Of a stretch of 42,111 bases of DNA, positions 1 through 42,111 are shown piece after piece. Numbering within the stretch: position 1 is the stretch's first letter; the number at the start of each line of letters is the position of its first letter. The notes under the pieces are model-generated. The model was not told the origin of the DNA. It searched no databases and saw nothing but the letters and a program-made list of their open reading frames with translations. Source of the DNA: Clostridia bacterium. Lineage in GTDB: Bacteria > Bacillota > Limnochordia > DTU080 > RSA5. Both the position numbers and the translations under genes were made by a program. The stretch covers positions 1 through 42,111 of the forward strand of contig PKEX01000047.1 in NCBI GenBank assembly GCA_002919235.1. Reading direction: 5' to 3'.

Positions 1-463
1 CGTCTTCGACCACGACGGCGCCCGCATCCCTGGCGATGTCTCGCAGCTCGTCGAGATCCGCCGGGTGGCCTGCATAGTCTACCGGCGCGAGGACCTTGGT
101 CCGGCGGGTGAGCAGCCGCCGGACGTGTGCCGGATCGAGGTTTCCCGTATCTTCCTGAACGTCGGCAAAAACCGGTTTTGCGCCCAGAAACACCGCCGCG
201 TTGGCGGTGGCGGCAAAGGTGAGCGGGGAGGTGATCACCTCGTCGCCCGGCCCCACGCCCGCCGCGAAGTAGGCCCCGTGCAGCGCCGCAGTACCCGAGC
301 TGAAAGTCACAGCGAACCGAGCGCCCACGGTTTCGGCCAGCGCTTTCTCGAAGCGCTCTACCATGGGCCCGGTGGTCAGCCAATCACTCCGAAGGACGTT
401 GACGACCTCCTGGATGTCGTCCTCCTCAATAGTTTGCCTGCCGTACGGGATCCAGGAGTTCAT
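1..463 (-). CDS. pseC: UDP-4-amino-4,6-dideoxy-N-acetyl-beta-L-altrosamine transaminase (PseC), N-terminal part
   Basis: Partial gene cut by the left window edge; the first 154 codons are visible. The product is a PLP-dependent sugar aminotransferase of the DegT/DnrJ/EryC1/StrS family. In the pseudaminic acid pathway PseC transaminates the 4-keto sugar made by PseB. Visible signatures are the family N-terminus MNSWIPYGRQTIEEDDI, the substrate-loop motif WLTTGP near residue 29, FSSGTAAL near 55 and the GDEVITSPLTF stretch near 74. The PLP lysine would lie beyond the edge. The ATG is preceded by GGAGG at 9 nt, so it is preferred over an in-frame ATG at 580, which has no spacer to its purine run. 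It lies downstream of flagellin on the same strand, which suggests flagellin glycosylation, the usual use of pseudaminic acid. A related DegT-family aminotransferase for another amino sugar is the main alternative. Confidence 0.82.
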   Translation of the reverse strand, partial: MNSWIPYGRQTIEEDDIQEVVNVLRSDWLTTGPMVERFEKALAETVGARFAVTFSSGTAALHGAYFAAGVGPGDEVITSPLTFAATANAAVFLGAKPVFADVQEDTGNLDPAHVRRLLTRRTKVLAPVDYAGHPADLDELRDIARDAGAVVVED

Positions 464-580
464 AGCCCAGCGCCTCCAGGAGGTCGTGGAATGCGCTCGC
501 GGTGCAAACACCGCGGTGATAGCCATGATATTCGCGTTGGGGATGTTGGAGACCCAGAGGATTTTTGCTCTAGACTTCAT
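426..580 (-). pseudogene. Possible glycosyltransferase N-terminal remnant overlapping pseC start
   Basis: Directly upstream of and overlapping the pseC start, the minus strand reads MKSRAKILWVSNIPN in one frame, from the ATG at 580. In the next frame it reads SAFHDLLEALGYELLDP, ending at a TGA inside pseC. The first piece resembles the opening strand of GT-B glycosyltransferases and the second resembles the following helix. Together they would fit a frameshifted, truncated sugar-transfer gene. The second frame has no ATG, GTG or TTG of its own. This is an inference from short peptides and could be chance. Confidence 0.25.
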
Positions 581-877
581 CTCCGTCTCAAAATTCTACG
601 CTTTCGACACCTTTGTTCGCCCGCGAAGGATCGTTGACGCGGCCTCCAATCTGCGAAAAAATGCCCATCACACCAATTTCTTCACCCAATCTCTCAAACT
701 GGGCCTGCCTGCGGACCAGTGGAGCGCAGTCGGCGCCAGGCGCGCCGAGAAGGGGCGTTTGCGCCAGAAACAGGGAAAACCACCAGCTGCCTCGAAGACT
801 GGAATATCCTAAATTTTCCATGAAGCGGTGGAGACGGTAAGGGTACTACGAAGTGGAGATGCAGATCGGTAACAAGT
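581..877. other. Gene-poor stretch between flagellin terminator and pseC
   Basis: No credible gene is seen. Open frames here lack ribosome binding sites and recognisable motifs. A minus-strand A/T run (TTTTTT at 661-656) is not preceded by a GC-rich hairpin. No clear sigma-A or sigma-D promoter for pseC could be placed. Confidence 0.5.
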
Positions 878-907
878 GAAGGCGGGCTCCACAAGAAGCC
901 CGCCTTC
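878..907 (-). terminator. Terminator of the flagellin gene
   Basis: A perfect 11-bp inverted repeat (GAAGGCGGGCT / AGCCCGCCTTC) with an 8-nt loop lies about 30 nt beyond the flagellin stop codon. The T-tract on the minus strand is weak (CTTGTTA). The position and stem strength still fit an intrinsic terminator that separates flagellin from pseC. Confidence 0.7.
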
Positions 908-935
908 CGTTTCTTGAAATAGGCTTCGGCTGCGC

Positions 936-1760
936 TTAGCCCAGGAGCTGCAGCACCGACTGCGGGGCCAAGTTCGCCTGAGCGAGCATGGCCGTGGACG
1001 CCTGCTGCAGGATCTGGAACTTGGTGAAGTTCATCATCTCGTAGGCCATGTCGACGTCGCGGATACGAGACTCAGCCGCCTGCAGGTTCTCGGCCGCGTT
1101 GTCCAGGTTGGCGATGGTGTGCTCGAGACGGTTCTGATAGGCGCCCAGCTTGGAACGCTCCTCGGACACCGTCTTGATCGCGTTGTCGACATTGGCAAGG
1201 GCAGCATTGATATCCGAATCGCTGGTGAAGGCAGAGACGTCCAGCCCGTCGACGCCGAGATCCGAAGCGCTCATCCCGCTAATCGTGACCGACATGGTCT
1301 GCCCCTCATTCGCGCCGATCTGGAAGACCTGGCCCGTGTACGAGCCGTCAAGGAGCTTCTTCTCGTTGAACTCTGTACGCTCCGAGATCTTGTCGATTTC
1401 CTCGATCAGCTGGACGATCTCGTTCTGGAGCGCGTCCAGGTCTTCCTGCTCCTGCGTACCGAGGTTGGCTGCCTGGATCACCAGCTCGCGCATACGCTGC
1501 AGGATCGCGTGGACCTCGGTCAGAGCCCCCTCAGCCGTCTGGATCAGCGAGATGCCGTCCTGGGCGTTCTTGGACGCCATCCGGAGGCCGCGGATCTGGC
1601 TGCGCATCTTCTCCGAGATCGACAGGCCCGCCGCGTCGTCCCCGGCGCGGTTGATCCGGAGGCCCGAGGACAGCTTCTCGATGGACTTGGAGATGCCGTT
1701 CTGGTTGCTGACCAGCTGGCGATGGGCGTTCATCGCCATAATGTTGTTGACGATACGCAT
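936..1760 (-). CDS. hag: Flagellin
   Basis: Structural subunit of the flagellar filament, 274 residues. The N-terminus MRIVNNIMAMNAHRQL and the C-terminus ending NLAPQSVLQLLG are the classic D0 helices, which pair in the filament core. ISKSIEKLSSGLRINRAGDDAAGL at the N-side and AESRIRDVDMAYEMMNFTK at the C-side are hallmark D1 segments. The centre is very short, so D2/D3 surface domains are almost absent, as in other minimal Bacillota flagellins. The ATG at 1760 is chosen because AAGGAGG lies 10 nt upstream and the family begins exactly there; an open extension further upstream looks like leader. A sigma-D-type promoter sits about 150 nt upstream, leaving a long untranslated leader. The gene is read divergently from fliD, whose product caps this filament. 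Confidence 0.97.
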   Translation of the reverse strand: MRIVNNIMAMNAHRQLVSNQNGISKSIEKLSSGLRINRAGDDAAGLSISEKMRSQIRGLRMASKNAQDGISLIQTAEGALTEVHAILQRMRELVIQAANLGTQEQEDLDALQNEIVQLIEEIDKISERTEFNEKKLLDGSYTGQVFQIGANEGQTMSVTISGMSASDLGVDGLDVSAFTSDSDINAALANVDNAIKTVSEERSKLGAYQNRLEHTIANLDNAAENLQAAESRIRDVDMAYEMMNFTKFQILQQASTAMLAQANLAPQSVLQLLG

Positions 1761-1916
1761 CTCATCCCATCCTCCTTGATGGTATGTGATGTCCGCGTCC
1801 CTGAAACCCCGGATGGGCGGCCTTGCTCGAGTTCGCTCTCCCCGCACCTCCTTGTCCCTCACGCAGAACTCGAAGACAAAGGCCGTCCGCAGGAGGCTCA
1901 AAGGACGTCACTCCTT
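1761..1916 (-). promoter_or_regulatory. Long 5' leader of flagellin
   Basis: About 150 nt separate the sigma-D-type promoter from the flagellin start. Long leaders are common on flagellin messages, where CsrA or stability elements act. An AAGGAGG Shine-Dalgarno lies at its 3' end. No defined riboswitch fold was recognised, and neither fliW nor csrA is in the window. Confidence 0.4.
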
Positions 1917-1944
1917 TTATCGCCGCGCGGTGAGGGAAACTTTA
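1917..1944 (-). promoter_or_regulatory. Sigma-D (FliA/sigma-28) type promoter of flagellin
   Basis: On the minus strand TAAAGTTT matches the sigma-28 -35 consensus at all eight positions. It is followed by GGCGATAA, which matches GCCGATAA at seven of eight. The spacing between TAAA and GCGATAA is 17 nt, one more than in E. coli, and the same spacing recurs at two other sites in the window. Confidence 0.8.
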
Positions 1945-2005
1945 GAGGTGAAAATGATCCTTCCGGAAGACACGTTCGTTCTCGCTTTGCCGCACCATTG
2001 AAGTC

Positions 2006-2033
2006 TAAAGGTAGGAAAGCTTCTAACCGATGA
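2006..2033 (+). promoter_or_regulatory. Sigma-D type promoter of the fliD operon
   Basis: TAAA, a 17-nt spacer and CCGATGA resemble the sigma-28 consensus TAAA...CCGATAA. The site lies about 65 nt upstream of the fliD start and faces away from the flagellin promoter. This fits late flagellar gene control. Confidence 0.7.
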
Positions 2034-2097
2034 TGGAAATGACGGTCAGCGTGAGTTGGAATGCGTTGACTTTTGCTGGCCGGAGGAGCTGGTAGTG

Positions 2098-3633
2098 ATG
2101 GCGATCGATGGGATTTCCTTTACTAATAGGGCGCGCTATTTCGGCCTCGCCTCGGGGCTGGACGTGGACGAAATCGTCCGGGGGCTCATGCAGGCGGAGA
2201 GGGCTCCTCTCGATCGCCTATTACAAAAAAGGCAAATTCTCGAGTGGCAGCAGGAGGATCTCCGCACCATCAACCGGATGCTGCGGGAGCTGGATGATCT
2301 GGCGTTCAACCTCCGGCTGGAGTCGGCGTTCGCGGCGCGTCACGTCTCGGTGAGCGACGCCGGTGCCGTCTCGGCCGCGGTGACGGCCGGTGCCTCGCTG
2401 GGGACGCACACTATCCGGGTGCACCAGCTGGCTCAAGGACTGCGGCTGCACAGCACCGTGGAGGTCAAGGACGGGACGACCCTCGCAGACCTTGGGTTCA
2501 CCAACGGGATCAGTTTTCGAATCACCCGGGTGGGGCCGGGGGGCGACGAGGAGTCTGAGACGATTACTCTCGACTCCAATCACACCCTCCGTGACGTCGC
2601 GAATGTGATCAATTCGAGCGCCTCCCGCCTTGGGATCAAGGCGGTGTACGAGCCGGACCTGGGGCGTCTCTTTATCACGAGCACCGAGACCGGTTCGGAT
2701 GTGCAGTTCCGTTTCGACGACGAATCGGGTGGGTCGCTGAACGGGTTCTTCTCGGCATTGGGGCTTTCGGACCGGGACGGCAGCCCGGTCCAGGCGGGCG
2801 CGGTGTATGCCGGTCAAAACGCCGTTTTCGAGTACGACGGCGTCTTGATCGAGCGTGCGACCAACCAGTTCACCGCCGGCGGGGTGACGTATACGCTTCA
2901 CCGGGCCGATCCGGCGGCCGAGATCGTTGTCGCCGTCGGACAAGACACCGACGCCGTAGTCGAGAGGATCAAGGCGTTTGTAACCAAGTACAACGAGATC
3001 GTCGCGCACGTCAATACCAAGCTCCTGGAGAGGCGCTACTACGACTACCCGCCGCTCACCGAAGCGCAGCGCAAGGAGATGGAGGAGGAGGACATCAGGC
3101 TCTGGCAGGAGCGGGCGAGGAGCGGGCTGCTTCGCGGCGACGCCATGCTCTCGAGCATCCTTTCGTCCCTGCGGCAGGCCCTGGGCGCGGTGGTGAGCGG
3201 CACGGGATCGGAGTACAATTCGCTGGCAAGCGTCGGCATCACCACCGGTCCCTGGAGCGAGCGAGGGATCCTGCACCTCGACGAGGCCAAGCTCCGCGAG
3301 GCGCTCGAACAAGACCCCGCCGGGGTCGCGGCGCTCTTCCGGCAGGATGGAGCCGGCGGCGAGCGAGGCTTGATCCACCGGGTCAGGGATGCCCTCAAGT
3401 CCGGAATGGAGCGCATCACGGACAGGGTGGGAACGGCCGGCTCGTCCGCCGACTTGAGCGCGATCGGCCGGCAGATCGGCTGGCTTAACGACGCGATCGC
3501 CCGTACAGAAGAGCGCCTGGCCCGGCGGGAGGAGTATTACTACCGGCAGTTTGCGGCCCTCGAGGCGTTCATCAGCCAGGCGAACACGCAGTCGATGTGG
3601 CTGGCCCAGGCGTTCGGCGCCTGGTGGGCGTGA
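2098..3633 (+). CDS. fliD: Flagellar filament capping protein FliD (hook-associated protein 2)
   Basis: Forms the cap at the filament tip and folds exported flagellin into place. The 511-residue length is typical. The N-terminal FliD domain is seen in YFGLASGLDVDEIVRGLM and the following coiled coil (LLQKRQILEWQQEDLRTINR), which belongs to the D0/D1 leg. The middle carries HTIRVHQLAQ, typical of the FliD/HAP2 N-domain. The C-terminal leg is the amphipathic stretch RLARREEYYYRQFAALEAF with the final FISQANTQSMWLAQ. The ATG is chosen over an upstream ATG at 2056 because GGAGGAG lies 9 nt before it and the family begins MAIDGISF-like. First gene of the operon fliD, fliT-like, flaG, fliS. Confidence 0.96.
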   Translation: MAIDGISFTNRARYFGLASGLDVDEIVRGLMQAERAPLDRLLQKRQILEWQQEDLRTINRMLRELDDLAFNLRLESAFAARHVSVSDAGAVSAAVTAGASLGTHTIRVHQLAQGLRLHSTVEVKDGTTLADLGFTNGISFRITRVGPGGDEESETITLDSNHTLRDVANVINSSASRLGIKAVYEPDLGRLFITSTETGSDVQFRFDDESGGSLNGFFSALGLSDRDGSPVQAGAVYAGQNAVFEYDGVLIERATNQFTAGGVTYTLHRADPAAEIVVAVGQDTDAVVERIKAFVTKYNEIVAHVNTKLLERRYYDYPPLTEAQRKEMEEEDIRLWQERARSGLLRGDAMLSSILSSLRQALGAVVSGTGSEYNSLASVGITTGPWSERGILHLDEAKLREALEQDPAGVAALFRQDGAGGERGLIHRVRDALKSGMERITDRVGTAGSSADLSAIGRQIGWLNDAIARTEERLARREEYYYRQFAALEAFISQANTQSMWLAQAFGAWWA

Positions 3634-3659
3634 TCTGATCCGGGAGGAGGCACGTCGAT

Positions 3660-4205
3660 TTGACGAAGCGGGAGGATAAGGTGCCTGAAGTGGATCATCC
3701 CGGGCAGGCCGTCCCGAAGGCTGCGGGCGAGCTCTCTGGCGCCACGACGCGTCTAGGCCCGCCCCTGGCCGCCTTGATCGACATCGCCCGCGAGACGTCC
3801 GAGGAGCTTTCGCGGGAAGAATTAGATCTCGATCGCCTGGCTGAGCTCAGGGAACGGAGAGAAAAGGCGTTTGCGTCCCTACAGGAAGCATACGAGGGGG
3901 TTCCTGCTGAAGTCCAAACCCTGCTTCAAGCTCAGAAGAACGAAGGAGGAGAGAGGGCGAAGGAATTGGATTTCGTGAGCGGTGGTGAGACCGAGGCCGG
4001 CGCCGAGCTGAGAGCGCTGAGAAAACTTGTCGAAGAACTGTCGCAGCTTCACCGCGCCACGATGGAACGAATGAACCAACGACTTTCGGAGCTCAAGGAG
4101 GAAGTCGGTCGCCTCCAGCTGCAGCGCCGCTCCTTGACGGCCTACGGATGGGTCGATCCTGTGCACGCTCCCAAGGGGGCGTTCATCGACAGGGTTCAAG
4201 GCTAA
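3660..4205 (+). CDS. FliT-like flagellar chaperone (coiled-coil protein)
   Basis: Small charged protein of 181 residues, mostly predicted helix and coiled coil (for example EELDLDRLAELRERREKAF and RKLVEELSQLHRATMERMN). The C-terminus ends YGWVDPVHAPKGAFIDRVQG. This resembles the short conserved tail of Bacillota FliT/FlgN-like proteins, where a tyrosine-rich stretch leads to a final F-I/F-D motif. It starts at TTG with GGAGGAGG 9 nt upstream and follows fliD by 26 nt. FliT-type proteins keep FliD soluble before export, and the position beside fliD supports that role. Sequence similarity alone is weak, so the assignment rests largely on context, size and helix content. An FlgN-like chaperone is the alternative. 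Confidence 0.6.
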   Translation: MTKREDKVPEVDHPGQAVPKAAGELSGATTRLGPPLAALIDIARETSEELSREELDLDRLAELRERREKAFASLQEAYEGVPAEVQTLLQAQKNEGGERAKELDFVSGGETEAGAELRALRKLVEELSQLHRATMERMNQRLSELKEEVGRLQLQRRSLTAYGWVDPVHAPKGAFIDRVQG

Positions 4206-4229
4206 GGATGGCGAGGGAAGGTGGTCCTC

Positions 4230-4592
4230 ATGGCAATCGAAAGGATCAGCGCTGTGCGGGGAGTTGGTGTGGAGACTCAAGCGGTGACACTCCAGTGGCC
4301 GGGCCAGGGGGCGGGCGTGGCGCTCCCCGAATGGCCCGAACGGGAGACTGCGCGCAACGATCAGATCTCGAGGGAGGAAATCGAGCGCGCGGCGGAGGAG
4401 CTCAACCGTGCCCTAGAGCACGTTAACCAGCGCCTGAGCTTCAAGATTCACGAGGGCAGCGAGCGCATGATCGTCTACGTCATCGACCGCGAGACGAATG
4501 AAGTGGTCCGTGAGCTCCCGCCGGAGAAGTTCCTGGACACCATCGCGAAGATTCGTGAGTTCATCGGGATTTTGTTTGACGCGTGGTTTTGA
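4230..4592 (+). CDS. flaG: FlaG family protein
   Basis: Flagellar protein FlaG, 120 residues. In several bacteria it limits filament length, by an unknown mechanism. The variable N-terminal half is followed by the conserved FlaG core: LNRALEHVNQRLSFKIHEGS, the RMIVYVIDRETNEVVRELPPEKFLD strand pair, and a terminal helix ending IREFIGILFDAWF. The ATG is preferred over an in-frame GTG at 4221, since AAGGTGG lies just upstream. Lies between the fliT-like gene and fliS, the same functional set as yvyC-fliD-fliS-fliT of B. subtilis but in a different order. Confidence 0.9.
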   Translation: MAIERISAVRGVGVETQAVTLQWPGQGAGVALPEWPERETARNDQISREEIERAAEELNRALEHVNQRLSFKIHEGSERMIVYVIDRETNEVVRELPPEKFLDTIAKIREFIGILFDAWF

Positions 4593-4665
4593 GAGCGGGC
4601 GCGGGCGCCGGTGTAGGTGCGTTAGACTCGGCGTGTAGGGGAACCTCAAGACAGGAGGGCGCACG

Positions 4666-5091
4666 ATGGCAGCACACGGATACGCCGCCTATCGAGAGGC
4701 GCAGGTGACGACGGCGTCCGGTGGGCGCCTCATCGTCATGCTCTACGATGCGGCGGTGAAGCGGCTGACGGCGGCTCTCGAAGCGCTGGAGGTCAGGGAT
4801 TACGAGGGAGTCCACAACAATCTCATCAAAGCGCAGGACATCTTGACGGAGCTCAGCGACTCTCTGGACATGAAGTTTGAGATCTCCCGAAACCTCTTCG
4901 CGCTTTACGAGTACTTTATCGAGCGCCTCGTGGCCGCCAACGTGGCCAAAGACGCAGAACCCATCAAAGAGGTCCTCGCCCATCTCACCGAGCTGCGGGA
5001 TACTTGGGAGCAGGCGCTCCAGGGCGGCGCTCGCCCGCATTCCCCGCAGGCGCCCCCGGCCGCTGCGGGCGGAATCGAAATCTCGGGGTAA
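4666..5091 (+). CDS. fliS: Flagellin export chaperone FliS
   Basis: Cytoplasmic chaperone, 141 residues, that binds the flagellin C-terminus and prevents early polymerisation. The N-terminal YAAYREAQVTTASGGRLIVMLYDAAV matches the hallmark FliS opening (Y..Y....V.TA....LI.MLYD.A). The four-helix body continues through HNNLIKAQDILTELSDSLDM and NLFALYEYFIERLVAANV. The last 25 residues are Pro/Ala-rich and outside the core fold. A GGAGG ribosome binding site lies 7 nt before the ATG. Last gene of the flagellar operon; it converges on the minus-strand MerR-type gene, and no clear terminator lies in the roughly 75-nt gap. Confidence 0.96.
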   Translation: MAAHGYAAYREAQVTTASGGRLIVMLYDAAVKRLTAALEALEVRDYEGVHNNLIKAQDILTELSDSLDMKFEISRNLFALYEYFIERLVAANVAKDAEPIKEVLAHLTELRDTWEQALQGGARPHSPQAPPAAAGGIEISG

Positions 5092-5168
5092 TCCATACAC
5101 CTGCGGTGACTAGAGCCAGGAAGGGTAGGGCCAGTAAGGTTCGAGCGGAGAAGGGAGGCACCCAGAGA

Positions 5169-6086
5169 TCAGGTGCTGAGCCGGGCGTACGCCGGCGTCC
5201 GGGACCTGCCGGACCGGGCGGCTGTACGGACCACTGCGGCGTACTCTTCGGGCGTCAGCCTTCTCGGCGACCAGGGTTTGATCGCCCGCGGCGTACCGCC
5301 GGGCCTCGGAACATCGGCCGTCGACCGCTGCCGGACCGCCGGAAGCGGTCCTTTTTCATTGCCGGCGCCGTTGAGAGACATGTGGCTTTTCCGGTGGTTC
5401 GGCTGCGTCGTGTGCACCGTCGCTCCGCCCGCTCCGTTGGACCGGTTCGCTCCGGTGGTTCCGTTGGTTCCGTGGGCCGGTGACTCCTTACTACCCAGCG
5501 CCTCGACGAACCGGATCAATCGCCCGATAAGCTCCTGCAGCGCCTGGTTTTCCTCTACCAGGTACTGCACGGCCTCCGCAAGGTCCGCGATTTGCCGCTC
5601 GAGCGAACGGTCGGGAGAGCTCCCTGGGGCCTCGACGCTCTCCGGGCTGACCTCGTTCCTTGGATTCGCGTCCTTCGGCAGGTTCGGCTCGCTTACAAAA
5701 CGCACGTCGCTCGCCGCTTTCGCCTCGCTCCCCAGGTCTGTCTCGTCTTTGAAATTTTCGTCGTGACTCGCCCCGGTTCGTCCCACTTGGGGCTCCTGTG
5801 CCGACGGCTCTTCCGTCTTCGCCGTCTCTCCGCTTGACGCCGCGCCGGAGCGGAGCTCATCGAGGAACGCCGGCAGGTTCCGGCGGACCGTCGCCAGCGA
5901 TTGTTTCTCCCGCAGCACCCAGCGGCGCACCTGGTCGAGCGCCCGGATGTGGAGCTCTTCGAAGAGCGGCCCTCCTCCGGCGTCTTGAGCGTTGCACAGC
6001 TGCGGCCGCAGGGCTTCCTCCCAAAACTGCAAGGTCGCACGGTCCAGATTAAGGCGCGCGGCGGCCTCATCCAATGTGTACGGCAT
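5169..6086 (-). CDS. MerR-type helix-turn-helix protein with coiled coil
   Basis: Protein of 305 residues. The N-terminus MPYTLDEAAARLNLDRATLQFWEE is a MerR-type winged-helix start (recognition helix plus the aromatic FW). RALDQVRRWVLREKQSLATVRRNL continues the MerR DNA-binding wing and linker. A long, charged, low-complexity middle follows. Then comes a strong coiled coil (LERQIADLAEAVQYLVEENQ and LQELIGRLIRFVEAL) and a basic, Gly/Asn/Thr-rich tail. This layout (MerR HTH, linker, coiled coil, basic tail) resembles RacA-like chromosome-anchoring or other nucleoid proteins more than a ligand-sensing MerR regulator. The HTH supports DNA binding; the cellular role is not known. A sigma-A-like promoter lies upstream, back to back with the promoter of the structured RNA. 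Confidence 0.7.
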   Translation of the reverse strand: MPYTLDEAAARLNLDRATLQFWEEALRPQLCNAQDAGGGPLFEELHIRALDQVRRWVLREKQSLATVRRNLPAFLDELRSGAASSGETAKTEEPSAQEPQVGRTGASHDENFKDETDLGSEAKAASDVRFVSEPNLPKDANPRNEVSPESVEAPGSSPDRSLERQIADLAEAVQYLVEENQALQELIGRLIRFVEALGSKESPAHGTNGTTGANRSNGAGGATVHTTQPNHRKSHMSLNGAGNEKGPLPAVRQRSTADVPRPGGTPRAIKPWSPRRLTPEEYAAVVRTAARSGRSRTPAYARLST

Positions 6087-6120
6087 GCTGATTCCTCTTC
6101 GTCATTTGTCTCACAGGGGC

Positions 6121-6150
6121 ATCGTACCATGAGTGGAAATAGTCTGTAAA
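6121..6150 (-). promoter_or_regulatory. Sigma-A-like promoter of the MerR-type gene
   Basis: On the minus strand TTTACA, an 18-nt spacer and TACGAT lie about 35 nt before the start codon. The -10 is only a partial match, so this is a reasonable but unproven promoter. Confidence 0.5.
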
Positions 6151-6178
6151 TACCGTATCGAGGCGCACCTTCGAGTCA

Positions 6179-6207
6179 TCGCCACCAGCAGCCCGTTTTG
6201 GTATACT
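6179..6207 (+). promoter_or_regulatory. Extended -10 sigma-A promoter of structured RNA 1
   Basis: TCGCCA (weak -35), a 17-nt spacer and TATACT, with a TG one base before the -10 (TGGTATACT, extended -10). The predicted start, about 6213-6215, coincides with the base of the terminal stem of the RNA below. Confidence 0.75.
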
Positions 6208-6213
6208 AAAAGC

Positions 6214-6537
6214 AGCTGCAGCTTCCGGGTCTGTGGTTGAAAGTCGATGCCAGCCGCAGGCGAAACGACCCACGTAAGGCGACCGAAAAAACACCTTCGT
6301 CGCCGAGCATGGTGCGGCTTAGTGTAAGTCCTGCCCGTTCAACGCGTGATCCACGGTCCGTGCGGTCAAGCCGCAGTGCGAACGTACAGCGCGCGAAGCG
6401 CCTTCGCCGTGTGCGTTTCACCAGTGCCTCGTTGAACGGAGAGGGCTGGCGTGGGACCGTGGAGGGACGGTCCTGCAAGAGCTCCAGCAGGCGAGTGTGG
6501 GGGCAAAGACCAGGTCAGCCGGAAGCTGCAGTTTTTT
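6214..6537 (+). ncRNA. Large structured noncoding RNA upstream of hpf, probable raiA RNA
   Basis: A roughly 320-nt gene-free unit with its own promoter and end. The 5' end (CTGCAGCTTCCGG, 6216-6228) pairs perfectly over 13 bp with CCGGAAGCTGCAG (6519-6531), followed at once by TTTTTT. Inside are a 10-bp long-range helix CCGTTCAACG / CGTTGAACGG (6335-6344 with 6430-6439) and the hairpins GGCGAC/GTCGCC (6278-6304), TGCGG/CCGCA (6361-6375) and GGACCGT/ACGGTCC (6454-6473). A helix GCTGG/CCAGC (6445-6449 with 6484-6488) encloses the last hairpin. A raiA RNA class of large structured RNAs is known upstream of raiA/hpf genes in Bacillota and Actinomycetota. Position and architecture fit that class. 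The family match itself is inferred from context; signatures of RNase P RNA, tmRNA and SRP RNA were not seen. Confidence 0.75.
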
Positions 6538-6963
6538 CGTGGGCAGCCTCTCGTTCGTGGGCAGTTTTGTCGAGCGGTCCGGGCGCGAGCACCCATGCAT
6601 CCCCGCCCTGGCCGTGCTTTCGCGCATCTCCCCCCTGTGTTGGCCATCCACGTGTGTCCTCATTGAACGAGGTCTCATGTGCAACATACAACCTCTCAGA
6701 ACACCGCCCGAATGACGCCTGAAAGCGGCCGCACCCCCGCAGCCCTGGACACACCTTGCCCACCGCCCTGGGTCAAGTGTCCCATCCGCAAGGCCGCGTG
6801 AAGGATGGGATGCACGGGCCTCCGAAGTAATCGTTACCAGACAATTGAGAGCGAGTTTGGGCACGCCGCGTGGGGAGAGGGTGCTGGCTGCACGAGCCGG
6901 CCCTTGCACGGGCGCCGGCAGCAACGCTCCCATCGCATCATCACACGTGAGAGGGGTAGTGTC
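6538..6963 (+). other. Leader region of hpf
   Basis: About 425 nt without a credible gene between the structured RNA and hpf. It contains one hairpin, CCCATCC/GGATGGG (6781-6809), and otherwise no recognised riboswitch. No convincing sigma-A promoter was found. B. subtilis hpf (yvyD) uses sigma-B and sigma-H, whose degenerate sites could be missed by eye. Confidence 0.4.
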
Positions 6964-7548
6964 GTGGCAAACAGCCAGGCGGTGCGAGTGACGGTCAAGG
7001 GGAAAAACATCGAAGTGACGCCGGCTCTGCGGGAGTATGCGGAAAAGCGGGTGGCCAAGCTCAACAAGTTTTTCACCTGGCGGCAGGACATCTCGGTCGA
7101 AGTGACGTTGAGCGTCGAACGGGACACGCACATTGCGGAGATCACGTATTCCATGGGCGGCCTGCTCATGCGGGGCGAAAGCCGCACCAAGGACCTGTAC
7201 GCCTCCATCGACGAGGCCTCCGACAAGATCGAGCGCCAGGTGCGCAGGTACAAGAACAAGCTGCAGCAGTGGGAGCACCACAGCTTGCGCAAGGGTGAGG
7301 CGGCACCGGCTGTCGCTGTGGCGGAGCGGGCGCCTGAGGAAGAGAAAGGCGAGGGAGAGACTCCCCGGGTGGTACGCACCAAGCGGTTTGCCATTAAGCC
7401 GATGGACGTGGAAGAGGCGATTCTCCAGATGGAGCTCCTCGGGCACGACTTCTTCGTGTTCGCCAACGCGGCCACCGATGAGGTGAACGTGCTTTACAAG
7501 AGGAAAGACGGCCACTACGGTTTGATCGAACCCACCCTGGAGGAATAG
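6964..7548 (+). CDS. hpf: Ribosome hibernation promoting factor, long form
   Basis: Dimerises 70S ribosomes into inactive 100S particles in stationary phase. The protein has 194 residues, the long-HPF size. The N-terminal RaiA/S30AE domain is seen in VTVKGKNIEVTPALREYAEKR and the following DLYASIDEASDKIERQVRRYKNKL helix. A charged linker leads to the C-terminal dimerisation domain (KRFAIKPMDVEEAILQMELLGHDFFVF and DEVNVLYKRKDGHYGLIEP). The GTG is chosen because GAGAGGGG lies 7 nt upstream and the family starts there; the frame is open further upstream but has no homology. The gene sits between the flagellar genes and secA-prfB, as in B. subtilis, although 14 kb of chemotaxis genes separate it from secA here. 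Confidence 0.96.
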   Translation: MANSQAVRVTVKGKNIEVTPALREYAEKRVAKLNKFFTWRQDISVEVTLSVERDTHIAEITYSMGGLLMRGESRTKDLYASIDEASDKIERQVRRYKNKLQQWEHHSLRKGEAAPAVAVAERAPEEEKGEGETPRVVRTKRFAIKPMDVEEAILQMELLGHDFFVFANAATDEVNVLYKRKDGHYGLIEPTLEE

Positions 7549-7550
7549 CT

Positions 7551-7580
7551 GCGGGGCGCCGACCGGCGCCCCGCTTCGTC
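7551..7580 (+). terminator. Terminator after hpf
   Basis: A perfect 10-bp stem GCGGGGCGCC/GGCGCCCCGC with a GACC loop starts 2 nt after the hpf stop codon. The downstream tract TTCGTC is T-poor, so termination may be partial. Confidence 0.6.
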
Positions 7581-7590
7581 AGTTGCCGGG

Positions 7591-7666
7591 CCGTTGGAAG
7601 AGGGGCCGTTGGACGAACCACCGTCGGAAGAACCGCCGATTGGAAGAACCACCGTTGGAAGAATGA
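7591..7666 (+). repeat. Five-copy 15-bp tandem repeat
   Basis: Five units of about 15 bp with consensus CCGTTGGAAGAACCA lie head to tail just beyond the hpf terminator; one unit has 16 bp. The stretch is not part of a credible gene. Confidence 0.8.
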
Positions 7667-7738
7667 CGGAAGGAATCATTGCGAAAGGTGCCGAATTGTG
7701 TGTGAAAGTCTCGCACCGTCGATGGAGGGCGGGTCTCC

Positions 7739-8428
7739 TTGAACCAACGGATGCCGACGGCCCAGGAGGTCCAAGACGCGATCGGGCGAGTGCGCGGCGT
7801 GGTGGCCAGCCGGGTCGTCACCAAGGACGGAGCCATTTCCGAGGTGCACGTCCTGGCCCACACCGGGCGCAGCGCCAAGCAGATCGTCCGGGACGTGGAA
7901 TCCGTCTGTGCGGCGCAGTTCGGCATCACGTTGGACCACCGCAAGGTGAGCGTCGCCGTGATCCATTCGCCGGAGAAGGCGGAGCGCCCGCCGCTGCGCC
8001 GTCCGGTCATCTCCGGCGTGCGGGTGGAAACGGGCGGGCGGCGCACGCGAGTGCACGTCACGCTCGGCGTGGGCGACGCCGTCTACGAAGGGAGCGCCGA
8101 AAGCATCGGGGGGGCGGCCCACCGGGTGAAGGTGGCCGCGGCTGCGGCGCTCGACGCTCTCCAGCGGTACGTGGGAGACGGGTGCCGGTTTGAGTTGGAC
8201 GACCTGGTTCCGTTTCACCTGGGCGGGTGGGACGGGTACCTGGCGGGCGTCGTGATGGTCAGCGCGTTCGGCGAGGAGCACCTGGTCGGGAGCGCTCTCG
8301 TCAAGATTGATCCGCTGGATGCGGCCATCCGGGCGGCGCTCGATGCAGTCAACCGCCGGATACCCATTGTGGCTCGTGAGGGGGTTCGAATCAGGGGCAG
8401 CGGGGAGTTGGACGGGGAGTCCCCCTGA
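7739..8428 (+). CDS. Conserved-looking protein of unknown function
   Basis: I do not recognise this 229-residue protein. It appears soluble, with no signal peptide or membrane segment. The N-terminal half (VQDAIGRVRGVVASRVV, then TKDGAISEVHVLA and AKQIVRDVESVCAAQFGI) alternates strands and helices like a small ferredoxin-like alpha/beta domain. The second half has two similar strand-helix units (GVGDAVYEGSAESIGG, VAAAAALDALQRYV). A TTG start is chosen because GGAGGG lies 9 nt upstream; an ATG four codons later has no suitable binding site. It lies between hpf and the second structured RNA, with its own minisatellite-bearing leader. GC-rich third positions across the whole frame support coding. 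Confidence 0.75.
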   Translation: MNQRMPTAQEVQDAIGRVRGVVASRVVTKDGAISEVHVLAHTGRSAKQIVRDVESVCAAQFGITLDHRKVSVAVIHSPEKAERPPLRRPVISGVRVETGGRRTRVHVTLGVGDAVYEGSAESIGGAAHRVKVAAAAALDALQRYVGDGCRFELDDLVPFHLGGWDGYLAGVVMVSAFGEEHLVGSALVKIDPLDAAIRAALDAVNRRIPIVAREGVRIRGSGELDGESP

Positions 8429-8507
8429 GGAAGAGAGCGAAAAACCGGATACACGCAGGCGAAGCCTGGCACGAGCCGATCGAGACGTCGCGCGTCACGA
8501 GATGACC
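8429..8507 (+). other. Short gap before structured RNA 2
   Basis: Eighty bases between the unknown gene and the terminal stem of the second RNA. No clear sigma-A promoter was found here, so the RNA may be transcribed through from upstream. Confidence 0.4.
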
Positions 8508-8748
8508 ATTGGGCCGATAGGGGTACAGGGCGTCATCCAGTGCACGACCTGGTCGACCGACCCGAGCGAAGCGGATGGGGCGCCTAGACCTAGCCGAGCG
8601 AAAGGCGCCACACCAGCAGTCGGGGGGTCTGCCATAGTGACTGCCAAAGCGCTCCGAGTGGTCCTCACCCTCGTGAGCTTGATCTTGGCCGGTGGCGCTA
8701 GCTATACCCGTGCCATGTAATTGAGATCTGTCCTATCGGCCCATTTTT
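8508..8748 (+). ncRNA. Unidentified structured RNA or leader upstream of the HD-GYP gene
   Basis: The two ends pair perfectly over 12 bp (TGGGCCGATAGG, 8510-8521, with CCTATCGGCCCA, 8732-8743), extended by ACAG/CTGT after a 3-nt bulge. TTTTT follows at once. Inside are CCAG/CTGG (8537-8552), GGCGCC/GGCGCC (8579-8609), GCAGTC/GACTGC (8616-8644), CTCAC/GTGAG (8664-8677), and AGCGC/GCGCT (8648-8652 with 8695-8699) enclosing the last one. CCGAC (8557-8561) can alternatively pair with GTCGG (8619-8623), which would break the GCAGTC stem, as in a switch. I see no cobalamin, T-box, GEMM, lysine, FMN, TPP, RNase P or SRP signature. It ends about 30 nt before the HD-GYP start, so it could be a riboswitch-type attenuator for that gene or an independent RNA. 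Confidence 0.6.
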
Positions 8749-8780
8749 GCTACGTCCGCCTTGTCAAAGGGGTCCTGCAC

Positions 8781-10178
8781 GTGGCTCGAGTCGCAATACG
8801 GAGGCCGGAGCTCTTACAGCCCGTCAACCGGAACCAGCCTTGGTACTCGTTCCTCTTCACTGGCGTCCTGTGTGCGCTCGCGTCCTTCACGCTTGTTCAA
8901 AACGACTGGCAGACCTCCGAAGGGCGCTGGCCCTTGATTCTGTTCTTCATGGGCCTTTCCGCCGCGGCCGAGATCCTTTATATCGAGCTCCCGGGGGGCA
9001 AGGGCAGGGTTTCCGCCAGTTTCGGAACCAACCTGGGAGCCGCGCTGGTGCTGGAGCCTCATGAAGCGGCGCTGGTGGCGGCAGGGGGCATCCTTATTGC
9101 CAACCTCATCGAGCGCCTGGCCGTAGACGTCATCGCCTTCAACACGTCCCAGCTCTGGCTCACCGCCTTCGCGGCCGCGCTCGTGTGGAAGGCCCTATGG
9201 CCCGCGGAGGCGCTCCTTCCCATCGAGCCCCAAGAAGTGCTAGGCGTCATGCTCCGGCTGCTGGTGGTGGGGCTCGTCTATTACGTGATCAACCTCACGC
9301 TGGTCAGCCTGAGCATGCGGCTGGCCTACGGGGTCCGCCTCCGGGAGATGGTGGCCAAGAGCGTGCTGTGGGGCATCCCGAGCCACGTGACCGTCGGGAC
9401 CCTAGGATTTCTGATCGCAGTGTTGTACCTCAACATCGGCATCTGGGGCGTCCTGCTCCTCTGGGTGCCGCTGCTTCTCGCGCGGTACGCCTTCCGGCAG
9501 TACGTGGCCATCCGCGCGGCCCACCTTGAGACCATCCAGGCGCTGGCCCTGGCGCTGGACGCCAAGGACCCCTACACGCTGGGGCATTCCGAACGGGTGG
9601 CGGAGTATGCGGAAGAAGTCGGACGCCAGATGAACCTTCCCGAAAGCGAGATCGAGCTGCTGCGGTACGCTGGAATCCTGCACGACATCGGAAAGATCGG
9701 CATCAGCGACGCAGTGCTCAACAAAGTGGGCAAGCTGACGGACGCCGAATTCCGGCTGATCCAGTCCCACACCACTATCGGTGCGAGGGTGGTCAAGCCG
9801 ATGGGCGTGCTGCGCGGCGTCTCACAGGTGATCCGCCACCATCACGAGCGCTACGACGGCCGGGGATATCCGGACGGCCTCAAAGGGGAGGAGATCCCGC
9901 TCGCGGCCCGCATCCTGGCGGTGGCCGACGCCTTCGACGCGATGACGTCGGACCGCGTCTACCGCGCGGGGCTGGCCGTGGACGAGGCGGTGGAGGAGCT
10001 GATCCGGAACAAAGGGACACAGTTCGATCCCCGGGTGGTCGACGTGTTCGTCGAGAAGGTGCTCCCCCGCAAGGTGGAGCTCACCCGCCAAGCGGCTGCC
10101 CGTCGCCAGGACCACGAGGCCCGGGAGCCTCGGGGCGATCAAGTGTGGCGCACGTTCGCCGCCGGCGACGGCGAGTGA
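8781..10178 (+). CDS. Membrane HD-GYP domain protein (probable cyclic-di-GMP phosphodiesterase)
   Basis: Protein of 465 residues. The N-terminal half is hydrophobic, with several membrane segments (for example LFTGVLCALASFTLV and LGFLIAVLYLNIGIWGVLLLWVPLLLA), and probably senses a membrane or extracellular cue. The C-terminal half is an HD-GYP phosphohydrolase. The metal-binding HD is at residues 301-302 in GILHDIGKIG, a histidine run is at 353-355, and GRGYP is at 360-364. These residues are complete, so hydrolysis of cyclic-di-GMP is expected. The GTG start has AAAGGGG 8 nt upstream; earlier in-frame starts fall inside the terminal stem of the preceding RNA and are rejected. Its place between the hibernation and chemotaxis genes suggests a part in the motile-to-sessile decision. 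Confidence 0.9.
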   Translation: MARVAIRRPELLQPVNRNQPWYSFLFTGVLCALASFTLVQNDWQTSEGRWPLILFFMGLSAAAEILYIELPGGKGRVSASFGTNLGAALVLEPHEAALVAAGGILIANLIERLAVDVIAFNTSQLWLTAFAAALVWKALWPAEALLPIEPQEVLGVMLRLLVVGLVYYVINLTLVSLSMRLAYGVRLREMVAKSVLWGIPSHVTVGTLGFLIAVLYLNIGIWGVLLLWVPLLLARYAFRQYVAIRAAHLETIQALALALDAKDPYTLGHSERVAEYAEEVGRQMNLPESEIELLRYAGILHDIGKIGISDAVLNKVGKLTDAEFRLIQSHTTIGARVVKPMGVLRGVSQVIRHHHERYDGRGYPDGLKGEEIPLAARILAVADAFDAMTSDRVYRAGLAVDEAVEELIRNKGTQFDPRVVDVFVEKVLPRKVELTRQAAARRQDHEAREPRGDQVWRTFAAGDGE

Positions 10179-10234
10179 CGGCGGGGCACGGCCGTAATCA
10201 ATAGAGCCGGCACGGAGGCGAGGAGGTCGGCGCG

Positions 10235-10834
10235 GTGCTCTTGGACGCCGTGGTCGCAGGACTGGTTTTGGGCTGGGTGTTTCGAGGGCGCTTTGTCAAT
10301 CTGGCGGAGGTCGAGATCCGCGGCGTCGCGCTGGCGGTGCTCGGCGTCCTCTTGCAGTTTGTCAGGCAGTATGGAGCGAGCGCCGGATGGCCCCTGGTGC
10401 GGGAGTGGGCGCCGGTGTTCTACGTCGGCACGTTTTGGATCCTGCTGGCGGTGATCTGGCTCAACCGCAGGAACCCGGCGTTTCTTCTGATCGGCTTTGG
10501 CATTTTCCTTAACATGCTGGTGATCGCGGCCAACGGCGGGAAAATGCCTGTGTCGGCGGAAAGCCTCGCCCGGGCAGGTTTCGATCCGGGGCCCATCGCC
10601 AGCGGGCAAGTCATCACCCACCAGCTTCTCACCGAGACCACGCGGCTGGCGTTCCTGGCGGACGTGTTGGTCCTCGGAAAGCCGTACCCGCGGCCCGTGG
10701 TGTTCAGCATCGGCGACTTGCTGCTGTCGGCCGGCGCCCTCTGGTGCCTGGTCGGGGGCATGCTGGCGCACCCGTCGGTGACGCGGCGGCCGAAGCCGTT
10801 GAAAACACGGGTCTCCCTCCCCGGTCTGAATTGA
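10235..10834 (+). CDS. DUF5317 family membrane protein
   Basis: Small membrane protein of 199 residues with about five hydrophobic segments (VVAGLVLGWVF, GVALAVLGVLLQFV, VFYVGTFWILLAVIWL, PAFLLIGFGIFLNMLVI and a C-terminal pair). The conserved features RGRFVNLAEVEIRG and AANGGKMPVS after the fourth segment fit the DUF5317 family, whose role is unknown. The GTG start has AGGAGG 8 nt upstream. It follows the HD-GYP gene by 56 nt on the same strand and may be cotranscribed with it; no motif shows a functional link. Confidence 0.8.
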   Translation: MLLDAVVAGLVLGWVFRGRFVNLAEVEIRGVALAVLGVLLQFVRQYGASAGWPLVREWAPVFYVGTFWILLAVIWLNRRNPAFLLIGFGIFLNMLVIAANGGKMPVSAESLARAGFDPGPIASGQVITHQLLTETTRLAFLADVLVLGKPYPRPVVFSIGDLLLSAGALWCLVGGMLAHPSVTRRPKPLKTRVSLPGLN

Positions 10835-10874
10835 CCTCGATCTTTCGATTTCGAGCTGCCCGTCGCCCCGTGCT

Positions 10875-10902
10875 TCAAGCCTTAACCCGGGAATGCCGAT
10901 GT
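10875..10902 (+). promoter_or_regulatory. Sigma-D-like promoter of the chemotaxis block
   Basis: TCAA, a 17-nt spacer and CCGATGT resemble sigma-28 sites. The spacing equals that of the flagellin and fliD promoters. The site lies about 85 nt before cheW. A GC-rich hairpin CCGCGG/CCGCGG lies between it and the gene. Confidence 0.55.
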
Positions 10903-10987
10903 ATCGAGTAGCCCGGAAACTGCATCGCTGGGTGCCGCGGAATCCGCGGCAAAGGGCCCGTGGAGGAGGCAGAGGGGGCTATCGGTT

Positions 10988-11485
10988 TTGGGCAAACAGT
11001 GCGTCATCTTTTGGCTGGGCAAGGAGCATTACGGCGTCGACATCTTCCAGGTGCGGGAGATCATCCGCATCCCTGAGATCGTCAAAGTCCCGGGAGCTCC
11101 AGAATTCGTCGAAGGGGTCATCAACCTCCGCGGCGGCGTCATTCCTGTTCTCGACCTCAGGAAGCGCTTCGGCATGGGCGAGGCCGAGGACGCCGAGGGA
11201 CGCTGCATCGTCGTGGTGGAGCTCGGGGAGCAGACGCTTGGGGTGATCGTCGACGGCGTCTCTGAGGTACTGGAAATTGACGATGCCGCGATCGAGCCGC
11301 CGTCGCCCTTTGTGACGCCTATGCAGACGGGCGCCATCTCGGGCATCGCCAAGGTGGACGAGAGGCTCATCATCCTGCTCGACCTGGAGCGGGCATTTTC
11401 CGGGAAAGAGCGCGAGCAGCTTTCGACCTTGGCCCGGGTGGACGAGATGGCCCCAATTGAGGGCGACCGTTCGGAGGCGCTTTGA
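10988..11485 (+). CDS. cheW: Chemotaxis coupling protein CheW (first copy)
   Basis: Adaptor that links chemoreceptors to the CheA kinase. The protein has 165 residues and is a single CheW domain. Hallmarks are FWLGKEHYGVDIFQVREIIR, the VPGAPEFVEGVINLRGGVIPVLDLR core, VVELGEQTLGVIVDGVSEVL, and IAKVDERLIILLDLERAF. The TTG start has AGAGGGGG 9 nt upstream; no ATG is available near the domain start. It opens the chemotaxis block behind a sigma-D-like promoter and is followed by cheY 17 nt later. A second cheW closes the same block. Confidence 0.95.
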   Translation: MGKQCVIFWLGKEHYGVDIFQVREIIRIPEIVKVPGAPEFVEGVINLRGGVIPVLDLRKRFGMGEAEDAEGRCIVVVELGEQTLGVIVDGVSEVLEIDDAAIEPPSPFVTPMQTGAISGIAKVDERLIILLDLERAFSGKEREQLSTLARVDEMAPIEGDRSEAL

Positions 11486-11502
11486 AACGTGGAGGTGTTC
11501 TC

Positions 11503-11859
11503 ATGGCACGCATCCTGGTAGTGGACGACGCAGCGTTCATGCGGATGAGGCTGAAAACCGTCCTCGGCGAACAGGGGTGGGAGGTCCTGGAGGCCTCCAA
11601 CGGCGTCGAGGCCATCCAGATGTACGAACAGCACAAGCCTGACCTCGTGATGATGGACATCACCATGCCTGAGATGGACGGGCTCACCGCCTTGCGGGCG
11701 ATCCGGGAGAAGGATCCCAACGCCAAGGTGGTGATGTGCTCCGCCCTGGGCCAGGAGAGCACGGTGATCGAGGCCATCAAGTCGGGGGCCAAGGACTTCA
11801 TCGTCAAACCGTTCCAGCCCGAGCGTGTCGTGGACACGGTGAAGAAGCAGCTGGGTTGA
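11503..11859 (+). CDS. cheY: Chemotaxis response regulator CheY
   Basis: Single receiver domain of 118 residues that carries the signal from CheA to the flagellar switch. The acidic pair Asp8-Asp9 (VVDDAAFMRMRL), phosphoacceptor Asp52 (MMDITMPEMDGL), Ser80 and Lys102 (FIVKPF) are all present. The MPEMDG loop is typical of Bacillota CheY. The ATG is chosen over an in-frame TTG at 11482 because GGAGGTG lies directly upstream and the domain starts there. The stop codon lies within a 16-bp tandem duplication. No output domain is present. Confidence 0.95.
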   Translation: MARILVVDDAAFMRMRLKTVLGEQGWEVLEASNGVEAIQMYEQHKPDLVMMDITMPEMDGLTALRAIREKDPNAKVVMCSALGQESTVIEAIKSGAKDFIVKPFQPERVVDTVKKQLG

Positions 11860-11886
11860 AGCACCATCACGTTGAAGCACCATCAC
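11856..11886 (+). repeat. 16-bp tandem duplication at the cheY stop codon
   Basis: TTGAAGCACCATCAC occurs twice, 16 bp apart, the first copy containing the cheY TGA. It lies in the cheY-cheR gap. Confidence 0.8.
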
Positions 11887-11911
11887 TTCATAAGAATCGG
11901 CGGGATGGGTC

Positions 11912-12838
11912 GTGGTGGCGGGGCACTCTCAGGAACCTCAGGCTCAAGCCGGGCAGCCGCGTGGCTACGAGCTGCTCGCGTCCACGTTTAAGCGGCGGAC
12001 GGGGATCGACCTGGCTGCGTACAAGGAGCGGCAGATGATCCGCCGCCTCACCAGCTACCTGAAGCGGGTGGATGCGCCCGATTTCGCGGCCCTGGCCCTG
12101 CGGATCGCCCGGGACGACGAGGCGCTGGCGCATCTCAAGGATTACATCACCATCAACGTCTCGGAGTTTTTCCGCAATCCCGACCGGTATGCCGTGCTGG
12201 AGTCGGATATCCTGCCGGAGCTGATCCGGAAGTTCGGCGCGCTGCGGGTCTGGAGCGCGGGCTGTTCCATCGGCGCGGAGCCGTACTCCCTCGCGATCTT
12301 GCTGGAGGAATTGGATCCACAGGGCGCCCACCGGGTGCTGGGCACGGACGTGGATACCGGTGCGCTGGAGGAAGCCCGGGCGGGCGTATTCGCCGCGGAC
12401 AAGCTGCGGGAGGTGTCCCCGGAGCGGCTTGAGCGGCACTTCACCCAGACCGGGGTGGGGCTATGGCAGGTCTCGCAGCGGGTCCGGGACCGGGTGCGTT
12501 TTCGCGTCCACGATCTCCTGCGGGATCCCTACCCCGTGGGGCAGCATCTCATCCTCTGCCGCAACGTCGTCATCTATTTCGTGGACGAGGCGAAAGAAGA
12601 GGTGTTCCACAAGCTGGCGGGGGCCCTGGTGGAAGGCGGCTACCTGATGGTCGGCAGCACCGAAAGCATCTTTAGGCCGGAACGGTACGGGCTGCAGTCG
12701 GCGGGATCGTTCATTTACCGCAAGGTCGGAGGAGGGGCGGCAGGCGTTGGCAAATTCACAAGTCTCCCCAAGGGTGATGCGGAAAGCGCTGATGCAGGCG
12801 GGCGAGGCTCTTTCGGGGCTTTTCGAGCGAAAGTTTAA
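11912..12838 (+). CDS. cheR: Chemotaxis protein methyltransferase CheR
   Basis: SAM-dependent methylation of receptor glutamates. The N-terminal helical domain is seen in LASTFKRRTGIDLAAYKERQM and ITINVSEFFRNPDRY. The catalytic Rossmann domain follows, with RVWSAGCSIGAEPYSLAI (SAM-binding loop), VLGTDVDTGALEEARAG and LILCRNVVIYFVDEAKEEV. The frame normally ends near FIYRKV, but here it runs on for about 35 Gly/Ala-rich residues, out of frame over the start of cheC. The start is GTG with only a weak upstream purine run (GGGATGGG). The gene is translationally overlapped by cheC, which has a strong ribosome binding site inside the cheR tail. Confidence 0.94.
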   Translation: MVAGHSQEPQAQAGQPRGYELLASTFKRRTGIDLAAYKERQMIRRLTSYLKRVDAPDFAALALRIARDDEALAHLKDYITINVSEFFRNPDRYAVLESDILPELIRKFGALRVWSAGCSIGAEPYSLAILLEELDPQGAHRVLGTDVDTGALEEARAGVFAADKLREVSPERLERHFTQTGVGLWQVSQRVRDRVRFRVHDLLRDPYPVGQHLILCRNVVIYFVDEAKEEVFHKLAGALVEGGYLMVGSTESIFRPERYGLQSAGSFIYRKVGGGAAGVGKFTSLPKGDAESADAGGRGSFGAFRAKV

Positions 12839-13313
12839 AATCGCCGAGATCGCGCTCTCGCACCGCACCCCGGCGGAGCTGCCCGAAATCCTCGGCGACG
12901 CAGCGGAACCGGTCTGCGCCTCGTTCTATCAAATCCGCGGGGAGATTCCCGGCTTTCTGCTCCTCATCATGCCGATCGACGAAGTGAACGCCTTCCTGAA
13001 GCCCCTCCTGGGCGACCACGTGACGGAGGAAGCCATGGCCGATTCGGCCTTCGGTGAAGTAGGAAACGTCGTCGGCAGCGCGTTCTTGAACTACCTGGCG
13101 GACTACTACCGCACCTACGCCGCCCCCACGCCGCCTCAGGTCTTTCGGGACATGGTGGGGGCGCTCATGGGGTCGCTGGCCGCGGTTTTTGTCGCGGAAG
13201 GCCAGGAGCAGGTGCCCGTCGTCAGGACGGTGTTCACCCAGGAGTCGGAGAAGCTGTCGGCGCTGCTCTTATGGATCCCATACGCACTGTCGCTGTCAGA
13301 GCTGAGGAAGTAG
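12747..13313 (+). CDS. cheC: CheC-like chemotaxis phosphatase
   Basis: Protein of 188 residues in the CheC/CheX/FliY family, which dephosphorylates CheY and partners CheD. The family active-site pattern is visible once, as FGEVGNVVGSAFLNYLAD (Glu and Asn separated by GxVG). The usual second site is not evident. The TTG start is supported by GGAGGAGGGG 9 nt upstream. It overlaps the end of cheR by 92 nt in another frame. An ATG at 12777 is the alternative but has no good ribosome binding site. cheD follows after 2 nt, the same pair as in B. subtilis and Thermotoga. Confidence 0.85.
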   Translation: MANSQVSPRVMRKALMQAGEALSGLFERKFKIAEIALSHRTPAELPEILGDAAEPVCASFYQIRGEIPGFLLLIMPIDEVNAFLKPLLGDHVTEEAMADSAFGEVGNVVGSAFLNYLADYYRTYAAPTPPQVFRDMVGALMGSLAAVFVAEGQEQVPVVRTVFTQESEKLSALLLWIPYALSLSELRK

Positions 13314-13315
13314 AC

Positions 13316-13861
13316 ATGATCCGGAGCATAGGACTGGGTGAATACGCCGTCGGACGAGACGTGCAAGAAGACTGGGCTATCTATGGGCTGGGATCGTGCG
13401 TCGGGTTGATCCTCTGCGAGCCCACGACGCGGGTCTTGGCCATGGCCCACGTGGTGCTGCCCGTGAGCCCGTCGCCCGACCCGGAGCAGCCGGCGCGGTA
13501 CGGCGATACGGTGGTCCCGTTCCTCCTGGAAGAGATGAAGAAGCTCGGGGCGGTGACAGAACACGTCATGGCCCAGCTGGCCGGCGGGGCGCGCATGTTT
13601 GAAATCAGCGGGGTCGCCGGGGACATCGGCCGTCGCAACGTGGAATCGGTGCGAAGCAGCCTGGCCCGGCACGGTGTGCCGGTAACCGCCGAAGAGGTGG
13701 GAGGAGCGTCGGGGCGGACCCTTCGCTGGCACGCCAAAACCCGCCTCGCGGTGGTCAGCCGGTTCGGGGCGCCCGATGTGATACTCACGCCGGACCGGTG
13801 CCGGGTCGGGGGAAGCTGGACGGACGGTCGAGTGGTAAAGAACAGCACGGAGCCGCGGTGA
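13316..13861 (+). CDS. cheD: Chemoreceptor glutamine deamidase CheD
   Basis: Deamidates receptor glutamines and binds CheC. The protein has 181 residues. The catalytic pattern is present: YGLGSCVGLILCE supplies the active-site cysteine (GSC) and LAMAHVVLP supplies the histidine. QLAGGARMFEISG and IGRRNVESVRSSL are the conserved later blocks. The ATG is chosen because it lies 2 nt after the cheC stop with GAGG upstream; a longer in-frame start inside cheC has no homology. Confidence 0.94.
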   Translation: MIRSIGLGEYAVGRDVQEDWAIYGLGSCVGLILCEPTTRVLAMAHVVLPVSPSPDPEQPARYGDTVVPFLLEEMKKLGAVTEHVMAQLAGGARMFEISGVAGDIGRRNVESVRSSLARHGVPVTAEEVGGASGRTLRWHAKTRLAVVSRFGAPDVILTPDRCRVGGSWTDGRVVKNSTEPR

Positions 13862-13885
13862 ACGGAGGCTGGGAGGGAGGCGACG

Positions 13886-15763
13886 ATGACCGAAGAGATT
13901 CTCAAGCGGGCGCCCGGTGAGAGCGCCGGCGCAGGTGAATCAGCGAATCCGGCCGCAGCCGGGACGGGCGGTGCGTCCGCGCCCGATGCGGGATCCCAGA
14001 GGGAGAGGCCGTCCCCGCCGGGCCTGGTGGCGATTCAGGGCGGTAAGGTCGTCGTGCAGCTCCCCTCTCCGGACAGCCCCAGGCCTTCCATCACCCCCGG
14101 AGCCTACGTGGTCGTCGAGGTGAACGGAACGCAGATCCACGAGACGACCACCATCGACGTGGACGATGACGTCGCCATCCGGGCGCTCCCGGAGGAACCG
14201 GTGCTGGACATCCGGATCGAGGTGCCGAAGAGCGCCGAAGAAGCGGTGGCGCACGTGGTCCGCCGCGCGGGCACCGCCCACGAAGTCAAGGACGCGCCCT
14301 TTGCCCCTCACGTGACGGTGGCGGTGCGGCCCGTGGGGAAGATTCCCCCGCCGGAGCTCACCGCGGAGGCGGTGAAGAAGGCGCTGGCCGACGCCGGCGT
14401 GGTCTTTGGCATCGACGAGGCGGCCATCGAACAAATGATTGCCCGGCCCGAAGCCGACTTTCACGCAGTCGTGGCCCGGGCAAAGCCGCCCACGCCTCCG
14501 GTGGACTCCCATGCGAAACCCACGGTGAAGGAAGAGACCGTCGCCGAAGTGCAGCTGGACGAGCCTCACCGGGTGGACCTTCTGTATCGCGGCGAGATCT
14601 TCAGCGTGCAAGAGGGCGAAGTGGTAGCGGAGTGGGTCGACGCCCAGCCCGGCGTGGACGGGACGGACGTCCTGGGACGGCCCATCCCGGCGAAAAAGCC
14701 CAAGGTCCGCGCGCTCAAGCTGGGCAGCGGGGCGCGGCGGGCCGAAGGAAGCAAGTACATCGTCGCAGCCCGGACGGGCCGCCCGGTGGTGAAAGAGACC
14801 TTCGTCGACGTGGTGCCCTCCTACGAGGTGCCTGCTGACGTCAACGTGGCCACCGGGCACATCGATTTCGCCGGGGACGTGACGGTCCGCCGGAACGTGG
14901 AAGAAAGCTTGAAAGTCCGGGCGGGCGGCTCCGTGATCATCGGCGGCATGGTCTTCCGCAAAGCGCGGGTGGAGGCGGGAGGCTCCGTCCGGGTCCGGGG
15001 CGTGGTGGGGGGCTCCATCTCGGCGGGCGGCAATACCGCAGTCTACGGCCCGCTCATCGAAGGGCTGGGCAGGCTTGCGCCGCTGGTGCAGAAGGCCGCG
15101 GAGAACCTGCGCCGAGTCGAAGAGGCCTCCCGCGCGACGGGAAAGGCTTTCCAGATCGGCGTCGTCTTCAAAGCACTGCTGGAGCGTCATTTCGCCGAAG
15201 CGCAAAAGGTGGCTCAGTCGACCGGAGCCTTTTTGGCCCAGCACAAAGATGAGTTTGAGATGGACCTGGTGGCGCGGATCGCCACCGCCCTCCGGATCTT
15301 GGTGGGCCGGGGACCGCTGCTCGTCAAGAGCTTTGACGAGATCGAAGCGGCCCTGGAGGAGCTGCGGCTGATCCCGGCAGAACTGGAAGCCCGGATCGCC
15401 GAAGCCGACGTGATCGTGGAGTACCTCCAGAACGCGGAGATCGCGTGCGGCGGCAAGGTCCAGTTGGTGGGAAAGGCGTGCTACAACTCCAAGGTGATCG
15501 CCCGCAAGGGGTTTGAGGCGCCTGCCGCCACCATCCGGGGCGGCAGCATCACGGTGACCCACGGCAGCGTGGTGGCCCGGGAGATCGGCAGCCCGTCCGC
15601 GGTGGTGACGGAGATTGCGGTGCCCGAGGACGGCTCCATCAAGGCCGACGTGATCCATCCCAACGTCCGGTGCATCGTAGGGCATCGCCAATACCGCTTT
15701 GAAATCACCCGCCGGCGTGTGGTGCTCCACCTGGACCGGGAGACAGGAGAGCTGAGGTTTTGA
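13886..15763 (+). CDS. FapA/DUF342 family protein
   Basis: Large soluble protein of 625 residues of the DUF342 family, which includes flagellar assembly protein A (FapA), linked in other bacteria to polar localisation of flagella. A disordered Gly/Ala/Pro-rich N-terminus is followed by IHETTTIDVDDDVAIRALPE. The conserved FapA block is DAQPGVDGTDVLGRPIPAKK (residues around 250-270). A repetitive parallel-beta region (ATGHIDFAGDVTVRRNVEES, RAGGSVIIGGMVFRKARVEAG, VRVRGVVGGSISAGGN) and a helical section complete it. The ATG has GGGAGGGAGG upstream. Its TGA overlaps the TTG start of the FtsA-like gene, so the two are probably translated together. Function here is inferred from family and context. 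Confidence 0.85.
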   Translation: MTEEILKRAPGESAGAGESANPAAAGTGGASAPDAGSQRERPSPPGLVAIQGGKVVVQLPSPDSPRPSITPGAYVVVEVNGTQIHETTTIDVDDDVAIRALPEEPVLDIRIEVPKSAEEAVAHVVRRAGTAHEVKDAPFAPHVTVAVRPVGKIPPPELTAEAVKKALADAGVVFGIDEAAIEQMIARPEADFHAVVARAKPPTPPVDSHAKPTVKEETVAEVQLDEPHRVDLLYRGEIFSVQEGEVVAEWVDAQPGVDGTDVLGRPIPAKKPKVRALKLGSGARRAEGSKYIVAARTGRPVVKETFVDVVPSYEVPADVNVATGHIDFAGDVTVRRNVEESLKVRAGGSVIIGGMVFRKARVEAGGSVRVRGVVGGSISAGGNTAVYGPLIEGLGRLAPLVQKAAENLRRVEEASRATGKAFQIGVVFKALLERHFAEAQKVAQSTGAFLAQHKDEFEMDLVARIATALRILVGRGPLLVKSFDEIEAALEELRLIPAELEARIAEADVIVEYLQNAEIACGGKVQLVGKACYNSKVIARKGFEAPAATIRGGSITVTHGSVVAREIGSPSAVVTEIAVPEDGSIKADVIHPNVRCIVGHRQYRFEITRRRVVLHLDRETGELRF

Positions 15764-18048
15764 CGGCCATGAAGCCCCGGGAGGAAGAGACGCTGGCTGA
15801 AGCACCCCGGTTGATCTTGGACATCGGGACCCACAAGGTCTTGGGCCTGGCCGCCGTCCCTGCCGGAAGCGGCGTCCGGGTCTTGGCGTCGGCCCTCGCC
15901 CGTCACCCGGACCGCTCCATGCGGGACGGGCAGGTGCACGACGTGAAGGCCGTCGCGAAGGCCATCCGCCAGGTGGTGCGGGAGCTGGAGCAGGCCACGG
16001 GGCAGGCGTTTCACGAAGCCCACGTCGCCGCGGCGGGCCGCGCCTTGCGCACCGCGAAGGGCCGGGCGGAGACCTCCCACGCGCATCCGGTGACCCTGAG
16101 CGAGGAAGCGGAGCGTGGGCTGGTCTGGGAGGCGGTGGCCAGCGCCCAGGCGCACCTCTTGGAGGAGCTGCCCCCAGCTGAGCAGGCGCGAGGGTACTAC
16201 GCCGTCGCACACAGCGTCACCGCCAGCTGGCTGGACGGCGACCCGATCCGCTCGCTCTTGGGCCAGCGGGGCCAGCAGTTCGCCGTGGAGGTGCTCGCCA
16301 CGTTCCTTCCCGGCGTCGTGGTGGACTCGCTGGAGGCCGCCCTCAGAGAAGCGGGCCTGGAAATGAAGGGGCTCACGCTGGAGCCCATCGCGGCGCTGGA
16401 GGCCGTAATCCCGCCGACCAGCCGGCACTTGCATCTCGCGCTCATCGACATCGGAGCGGGCACGTCCGACATCGCGCTGACGGGCGGCGGGACGGTCAAG
16501 GCGTACGCGATGGTCCCGCGGGCGGGCGACGCGATCACCGAGGCGGTCTCGCAGGCGCTCCTCTTGGATTTCTCCGTGGCGGAGCAGGTGAAGCGACGCG
16601 TGGCCCGGGGAGAGACCGTCGCGGTGGAGAACGTCCTGGGTGAGCAGGTCGTCGTGGACCCGCCGCTCCTCTCCGACCTGATCGGTGAAGCCACGGTGCA
16701 TTTGGCAGAGGCCATCGCGGAAGAAGTGGTGCGGTGGGCCGCCGGGGGGCTGGACGCCGTGCTCCTGGTGGGCGGCGGGAGCCAGACCCCGGGACTGGCG
16801 GCGCACCTCGCGCGCTGCCTGGACATGCCCGAGCAGCGGGTGGCCGTGCGCGATCGCCGAGCTGTACGGAACGTGGAAGGGGCCGGCGACCTCAGCGGGC
16901 CCGACGCCGTGACGGCTCTAGGGATCGCCCTGCGGGCGTGCCGGGGCGAGGAGCTGCCGCCGGTGCGGGTCCGGGTGAACGGCCGCCCGGTCTGCCTTTT
17001 CCTGCCTGACCGCTGCACCGTCCGGGAAGCGGCCCGGGTGGCGGGGCTTTCGCCTTCGGACCTCATGGGCCGTTTGGGCCCGGGCATCACCGTCACCGTC
17101 AACGGCGAGGTGCTGGTGGTGCCGGGGACGCGCGGGGAGCCCGCGGTCGCCTGGCTCAGGGGCCAGCGCGTCTGTTTGGACACCGTTCTTAAGAACCAGG
17201 ACGAAGTGGTCCTGGACCCGCCCAAGCCGGGCCTTCCGGCCAGGCCAACCGTGGCCGAAGTGGTCGACCTCTACCTCCGGCGGCGAGGCGGGAGGCTGGA
17301 GCAGCCTCAGCCCCGGGTGCGCGCCCTGGGCCAGTGGCGCGAAGTCCCGCTCTGGGTGGGCCGCCGCGGCCGGCGGGTCCGTATGGACGAACTGGTCTAC
17401 GACCGGGATGTCCTCGAAGTGCGGTGGCCCCGGAACGGACGAGAGCTCTTGGAGGTGCTGCAGGATCCGGGCGAGCAGGATGTGAGCGGGCCCGTCGCCG
17501 AAGAGGACCTCGGGGCCGGCGCCGCAGGCGCCCCACGGCAAGCGGCCGGTGCCCCGGCGTTTGAGGCCGGCCCGGCGGGCGGCGTCTGCTGGGTGAACGG
17601 CGAGCCCGTCCAGCTGGCGCGCTTTTTCAAGGTCTACCGCAACGGAGCGCCGGCGGAGCTAAGCGAACCCGTGGAAGATGGCGATACATGGGAATGGGAG
17701 TCGCTTGGTCCGGTGACTGTGGGAGTCCTGTTGGACGAGATGGGGATCGAGCGGGAGTCCGTCGTCCACGTGACTGTCAACGGGAGGCCCGTCTCGGTCC
17801 GGCAGCCGGCGAACATCCTGCTCAACGGCGTGCCGGCCGATCCAAGCGACCGGGTGTCCGGCGGGGACGTGGTGGAAGTCCGCCCGGCCCGCGGTGTCTC
17901 GCTCTACGAGATCCTCCCGCACGCGGGGGTCTCCTGGGACGCGAGGCATGGCGACCGCCGCCGTTTGGTCCTGAAGGTGAAAGGGAACGAGGCGGACTTC
18001 ACCACCGAGGTCTTCGACGGAGACGACGTCACCATCGGGTTTGCGTGA
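15760..18048 (+). CDS. FtsA-like actin-family ATPase with C-terminal beta-grasp-like modules
   Basis: Protein of 762 residues. Residues 15-395 form an actin/HSP70-fold ATPase of the FtsA/PilM group. LILDIGTHKVLGL (Asp21) is the first phosphate loop, LALIDIGAGTSDIAL (around 226-240) the second, and LLVGGGSQTPGLAAHL (around 336) the adenosine motif. The segment before the second loop resembles the FtsA 1C domain. No membrane-targeting amphipathic helix ends the protein. Instead residues 400-762 hold several small VNG-type units (RVRVNGRPVCLF, TVTVNGEVLVVPG, CWVNGEPVQLA, HVTVNGRPVSV), each ending with a short acidic strand (for example DEVVLDPP, DVVEVRP). These look like repeated ThiS/beta-grasp-type domains. 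The TTG start overlaps the fapA stop; an ATG at 15769 is the alternative. The role is unknown; a scaffold or positioning ATPase is possible. Confidence 0.75.
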   Translation: MTAMKPREEETLAEAPRLILDIGTHKVLGLAAVPAGSGVRVLASALARHPDRSMRDGQVHDVKAVAKAIRQVVRELEQATGQAFHEAHVAAAGRALRTAKGRAETSHAHPVTLSEEAERGLVWEAVASAQAHLLEELPPAEQARGYYAVAHSVTASWLDGDPIRSLLGQRGQQFAVEVLATFLPGVVVDSLEAALREAGLEMKGLTLEPIAALEAVIPPTSRHLHLALIDIGAGTSDIALTGGGTVKAYAMVPRAGDAITEAVSQALLLDFSVAEQVKRRVARGETVAVENVLGEQVVVDPPLLSDLIGEATVHLAEAIAEEVVRWAAGGLDAVLLVGGGSQTPGLAAHLARCLDMPEQRVAVRDRRAVRNVEGAGDLSGPDAVTALGIALRACRGEELPPVRVRVNGRPVCLFLPDRCTVREAARVAGLSPSDLMGRLGPGITVTVNGEVLVVPGTRGEPAVAWLRGQRVCLDTVLKNQDEVVLDPPKPGLPARPTVAEVVDLYLRRRGGRLEQPQPRVRALGQWREVPLWVGRRGRRVRMDELVYDRDVLEVRWPRNGRELLEVLQDPGEQDVSGPVAEEDLGAGAAGAPRQAAGAPAFEAGPAGGVCWVNGEPVQLARFFKVYRNGAPAELSEPVEDGDTWEWESLGPVTVGVLLDEMGIERESVVHVTVNGRPVSVRQPANILLNGVPADPSDRVSGGDVVEVRPARGVSLYEILPHAGVSWDARHGDRRRLVLKVKGNEADFTTEVFDGDDVTIGFA

Positions 18049-18120
18049 TCCGGCAGAGCCGGTGGCCGGCGGGCCTTTCCAGCGGCGGCAGCCGTGACGA
18101 CGAAGGGGGATATCCAAGCC

Positions 18121-18585
18121 ATGAAGGTCGAGTACGTCGAGCCGTTTGTCGCGGCAGCAATGAACATTCTCTCGAGCGAGCTGCAGATCGAGGTGGAACG
18201 CGGCAAGCTCCGTGCGGACGGCAGCTACTTTACGACCAAGGAAGTTTCGGTGCTGATCGGCATCACCGGCGAGGTCGAGGGGAACGTAGTCTACGGCTTT
18301 CACCGGATCGTCGCGATGGACATCGCCAGCCGCATGCTGGGCCATCCGTTGAAGGAGTTCGACGAGATGAGCAAGAGCGCCATCGCGGAGCTGGGCAACA
18401 TCATTTCGGGCCACGCGGCCACGCTCTTCGAAAAGCGGAAGATCGCCTGCGCCATCTCGCCTCCGAGCCTGATCATCGGGAAAGGGACGCGGATTCAGAC
18501 GGTCGGCATCCCCCGCCTGGTCATCCCGCTGGAGATCGAGTTCGGCGAGATCGAAATCGGAGTTTCGCTGCGGGAGAACTTCTAG
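18121..18585 (+). CDS. cheX: CheY-P phosphatase CheX
   Basis: Dephosphorylates CheY-P. The protein has 154 residues, the CheX size. The opening MKVEYVEPFVAAAMNILS is the family start. The active-site helix is SAIAELGNIISGHAATLFEK (Glu, then GN, two helical turns apart). The C-terminal strands VIPLEIEFGEIEIGVSL close the fold. The ATG is preferred over an in-frame GTG at 18094 on family length and the AAGGGGG 11 nt upstream. The window therefore carries both a CheC-CheD pair and a CheX phosphatase. Confidence 0.93.
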   Translation: MKVEYVEPFVAAAMNILSSELQIEVERGKLRADGSYFTTKEVSVLIGITGEVEGNVVYGFHRIVAMDIASRMLGHPLKEFDEMSKSAIAELGNIISGHAATLFEKRKIACAISPPSLIIGKGTRIQTVGIPRLVIPLEIEFGEIEIGVSLRENF

Positions 18586-18660
18586 CGGGAGCCGGTTTCC
18601 GGACGATTGCTCATGTGCAACAACCGATGCTGAACTGCGAAAACCGAGCGTGAGGCATGG

Positions 18661-19323
18661 ATGTTGTCGATGCGGAATTTCAGAGGCGGAGGCCAGCCCA
18701 GCGTGAATCCACTACCCCCGACGAAGCGGTCGAACTTGCCCGGATGGGATCATCACGAGGCTTTTCAACAAGCCATTTCCAAGCTGGCGGGCGCCTTGGA
18801 GGACCTGGCCTCCCGTTTCCCGGAGGCCCGGGTCGACCAGCCGGGACCGGAGCCCAGGGAGCCTGAGTTTTTCGCCACGGCCCTGCGGGTGCCGGGGGAC
18901 GAAGACACCGGACTCCGGCCCGTGATGCTGGTGTATGTGCTCAGCCCCGACTGGTTCTCCAGGAAGCCCACCGGCTTGATCACCTTCGTGGCGGCCATAG
19001 GTTATCCGGCGGCGGCCATCGGCATGCGGCGCTTCCTGCGCACGTGGCACGAGGGCCGCCTGGGAGGCGAAACCGTCTACGAGGGCGATCTCACCGAGGA
19101 CGGGTTTGTAGAGCCGAGCATCGCCGCCGCGGAACGGTTTTTCCAGCGGAGAAAGGAGCTCAGCGCCCGGGCGCAGGAGCTCAGCAGCATCGCGGTCTGG
19201 CCCATCACCGGCTACGCCCCGCGGCTCTGCACCTACTGCCTGGTGCCGGCAGGCCAAGGGGTCTGCCCCCGCTGCGGCAAACCGGTTCTGGCGGTCCAGC
19301 CAGGGCGGCCGGAGGGGCCGTAG
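18661..19323 (+). CDS. Unknown protein with C-terminal zinc ribbon
   Basis: Protein of 220 residues with no family I can name. After a basic N-terminus and a helix (FQQAISKLAGALEDLASRF) comes a compact alpha/beta section with VMLVYVLSPDWFSRKPTGLITFVAAIGYP. The C-terminus has a CxxC-x8-CxxC zinc-ribbon pattern at Cys190, 193, 202 and 205 (LCTYC and VCPRCGKP). The start is uncertain: ATG 18661 or ATG 18670, both with GTGAGG upstream. It lies between cheX and cheA on the same strand and is probably part of the chemotaxis operon. The ribbon suggests metal-dependent folding or protein or nucleic-acid binding; a role in chemotaxis is only inferred from position. Confidence 0.7.
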   Translation: MLSMRNFRGGGQPSVNPLPPTKRSNLPGWDHHEAFQQAISKLAGALEDLASRFPEARVDQPGPEPREPEFFATALRVPGDEDTGLRPVMLVYVLSPDWFSRKPTGLITFVAAIGYPAAAIGMRRFLRTWHEGRLGGETVYEGDLTEDGFVEPSIAAAERFFQRRKELSARAQELSSIAVWPITGYAPRLCTYCLVPAGQGVCPRCGKPVLAVQPGRPEGP

Positions 19324-19385
19324 CGCAGGGACACGGGACGGAAGGCGCGGCGCTGTGCCATGGCGTCGTGTAAGGAGGCGAGGAC

Positions 19386-21683
19386 ATGGCGGGCTACGAG
19401 CTCACTCCCGAGGAGATCAAGCTCTTTCTCGAAGAGGCCAGCGAACAGGTACAGATCATGGAGGAGACCCTCATCGCCCTGGAGGAGGACCCGGACAACC
19501 CCGGTCTGATCCAGGAGATCTTCCGCGCCGCGCACACGCTGAAAGGCGGCTCGGCCACGGCCGGCTTCGATAACATGGCCCGGCTCACCCACGCCATGGA
19601 GTCGCTCCTCGATCAAGTGCGCCAGGGCGAGCGGGAGATGTCGTCGGAGATCGCCGACCCGCTTTTCGAGGGCGTCGACCTGCTGCGTCGCTGCCTTGCC
19701 GAAATCGCCCAGGTAGGCCATGCGGAGAACATTGACGTGACCCCGCTCATCGCGGCCTTGGAAGAGCAGATCGGCGCAGGTGCCGCACCGCCTGCGGCTC
19801 CGGGCCGGGGCGCGGCAGCGACGAAGGAGGCGCCAGGGGCCACCGGCGCAGGGGAGGCGGCGCCCGCCTGGGATCCCACCGGCGGGCAGGGGCAGCAGGC
19901 CTGGTGGGAGACGATCGACCGGCCGTATGGGGAGGCGGCTGACGCCGGCTGGGTGCCCGCGCAGGATCCGTCGCCCGCGGCGGGCGTGCCCGTCGCCGTC
20001 GAAGTGCAGATCGCGCCGACCGCCCTGATGTCGTCGGTCCGCGCCTACCAGGTGCTTCTGGTGCTCCAAGACTACGGCGAGGTGCTATGGAGCGAACCCT
20101 CCCGCCAGGCCATCGAGTCGGGCACCGCGGAAGTGCGGCGTGTCCGCGCGACGCTCCGCCTTAAGGAGCCAGGGGCGGGAGGGGATCCTGAGCGCTTAGA
20201 ATCGCTCGAACGGGCGCTCCTCGAGATACCTGAGATCGTATCGGCTTCGGTGGCCAAGGCCGTCTCGGCGGACGGTGAAGCCGGCGCGACGCGCGCGGAC
20301 GCCTCCGGGGCAGAGGCGCAGACGCCGCAAGCCCCCGCACCGGCTGCGGCGTCTGCGCCAGTTCCGGCGGCTTCGCCTGAGGGCGAGGGCAGGCAGACGC
20401 GGGAGGCGGCGACCTCTGCGCGGGGCGGCGCGGGCGGGAGCACGGCTTCCACCGCGAGCGCGGCCTCGGCCGCGTCGCTGGGGCAGACGATCCGGGTTGA
20501 CGTCACGCTTCTCGACAATCTCATGAACCTCGTCGGCGAGCTGGTCATCGACCGGACGCGCCTTGCCCAGCTGGCCATGGTCGACATGAGTGCCGACGAG
20601 CTCAAAGAAGAGCTCACGGGTGTCTCCAGCAGCCTGAGCCGGATCACCACCGACCTGCAGGACACCATCATGCACGCGCGGATGATGCCGGTGGACACCC
20701 TGTTCAAGAAGTTCCCCCGTCTCGTGCGGGATCTCTCCCGGCAGCTGGGTAAAGAGGTCGACTTCGAGATGTCGGGGAACGAAACCGAACTCGACCGCTC
20801 GGTGATCGAACAGATTGGCGATCCCCTGATCCACCTCTTGCGCAACGCGATCGATCACGGCATCGAGCCCGCGGAGGAGCGCCGCCAGAAGGGGAAGAGC
20901 CCCCGGGGGAAAGTACGCCTGCACGCCTATCATCAAGAGAACCACATTTACATCCAAGTCTCCGACGACGGACGGGGGCTCAACGCCGAAAAAATTCTCC
21001 GCAAGGCCATCGAGCGCGGGTTGGTCCGTCCTGACGAGGCCAGCCGCCTGAGCCGGGAAACGATCTACGAGTTCATCTTTGCGCCCGGCTTCAGCACCGC
21101 TGCGGAGGTGAGCTCCGTCTCCGGCCGCGGCGTCGGGATGGACGTGGTCAAGCGCAATCTTGAGAAAGTAAATGGCAGCGTGACGGTAGTGACGGAAGAG
21201 GGCAGGGGCACCACGTTCACCATCAAGCTCCCGCTGACGCTGGTGATCGTCCAAGCCCTGATGGTGGAGATCGCCCAGAGCGTGATGGCGATCCCGCTCT
21301 CCAACGTGACCGAAGCCGTGCAGGTGACTTCCGCCGACATCCATTACGCCCGGGGCTGGGAGATGATCGAAATCCGGGGCGAGATGGTGCCGCTGCTCAA
21401 CCCCGGCGCCATCTGGGGCAGCGGCTGGTCCGTCGAGCCGCCGCCGGGCAAGGCCCTCCCTGTGGTGATCCTGCGTTCCGGCTCATCGCCGCTGGGGCTC
21501 AAGGTGAACCGCCTCCTCGGCGAGCAGGAGATCGTCATCAAGGCCATGGGACCGGTGATCGGCAACGTGCCCGGGATCTCGGGCGCTTCGATCCTGGGCG
21601 ACGGCAGTGTCGCCCTGATCATCGACCCCGCCGGGCTCTCCAAGGCCGTAAAGCAGGCGGAAGCGGCGGAGCGGACGGCGTGA
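19386..21683 (+). CDS. cheA: Chemotaxis histidine kinase CheA
   Basis: Central kinase of the pathway, 765 residues. P1 phosphotransfer domain with phospho-His50 in RAAHTLKGGSATAG. A Gly/Ala-rich linker leads to a P2-like CheY/CheB-docking domain around residues 200-300. A second Ala-rich linker leads to the P3 dimerisation helices (LLDNLMNLVGELVIDRTRL). The P4 ATP-binding domain has Asn487 in HLLRNAIDHGIEP, SDDGRGLN, and GRGVGMDVVKRNLE with GRGTTFTIKLPLTL. The P5 CheW-like domain ends the protein (GEMVPLLNPGAIWG, LRSGSSPLGLKVNRLLGEQE). The ATG has AAGGAGG 7 nt upstream. All catalytic boxes are intact. It phosphorylates the CheY and CheB encoded in the same block. Confidence 0.97.
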   Translation: MAGYELTPEEIKLFLEEASEQVQIMEETLIALEEDPDNPGLIQEIFRAAHTLKGGSATAGFDNMARLTHAMESLLDQVRQGEREMSSEIADPLFEGVDLLRRCLAEIAQVGHAENIDVTPLIAALEEQIGAGAAPPAAPGRGAAATKEAPGATGAGEAAPAWDPTGGQGQQAWWETIDRPYGEAADAGWVPAQDPSPAAGVPVAVEVQIAPTALMSSVRAYQVLLVLQDYGEVLWSEPSRQAIESGTAEVRRVRATLRLKEPGAGGDPERLESLERALLEIPEIVSASVAKAVSADGEAGATRADASGAEAQTPQAPAPAAASAPVPAASPEGEGRQTREAATSARGGAGGSTASTASAASAASLGQTIRVDVTLLDNLMNLVGELVIDRTRLAQLAMVDMSADELKEELTGVSSSLSRITTDLQDTIMHARMMPVDTLFKKFPRLVRDLSRQLGKEVDFEMSGNETELDRSVIEQIGDPLIHLLRNAIDHGIEPAEERRQKGKSPRGKVRLHAYHQENHIYIQVSDDGRGLNAEKILRKAIERGLVRPDEASRLSRETIYEFIFAPGFSTAAEVSSVSGRGVGMDVVKRNLEKVNGSVTVVTEEGRGTTFTIKLPLTLVIVQALMVEIAQSVMAIPLSNVTEAVQVTSADIHYARGWEMIEIRGEMVPLLNPGAIWGSGWSVEPPPGKALPVVILRSGSSPLGLKVNRLLGEQEIVIKAMGPVIGNVPGISGASILGDGSVALIIDPAGLSKAVKQAEAAERTA

Positions 21684-21759
21684 GCGGGGCAGCGGCCGTT
21701 CGTGAACCTCGGGCGGTCCTCCTGGCGCGGCACCGCCGGTATTTCGGGGATGTGAATGA

Positions 21760-22926
21760 GTGACGATGAGACCCATCCGAGTCCTGGTCGTCGACGATTC
21801 CGCGCTCATGCGCCAGATGATTAGCCGCATTTTGACTGAAGCCGGCATGGAGGTCGTGGGGACGGCCCGGGACGGGATCGAAGCTCTGGAAAAGGCCGCC
21901 GAGCTGAATCCTGACGTGATGACGCTGGACGTGGAGATGCCGCGCATGGACGGCCTCACGGCGCTCCGGATGCTGATGTCCCAGCGGCCCATGCCCGTGG
22001 TCATGCTGTCCAGCCTCACGCAGCAGCAGGCGCCGGCGGCCGTGGAGGCGCTCTCCCTCGGCGCGGTGGACGTCGTCGGAAAGCCCGGCGGCACCATCTC
22101 GCTCAACTTGCGGGACGTGGCCGATGAAATCGTCCGCAAGGTACAGGCGGCGGCAGCGGCCAAGGTGGCTGCGGCGCCCCGGGCGGCGGGCGATCCCGGC
22201 GGCGGGGGAGCAGCTGCCGGCAGTGTTCAGCCCGGCGCGGTCGCGGGCCGGCGAACGGACGGGGCGCCGGCCGGCGGCCGGGGGATCGAAGCTGATGGCG
22301 GCGCCGGGAAACGACCTGACGGCGAGGCGGGGCGGCGCCCCCGCGGGAGCGAGCCGCCGCTGGTGGTGGTGGGAAGCTCGACGGGCGGGCCAAAGGCGTT
22401 GATGCAGCTTTTCACGGCGCTGCCCAAGGATTTTCCATCGCCGGTGGTCGTGGTGCAGCACATGCCCGCAGGATTCACGCAAGCCCTGGCGGCCCGTCTC
22501 AACCAGATCTCGGAGCTGGAAATCGCCGAAGCCGTGCCGGGCCGGGTGCCCCGGGCCGGCGAAGCGTGGGTGGCAAGAGGCGGAGTGCACTTGGTCTTCG
22601 ACCGCTCCAAGGCGATGGCCGAAGACCTGCGCCCGCCCCACATGGGGGTGCGTCCGGCGGTGGACATCACCCTGGAGTCCGCCGTCGAGCGCTGGGGGGG
22701 CAACGTCGTCGCCGTGATCCTGACGGGAATGGGGATGGACGGCGCCAGGGGGTGCCGCAAGGTAAAGCAAGCCGGGGGAAAGGTGCTGGCTCAGGATGAG
22801 GAGAGTTCGGTCATCTACGGCATGCCAAGAGCAGTGACGGAAATGGGGTTGGCCGACCGTGTGGAGCCGATCGATGCAATGGCTGAGGCACTGCTTGACA
22901 CCGTCGTCCATGCGATGGACCCGTGA
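21760..22926 (+). CDS. cheB: Chemotaxis protein-glutamate methylesterase CheB
   Basis: Removes receptor methyl groups; 388 residues. An N-terminal receiver domain ([18 protein letters not shown], phosphoacceptor Asp57 in [16 protein letters not shown]) joins the C-terminal esterase through a long Gly/Ala/Arg-rich linker. The catalytic triad is visible as Ser in [15 protein letters not shown], His in [16 protein letters not shown] and Asp in [13 protein letters not shown]. The linker (about residues 125-200) is longer and more disordered than usual. The start is GTG with GGGGA 9 nt upstream; an ATG two codons later is also possible. Confidence 0.96.
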
Positions 22927-22982
22927 TCTTGGCTGAACGCAAGTCCGGCTGGCGCCAAAGAGCCGTGGGGAGGGAGCGATCC

Positions 22983-24833
22983 ATGCACTTCAGCATCCGT
23001 GCCAAAATGCTGCTCGCGTTTCTGTCGGTCATCGCCGTGATGTGGGTCATCGTGGGGGTGGGGCTCAACGGTCTCAGTTCCCTCATCCGGACTTATGAAG
23101 ACGAAGCGCTGCGCATCTCCACGACGGCGCAGCTGTCCGAACGCGTGCAGCGGTTGATGGAATACCAGGTCCGGTCGCTGTACGGGTTTCTCGCCACCGG
23201 CAATGTGACGTACCAGACCAGCTTTAACCAGGCGACGAACGCCGTCCAAGAGGCGATTCAGGAGCTTCGGGGCCTTGTGAGATCCGAACAAGCCCACCAG
23301 CTGGTGGATCAGGTGGAGCAGCGCTATGAGTCGTACGTGCGCGGGGCCCAGTTTTACTCGAGCTCTGGGGGCAGTGAGATCGCCTTCCGCCAGGCGGAAC
23401 AGTTTTTAAAGCCGGCCGAAGTTTCGATGTTCGAAGCCGCGGAAGAGCTGCTGCGGTACGAGGCGGAACGCTTGCGGCAGGTGCAGGACGAGGCGGCCGC
23501 GGCCGGTGGAAGGGCCCGGATGATGATGATCGCGGTCGCCATCGTCGCCGCCGCGGTGACGGTGACCTTTGCGGTCCTGATCACCCGGGGCCTGACGAGG
23601 CCCGTGCGGACGGTGGCCCAGGCGTCGAAGAGCCTGATGACCGGTGATTTGACCGTCAACGAGATCGCCATCACCTCCAACGACGAAGTGGGGGACATGG
23701 CGGTCGCCTTTAACGAGATGGTGAGGGGCCTGCGCACCCTGGTGACGGAGATTCTGAAAGCCAGCGAGGAACTGGAGGACCGCAGCCAGGCCATGCAGGC
23801 CACCGCCCGTGAGACGGCCAGGGCGACCCAGCAGATCGCCGAGACCATCCAGCAGGTGGCGGCCGGCACCGGCGAGCAGAGCAAGACCCTCCAGGAGACG
23901 GCCCGGGCCGTGGAAGAGCTGCACAAGGCCATCGACCAGATCGCGCAAGGGGCGCACCAGCAAACCGACGCGGTGCGGGAGACCGCGGAAGTGATGGGCA
24001 AGATGGCGACGGCCATCCAGAACGTCATCAAGAGCGTCAGCGAGATGACCGAAGCGGCCAAGCAGACGGCCGAAGTGGCGCAGGAGGGCGGCAACACCGT
24101 CCGGCTCACCGTCGAGGGGATCCAGGAGATCCGCACCGCGTCGCTGGCTACGGCCCAGAAGATCCAGGAGCTGGGCAAGGATTCGCAGAAGATCGGCGAG
24201 ATCGTGCAGGTGATCTCGGACATCGCGGACCAGACCAACCTGCTGGCTTTGAACGCCGCCATCGAGGCGGCCCGGGCGGGCGAGCACGGCAAGGGGTTTG
24301 CCGTCGTGGCCGACGAGGTGCGCAAGCTGGCCGAGCGGTCGGCGGCCTCGGCCGAGGAAATCGCGGAGCTGGTCCGGACGATGCAGGCGGGGATGGAAGA
24401 GGCCGTCGCGGCGATGAACCTGGGCACCGAGCGGGTGGAGCACGGCACGCAGCTGGCCCAGCAGGCCGGCGCCGCCCTGGACCGCATCCTGGCTGCGGTG
24501 ACGGCGTTGAGCGAGCAGATCCAGACCATCGCCCAGGATTCCGAGTCGATCCAGGACGCCATCAACCAGGTGGCCGTCTCCATGGACAACGTCGCCAGGG
24601 TCACCTACGAGAACACCGCCGCGACGGAAGAGATGGCCGCCCAGAGCGAACAGGTGAGCCAGGCCATCGAAAACATTTCCGCCATCTCCGAAGAGACGGC
24701 GGCTTCTTCGGAGGAAGTGAGCGCCGCGGCCGAGGAGACCACGGCTTCCAACGAAGAAGTGGCGAAAGCCGCCCAGGCGGTGGCCGAAACGGCGGCCCGG
24801 CTGCGGCAGTTGATCGCCAGGTTCAAGGTGTGA
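22983..24833 (+). CDS. Methyl-accepting chemotaxis protein
   Basis: Transmembrane chemoreceptor of 616 residues. The first membrane segment is at about residues 8-30 ([20 protein letters not shown]). An extracytoplasmic helical sensor of about 150 residues follows (four-helix-bundle type, Gln/Glu-rich). The second segment is [21 protein letters not shown]. Then come a HAMP domain ([20 protein letters not shown]) and a long signalling coiled coil. The hairpin tip that binds CheA and CheW is present as [20 protein letters not shown] with [16 protein letters not shown]. Glu/Gln pairs in the adaptation helices suit CheR, CheB and CheD. The ATG has GGGAGGGAG 7 nt upstream. The ligand cannot be told from the sequence. 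Confidence 0.95.
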
Positions 24834-24907
24834 GGCAGCAAGAGCGGCCGGCGCGAGGCACTGTGGTCGAAGACGTTCAGCGACACCGGTAAGGAGGGGA
24901 GCAAGGC

Positions 24908-25510
24908 GTGGCGGATCTGGCACGGGAGCGGGAGAACGACCATGTTGGCGCTGACAGCGACCCGGTCAACGCTAACGGCAACGGGAAGCAGGGCTCCGAG
25001 AGCGGGCGGCGGGGCGCCGCGGCGCAGGACGCCGGGGGCGAGAGGGCGGGGGGCCGCCGGCAGCAGCTGGTGGTGTTTTCGCTCGGCGATGAGATGTACG
25101 GCGTCGACATCTACCGGGTGCGGGAGATCATCCGCGTGCCCGCCATCACCCGGGTGCCCCGGGCCCCCGAGTATGTGGAGGGCGTGATCAACCTCCGGGG
25201 CGGCGTCATTCCCGTGATCGACTTGCGCAAGCGCTTCGGCATGGAGAAGGGCGAGGAGTCCGCCGAGCGGAGGATCGTCGTGTCCGAGCTGGGCAACCAG
25301 ACCGTCGGCATGGTGGTGGACGGCGTCTCGGAAGTCCTCGAAGTGGACGAAGCCGAAATCGACCCGCCCTCCGAGTACGTGATGACGGTGGACTCCCAGT
25401 ACATCACGGGCATCGTCAAGCGGGAGAAGCTGATCATTCTCCTCGACCTTGAGAAGGTGCTCGAGGTGAGCCGCCGGGACGACAAGGCCGTGGCCGAAGT
25501 CGGAGAGTGA
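24908..25510 (+). CDS. cheW: Chemotaxis coupling protein CheW (second copy)
   Basis: A 200-residue CheW with a disordered, charged N-terminal extension of about 50 residues (Gly/Asn/Arg-rich) that the first copy lacks. The CheW domain follows: VVFSLGDEMYGVDIYRVREI, VEGVINLRGGVIPVIDLR, VSELGNQTVGMVVDGVSEVL and IVKREKLIILLDLEKVLE. The two copies are close paralogues across the core. The GTG start has AAGGAGGGG upstream. Last gene of the block, directly followed by a strong terminator. It may serve this receptor or a different array state. Confidence 0.94.
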   Translation: MADLARERENDHVGADSDPVNANGNGKQGSESGRRGAAAQDAGGERAGGRRQQLVVFSLGDEMYGVDIYRVREIIRVPAITRVPRAPEYVEGVINLRGGVIPVIDLRKRFGMEKGEESAERRIVVSELGNQTVGMVVDGVSEVLEVDEAEIDPPSEYVMTVDSQYITGIVKREKLIILLDLEKVLEVSRRDDKAVAEVGE

Positions 25511-25541
25511 CGCGGTCCGCGCTGAGCCCAACGGTTTGAGG

Positions 25542-25585
25542 AGCCCGCCGGCGCCGGAGCATGCAGGTCCCGCCGGCGGGCTTTT
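25542..25585 (+). terminator. Intrinsic terminator of the chemotaxis block
   Basis: A perfect stem GCCCGCCGGCG/CGCCGGCGGGC with a 17-nt loop is followed by TTTT, 30 nt beyond the second cheW. Confidence 0.85.
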
Positions 25586-25693
25586 GGTTCCGGCCGGTTG
25601 AGGGTGAGCCCCGCAAGGGAGCCGTGGCCCTCGGGAGGTGCGCGTGGGCTCATTGTTGCTCCGCCTCATAGTGCCGTACGGGGTACGGGAGGT

Positions 25694-25709
25694 TGCTCAT
25701 TTTGGGGCA
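25694..25709. repeat. Outlying copy of the TGCYCA-N4-KGGGCA palindrome
   Basis: TGCTCA-TTTT-GGGGCA matches the arms of the three sites further right with one mismatch. Confidence 0.6.
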
Positions 25710-25812
25710 CTGAGGACGTCGCCGTCGCCCACTTCCTTTTGGGCGGCAATCGCCGGAAACGAAAATTCGGGCAATATTCCTCGGAGCGGGGGAAGGGTGA
25801 ATTTGGGTGGCA

Positions 25813-25892
25813 TGCCCATTTGTGGGCATTCAGAGCGCGCGGGATGCTCATTTATGGGCACCGCGCGCCCTCGAATTGCCCAAATCTGGGCA
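25813..25892. repeat. 80-bp nested palindrome with three phased 16-bp sites
   Basis: Three sites, TGCCCA-TTTG-TGGGCA, TGCTCA-TTTA-TGGGCA and TGCCCA-AATC-TGGGCA, start exactly 32 bp apart. The outer two are symmetric about the centre of the middle one (25852.5). The 16-nt spacers (GAGCGCGCGG and CCGCGCGCCCTC cores) are complementary to each other. The whole block is thus one large imperfect inverted repeat built from smaller ones. It could be a multi-dimer operator, a REP-like dispersed element or an RNA hairpin. The regulator or family is not recognised. Confidence 0.8.
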
Positions 25893-26103
25893 GCAAGCCG
25901 ACTCGTGACCACAATCGCAAATTGCAGGGCCGGAATTCCGCCTGCACTCTGGGTGCAATCTTCCCGTTTCCCCGGTGGGCCCCGGCACCGACTTCCCCGC
26001 CGGGACTTCGCCGCAGCTTGCGCCGGCGAGCCCTCAGGCACCCGTTCCGTCCGGTGTGCACTGTCGCGCCAGCTTCCCTGGGTGAGCGCCGGCATCCGCT
26101 TCC

Positions 26104-26133
26104 TTGAGACGGGCAAAACGGAAATGGTATAAT
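26104..26133 (+). promoter_or_regulatory. Sigma-A promoter of secA
   Basis: TTGAGA, an 18-nt spacer and a perfect TATAAT lie about 155 nt before the secA start. It is the clearest housekeeping promoter in this part of the window. Confidence 0.8.
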
Positions 26134-26288
26134 GACGTGTGCTTTGGCTCCGTACAAGCTGTCGATCGCCGCCTCGATTCGCTACACTAGGACTAGAGGA
26201 ACGCTGCGAGATATGGTCTGGCAAGGTAGGCCTGGGAAGGTGAGGATCCCGGGACGGCTCGACGGCGAGGGGAGGATGGTCGCCCACC

Positions 26289-29141
<2,853 letters not shown>

Positions 29142-29261
29142 CCCGGGCTCGCATGGGCCGGCGAGGGCCTTGCGGGTCGGCCCGGTTTGCGGGCCCGTTT
29201 GAGGGCGCCCGGTTTGAGGCACCGGCAGCGTGACGACCTTGCGCTCGGGAGGGGAATTGGC

Positions 29262-30381
29262 ATGTTCGACAGAGCAGAGATCAAAGACAAGCTGTCCGAC
29301 CTGCGGCGTCGGATCGACGAAATGGGGGCTTACCTTTGACATTCCCGGGTTGAAGAAGGCCATCGCCGAGCTGGAAGAAGTCATGGCGGCGCCGGACTTC
29401 TGGAACGACCCGGCGAAAGTCAGGGAGACCAACCAAAAGCTGACGCGCTACAAGCAGACCGTGGCCGGCTGGGAGGCCATTTCCCGCCGCCACCAGGACC
29501 AGGCGGTCCTGTTTGAGCTGGCCGACGAGGAAGACGACCTCCAGGTGATGGAGGAAGTAGGCCGGGAGCTGGCCGGCCTCGAGAAGGAAGTCGAGTCGCT
29601 GGAGCTGGCTTCGCTCCTCAACGGCGAATACGACAGCCACAACGCCATCTTGTCCATCCACCCGGGCGCGGGCGGCACCGAGGCCCAGGACTGGGGTGCG
29701 ATGCTGCTGCGCATGTACACCCGCTGGGCGGAGAGCCGCGGCTTCGAGGTGGAGACCCTCGACTACCTGCCCGGCGAGGAGGCGGGCATCAAGAGCGTGA
29801 CCCTGCTCATCAAGGGGCTCAACGCCTACGGCTACCTGCGGGCCGAGAAGGGCGTGCACCGCCTTGTCCGCATTTCGCCTTTCGACGCCTCAGGCCGCCG
29901 GCACACCTCGTTCGCTTCGGTGGATGTCCTGCCGGAAGTGGACGAGGACGTCAACGTGGAGATCAACCCCAACGACCTGCGGATCGACACGTACCGGGCC
30001 AGCGGCGCCGGCGGGCAGCACGTCAACAAGACCAGCTCCGCCGTGCGCATCACGCACATCCCCACCGGCATCGTGGTCCAGTGCCAGTCGGAGCGGTCGC
30101 AGCACGCCAACCGGGAGGCGGCGATGAAGATCCTCCGCTCCAAGCTGGTGGAGCGCAAGCTCATGGAGCAGCAGCAAAAGATCCAGGAGCTCCGGGGGGA
30201 CCAGGGCGAGATCGCCTGGGGCAACCAGATTCGCTCCTACGTGTTTCAGCCGTACACCCTGGTCAAGGACCACCGCACGGACGTGGAAGTGGGCAACGTG
30301 CAGGCCGTGATGGACGGGGAGATCGACACGTTCATCGAGGCGTACCTGCGGAGCCAGAAAGGCGCTTCGGTCGCGCAGTGA
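29262..30381 (+). CDS. prfB: Peptide chain release factor 2, with programmed +1 frameshift
   Basis: Recognises UGA and UAA and releases the peptide. Translation starts at ATG with GGGAGGGG upstream and reads [20 protein letters not shown] to residue 25. It meets an in-frame TGA (29337-29339) and resumes in the +1 frame at [16 protein letters not shown], giving 372 residues in all. The C-terminal domains carry [12 protein letters not shown], the codon-recognition region [15 protein letters not shown] and the catalytic GGQ at residues 250-252 ([15 protein letters not shown]). The shift needs poor termination at UGA, so RF2 limits its own synthesis. A reading that starts at 29230 in the downstream frame and skips the shift has no homology in its first 36 residues. 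Confidence 0.97.
29323..29340 (+). promoter_or_regulatory. prfB programmed frameshift site
   Basis: The slippery CTT TGA C (CTT at 29334) is preceded by an SD-like GGGGG (29324-29328) with a 5-nt gap. The classical E. coli arrangement AGGGGGTATCTTTGAC has a 3-nt gap. The TGA and following C match the consensus. Confidence 0.9.
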
Positions 30382-30468
30382 GCGGGGGACGGTGCGGGCA
30401 GGAATTCCGGTTCGCGCCGCCGGCCGGGTTGGGACGGAAGAGAGCGGCCTCGTGAAAGAGCAGCCGGG

Positions 30469-30496
30469 ACAGGATGGTCGAAACAGGATGGTCGAA
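30469..30496 (+). repeat. 14-bp tandem duplication before the DUF2993-like gene
   Basis: ACAGGATGGTCGAA occurs twice in direct tandem. Each copy carries an SD-like AGGATGG, and the second lies just upstream of the next start codon. Confidence 0.85.
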
Positions 30497-30501
30497 GCGG
30501 T

Positions 30502-31212
30502 TTGATCCTGGTGCGAAGGATCGCCGCCGCGCTCGCGGCGGCGATCGGCATCCTCATCATTGCGCAGCTGACCCTGCCGCGCGCCTTGGAAGCCCGGATC
30601 GAAAGGGCGCTGAGCCGTTCGTTTGAGGAGGCGAGCCTGGTCCGGGCGGAGATTCGCTCGGTGCCCGCGGTGGAGCTGCTCTGGGGCCGGATCGACCGGG
30701 CGGAGCTGGAGCTTCGGCGGGTGGTGCTGGGCGAGATCGCCGTCGACGCCGTGCGGGTGGACGGGGAGGAGCTTTGGGTCGACGCGCCCAAGCTATTCCG
30801 CGGGGAAGGCGTGGACGTCAAGGCGGCCAAGGCTCTTCGCGCGACTCTCGTCCTCACCGAAGAGGACGTGAACCAGTACTTTTGGAGCCGGATTCAGGGC
30901 GCGAAGCGCTTTCGCGTGTCCCTGGAGCGAGGGCAGGCACGGGTGGCGGGCAGCTTCTCGCTGTTTGGCCGGGAGTTTGACGTGCGGGTGAACGGGAAGT
31001 TCCGGGTGGCAGGCCCGGCCAGCGTCGCCTTCGTCCCGGAACAGGTGAGCGTGGACGATGCGGCGGTGCCGCAGTTTCTGATCGACCTGGTCGCGTCCGA
31101 GTGGCAGCTGCTGCTTCATTTCGGTGAAGCCCCCTTCTCCATCGCCATCGAGGATCTTCTCATCGAAGACGGAAGGCTGTTGGTGTACGGAGCCCGTCCG
31201 GCCGGCGGGTGA
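30502..31212 (+). CDS. DUF2993 (LmeA-like) lipid-binding family protein
   Basis: Protein of 236 residues with one N-terminal membrane or signal segment (IAAALAAAIGILIIAQLTL), so it probably acts outside the membrane. The body fits the DUF2993 fold: LLWGRIDRAELELRRVVLGE, LFRGEGVDVKAAKALRATLVLTEEDVNQYF and a barrel of strands ending VAFVPEQVSVDDAAVP. Relatives in Actinomycetota bind membrane lipids. The start is TTG near AGGATGG, with a GTG at 30511 as alternative. The gene follows prfB by about 120 nt. Exact function unknown. Confidence 0.75.
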   Translation: MILVRRIAAALAAAIGILIIAQLTLPRALEARIERALSRSFEEASLVRAEIRSVPAVELLWGRIDRAELELRRVVLGEIAVDAVRVDGEELWVDAPKLFRGEGVDVKAAKALRATLVLTEEDVNQYFWSRIQGAKRFRVSLERGQARVAGSFSLFGREFDVRVNGKFRVAGPASVAFVPEQVSVDDAAVPQFLIDLVASEWQLLLHFGEAPFSIAIEDLLIEDGRLLVYGARPAGG

Positions 31213-31244
31213 GGGGTGCGGCGAGCGAGAAAGGATGATCCTCC

Positions 31245-33647
31245 GTGAGCACCGGGCGTAGAGGGTATGGGCAGAGCCGCAAACTGCTCGCCGCATTCTT
31301 GGCCCTGCTGCTGGCGGCCCTGGCGGCCTCGGGGGCGGTGCTCTGGCCCCGCCACGTCGCGGAGGAAGCGGCCGTCCGGGTCGCCGTGGTGGTGGACGGC
31401 GCTGAGCTCTTTGGCCTTGCGGAGGCCCTCGCCCGCGAGACGGACCCGGGCGCCGCGCCGCACCGCCGGGACGCGGCTTTTTGGGAGGCGCTGCGCCGCC
31501 TCTTGGTGCAGCTCCGCGAGGCCGGTGTCACGGGCGTCGGCGTCTACGAGTGGACGCTGGAAGACGCCGCGCAGCGGGGGGAAGTGTTCGTCCTGAGTCG
31601 TGCCTCGCTGGAAGCGATGGGCTCTCCCATCGCGGCTCACTTGCCGCCCGGCGGCGCCCCGGGGGAACTGGTGGCCGGTTGGACGGAGGGGAGGGACCCG
31701 TGGGTCGTCCGGAGATTGAACGAGACGCTGCCGTATGTTGCGACGCCCGCGGTCCAGCCTGCCTCCGGCGTTGAGCCTTCTGAAGGCCGGCCCCTGCCCG
31801 CCGCCGGGGTGTGGCTCCTGGGGCGCTCAAGCCCCGGGGAGATCGTCCTCGGCTTTCATCCCGGAGAAGTCCGGGCCGTGCACGACGCAGGCCTTGCGGT
31901 CTTCCCGCGCCTTCGCGGCGGAGGACTCGCCGCTCCCGGCGACCTGGGGCGCAGGCTCGGAGGCCTCTTCCAGGGCGGGGCAGGCGCCGCTGCCCGGGTC
32001 GGACCGGTGCTTTTTTGGGGGACCACCGTCACCGGGTATTCCGGGGACCTGGAGCGGGTGGAAGAGGAGCTGGCGGCGGCGGGCGCAGCGCTCGGGGTGA
32101 TCGAATTTGCGCCGCAGCTAGGGCTGGAGTCGCTGGCCAGGCTCACCGGTTTCCGGCTGGTGCGGGTCCACAGCATCACGGAGCGGGAGATGGCGGCGGG
32201 CATCCCGCCCGGCACGGCAGTGGAGCGCTGGCTGCGGGCCGTGCGGGAGCGGCAGGTGCGGCTCCTGTACGTGCGGCTTTATCTTCCGGAGACGGGGCAA
32301 GGCGCCGCGGCTCTCGTGGACCACAACCTGGCGTACCTCCGGCGGCTCACCGGCGAACTGATGGCGGCAGGTTACGGGCTCGGCATGCCGGAGCCGGTTC
32401 CGGCGCCGCCGGCGCAGCCCTGGGCTTTGGGGCTGATCGCCCTGGCCGCCGGCGCGTGCGCGGGAGGCACCGCGTGGGCGGTGTGGGCCTGGCTGCGGCG
32501 GGAACTGGGGCTGGTCCCGGCACGGCCGGAGCGGGAGCGGGGAGTCTTCCTGCTCCAGCTGGACCGGGGCTTTTTCATCGCTGCGGCAGCCGGGGCGCTG
32601 GTGGCGGTGGCTCTGTTTTCTGCCCTGTGGCTCAAAGGGTACACCGTCCTGGCCCGCCAGGCGCTGGCGCTGCTGGCGGCCGTCTGTTTCCCGGCCATAG
32701 CGGTGCTGGCGGGACTGGATGCAGCTCTTGCGGTGGTCCGGGGAAAGCGTGAACCGCTGCGGCAGCTGGCCGGGGCGGCAGCGGGCTTTGGCGCCGCCCT
32801 TGCCTTCACCTGGTCCGGCGCCCTGTTCGTCGCTGCGCTGCTGACGGACGTGCGGTTTCTTGCAAAGATCGCCGAGTTTCGCGGGGTAAAGCTGGCCCAC
32901 GTCGCTCCGCTGGCGGTGCTGGCCGTCGTGGTGGGGCTGAGGGTGGCGGGGAGAAGCCAGCCGGGCCTGGAACCGGCGGCGCCAGGCGGCGGTGCGGAAG
33001 GGAGCTTGCCGGAAGGCGCCGCGCCCCGTCTTGGGTCCGGGATCGTGAGCGCCGCCCGCTATTGGCTGAACCGGTCGATCCGGCTGAGCGAGCTGCTGGT
33101 GGGCCTGGCGCTGGCCGCAGCCTTGTGGGTCTACGTGATGCGGACCGGCAACGACGCGTTGCCCGTGCCGGCGTTCGAGGCGGCGTTCCGGCGTTTTCTC
33201 GAGCAGAGTTTCGCTGTCCGGCCCCGGACGAAGGAGTTTCTCATCGGCCATCCCGCCCTGCTGTGGGCTTTCGTGTACTGGCCGGTGCTGGCGGACGGGT
33301 CCCGGCGCCACCGGGCGCTGGCGGCCGCGCTGGTGCTGGCCGGGGCCATCGGCCAGATTTCGGTGATCAACAGCTTTGCCCACGCTCACACGGCGGTGGC
33401 GGTGTCGGCGGTCCGCACGGGTTGGGGCTTGCTCTTGGGCCTCGCGCTGGGGGCCGCGGCTTTTGGGGCGGTGGAGGGTGTGAAACTCCTCGCGTCCCGG
33501 CGGGCGGGGCGCGGCAAGGGGACAAGCCTGCTTCCACCGGGACGGGAAGGAGCGCCGCCGGAGAGGCTGGGGGCGGTTCCCGGCGCGGTGGGTAGCCGGG
33601 GCGGAAAACCGGGGCGAGCAGTCGGACCGAGTAGCCGGGGCGGGTAA
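31245..33647 (+). CDS. DUF5693 family membrane protein
   Basis: Large membrane protein of 800 residues. An N-terminal anchor (LLAAFLALLLAALAASGAVLW) is followed by about 350 residues outside the membrane with an alpha/beta, barrel-like repeat pattern (LREAGVTGVGVYEWTLED, LFWGTTVTGYSGDLERVEEE, RLVRVHSITEREMAAGIPPG). Then come about nine or ten hydrophobic segments from residue 390 on. The layout fits DUF5693, often found beside csaB in Bacillota. A transferase-like or transporter role is possible but unproven. The GTG start has AAAGGATG 9 nt upstream. The last 18 codons and the stop lie inside a 13-bp minisatellite, so the C-terminal tail is probably variable and not conserved. Confidence 0.8.
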   Translation: MSTGRRGYGQSRKLLAAFLALLLAALAASGAVLWPRHVAEEAAVRVAVVVDGAELFGLAEALARETDPGAAPHRRDAAFWEALRRLLVQLREAGVTGVGVYEWTLEDAAQRGEVFVLSRASLEAMGSPIAAHLPPGGAPGELVAGWTEGRDPWVVRRLNETLPYVATPAVQPASGVEPSEGRPLPAAGVWLLGRSSPGEIVLGFHPGEVRAVHDAGLAVFPRLRGGGLAAPGDLGRRLGGLFQGGAGAAARVGPVLFWGTTVTGYSGDLERVEEELAAAGAALGVIEFAPQLGLESLARLTGFRLVRVHSITEREMAAGIPPGTAVERWLRAVRERQVRLLYVRLYLPETGQGAAALVDHNLAYLRRLTGELMAAGYGLGMPEPVPAPPAQPWALGLIALAAGACAGGTAWAVWAWLRRELGLVPARPERERGVFLLQLDRGFFIAAAAGALVAVALFSALWLKGYTVLARQALALLAAVCFPAIAVLAGLDAALAVVRGKREPLRQLAGAAAGFGAALAFTWSGALFVAALLTDVRFLAKIAEFRGVKLAHVAPLAVLAVVVGLRVAGRSQPGLEPAAPGGGAEGSLPEGAAPRLGSGIVSAARYWLNRSIRLSELLVGLALAAALWVYVMRTGNDALPVPAFEAAFRRFLEQSFAVRPRTKEFLIGHPALLWAFVYWPVLADGSRRHRALAAALVLAGAIGQISVINSFAHAHTAVAVSAVRTGWGLLLGLALGAAAFGAVEGVKLLASRRAGRGKGTSLLPPGREGAPPERLGAVPGAVGSRGGKPGRAVGPSSRGG

Positions 33648-33710
33648 CCGGGGTCAGTTGTCAGGGCGAGCAGCCGGGGCAAGTCGTCAGGCCGAGCAGC
33701 CGGGCTGAGA
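33594..33710 (+). repeat. Nine-copy 13-bp minisatellite
   Basis: Nine degenerate units of 13 bp, consensus near AGCCGGGGCGAGT, run head to tail across the stop codon of the DUF5693 gene. Because 13 is not a multiple of three, copy-number change would alter the tail of the protein. Confidence 0.75.
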
Positions 33711-33840
33711 AGAGGGAGCGGGCTGCGGACACGGGGACGCCCGGCCGGGCGGAGACCGGGCCGGAGGATGCGCTGCGGGCAGAGGGGTATCAGCCGGAAA
33801 GCCGCAGGATGACGGCGGTAGGCCGGGGAGCGGTGGACGG

Positions 33841-34998
33841 GTGCGGATCGTTGTCTCGGGGTACTATGGGTTTGGAAATGCCGGAGACGAGGCTGTGCTC
33901 CAGGGGTTGCTGGCTAGCCTCAGGGAGGCCGCGGGCGACGAGGCGCTGCACGTGACGGTGCTGAGCGGCGACCCGGCGGCGACGGCGGCACAGCACGGCG
34001 TAGAGGCGGTGCCGCGGCAGCACGCCGGGGCGGTCCGGGGCGCCCTGCGCCGGGCCGACCTGCTCATCAGCGGGGGCGGCGGGCTGCTGCAGGACCGGAC
34101 CAGCGCGCGCTCGCCCCTGTACTACCTCGGGGTCATCGCAATGGCCCGCGCCCTGCGGGTGCCCGTCTACCTTTATGGGCAAGGCGTCGGGCCGATCCGG
34201 AGGCCGTGGCTCCAGCGGGTGGCGGCCATGTGCTTGAAAAGCGTGGCCGGCGCCGGGGTGCGGGACGAGGCGTCGGCGCGGCGCCTTCTCGAGCTGGGCG
34301 TGCCCCGGGAGCGCATCGCGGTGACGGCGGACGCGGCGTTCGCCCTCGCGCCGCCGGGGGCGGCCGCACGGGAGGCGGCGCGAAACCGGCTGGGGCCGGC
34401 GGACCGGCGGCTGATCGGCGTCGTCTGGCGTTCGCCCTGGGTTGAAGAGGGCATTGGGGAAAGCGGCCGGCACACCGTCCGCCGGGGCGTGGCGGAGGCC
34501 GTCGCGCGGTTCGCTCAGGCTCACGGCGGGAGCGTTGTGGTGTTCCCGTTTCACCCGGAGATGGACGAGGAAGACGCGGTGCGCTTTGCCGGGGAGGTGG
34601 CCGCCGAAGGGGCCGATGCGGTGCGGTGGCCGGGGGACGCAGCGATGTCGTTTGCTGGAGAGCCGGCGGCGCCCGCAGGTCCTTGGATGACGCTGCTGGC
34701 CGCCGTGGACGTGGCGCTCTGCGTCCGCTTTCACGGGCTGGTCTTTGCGGCGATGGCGGGCGTGCCGGCGGTGGCGCTGGCCTACGACCCCAAAGTGCGG
34801 CACTTGGCCGAGGATCTGGGCGTCCCGTGGTTTGCCCCCGGTGCGGGCCCGGAGGCCATCCGTGAGGCGCTGGAGCAGGTGTGGGCGGAGCGAGAGGCCG
34901 TTTCCCGCAAGCTCTCGGCACGGGCGGCGGAGCTTCGCACCCGCGCGCGGGCGGAGGGGAAGCGGGCGATCGAGTTGGCGCGAAAGGCGCGGTGTTAG
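33841..34998 (+). CDS. csaB: Polysaccharide pyruvyl transferase CsaB
   Basis: Adds pyruvate ketals to secondary cell-wall polymer, the anchor for S-layer (SLH-domain) proteins. The protein has 385 residues. It opens with the family's RIVVSGYYGFGNAGDEAVLQ. The middle has ADLLISGGGGLLQDRTSARSPLYYL and LYGQGVGPIRRPW. The C-terminal half holds VVVFPFHPEMDEEDA and VALCVRFHGLVFAAMAGVP (the conserved RxHG motif). The GTG start has GGGGAG about 10 nt upstream. It is followed at once by a WecG/TagA-type transferase gene, a common pairing in cell-wall polymer loci. It implies a pyruvylated wall polymer and probably an SLH-anchored surface layer. Confidence 0.93.
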   Translation: MRIVVSGYYGFGNAGDEAVLQGLLASLREAAGDEALHVTVLSGDPAATAAQHGVEAVPRQHAGAVRGALRRADLLISGGGGLLQDRTSARSPLYYLGVIAMARALRVPVYLYGQGVGPIRRPWLQRVAAMCLKSVAGAGVRDEASARRLLELGVPRERIAVTADAAFALAPPGAAAREAARNRLGPADRRLIGVVWRSPWVEEGIGESGRHTVRRGVAEAVARFAQAHGGSVVVFPFHPEMDEEDAVRFAGEVAAEGADAVRWPGDAAMSFAGEPAAPAGPWMTLLAAVDVALCVRFHGLVFAAMAGVPAVALAYDPKVRHLAEDLGVPWFAPGAGPEAIREALEQVWAEREAVSRKLSARAAELRTRARAEGKRAIELARKARC

Positions 34999-35864
34999 CG
35001 TTGGCGCGGGCGACGCAGGGAAGGCTTGAGAGCCGGGACCCGCGGGCGGCCCTCCGCGTGGATATCCTGGGAGTGGGCTGTGACCGGGTGACGGCCCGGG
35101 AGGCCTTGGAACGAATTCTCTCTTTTTGGGACGGGACGGGTGCCGGCGATTTGTCCGGGACGGCGTCTCCTCGAGGACAGGCTCCCCCGGGCGCCGGCAC
35201 GGCGGAGCAGGGGTGCTTTCAGGTCGTCACGCTCAACCCGGAGATGATCATGGCCGCCCAGCGGGATCCGGCGCTGCGGGACGCGCTCAACGCCAGCGCC
35301 CTCACGGTTCCGGACGGCATCGGCGTGGTGTGGGCGTCCCGGCTCTTGGGCGATCCGCTGCCCGAGCGGGTGGCCGGGATCGACCTGGCCGAGGCGGCCC
35401 TGGAGGCGGCAGCGCGGGAGGGGCGCACGGCCTTTTTTCTCGGGGCGGAGCCGGGCGTGGCGGAGGCGGCGGCGGAGCGCCTCTGCCGGCGCATCCCAGG
35501 GCTGCGGGTGACCGGCGTCCACCACGGGTACTTCTCCGAGGCGGAAAACGAAGCGGTCCTCAGCATGATCGCCGAACGGGCGCCCGATCTGCTCCTGGTG
35601 GGACTCGGCGCGCCCAAGCAAGAGCTCTGGATTCACCGCCACCGGGACCGGCTGAGGGCCCGGGTCGCCATGGGAGTCGGCGGGGCGCTGGACGTGTTCG
35701 CAGGGAGGGTGCGGCGAGCCCCCCGGCTGTGGCAGAAGTTGGGCCTGGAGTGGGCGTACCGCTTGGTTCAGCAGCCGCGGCGGTTCCGGCGCACGCTGGT
35801 GCTGCCTCGTTTCGCGTGGGCGGTTCTCCGTCGCAGGCTCTATCGTTCGATTCCCGGTGAATGA
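34992..35864 (+). CDS. WecG/TagA/CpsF family glycosyltransferase
   Basis: Transfers N-acetylmannosamine or a related sugar onto a lipid-linked carrier in wall polymer synthesis. The protein has about 290 residues. Conserved blocks are VDILGVGCDRVTAREALERI, VTLNPEMIMAAQRDPALRDA, LTVPDGIGVVWASRLLGDPL, FFLGAEPGVAEAAAERL and DLLLVGLGAPKQELWIHRHR. The region DGTGAGDLSGTASPRGQAPP is a small Gly/Pro-rich insertion after the first helix. The start is uncertain: GTG 34992 (overlapping the csaB stop, AAAGG nearby) or TTG 35001. Tight coupling to csaB suggests the same polymer pathway. Confidence 0.9.
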   Translation: MLALARATQGRLESRDPRAALRVDILGVGCDRVTAREALERILSFWDGTGAGDLSGTASPRGQAPPGAGTAEQGCFQVVTLNPEMIMAAQRDPALRDALNASALTVPDGIGVVWASRLLGDPLPERVAGIDLAEAALEAAAREGRTAFFLGAEPGVAEAAAERLCRRIPGLRVTGVHHGYFSEAENEAVLSMIAERAPDLLLVGLGAPKQELWIHRHRDRLRARVAMGVGGALDVFAGRVRRAPRLWQKLGLEWAYRLVQQPRRFRRTLVLPRFAWAVLRRRLYRSIPGE

Positions 35865-36012
35865 CGGCGGGCGGCGAGGCCGGTTCGCGCCTTGTGGTGC
35901 GTGCGGCTTCGATGGGTGCGGCTTCGAGGTGGACGAGCGACGGCCCGCGTCCGGCAGGGCTTTGAGCGGGTCGTCTCCTGCGGGACGCGCCGTTCGGGAA
36001 GGGGAGGCAGCC

Positions 36013-36873
36013 ATGAGACGGGCGAAGCGGGTGGCCATCGATTACATCGGTGTCGCGGCGGGTTCGGCTCTGGTCGCGCTGGCGCTCGACTGGTTTCTCG
36101 TCCCCAACAAGATCGCCGCCGGCGGCGTCAGCGGGTTCGCCACCGTCCTGCACTACGTCTTCGGCTGGCCCGTGGGCGTGGTGATGCTGGCGGTCAACGC
36201 GCCGCTCTTCGTGCTGAGCATCCGCTACGTGGGCCTGCGGTTCGGCGTGAAGACCATCTTCGGCACGGTGGTCACGTCCGTGCTGGTGGACGTGCTGGCG
36301 CCGTTTCTTTCGCCGCTGACCCGAGACCCGGTGCTGGCCGCCATCTACGGCGGCGTGCTGGCGGGGATCGGGATCGGCGTCACGTTCCGCTACGGCGGCT
36401 CCACCGGCGGCACGGACATGGCCGCCCGCCTGCTCCACCGGTTCACAGGGATCAGCGTCGGCCGGTCGCTGCTCATCTTTGATGGCTTCGTGATCCTGCT
36501 GGCCGGTATCGTCTTCAATCCGGAGCTGGCGCTTTATGCGTTCCTCTCCGTCTTCGTCACCAGCAAGGCTATCGACGTGATCCAGGAAGGCTCGAGCTAC
36601 GCGAAAGGCGCCTTTATCATCTCGGAGAAGGCGGGCGAGATCGGCGACAGGATCCTGCGGGAGCTGGACCGCGGCGTGACGGCGCTCAAAGGGAAAGGGC
36701 TTTACACCCAGTCCGACCGGGAGGTACTTTTTGTCATCGTCTCCCGCCAGGAGATCCACGCGTTGAGCAAGCTGGTGCACAGCGTGGATCCCCGGGCGTT
36801 TATGGTGATCACCGACGTCTCGGACGTGCTGGGAGAAGGGTTCAAGATGTACGAAGCCGGGATGCAGGGGTAA
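36013..36873 (+). CDS. YitT family membrane protein
   Basis: Protein of 286 residues. Five or six membrane segments form the N-terminal YitT (DUF161) domain: IDYIGVAAGSALVALALDWF, KIAAGGVSGFATVLHYVFGWP, and RYGGSTGGTDMAARLLHRF. The C-terminal soluble DUF2179 domain is GAFIISEKAGEIGDRIL, RGVTALKGKGLYTQSDREVL and DPRAFMVITDVSDVLGEGF. The ATG has AAGGGGAGG 6 nt upstream; a longer in-frame start inside the previous gene has no homology. B. subtilis carries a yitT paralogue (yvjA) in the matching ctpB-minJ area. Function in Bacillota is not established. Confidence 0.92.
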   Translation: MRRAKRVAIDYIGVAAGSALVALALDWFLVPNKIAAGGVSGFATVLHYVFGWPVGVVMLAVNAPLFVLSIRYVGLRFGVKTIFGTVVTSVLVDVLAPFLSPLTRDPVLAAIYGGVLAGIGIGVTFRYGGSTGGTDMAARLLHRFTGISVGRSLLIFDGFVILLAGIVFNPELALYAFLSVFVTSKAIDVIQEGSSYAKGAFIISEKAGEIGDRILRELDRGVTALKGKGLYTQSDREVLFVIVSRQEIHALSKLVHSVDPRAFMVITDVSDVLGEGFKMYEAGMQG

Positions 36874-36890
36874 CTTCCGGCGATCGTGCA

Positions 36891-36912
36891 GGCTCCCCCA
36901 GCCGGGGCCTTT
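36891..36912 (+). terminator. Weak terminator after the YitT gene
   Basis: A 6-bp stem GGCTCC/GGGGCC (one wobble pair) with a 7-nt loop is followed by TTTGGTT. It lies 18 nt after the stop codon. Confidence 0.4.
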
Positions 36913-36914
36913 GG

Positions 36915-36943
36915 TTGCCGCCAGGTGCGGCCTGCGTTATAAT
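36915..36943 (+). promoter_or_regulatory. Sigma-A promoter of the ctpA-type gene
   Basis: TTGCCG, a 17-nt spacer and a perfect TATAAT, about 70 nt before the start codon. A likely housekeeping promoter for the protease, PDZ protein and deacetylase genes. Confidence 0.8.
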
Positions 36944-37018
36944 CGAGGTTGCACGCATAGTCTTAATGTATCTCGCTGCGTGTGCCTTCATGCGCTTGGC
37001 CGGGGTGGGTGAGCCTAT

Positions 37019-38290
37019 TTGACGAAGTCCAGGCGGTTGCTGCTCGCAACTCTCGTCGTGCTGGCCATCGCGGGCGGGGCCGTCCTGTGGTCCGCCCAGC
37101 TTGGCGCGCAAGTGGACTCGGCGGGCGGAGAGAGCCTGCGCACGGTCCTCGAAGTGATCTCCCTCCTCAAGACCCAGTACATCGAAGACATCGATACCAT
37201 GTCGCTGGTGGCCGGGTACATCGAGATGGGAACCATCAACGGGATGATCAAGGCCGCGATCAGCGACGACCCGTACACGCGCTACCTCGACGTCAAAGGG
37301 TTCGAGCAGATGCAGATCGACACCCACGGCGAGTACGGCGGCATCGGCATCACGGTGGGGATCAAGGACGACGTGATCACCGTGGTCGCGCCGTTCGAGG
37401 GGACGCCGGGGTTTGAGGCGGGCTTGCGCCCGGGGGATCAGATCATCTCCATCGACGGCAAGTCTACGGAGTTTATGTCGCTGGATGAAGCGGTCAGCCT
37501 GATGCGGGGGCCCGAAGGCGAACCGGTGGTGCTGGGCATCCGCCGCCGGGGCGGCGAGCCCTTCGAGGTGACCATCGTCCGGCGGATCATCCAGGTGCCC
37601 AGCGTCACGGATGTGGAGCTGTTCGAGCCGTGGACGTTTCCGGACCAGGCGTATTCGTTTGGTTACATCCGGCTGCAGCGCTTCAGCGAAAAGACCAACG
37701 AGGAGATGGAGGAGGCCCTCCGCTCGCTGGAGGGCAAGGCGGCCGGGCTGATCCTGGACCTGCGCGACAATCCCGGCGGAACCCTGAACGCCGCCATCGA
37801 CGTGGCCAACAAGTTCCTGCCTGACGGGCCCATCGTCCACATCGTGGGCAGGAACCAGCGCCGCCAGACCATCTACGCTTTCCCCCGGGGGACGCATCCC
37901 CCGCTCCCCATGGTGGTCCTGGTAAACGGGTACAGCGCCAGCGCGTCGGAGATCGTCTCCGGAGCCCTGCAGGATCGGGGCTACGCCACGCTGGTGGGCA
38001 CCACCACCTTCGGCAAGGGCCTGGTGCAGACGGTGATCCCCTTGCGGGACGGCTCGGCGCTTTCCCTGACGTCGGCCCGGTATGAGACGGCCGGTGGCCG
38101 GGATATCCACAAGGAGGGGATCGTCCCCGACATCATCGTCGAGATGCCCGATGCCGCGGAGTTGCTGGGCGAGGATGCGGACGGCGAGGTGCTGGTGGCC
38201 ACCATCCCCCTGGAGAAAGACCCGCAGTTTCTGAAAGCCGTCGAAGTCTTGATGGAGAAAGTCAGCCGGCAAGTGGCCGCGGCCGGATAA
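37019..38290 (+). CDS. C-terminal processing peptidase (S41 family, CtpA/CtpB)
   Basis: Serine-lysine protease of 423 residues exported through an N-terminal membrane or signal segment (LLLATLVVLAIAGGAVLW). The PDZ domain is EYGGIGITVGIKDDVITVVA with GFEAGLRPGDQIISIDG. The catalytic core has LILDLRDNPGGTLNAAIDVA. The nucleophile region GYSASASEIVSGALQD gives Ser310, and GKGLVQ gives Lys333 and Gln337, in line with the B. subtilis CtpB triad. The TTG start lies after GGGTGGGTGAG. B. subtilis ctpB is also followed by minJ and cuts SpoIVFA in the sporulation sigma-K checkpoint. A general protein-processing role is equally possible here. Confidence 0.94.
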   Translation: MTKSRRLLLATLVVLAIAGGAVLWSAQLGAQVDSAGGESLRTVLEVISLLKTQYIEDIDTMSLVAGYIEMGTINGMIKAAISDDPYTRYLDVKGFEQMQIDTHGEYGGIGITVGIKDDVITVVAPFEGTPGFEAGLRPGDQIISIDGKSTEFMSLDEAVSLMRGPEGEPVVLGIRRRGGEPFEVTIVRRIIQVPSVTDVELFEPWTFPDQAYSFGYIRLQRFSEKTNEEMEEALRSLEGKAAGLILDLRDNPGGTLNAAIDVANKFLPDGPIVHIVGRNQRRQTIYAFPRGTHPPLPMVVLVNGYSASASEIVSGALQDRGYATLVGTTTFGKGLVQTVIPLRDGSALSLTSARYETAGGRDIHKEGIVPDIIVEMPDAAELLGEDADGEVLVATIPLEKDPQFLKAVEVLMEKVSRQVAAAG

Positions 38291-38311
38291 GCCGGGTAAG
38301 TAGGTGGCCTC

Positions 38312-39580
38312 ATGCCTGTAGTGGAGCTCATACGGCTGCTGGGTCAAACGGCCGCCGCGGCGGTGCTGCGGTTTGACTTCTTGCTGATCATCGGCGTCGT
38401 GCTGCTGATGGTCTACACGCAGTACCAGAGGGCGGCTATGCTGGAGCAGCGGCTTTTTGGATTCGTGCGCAACCGCCCTGGCGAGCAGCTGGTCCAGTCC
38501 GTGCTGGACGGCATTTTGGGCGGCGCCATCGCGACGGTGGTCTTCGTCGTGATGGGGGTGTCGCTGAACGAGGTCGGGATCTGGTACCTCTGGGGCCTCG
38601 CGCTCCTCTTGATGCTGGTTCAACCGCGGTTCATGTGCTTCTCCTACGGCGCCGGAATCCTGGCGCTTTCCCACCTGATCCTCGGTGTGCCGTCCATCGA
38701 CGTTCCCGCTCTGATGGCGCTCGTCGCCGTGCTGCACCTGGTCGAAGCCGTCTTGATCCTCCTTTCCGGCGCCCGCAGCGCCAGCCCGCTCTACGTGCGG
38801 AGCGGCCGGGGCGACGTGGTGGGCGCCTTTTCGCTGCAGAAGTTTTGGCCGCTGCCTTTCATCGCGCTGATCGGGGCGGCGGTGCCGGTGGAGATCCTGC
38901 AGGGAGTGCCGGCTGTGGACATGCCGGATTGGTGGCCCATCATCCGGCCCTCCCAGCCGGCGCCGCCGGGGATGGAGTACGCGTTTGCGCTCTTTCCCGT
39001 GGTGGCGGCGCTGGGATACGGCGACATCGCCGTGACGCGCGCGCCGGCGGTGAAGGCGAGGCAGACGTCGGCGCGCCTGCTGCTCTACAGTGCCGGGCTC
39101 CTGGCGCTGGCCGTACTTTCGCAGCACGGCTGGGTCTGGGCCTTCTTGGCGGCGCTCTATTCGCCCCTGGTTCACGAGTGGGTCATCCAGACCGCCCGCC
39201 GTTCGGAGCTGGAGGGCGAGCCGAAGTTCGCCGGCAGGGAGACGATGGTCCTGGACGTGCACCCGGATTCGCCGGCAGCCCGCGGCGGCGTGCAGCCCGG
39301 GGACATCATCCTCGCCGTCAACGGCATCCGGGTCGCCACCCGGCAGGACCTAGCCGACGCCATGACCCCGTGGGCCTTCGATGTAAAAGTCGAGGTGGAG
39401 AATGGTCTGACGGGAGAGCGTCGAACTCTACTCTGTCCCGGGAAAGTCCCGCCCCTGGGCGTGCTGCTGGTGCCAGGCGCCGACGGCGGCCTCTACTTGG
39501 ACCTGCGAGAACGGCCCCGCTGGCAGCGGCTCCTGGACAGGTGGGCCCGGTTTTGGAGCACTCGATCCCTGAGGCGCTGA
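38312..39580 (+). CDS. MinJ-like PDZ-domain membrane protein
   Basis: Protein of 422 residues with about eight membrane segments (for example FDFLLIIGVVLLMVYTQY, AIATVVFVVMGVSLNEVGIWYLWGLALLLML). A C-terminal PDZ domain follows (MVLDVHPDSPAARGGVQPGD, IILAVNGIRVATRQDLADAM). The membrane-plus-C-terminal-PDZ layout and the place directly behind ctpA match B. subtilis MinJ, which bridges DivIVA and MinD at division sites. Direct sequence similarity to MinJ is weak by eye, so the name rests mostly on architecture and synteny. The ATG follows AGGTGG and lies 21 nt after the protease stop codon. Confidence 0.75.
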   Translation: MPVVELIRLLGQTAAAAVLRFDFLLIIGVVLLMVYTQYQRAAMLEQRLFGFVRNRPGEQLVQSVLDGILGGAIATVVFVVMGVSLNEVGIWYLWGLALLLMLVQPRFMCFSYGAGILALSHLILGVPSIDVPALMALVAVLHLVEAVLILLSGARSASPLYVRSGRGDVVGAFSLQKFWPLPFIALIGAAVPVEILQGVPAVDMPDWWPIIRPSQPAPPGMEYAFALFPVVAALGYGDIAVTRAPAVKARQTSARLLLYSAGLLALAVLSQHGWVWAFLAALYSPLVHEWVIQTARRSELEGEPKFAGRETMVLDVHPDSPAARGGVQPGDIILAVNGIRVATRQDLADAMTPWAFDVKVEVENGLTGERRTLLCPGKVPPLGVLLVPGADGGLYLDLRERPRWQRLLDRWARFWSTRSLRR

Positions 39581-39602
39581 TGGATTAGCAGGAGTGGAAT
39601 GG

Positions 39603-41753
39603 ATGGAGCGCACAGAGCGCACGGACGGCGCGGAGCACCTGCAGCCGGAGCAGCCGCATACGCTTCGCGGCGGCCAGCCGGGGCAGTTGGACCCGTGCTG
39701 CAGCGGAGGGCCGGAGCAGGCGGAGACGCCGGCAAGCGGCCAGCCGGAGCAGTTGGAAGCGCGTGACAGCGGCCGGATGGAGGATCCGGCGACGCCGGAA
39801 CCGCTGGAGCCACCGGAGGCGCCGGAACCGCCGGAGACGCCACACAACGTTGATCCGGAACAGTCCGAAACTGGCCATGCCGGCGATCAGCCCGGGTCGC
39901 CGGCACCGGCGAAGGACGAGGAACAGGTTCCGGCACCGGAACGGGTACAGGCATGGGCCGGGGCGCAGGCCCAAACTCGTCTCCTGCTTTCACCGCAGCT
40001 CCAGCGGCTCAGCGGTGCTCCTTTTCTCACGCTCCTTTTTGCGTTGCTGTTTCTCGCGTCGCTGAGTGTGACGCTTTACGTCGCGTGGCATTCCCGCAGC
40101 GCCGCAAATCCGCAGGTGGTGCCAGGGCCCGTGACCGGAGCGCCGTCATCGGGGGCGGCGCTCTCCGGGGAAGATTTGGAGCCGGTGGAATCCGGCCAGG
40201 ACACCGCTCTCGGGGTTTCCGCTGGTCCCGCCGGCGCCCCGGATGAAGCGAATTCCGCAGCTTCTGGCGGCGCAATGGGCCCTGCCAGCGACGCAGATTC
40301 CGCAGGCACCCTCGAAGCGGTCGATTCTCTAGATGCCGCCGGGCTCGAAGCTGCGATCTTGCCCAGCGCGGCCTTTCCTGGTCTTGCCGTCGACGATGGC
40401 ACCCCGATTCTCGCAGTCGTCATCGATGACTGGGGCTATGGCTGGCAGGCGGCCCGGGATTTTCTCTCATTTGAACGGCCTCTCACGGTCGCTGTGCTGC
40501 CGCACCTCCCGTTTTCCCGGATTCACGCAGCAGAGGCGCGAGCCCGGGGGCATCAAGTCATCCTGCACCTTCCGATGGAGCCTTTGGGTAGCCAGTGGGA
40601 ACTCGGTGAAGGAACCGTCACCACCACCATGGCGTCGGACGAGATCGCGGCCGGCATCGCCCGGGCGCTGGCGTCGGTTCCCTACGTAAGCGGAGTTAAC
40701 AACCACATGGGCTCCAAAGCTACCGCCGACCGGCGCGTCATGACCGATGTCCTCACGGTCGTCAAACAGTACGACCTCCTTTTCCTCGACAGCCGCACTA
40801 CGGCCCAGAGCGTCGTGCCGGAAGTAGGGAGCGAGCTCGGCGCACTTGTCCTGGTGAACGACGGCTTTATCGACAACGACCACGACCCGGCAAGGATCAC
40901 GGAGCGCATCTTGTCCGGTGCCCGCCTGGCCAAGCAGCGCGGGTACGCCATCGTCATCGGGCACGTCAGGCCCGAGACCTACCAGGGACTGATGGCCAGC
41001 CTTCCGGAGCTGGACAAAGAGGGTGTCCAGCTCGTCTATCTCTCGGACGTGCTGCGGCGTGCCTACCCCGGCATCGCGGAGGTTCGTGGACCGGCCCCTG
41101 AACGGGTCCCGGGCCGGGAGCTTGAGCGGCGGCCGGGATTGGACCTCGCGCCGCCCATGGCACCCTCCCGCGAACTCGTCCCCGAACCCGATCTTGAACC
41201 GGCCCCCGAGCCGGACTCCAGACGGCTGCCCGCCGGGCCGGACGCCGAACCGGGCCCTGCACTGGACCTTGGACCGCTCGCCGAGCCGGCCCCTGGGCCA
41301 GTGCCCGAGTTGAACTCCGAGCAAGTTCCCGAGCCGGACTCCGAGCCGCTCCCCGGGCCCGATTTCGAACCGGTCGCTGAGGTGGATCGTGTGCCAGTCC
41401 CTGAAGCGGGCTTTGAAGGGGCGCCCGAGCCAGACCCCCAGCTGAGGTCTGGACTGGATCCTGCCGCAGAGCTCGTCGCAGCGCCGCTATCCGCTCCAGG
41501 CTTTGAACCAGCCGATTTCTCCAGCGCTGTGGAAGCGTCGCTCACACTGCCAGAGCCGGAGACCCCCACGGCCCAGGTGGAGGGGATGCGTGTGCCCGGG
41601 TCCGCCACGGCACCGGCTGCGGCCCTGGATCTGCCGGAGGACGACAACGAACCCGTTTCGCCAGACCCCTCCGAGCTTTCACCGGCTGCGTCCGGAGGCT
41701 CTCCAGAGCATTACGCAGGTTCCGGCCAAGCTGGAGATCCAACGCCCTATTGA
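39603..41753 (+). CDS. Divergent polysaccharide deacetylase family protein with long acidic tails
   Basis: Protein of 716 residues. Residues 1-135 are Pro/Glu-rich and probably cytoplasmic, then one membrane span (FLTLLFALLFLASLSVTLYVAW). A linker leads to a divergent polysaccharide deacetylase (YibQ/DUF610-like) domain around residues 260-490: LAVVIDDWGYGWQAARDFLS, QVILHLPMEPLGSQWELGEG, GVNNHMGSKATADRRVMTDV, LFLDSRTTAQS and YAIVIGHVRPETYQGL. The Asp-Asp and His residues of the catalytic motifs are present. The last 210 residues are repeats of the type PEPDSEP, much longer than in usual members. The ATG is chosen because AGGAG lies 8 nt upstream; a GTG three codons earlier is the alternative. 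It may process an extracellular glycan; the substrate is unknown. Confidence 0.88.
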   Translation: MERTERTDGAEHLQPEQPHTLRGGQPGQLDPCCSGGPEQAETPASGQPEQLEARDSGRMEDPATPEPLEPPEAPEPPETPHNVDPEQSETGHAGDQPGSPAPAKDEEQVPAPERVQAWAGAQAQTRLLLSPQLQRLSGAPFLTLLFALLFLASLSVTLYVAWHSRSAANPQVVPGPVTGAPSSGAALSGEDLEPVESGQDTALGVSAGPAGAPDEANSAASGGAMGPASDADSAGTLEAVDSLDAAGLEAAILPSAAFPGLAVDDGTPILAVVIDDWGYGWQAARDFLSFERPLTVAVLPHLPFSRIHAAEARARGHQVILHLPMEPLGSQWELGEGTVTTTMASDEIAAGIARALASVPYVSGVNNHMGSKATADRRVMTDVLTVVKQYDLLFLDSRTTAQSVVPEVGSELGALVLVNDGFIDNDHDPARITERILSGARLAKQRGYAIVIGHVRPETYQGLMASLPELDKEGVQLVYLSDVLRRAYPGIAEVRGPAPERVPGRELERRPGLDLAPPMAPSRELVPEPDLEPAPEPDSRRLPAGPDAEPGPALDLGPLAEPAPGPVPELNSEQVPEPDSEPLPGPDFEPVAEVDRVPVPEAGFEGAPEPDPQLRSGLDPAAELVAAPLSAPGFEPADFSSAVEASLTLPEPETPTAQVEGMRVPGSATAPAAALDLPEDDNEPVSPDPSELSPAASGGSPEHYAGSGQAGDPTPY
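41160..41460 (+). repeat. Degenerate repeat encoding the Pro-Glu-Pro-Asp tail
   Basis: The C-terminal tail is made of imperfect units of about eight codons built around Pro-Glu-Pro-Asp-x-Glu-Pro. The DNA repeat is degenerate, so it is older or selected at protein level. Confidence 0.6.
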
Positions 41754-41798
41754 GCTGTCGCGCCCCCACCATGATCTCCATATCAGTATCATCCACGT

Positions 41799-41987
41799 TC
41801 AGGAGTCTGCGGCCGAAGTTCCGGCGGCGCAGCCGGAATCGCCGATCATCTTGAAACCCGTGTTTTCGACGAGCGTGGGCAGCTCCCGGTACGCGAACTC
41901 CGTCGTGTAGCAAGTAACCTCCCTGGTCACTCCTTCCGGACTGGTAGCCGGTTTTGCGGTGAAGCTGGTGTTCCATAAGGGCGCCAC
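41799..41987 (-). pseudogene. Possible C-terminal remnant of a methyltransferase-like gene
   Basis: Minus-strand frame of 62 codons. The part REVTCYTTEFAYRELPTLVE followed by NTGFKMIGDSG resembles the last helix and strand of class I SAM-dependent methyltransferases. Upstream on the same strand another frame reads LRGYRETIRYLDSCAMRYRR and then stops. No ribosome binding site and no catalytic motif are seen. The frames do not connect, so this is at most a broken gene. The rest of 41754-42111 shows nothing else. Confidence 0.25.
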
Positions 41988-42111
41988 GAGAGCGATTTCG
42001 CATCACGGGCGCGTTGCCGCGGCCGCCGCAGCGCGCCGGTACCGCATGGCGCAGGAGTCGAGGTAGCGAATGGTCTCCCGGTACCCCCGCAGCGTCCTGA
42101 GGGGAAGGAGG

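Follow-up and report, generated by a model that had tools for sequence, protein, structure and literature searches.

The DNA immediately upstream of hpf in a contig from a Clostridia bacterium raises the question of whether a gene for a discrete, structured RNA lies there and, if so, to which class this RNA belongs, why it is so long, and whether it acts on its neighbor or elsewhere. A first-pass annotation, made from the letters of the whole 42,111-nucleotide stretch (the window), had linked the RNA by its location to the raiA class, and had proposed a search with the Rfam covariance model and a test for covariation among homologs as checks. When the window was scanned with the covariance models of all Rfam families, raiA was the only family matched at gathering thresholds:

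6220-6527, forward strand: raiA RNA (Rfam RF03072), complete model 1-209, 159.4 bits

This score (E 3.6e-40) is far past the gathering cut-off of 101.3 bits, and the model positions are covered end to end. The core nucleotides are unchanged across 22 aligned raiA copies, the window copy included, homologs are found within the same family and order, and helices P1, P5, and P7 covary. Sequence alone could not make the assignment of 6220-6527 to the raiA class any surer, and the locus is, on this evidence, a further copy of an already described RNA class, raiA, also called ModT. Its own genome holds 1 copy. A phage origin of the locus was considered and rejected, as phage records gave no match.

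Of 60 relatives searched (own genome counted), 12 gave a raiA match; all 5 other genomes searched from the same family and order had one. Phylum-wide, 48 of 398 genomes gave a match, which was past the cut-off in 35; for one class of the phylum, these numbers were 149 and 146 of 200. Two further small classes yielded raiA in 8/13 and 2/17. When named genomes were scanned with a pattern, the matches listed included extra raiA copies mixed with chance matches. The homologs behind the counts below come from a search with a core pattern, which located 98 records, 95 of them distinct; as this pattern missed 13 of the 41 loci L001-L041, the counts are biased toward copies with a canonical core.

The features that would mark the ends of the RNA could be read directly. 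An extended -10 promoter, a perfect 13-bp closing stem, and a TTTTTT end had all been claimed for this locus, and each was found in place:

6199-6207, forward strand: extended -10 element TGGTATACT, by direct reading; a -10 is co-placed in 86/94 homologs
6214-6537, forward strand: putative raiA/ModT transcript of about 324 nt, inferred to run from 6-7 nt past the -10 to the T6 end
6216-6228, forward strand: 5′ arm of P1 (consensus P1 plus outward extension), by RF03072 match, covariation, and direct reading
6519-6531, forward strand: 3′ arm of P1, by the same three lines of evidence
6532-6537, forward strand: T6 tract, by direct reading; predicted intrinsic terminator with P1 as its stem

A promoter scan of 6050-7100 returned 2 sites, among them 6199-6207, against 0.2 expected; the -35-like TCGCCA at 6179-6184 is weak. 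Having a promoter of its own, which the first-pass annotation had singled out, is ordinary for the raiA class: a -10, called at 4 or more of 6 matching positions, is present in 86 of 94 copies, and the median distance from the inferred start to P1 is 6 nt. The perfect 13-bp helix has 290 nt between its arms (303 nt from arm start to arm start), and perfect inverted repeats of this length with distant arms arose in only 5 of 2000 first-order resamples of 500 nt. Just beyond the U tract, TTCGTGGGCAG occurs twice in direct orientation within 6535-6570, with TTTTG after the second copy; these copies belong to a weak second terminator-like site (1 found, 1.0 expected).

The RNA region as a whole was more stable than 100 of 100 shuffles (z -5.69). 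Its minimum-energy fold was rejected as the true fold, as it lacks the arrangement of P3 hairpin and pseudoknot of the cryo-EM structure, implying that the helices read from the raw sequence are perhaps not all right. The internal elements were placed as follows:

6252-6257, forward strand: P3 loop AGCCGC, 5′ half of pseudoknot 1, with all 6 pairs in 67/72 readable homologs
6278-6304, forward strand: helix P5 hairpin, by covariation in 85 homologs
6314-6319, forward strand: GCGGCT, 3′ half of pseudoknot 1, in the same homologs
6330-6334, forward strand: 5′ strand of P6, CCTGC, with its partner at 6487-6491, by homolog pairing
6335-6439, forward strand: P7 domain, a 10-bp helix (6335-6344 with 6430-6439) around about 85 nt of lineage-specific sequence, by covariation
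6444-6486, forward strand: P8 region, by RF03072 match and homolog pairing

The covariation test supported P1, P5, and P7. For P1, 87.4% of cells were paired versus a shuffled maximum of 56.7%, with changes on both sides at all 9 pairs (n = 95); the five pairs outside P1 reached 63.6% versus at most 44.0%. The corresponding values were 92.7% versus 65.1% for P5 (n = 85) and 85.8% versus 61.3% for P7 (n = 48), while P8 received partial support (83.3% versus 74.5%, the best of three registers tried). P6 is 99.6% paired and nearly invariant across homologs, and therefore yields little evidence of covariation. In the readable copies (72 of 95), the six pairs of pseudoknot 1 are kept through variants such as AGCCGT/ACGGCT, AGTTGC/GCAGCT, and AGACGC/GCGTTT; the exceptions retain 5 pairs in 3 copies and 2 pairs in 2, and look like probable misreadings by the pattern. 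A compact fold with pk-1 and pk-2 has been reported for raiA RNA (PMC11751092), which is described as a monomer in part of PMC12286853.

With P1 as the terminator stem, transcription would end efficiently only when folding of the RNA joins both of its ends. The whole 290-nt RNA would then form the loop, and termination would act as a folding checkpoint, a proposal that we consider tentative and rather doubtful. When the 5′ flank was limited to its transcribed part, the outward extension of P1 was strong in 35 of 94 copies, which are related by descent and not independent, compared with a mean of 2.0% and a maximum of 6.5% for shuffled 3′ flanks. T4 directly followed the extended arm in 12 of these 35, versus 12 of 201 windows pooled from positions further downstream (Fisher p = 1.4e-5), and this excess of U runs was absent in weakly extended copies (11/59, Fisher p = 1.0). 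Thirteen of the 94 copies, including that of the window, qualify as P1-fused terminators. This start-limited analysis is exploratory, because its method and thresholds were chosen after the first analysis. In that first analysis, with the 5′ flank unrestricted, an extension score of at least 5 was reached in 50/94 copies versus 9.2% of deranged ones. T4 came after the arm in 10 of the 50 strong cases, compared with 2-5 at positions further downstream; for all 94 copies, the numbers were 19 and 14-17. This signal is weak, and that of the start-limited analysis is sharper. A second sample comprised 31 loci, of which 26 were located and 21 distinct, nearly all from one other class. Only 1 of the 21 copies carried the extension, so that the use of P1 as a terminator is not general to the raiA family; several had a separate hairpin terminator, or T runs directly past a 9-bp P1. 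These patterns suggest that P1 can, in some lineages, serve as a terminator, a lineage-specific and unproven role.

The next gene on the same strand is hpf, which agrees with the placement of the RNA upstream of hpf in the first-pass annotation and leaves a 426-nt spacer after the predicted terminator:

6964-7548, forward strand: hpf, encoding a ribosome hibernation factor of the long form, with S30AE N and C domains; it starts 426 nt after the end of the RNA

In the same taxonomic class, 10 of 11 raiA loci have a co-directional hpf downstream; at the remaining one, L180, the contig stops shortly after the RNA. Upstream, the window contains fliD, a FliT-like gene (below the Pfam cut-off), flaG, and fliS, as well as a MerR-like gene that lies on the opposite strand. 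ComFC was not found among the upstream ORFs scanned. Past hpf lie an unknown gene and a gene for a MASE9/HD-domain protein at 8721-10178, which we take to be of the HD-GYP type, a c-di-GMP phosphodiesterase type. Of 11 relatives, 4 also have the hpf-downstream block with this MASE9/HD protein close to the RNA. Because loss of ModT leads to higher c-di-GMP in C. difficile, according to passages of PMC11706538, this neighbor provides a lead, and only a lead, connecting the RNA locus to c-di-GMP.

For clostridial raiA/ModT, the same passages describe an abundant, stable, and trans-acting RNA, which is required for sporulation and timely stationary-phase entry (PMC11706538). Our analysis favors the reading that the locus is a raiA/ModT gene whose product is a discrete, roughly 324-nt RNA, with P1 and U6 at its ends, that acts in trans as cells pass from growth into stationary phase, and we consider this reading probable. 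Transcription by RNA polymerase carrying the main sigma factor would yield this RNA, and the closing helix P1 would hold both of its ends and form the terminator together with U6. Judging from the clostridial orthologs, the product would be abundant and stable, and would fold into a compact monomer organized around pseudoknot 1. Its action in trans, in which a protein partner probably takes part, would affect sporulation and c-di-GMP during this transition. The genome has 2 Spo0A_C matches and 5 GGDEF matches, so that the pathways touched by ModT elsewhere exist here as well.

Two other roles were weighed. The RNA could be a ribozyme, or could take part in RNA processing (e.g., of tRNA or 5S precursors), with its effects on growth being indirect. 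Such a role, which is raised in the discussion of PMC11706538, would suit the high conservation of the core positions; the portions of the raiA studies cited here report no cleavage activity, however, and we regard it as unlikely. The second is a cis-acting termination switch, in which sensing of a ligand would cause read-through of P1 and the U tract into hpf. The arrangement invites this idea, since hpf is the next gene on the same strand and the P1-plus-U terminator lies in between, and a simple scan found no second consensus promoter on the forward strand between 6537 and hpf. In addition, transcription termination at raiA loci is reported in part of PMC12121620, and Rfam labels RF03072 as “Cis-reg; riboswitch”. 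However, the spacer to hpf is long, and at 4 of the 11 loci of the same class (L181-L184), the start of hpf is 1.9-2.6 kb from the 5′ part of the RNA. Moreover, among homologous loci with downstream sequence of 1.4 kb or more, hpf was seen in just 32 of 74, a lower bound obtained with a single hpf query. Finally, the C. difficile deletion was rescued in trans, according to passages of PMC11706538, and parts of PMC11477304 likewise argue against a riboswitch. We consider a termination switch quite unlikely; the anatomy agrees better with the published view of a free-standing, trans-acting RNA than with an hpf-coupled riboswitch, and hpf would be a recurrent neighbor of this RNA rather than its target in cis.

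As to its length, the RNA is longer than typical members, as had been suspected: its modeled span is 308 nt versus a median of 208 (range 157-344, n = 95). Only 1 of the 95 distinct homologs exceeds it, and three are at least 300 nt long; among the 200 genomes of one class, none of the 146 matches past the cut-off is longer than 285 nt. The window copy is long because about 90 extra nt sit in the hairpin loop of P7. The base of this domain is the perfect 10-bp helix between 6335-6344 and 6430-6439, which had been noticed as a long-range helix and proves to be P7, and two further stem-loops are predicted in its interior. Taken alone, a helix of this kind is unremarkable, since perfect 10-bp inverted repeats with distant arms were present in 168 of the 2000 resamples; it is the homology to P7 that makes it real. 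P7 measures 103 nt in the window, compared with 51 nt in L004, a same-family copy, and 123 nt in L008, which comes from the same order; the spread among 48 copies is 4 to 123 nt, and variability of P5, P7, and P8 has previously been reported for the class (in part of PMC11706538). Most probably, the large P7 is an addition at the periphery of the RNA and does not alter the core. That it is instead a separate inserted element, mobile or coding, outside the RNA is very improbable: about 90 nt of it have no counterpart in most homologs, but the covarying P7 helix encloses this extra sequence, P7 length is widely variable, up to that of L008, and the insert alone is only modestly more stable than shuffles (z -1.70).

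At the other extreme are short forms of about 110-120 nt, here called mini-raiA RNAs, which were found in 19 genomes of two families:

L161-L164, L166-L173, and L189-L207: mini-raiA loci

The first 12 examined, 113-120 nt in length, came from sub-threshold matches of the phylum-wide search; the 12 that were scored reached 39-59 bits in Rfam, under the cut-off of 101.3. A structure partly assigned by eye shows that they retain P3a/P3b, pseudoknot 1, and a P1 that extends outward for a short distance, while the remainder is replaced by one short closing helix and a hairpin; P6-P8, the GUAAGUCCUGCC block, and the UGGGGxCAAA block are missing. Model R1, built from these RNAs and used to search 26 genomes of the taxonomic class in which they occur, gave matches in 22, of which 19, from two families, scored at least 106.9 bits and are mini forms, and 3 weaker ones, from two sister families, are full-length raiA copies. 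L165 is a divergent sub-threshold raiA copy of 259 nt. At the five sub-threshold loci inspected for neighbors, L161, L164, L165, L168, and L171, a gene for a two-domain treble-clef zinc-ribbon protein (Pfam PF13451 and PF23477, for the L161 copy) and not hpf directly follows the RNA, and FliD/FliS-like flagellar genes lie upstream in 4 of these 5 (by eye). L243 (G457), a sub-threshold raiA sequence of 105 nt that has P1 and the 3′ part, but in which P3 to P7 are missing, is perhaps a decayed copy.

The raiA/ModT RNAs are among the few widespread, highly structured bacterial RNAs that have no known biochemical role. A long copy with an enlarged P7 on one side, and natural members of about 110-120 nt lacking P6-P8 on the other, bracket the dispensable parts of the fold, and the window copy suggests that P1 can act as a terminator in some lineages.

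Compared with the raiA motif/ModT as described by RF03072, the window copy shares the full model match, the core nucleotides, the long-form P1-P8 plan, and pseudoknot 1, as well as a promoter just ahead of P1 and a position upstream of hpf. It differs in its length (308 nt versus the median of 208), which is due to a long, branched P7, in the outward extension of P1 with U6 directly after it, and in its upstream neighbor, which is a MerR-like gene on the opposite strand; the upstream ORFs scanned did not include ComFC. With C. difficile ModT and C. acetobutylicum raiA, it has in common a free-standing gene with a sigma-A type promoter and variable P5, P7, and P8. Whereas the long form of C. 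difficile ModT ends at a downstream terminator, the U tract of the window copy adjoins P1.

Follow-up and report, generated by a model that had tools for sequence, protein, structure and literature searches.

A conserved covarying RNA with an enclosed small ORF, found next to MASE9-HD-GYP genes in several Firmicutes classes

Between the gene for a 229-aa protein, here called UG, and a gene for a MASE9-HD-GYP membrane enzyme, the window (the whole 42,111-nt stretch of DNA that was analysed) carries a structured RNA with a tiny open reading frame (ORF) inside it. By the evidence of Rfam, Pfam, NCBIfam and the open-licence literature, the RNA element is apparently undescribed. We consider it probable that it is a new RNA that acts in cis to limit the translation of a small peptide, and that this peptide, exported or located in the membrane, works together with the MASE9-HD-GYP phosphodiesterase encoded next to it. 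The RNA, the ∼25-aa gene, which is too small for normal annotation, UG and the membrane c-di-GMP phosphodiesterase occur together in one slot across several Firmicutes classes. The initial annotation had placed a structured RNA at 8508-8780 and had overlooked the ORF at 8637-8720; the RNA itself is real, and its true extent is 8510-8748. The features of the window copy and its neighbours are:

7739-8428, + strand: gene UG, 229 aa, invariably the immediate 5' neighbour of the element (by synteny)
8510-8748, + strand: structured RNA, window copy; its outer ends pair and are followed by U5
8510-8521, + strand: P1 5' strand, outer helix of 12 bp, TGGGCCGATAGG, pairing perfectly with 8732-8743
8525-8528 with 8728-8731, + strand: P1 extension of 4 bp, ACAG with CTGT
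8550-8565, + strand: 5' strand of the anti-Shine-Dalgarno helix P2, a prediction for the window copy; the family P2 covaries in relatives
8564-8574, + strand: motif 1, GAGCGAAGCGG, more conserved in the family than any other single-stranded part
8579-8609, + strand: P3 hairpin GGCGCC/GGCGCC, pair probability 0.83-0.86
8596-8603, + strand: second motif copy, GAGCGAAA, in the P3 loop
8620-8634, + strand: P2 3' strand (predicted fold), including the Shine-Dalgarno sequence (SD) of the ORF, GGGGGG, at 8622-8627
8637-8720, + strand: small ORF with GTG start and TAA stop, 27 aa, VTAKALRVVLTLVSLILAGGASYTRAM, from syntenic comparison
8732-8743, + strand: P1 3' strand, CCTATCGGCCCA, beginning 11 nt past the ORF stop codon
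8744-8748, + strand: U5 tract (TTTTT) behind P1, resembling a terminator; frequent in Limnochordia but not throughout the family
8781-10178, + strand: gene for a MASE9 membrane domain plus HD-GYP, GTG start at 8781, SD AAAGGGG at 8766-8772, always 3' of the element

The pairing of the ends over 12 bp plus 4 bp and the TTTTT directly behind them read exactly as first described, and the distance from this tract to the GTG of the HD-GYP gene, given as about 30 nt, is 32 nt. Taken alone, the window RNA stands out only moderately (folding z = -2.0, with 8/200 shuffles equally stable). A 12-bp perfect inverted repeat appeared in 3/2000 shuffles of the intergenic stretch and about twice per shuffled copy of the whole window, and 1/200 shuffles gave a stem as strong as P1. 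As these window statistics could not settle P1 by themselves, comparative evidence decides. In the predicted ensemble the dominant fold combines P1, the anti-SD helix 8550-8565/8620-8634 and the GGCGCC hairpin, with P1 nearly always and P3 usually formed. Two near-equal folds exist, at -104.9 and -104.2 kcal/mol and thus 0.7 kcal/mol apart, and the competing one buries the ORF start codon in GCAGTC/GACTGC. A switch between CCGAC/GTCGG and GCAGTC/GACTGC had been proposed; the two pairings are indeed complementary and mutually exclusive, but their ensemble probabilities are ∼0.00 and 0.14, so that the switch pair as originally drawn is not supported by the predicted folds, although two near-equal folds exist.

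None of the 4227 models of Rfam 15 (including 6S, c-di-GMP-I/II, c-di-AMP, ppGpp and raiA) matched over the window element. This bears out the initial annotation, in which no known riboswitch was recognised, and the element is likewise no match to 6S RNA, which had been named there as an example of a known family. Within 8300-8950 the search returned only two chance lncRNA hits (E about 3), and no Rfam model matched over the element in the loci of 21 relatives. Neither the RNA nor the peptide was found in Rfam, Pfam or NCBIfam, and open-licence literature on MASE9, on HD-GYP with peptide or pheromone, and on HD-GYP with structured RNA contained nothing on this module. A sigma-70 consensus scan of both strands of 8300-9000 gave no promoter-like site.

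When 101 relatives were searched for the RNA at the DNA level, only chance matches appeared, because the sequence is too diverged; synteny alone, through the regions 5' of orthologous HD-GYP genes, revealed the family. The order in these regions is the UG stop codon, one P1 strand, GAGCGAAGCGG-type motifs, an SD, a hydrophobic ORF of 24-29 aa, the other P1 strand and the HD-GYP gene. The element is common to 99 oriented loci from Limnochordia, Desulfitobacteriia, Clostridia/Tissierellia and others, which comprise 8 Limnochordia, 7 loci of f8 (one family of the window's class), 30 Clostridia-type loci, 23 model hits and 31 Desulfitobacteriia. Their shared plan consists of the outer helix P1, a helix P2 over the SD of the ORF, and the ORF itself, of 19-34 aa. 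Tandem AGCGRAGCGG motifs, which number 2-3 and are partly repeat-like, and a P3 hairpin with AGCGRA in its loop are usual, not invariant. In the genome collections, which are samples, UG was present in 33/83 genomes of the class around Desulfosporosinus and in 32/245 of a Clostridia/Tissierellia-type class. Nearly all readable Desulfosporosinus-class loci carry the element and the ORF MSKLFKAITVLVTLVLAGGASFRI or close variants of it. The Clostridia/Tissierellia-type core is compact (∼70 nt) and reads UWAGCGRAGCG, P2, P3 with a UUAGCGRA loop, GAG, GGAGG inside the 3' strand of P2, and AUG.

A covariance model of this core, R1, built from 14 Clostridia/Tissierellia-type loci, found withheld members where they were predicted to lie. 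A blind search of 397 genomes with this model produced 27 matches, one per genome, 2 of which (G102 and G513) were already among the model-building loci. UG lies directly upstream of 27/27 of these blind matches, and tblastn placed an HD-GYP gene downstream in 24/24 matches whose contig was long enough. With 27/27 matches confined to the one slot between two genes, an independent small RNA, the other possibility raised by the initial annotation, is unlikely. A blind search for the MASE9 domain recovered the order UG-peptide-MASE9 in 25/29 loci, the peptide being small, hydrophobic and mostly of the GGA type; UG was missing from four loci, one of which lies at a contig edge, while the other three have no peptide. 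The window slot matches the family, with UG before and MASE9-HD-GYP after, and the window copy shows P1, motif 1, a P3-like hairpin with an AGCGRA loop and a small ORF with a GGA-type C-terminus. With R1, which stems from Clostridia, its score is weak: default filters left no match to it at E ≤ 1, and with the filters switched off a 601-base stretch gave 11.1 bits at 8563 (E = 0.0087), mainly from motif 1. By position (synteny), architecture and ORF, the window copy belongs to the family. In a genome of the same family as the window (G001, contig C59, locus L215), UG is followed directly by an HD-GYP ORF without MASE9. This joint loss of RNA, peptide and MASE9 could be a deletion or an assembly error.

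To assess P1 across the 99 loci we used the best contiguous stem, as ViennaRNA duplexfold proved too permissive (long weak duplexes swamped the signal). Strands from the same locus paired with a mean of -24.4 kcal/mol compared with -13.5 for strands from different loci, and in 81/99 loci the pairing was better than in all 20 cross-controls; this cross-pairing control rules out a chance inverted repeat as the origin of P1. The helix is rebuilt with lineage-specific sequence, as GGCCGAC/GUCGGCC, as ACCGGCACC/GGUGCCGGU or as GGGCGAUAUAGAAGGG/CUCUUCUAUAUCGCCC, and reaches a perfect 23 bp at locus L289. In genome G028 a single bulge hides P1 from the contiguous-stem test, but inspection by eye matches GCCGG-A-GGAAGG to CCTTCC-CCGGC. 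For P2 and P3, on an alignment fitted to the model, 11/12 pairs show double changes and 91% of cells, a count that includes related sequences, are paired, which 0/500 shuffles reach. On a sequence-only MAFFT alignment the covariation score was 0.325, against 0.188 for shuffled (0/500) and at most 0.12 for slid alignments. When P2 alone was put to the cross-pairing test, most loci of Desulfitobacteriia and of f8 fell short of significance. Judged by these sequence comparisons, the element is a conserved covarying RNA, and the comparative evidence for its outer helix is overwhelming. Conservation and covariation in relatives, whose absence would by the initial annotation have argued against a functional RNA, are thus both present in an RNA absent from Rfam. 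P1 tolerates large insertions on its 5' side (L276) and on its 3' side (L170-L173); at L276 it closes over an extra, near-identical tandem duplication of ∼220 nt between P1 and motif 1.

The first proposal for this RNA was an attenuator of the HD-GYP gene. The near-exclusive tie to that gene stands, but the helix that hides an SD acts on the internal ORF and not directly on HD-GYP. A U-tract follows P1 in 7/8 Limnochordia, 5/7 f8 loci and 11/23 loci of the covariance-model set, but in only 7/30 Clostridia-type and 4/31 Desulfitobacteriia loci. Because the tract is mostly absent from the last two groups, P1 is not a general terminator; a stable stem with a U-tract, as in an intrinsic terminator, is found in the window copy and not family-wide. 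The same distribution bears on leader-peptide attenuation, in which the ORF would sense translation or export, by ribosome position or nascent-chain arrest, and so decide P1 formation and HD-GYP expression. In the window and most Limnochordia, the 3' strand of P1 begins 6-14 nt past the stop codon, close enough to be reached by a ribosome that terminates there, and the U-tract follows in seven of the eight Limnochordia; a hydrophobic N-terminus is also a trait of export-monitoring arrest peptides. Elsewhere, however, the gap between stop codon and P1 spans tens of nucleotides or some 100 nt, most Desulfitobacteriia and Clostridia-type loci have no U-tract, and the C-terminus, where arrest motifs reside, is variable (SFRI, NYTWD, TWEI, HHKWR). 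We regard this explanation as quite improbable.

Restraint of ORF translation, the reading that we prefer, is consistent with the predicted state of the SD. The ORF SD is mostly paired, with a mean unpaired probability of 0.19-0.29 in four of five groups and 0.50 in f8; its burial is only moderately stronger than that of the neighbouring HD-GYP SD, and f8 shows no such trend. In its SD-covering helix, unpaired core motifs, closing helix and covariation, the element resembles translational-control leader RNAs (SD-sequestering riboswitches and protein-binding leaders), but it differs from them in that the controlled SD is that of a tiny ORF inside the RNA, in its single gene context and in having no Rfam match. 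Were it a riboswitch, the AGCGRAGCGG/P3 core would bind a small molecule and switch ORF translation, read-through into HD-GYP or both, with P1 as the closing helix of the aptamer. The compactness of the core, the strong conservation of its two unpaired motifs, the near-equal competing folds of the window copy, the SD-covering helix and the adjoining gene for a c-di-GMP enzyme would all suit such a role. Metabolite riboswitches usually serve several gene families, however, whereas all 27 blind matches lie in a single gene context; the element matches no c-di-GMP-I/II, c-di-AMP, ppGpp or other Rfam riboswitch model; and the motifs vary in number and are partly repeat-like. A riboswitch thus seems rather unlikely to us. 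We also considered AGCGRAGCGG as a CsrA, TRAP or GNRA-hairpin motif; motif variants without GGA speak against the CsrA reading. In the f8 loci L191, L192, L197 and L199, the tandem motif AACCGAACCGG replaces AGCGAAGCGG with the same spacing and G changed to C at two positions, which looks as if the recognising partner may have changed too.

The enclosed ORF varies among loci as a coding sequence would. Among 30 Desulfitobacteriia ORFs, third codon positions vary in 23/23 internal codons, compared with 13 for first and 10 for second positions, and the synonymous fraction of single-base codon differences is 0.62 against an expected 0.27; in the other two frames, 16/131 and 18/143 differences (12-13%) are synonymous. 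By these substitution patterns, the ORF is under coding selection and conserved as a translated gene. The window peptide VTAKALRVVLTLVSLILAGGASYTRAM has a positive N-terminus, a hydrophobic core, GGA and a short aromatic tail. Lys or Arg occurs within residues 2-7 of 98/99 peptides, and a signal-peptide-like N-terminus (basic start plus hydrophobic core) is found across the set apart from four short peptides, those of L293, L299, L300 and L303, only 19-20 aa long, whose short hydrophobic stretch fits export poorly. The f8 slot encodes textbook signal peptides, MKKRIIAILFTVALTLGHAMVALA/DTARFRWPR (...HAMVALA/DTARFRWPR), with an ALA/D cleavage site recognised by eye and marked here by the slash. 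A long-distance closing helix, a sequestered SD and a small hydrophobic peptide recall hok- or BsrG-type mRNAs, and a type I toxin-antitoxin-like locus would combine such a structured mRNA with a small membrane toxin. The single copy in 27/27 genomes, the one slot conserved across distant classes and the lack of any sign of mobility make this very improbable.

The C-termini of the peptides vary, ending for instance in SFRI, NYTWD, TWEI or HHKWR. In f8, a second MASE9-HD-GYP enzyme comes with a peptide of its own, MKWRILYYITVIASFLIASGAHHKWR, but with neither UG nor RNA, indicating that the peptide is tied to the enzyme and not to UG. The two f8 enzyme genes (L047-L055 versus L191, L192, L194 and L196), each with a peptide ORF, differ in peptide type, ALA/DTARFRWPR with UG and RNA and GAHHKWR without. 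Three MASE9-HD-GYP loci outside the module have no peptide, so the enzyme does not always need one. A tiny precursor, a signal-peptide-like N-terminus, an adjoining putative receptor gene and a varied short C-terminus are shared with the SHP-Rgg, Phr-Rap and RRNPP systems of Firmicutes, but in place of a cytosolic TPR protein the putative receptor would be a MASE9-HD-GYP enzyme in the membrane; for such a pairing of peptide and MASE9-HD-GYP, nothing was found in the open-licence literature. RpfG has the HD-GYP output domain in common with it. RpfG, a response regulator, relies on a separate kinase to sense its fatty acid signal, whereas here the sensor domain and HD-GYP form one membrane protein with the peptide gene adjoining.

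The constant place of the element between UG and the enzyme gene hints at an unrecognised peptide-to-c-di-GMP signalling module. More tentatively, it is possible, if doubtful, that the module represents a new class of cell-cell or self-signalling, in which an RNA-gated exported peptide (...GGA/SFRI, ALA/DTARFRWPR) is the ligand of the adjacent MASE9-HD-GYP enzyme and UG, a LeuA-like sensor, the third partner. If so, peptide sensing would be linked directly to c-di-GMP breakdown. A peptide that is either a signal or a subunit of the enzyme would offer a direct and testable answer to the question of what MASE9-type HD-GYP proteins sense and would reveal a new way for RNA to control a signalling peptide.

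For the RNA-restrained peptide as such, we propose a model in which the resting RNA fold would keep peptide translation low, leaving the small gene off by default. A recogniser of the AGCGRAGCGG motifs, be it a ligand, a protein (for example UG) or an arriving ribosome, would open P2 and allow the peptide to be made. The peptide would then enter or cross the membrane, N-in and C-out, and act on the MASE9 domain of the neighbouring HD-GYP enzyme, which would couple peptide output to c-di-GMP hydrolysis; this peptide-receptor step we infer from co-occurrence and adjacency. Where a U-tract follows P1, as in most Limnochordia and also in this genome, P1 may in addition lower read-through into HD-GYP.

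UG has no Pfam or NCBIfam assignment above threshold, Pfam LeuA_dimer remaining below the cut-off (E 0.005-0.035). In its AlphaFold model (mean pLDDT 85), an N-terminal alpha-beta-beta-alpha-beta domain precedes a LeuA/citramalate-synthase-like regulatory domain, and this C-terminal half has the fold of the amino-acid-binding (isoleucine/leucine-binding) regulatory domain of LeuA and citramalate synthase (VIA-align Z 9.8, 3.1 Å over 116 residues to 3f6h_B, with further matches to 1sr9 and 3hpz; Foldseek E 3.7e-6 to 1sr9_B). Given this predicted fold, an amino-acid input to the module via UG is conceivable. Foldseek also gave weak dsRBD-type matches (TM < 0.25), which are no evidence that UG binds RNA; the LeuA-type match is the confident one. 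Paralogues of UG without the RNA lie before secA (L205) and before spoVS (L206, L207).

The first structured RNA of the window, ∼2 kb before the element, is a raiA motif RNA (RF03072, 159 bits, 6220-6527). No conserved ORF is known to be enclosed in raiA RNA. Like the element, the raiA motif, or ModT, is a large conserved structured RNA of Bacillota; the two differ in sequence and structure, and RF03072 matches only 6220-6527 and not 8510-8748. ModT in C. difficile is reported to be an RNA that 'coordinates growth and virulence' (PMC11706538). In the window, the raiA motif lies upstream of the gene for the ribosome hibernation factor HPF (ORF 6805-7548, with the domains in 6955-7545).

Follow-up and report, generated by a model that had tools for sequence, protein, structure and literature searches.

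Two families of actin-type ATPases, canonical FtsA (TIGR01174; structures 7q6d/f/g and 3wqt) and PilM (TIGR01175; 2ych), are the closest described relatives of the protein analyzed here. Its likeness to canonical FtsA lies in a predicted actin fold with a 1C region, in the ATP motifs and in an alignment along the full length of the core. It differs from canonical FtsA by scoring below the family cut-off, by belonging to a clade of its own, by its location outside the dcw cluster, and by a beta-grasp extension of 360 residues on a protein in which no amphipathic tail was seen. PilM has the same FtsA-like core and one homologue already bears its name, whereas the present protein carries the beta-grasp tail and is encoded beside che genes and fapA, not in a pilMNOPQ-type operon. 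The tail modules are predicted to share the fold of ThiS/MoaD/SAMP, of TGS domains and of the bacterial multi-ubiquitin proteins (9cd2, 9d5a). Unlike these ubiquitin-like proteins, the present one has no terminal GG and is joined to an actin core.

To our knowledge, the placement and the inheritance of chemoreceptor arrays in Gram-positive bacteria are poorly explained. PpfA/TlpT is an array positioning system and, like ParC/ParP, it combines a ParA-type Walker ATPase with an array-integrating protein. ParC/ParP is described as a chemosensory-array positioning system (PMC5706961). The likeness between these two systems and the present locus is limited to the proposed job, an NTPase-linked placement of arrays, and the ATPase found here is of the actin type with beta-grasp arms, not of the ParA type. 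An actin-type ATPase that is widespread, that is almost confined to genomes with CheA and that at least one record calls PilM would be a candidate for array placement. If this is true, an FtsA-type actin would be put to a new use beyond division and pili, and the actin fold joined to tandem ubiquitin-like domains would be a new combination. Even if the link with chemotaxis is indirect, a protein present in over half of the genomes sampled from the phylum is without a correct name. No description of an FtsA-like/beta-grasp family was found in a literature search, which was judged from search listings and whose coverage excluded most subscription journals.

The gene and its surroundings

The window, that is, the whole stretch of 42,111 nucleotides of contig PKEX01000047.1 from a Clostridia bacterium, contains the features listed in Table 1. 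The TTG start of the FtsA-like gene overlaps the fapA stop by 4 bp, and an alternative start, ATG, lies three codons past it. The genes follow one another on the same strand in the order cheW, cheY, cheR, cheC-like, cheD, fapA, FtsA-like gene, cheX, gene of the 220-aa protein, cheA, cheB, MCP gene and cheW, in which the labels cheY, cheR, cheB, MCP and the second cheW were assigned by reading the open reading frames. The flanks fapA, cheD and cheX, proposed in the earlier note on this DNA from its letters, are borne out by profile matches. Promoter and terminator scans gave nothing exceeding shuffles. FapA itself has about 150 additional N-terminal residues (13886-14350), with a VNG-type stretch, ahead of its matched FapA_N domain. 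The 220-aa protein carries C-terminal CxxC pairs, and the sister genus has one too.

Table 1. Coordinates of the features of the locus (positions of the window; residue borders of the tail modules are approximate)
Feature	Position	Strand	Basis or remark
CheC-like gene	12747..13313	+	NF041093 E 4e-16, below cut-off
cheD	13271..13861	+	profile match
fapA	13886..15763	+	PF20250 and PF03961
FtsA-like protein gene, tandem beta-grasp tail	15760..18048	+	intact ORF, 762 aa
Predicted actin-fold (FtsA-like) core, residues ~20-395	15817..16944	+	PF14450, TIGR01174, PDB sequence match, motif comparison
Putative beta-grasp module 1, residues ~401-489, two VNG hairpins	16960..17226	+	motifs and conservation; low model confidence
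Putative beta-grasp module 2, residues ~490-556	17227..17427	+	model pLDDT ~73-87
Putative beta-grasp module 3, residues ~557-648	17428..17703	+	low-confidence linker ~569-607
Putative beta-grasp module 4, residues ~649-708	17704..17883	+	model; Ub-Mut7C E 0.0002 at module end, below cut-off
Putative beta-grasp module 5 / C-terminal helix-strand unit, residues ~709-762	17884..18045	+	model; VIA-align
cheX	18094..18585	+	PF13690 E 4.7e-18
Gene of 220-aa protein, between cheX and cheA	18661..19323	+	no Pfam or NCBIfam match
cheA	19386..21683	+	H-kinase_dim match at 20484-20675

An actin-type core

On sequence grounds, the core can be assigned to an FtsA-type actin fold with ATP motifs and a 1C region. 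The Pfam FtsA model PF14450 matches residues 227-388 over its cut-off (E 1.9e-12), while the ftsA model TIGR01174 covers residues 20-362 with 85.8 bits, below its cut-off of 175.85. The core scores better with FtsA than with MreB or with PilM, the TIGR01175 score of 61.4 bits being below a cut-off of 133 bits (38-70 bits in relatives). The motifs for phosphate 1, phosphate 2 and adenosine, DIGT, DIGAGTSD and GGGS respectively, are intact and are also the consensus across 79 long cores, in agreement with the intact actin-type ATPase claimed earlier. As judged from sequence, the 1C region between subdomains 1A and 2A is filled, with a mean of 116 residues versus 107 in FtsA and 68 in MreB. The nearest solved structures by sequence are those of FtsA (7q6f, E 1.8e-14, then 7q6g and 7q6d), followed by PilM 2ych (E 7e-8). 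A full-length model computed with 3 sequences predicted the core poorly (most residues ahead of 255 have a pLDDT under 50), so that the assignment relies on homology.

A tail of ubiquitin-like modules

Residues ~400-762 are read, from sequence and model together, as about five ubiquitin/ThiS-like beta-grasp modules. The repeat unit consists of a helix, a V.VNG hairpin, NG.PA and GD.(V/I)E. The [VIL]NG motif occurs 5 times in the tail of the window protein versus 0.29 expected in shuffles, and its excess is found in all 18 of the C-terminal sequences tested (p 0.0005-0.0015). When the C-termini of the family were scanned singly at E<=0.1, Ub-Mut7C was matched by 18/18, TGS by 14/18 and ThiS by 13/18, with a best value of 4.8e-17. 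Of five full-length relatives scanned, three (L063, L060 and L198) exceed the ThiS cut-off, and the beta-grasp Pfam matches of the window protein taken alone all stay below cut-off.

An AlphaFold model of residues 397-762, built from 3 sequences, has a mean pLDDT of 67.8. Apart from the linker, residues 490-762 are mostly at 70-90 and residues 397-493 mostly below 50. The multi-ubiquitin proteins 9cd2 (4.6e-5) and 9d5a rank first when this model is submitted to Foldseek, with ThiS 3cwi (target TM 0.59) and SUMO-like folds at lower ranks. VIA-align returned SAMP1, a MoaD-like protein, TGS domains and ThiS with Z 7 to 8 over 60-65 residues (rmsd 1.9 to 3.1 A), values to be weighed jointly with the sequence evidence since a Z below 8 can mean a common arrangement. 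The alignments listed mostly span model residues 267-366 and barely cover the remaining modules. The repeated VNG-type, beta-grasp-like modules noticed at first sight are supported by motif excess, profiles, Foldseek and VIA-align. A disordered C-terminal region, which the earlier note named as fatal to its repeat claim, does not describe the tail as a whole, since the model is confident over most of residues 490-762.

The window protein ends in ...DDVTIGFA, and the C-terminal GG that serves in sulfur transfer or conjugation is absent. Neither a transmembrane segment nor a strongly hydrophobic tail stretch was seen in it, and the C-terminal amphipathic membrane helix of the FtsA type was not seen either, the model placing a beta strand at the C-terminus. 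This supports the earlier remark that the usual FtsA membrane tail is lacking.

Distribution and phylogeny

Among the 80 nearest genomes, many have relatives of the same architecture; a match of some kind, FtsA and MreB matches included, was obtained in 66. The window protein was aligned with 38 of these relatives, and the tail profile A3 was built from 18 of the 39 available C-termini (L040 and L041 duplicate L006 and L007, L042 is a fragment, and L068, which has an in-frame stop, was omitted). This profile finds 173 of 299 genomes of the phylum at E<=0.001 and 167 at E<1e-10. The six weak matches (E 1e-4 to 1e-3: G135, G136, G138, G289, G307 and G343) were counted as non-carriers.

A tree was computed from 126 actin cores, two of which, from MreB, served as the outgroup. 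In it, 79 long forms constitute one clade (support 0.80) and 35 canonical FtsA a separate one (0.99). The long FtsA-like actins with a beta-grasp tail are a distinct, phylum-wide clade apart from canonical FtsA. The same tree contains a third clade (1.0) of 10 short, divergent FtsA-like proteins of 404-420 aa (L095-L101, L103, L104 and L106), which are below the TIGR01174 cut-off.

Gene neighborhoods

Among the relatives compared, the cheD-fapA-gene-cheX setting is common to the sister genus (L039) only. The fapA, cheD and cheX flanks, offered in the earlier note as a clue, lose their value on this account, and the context of a chemotaxis operon was rejected as main evidence. FapA was likewise discarded as a partner: fapA is near the gene only in this setting and at none of the phylum loci examined. 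The gene is close to fliD in the class relatives L038 and L044, and to fliS also in L038. In most relatives it sits among unrelated genes.

Sixty stretches were fetched across the phylum, and the count of cheR neighbors uses the 40 that were chosen mainly for contiguity. The other 20 were kept out of the statistics: they had been chosen partly as exceptions or for a CheA on the same contig, and L192 is without the gene. A cheR lies within 10 kb of the gene in 9 of the 40 genomes (G139, G158, G121, G082, G223, G342, G185, G128 and G109, from eight families) versus 0.52 expected from the 74 CheR matches there. The order hemL-cheR-gene recurs in several of these loci, so that the proximity may trace to few ancestral arrangements. 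In one more of the 40, L147, the gene stands beside cheW, cheD and cheB. Proximity to cheA was dropped as evidence, a rough estimate from coordinates giving 4 genomes within ~12 kb versus ~2 expected, which is not clearly above chance. A second recurrent setting, minE-gene-rodA/ftsW, is tied to division or elongation and to sporulation, and weighs against a chemosensory role. It was found in L134, L151, L152 and L153 as PBP2-like, minC, minD, minE, gene, rodA/ftsW-like and spoIVFA/B-like, with gene names assigned by reading the open reading frames.

Co-occurrence with the chemotaxis kinase

The same 299 genomes were searched for CheA (PF02895, 246 genomes), FlhA (PF00771, 246), Spo0A_C (257) and T2SSF (273). 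Of the 167 carriers, 165 encode CheA, and of the 132 non-carriers 81 do so, a difference with p 6e-19 in a Fisher test that treats related genomes as independent. Kinship enters only by taking one genome per family, and the link then persists over 122 families (64:1 against 34:23, p 2e-8). It is also found within strata, namely in Spo0A+ genomes (154:2 against 74:27), in Spo0A- genomes (11:0 against 7:24) and inside T2SSF+ genomes (161:2 against 72:38). The gene is associated with Spo0A overall (OR 4.4), and this effect vanishes inside CheA+ genomes (OR 1.3, p 0.6), so that sporulation was rejected as the driver.

When the genomes are divided by both markers, the carriers number 157/235 with CheA and FlhA, 8/11 with CheA only, 2/11 with FlhA only and 0/42 with neither, the contrast between 8/11 and 2/11 having a p of 0.03. 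The protein therefore almost requires CheA, and the converse does not hold. Indeed, 78 of the 235 CheA+FlhA+ genomes lack the gene, so chemotaxis in itself does not depend on it. The chemotaxis link seen in the window is thus supported and is much broader than could be perceived from there, with CheA in nearly all carriers and cheR nearby in 9/40. Where the earlier note proposed either flagella or chemoreceptor arrays, the chemoreceptor part has gained from these class counts and the flagellum part is the weaker one.

Division proteins and the long form

PF14450 identifies, in the source genome (99.45 percent complete), the FtsA-like gene and two others that are read as MreB; no canonical FtsA is found there by this model and TIGR01174 adds none. 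The dcw cluster, whose names were assigned by reading the open reading frames, comprises ftsW, murG, murB, murA, ftsQ and ftsZ, with ftsZ directly after ftsQ and without ftsA. Both FtsZ and SepF are encoded in the genome. With canonical FtsA scored as present at E<=1e-40, the 299 genomes divide into 107 with the long form and FtsA, 60 with the long form only, 58 with FtsA only and 74 with neither. Replacement of FtsA by the long gene would predict a negative association and the observed one is positive (OR 2.3), so a substitute role was rejected on these counts. The caveat that this might be the only FtsA of the genome, and might simply serve division, is literally true in its first half, but FtsZ and SepF are present and the gene does not compensate for FtsA loss across the phylum.

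Proposed role and alternative explanations

The almost exclusive occurrence with chemotaxis sensing suggests a role there and not in cell division. By analogy with FtsA, the core would bind ATP and self-assemble. The beta-grasp arms, judging from their fold, may dock array or adaptation proteins, with MCP, CheA/W, CheR and CheD as candidate partners, and the assembled protein would scaffold, position or segregate the chemoreceptor arrays. The simplest such mechanism would be a filament that scaffolds or positions either the arrays or the enzymes of adaptation. We give a little less than an even chance to the reading that this FtsA-like actin ATPase, whose beta-grasp tail stands in place of the membrane tail, acts within the chemosensory system or upon it, likely as an array scaffold or positioner; the link is statistical and the mechanism is one that we infer. 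The stronger form, in which an FtsA-descended ATPase with ubiquitin-like arms would serve much of the Bacillota as a cytoskeletal element dedicated to chemosensing, there to build, place or segregate arrays or to hold CheR/CheD, is doubtful.

The main rival is one of lifestyle, free-living, motile Bacillota with larger genomes retaining both chemotaxis and a protein of unrelated function. It would agree with the absence of che genes at most loci and with the associations of the gene with Spo0A, with canonical FtsA and with the T2SS/T4P marker (OR 8.2). We nevertheless consider it unlikely, as the Spo0A association is gone inside CheA+ genomes, the CheA link is strong in Spo0A+, Spo0A- and T2SSF+ genomes alike, and cheR proximity is far over expectation. 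The protein could also be the division FtsA of the source lineage, tethering FtsZ to the membrane through an altered tail, as the lack of any other FtsA in a nearly complete genome, the lack of one between ftsQ and ftsZ and the min-rodA setting of four phylum loci would allow. Against it stand the tail, in which neither a membrane-binding end nor a transmembrane segment was seen, the presence of SepF, the genomes with both forms or with neither, the positive association and the separate clade, all of which make this explanation quite unlikely.

A factor for the placement or number of flagella, and not of receptor arrays, would account for the presence of FlhA in 159/167 carriers (p 4e-11) and for the fliD neighbors of the two class relatives. 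This association is weaker than that with CheA, and the 8 carriers without FlhA all possess CheA, even if some of these genomes are only 85 to 99 percent complete and three of them (G080, G226 and G250) belong to one family, f25; the flagellar explanation therefore appears improbable. The least probable of these alternatives, and a remote one, is that the protein acts in the manner of PilM, as a partner of type IV pili or in surface motility. PilM_2 is over its cut-off in 5/5 relatives scanned (L198, L063, L060, L046 and L151) and a homologue from Anoxybacillus is annotated as pilM, but the window protein reaches only 23.6 of the 27 bits required by PilM_2, TIGR01175 is below cut-off in 5/5 members scanned, no pil gene was seen beside the Anoxybacillus gene, and four carriers lack the T2SSF marker.

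Homologues in other records

The Anoxybacillus amylolyticus homologue, WP_066327715.1, is 37 percent identical to the window protein over 693 alignment columns and is annotated 'pilus assembly protein PilM'. It is encoded on a 258-kb plasmid (L198, 11974-14133), flanked by ytxJ and by a gene for DAHP synthase, and this plasmid also has rpsD, tyrS and murC. In the L006 stretch, repeats at 1-1050 translate as GSPPRAWGR / RFTPTCVGT units and resemble the translation of a CRISPR array. Relatives of the FtsA-like protein are also encoded in MT835546, MT835512, MT838807 and similar GenBank records from human stool filed as 'Bacteriophage sp.', and because of their presence such records may be pieces of host chromosome.
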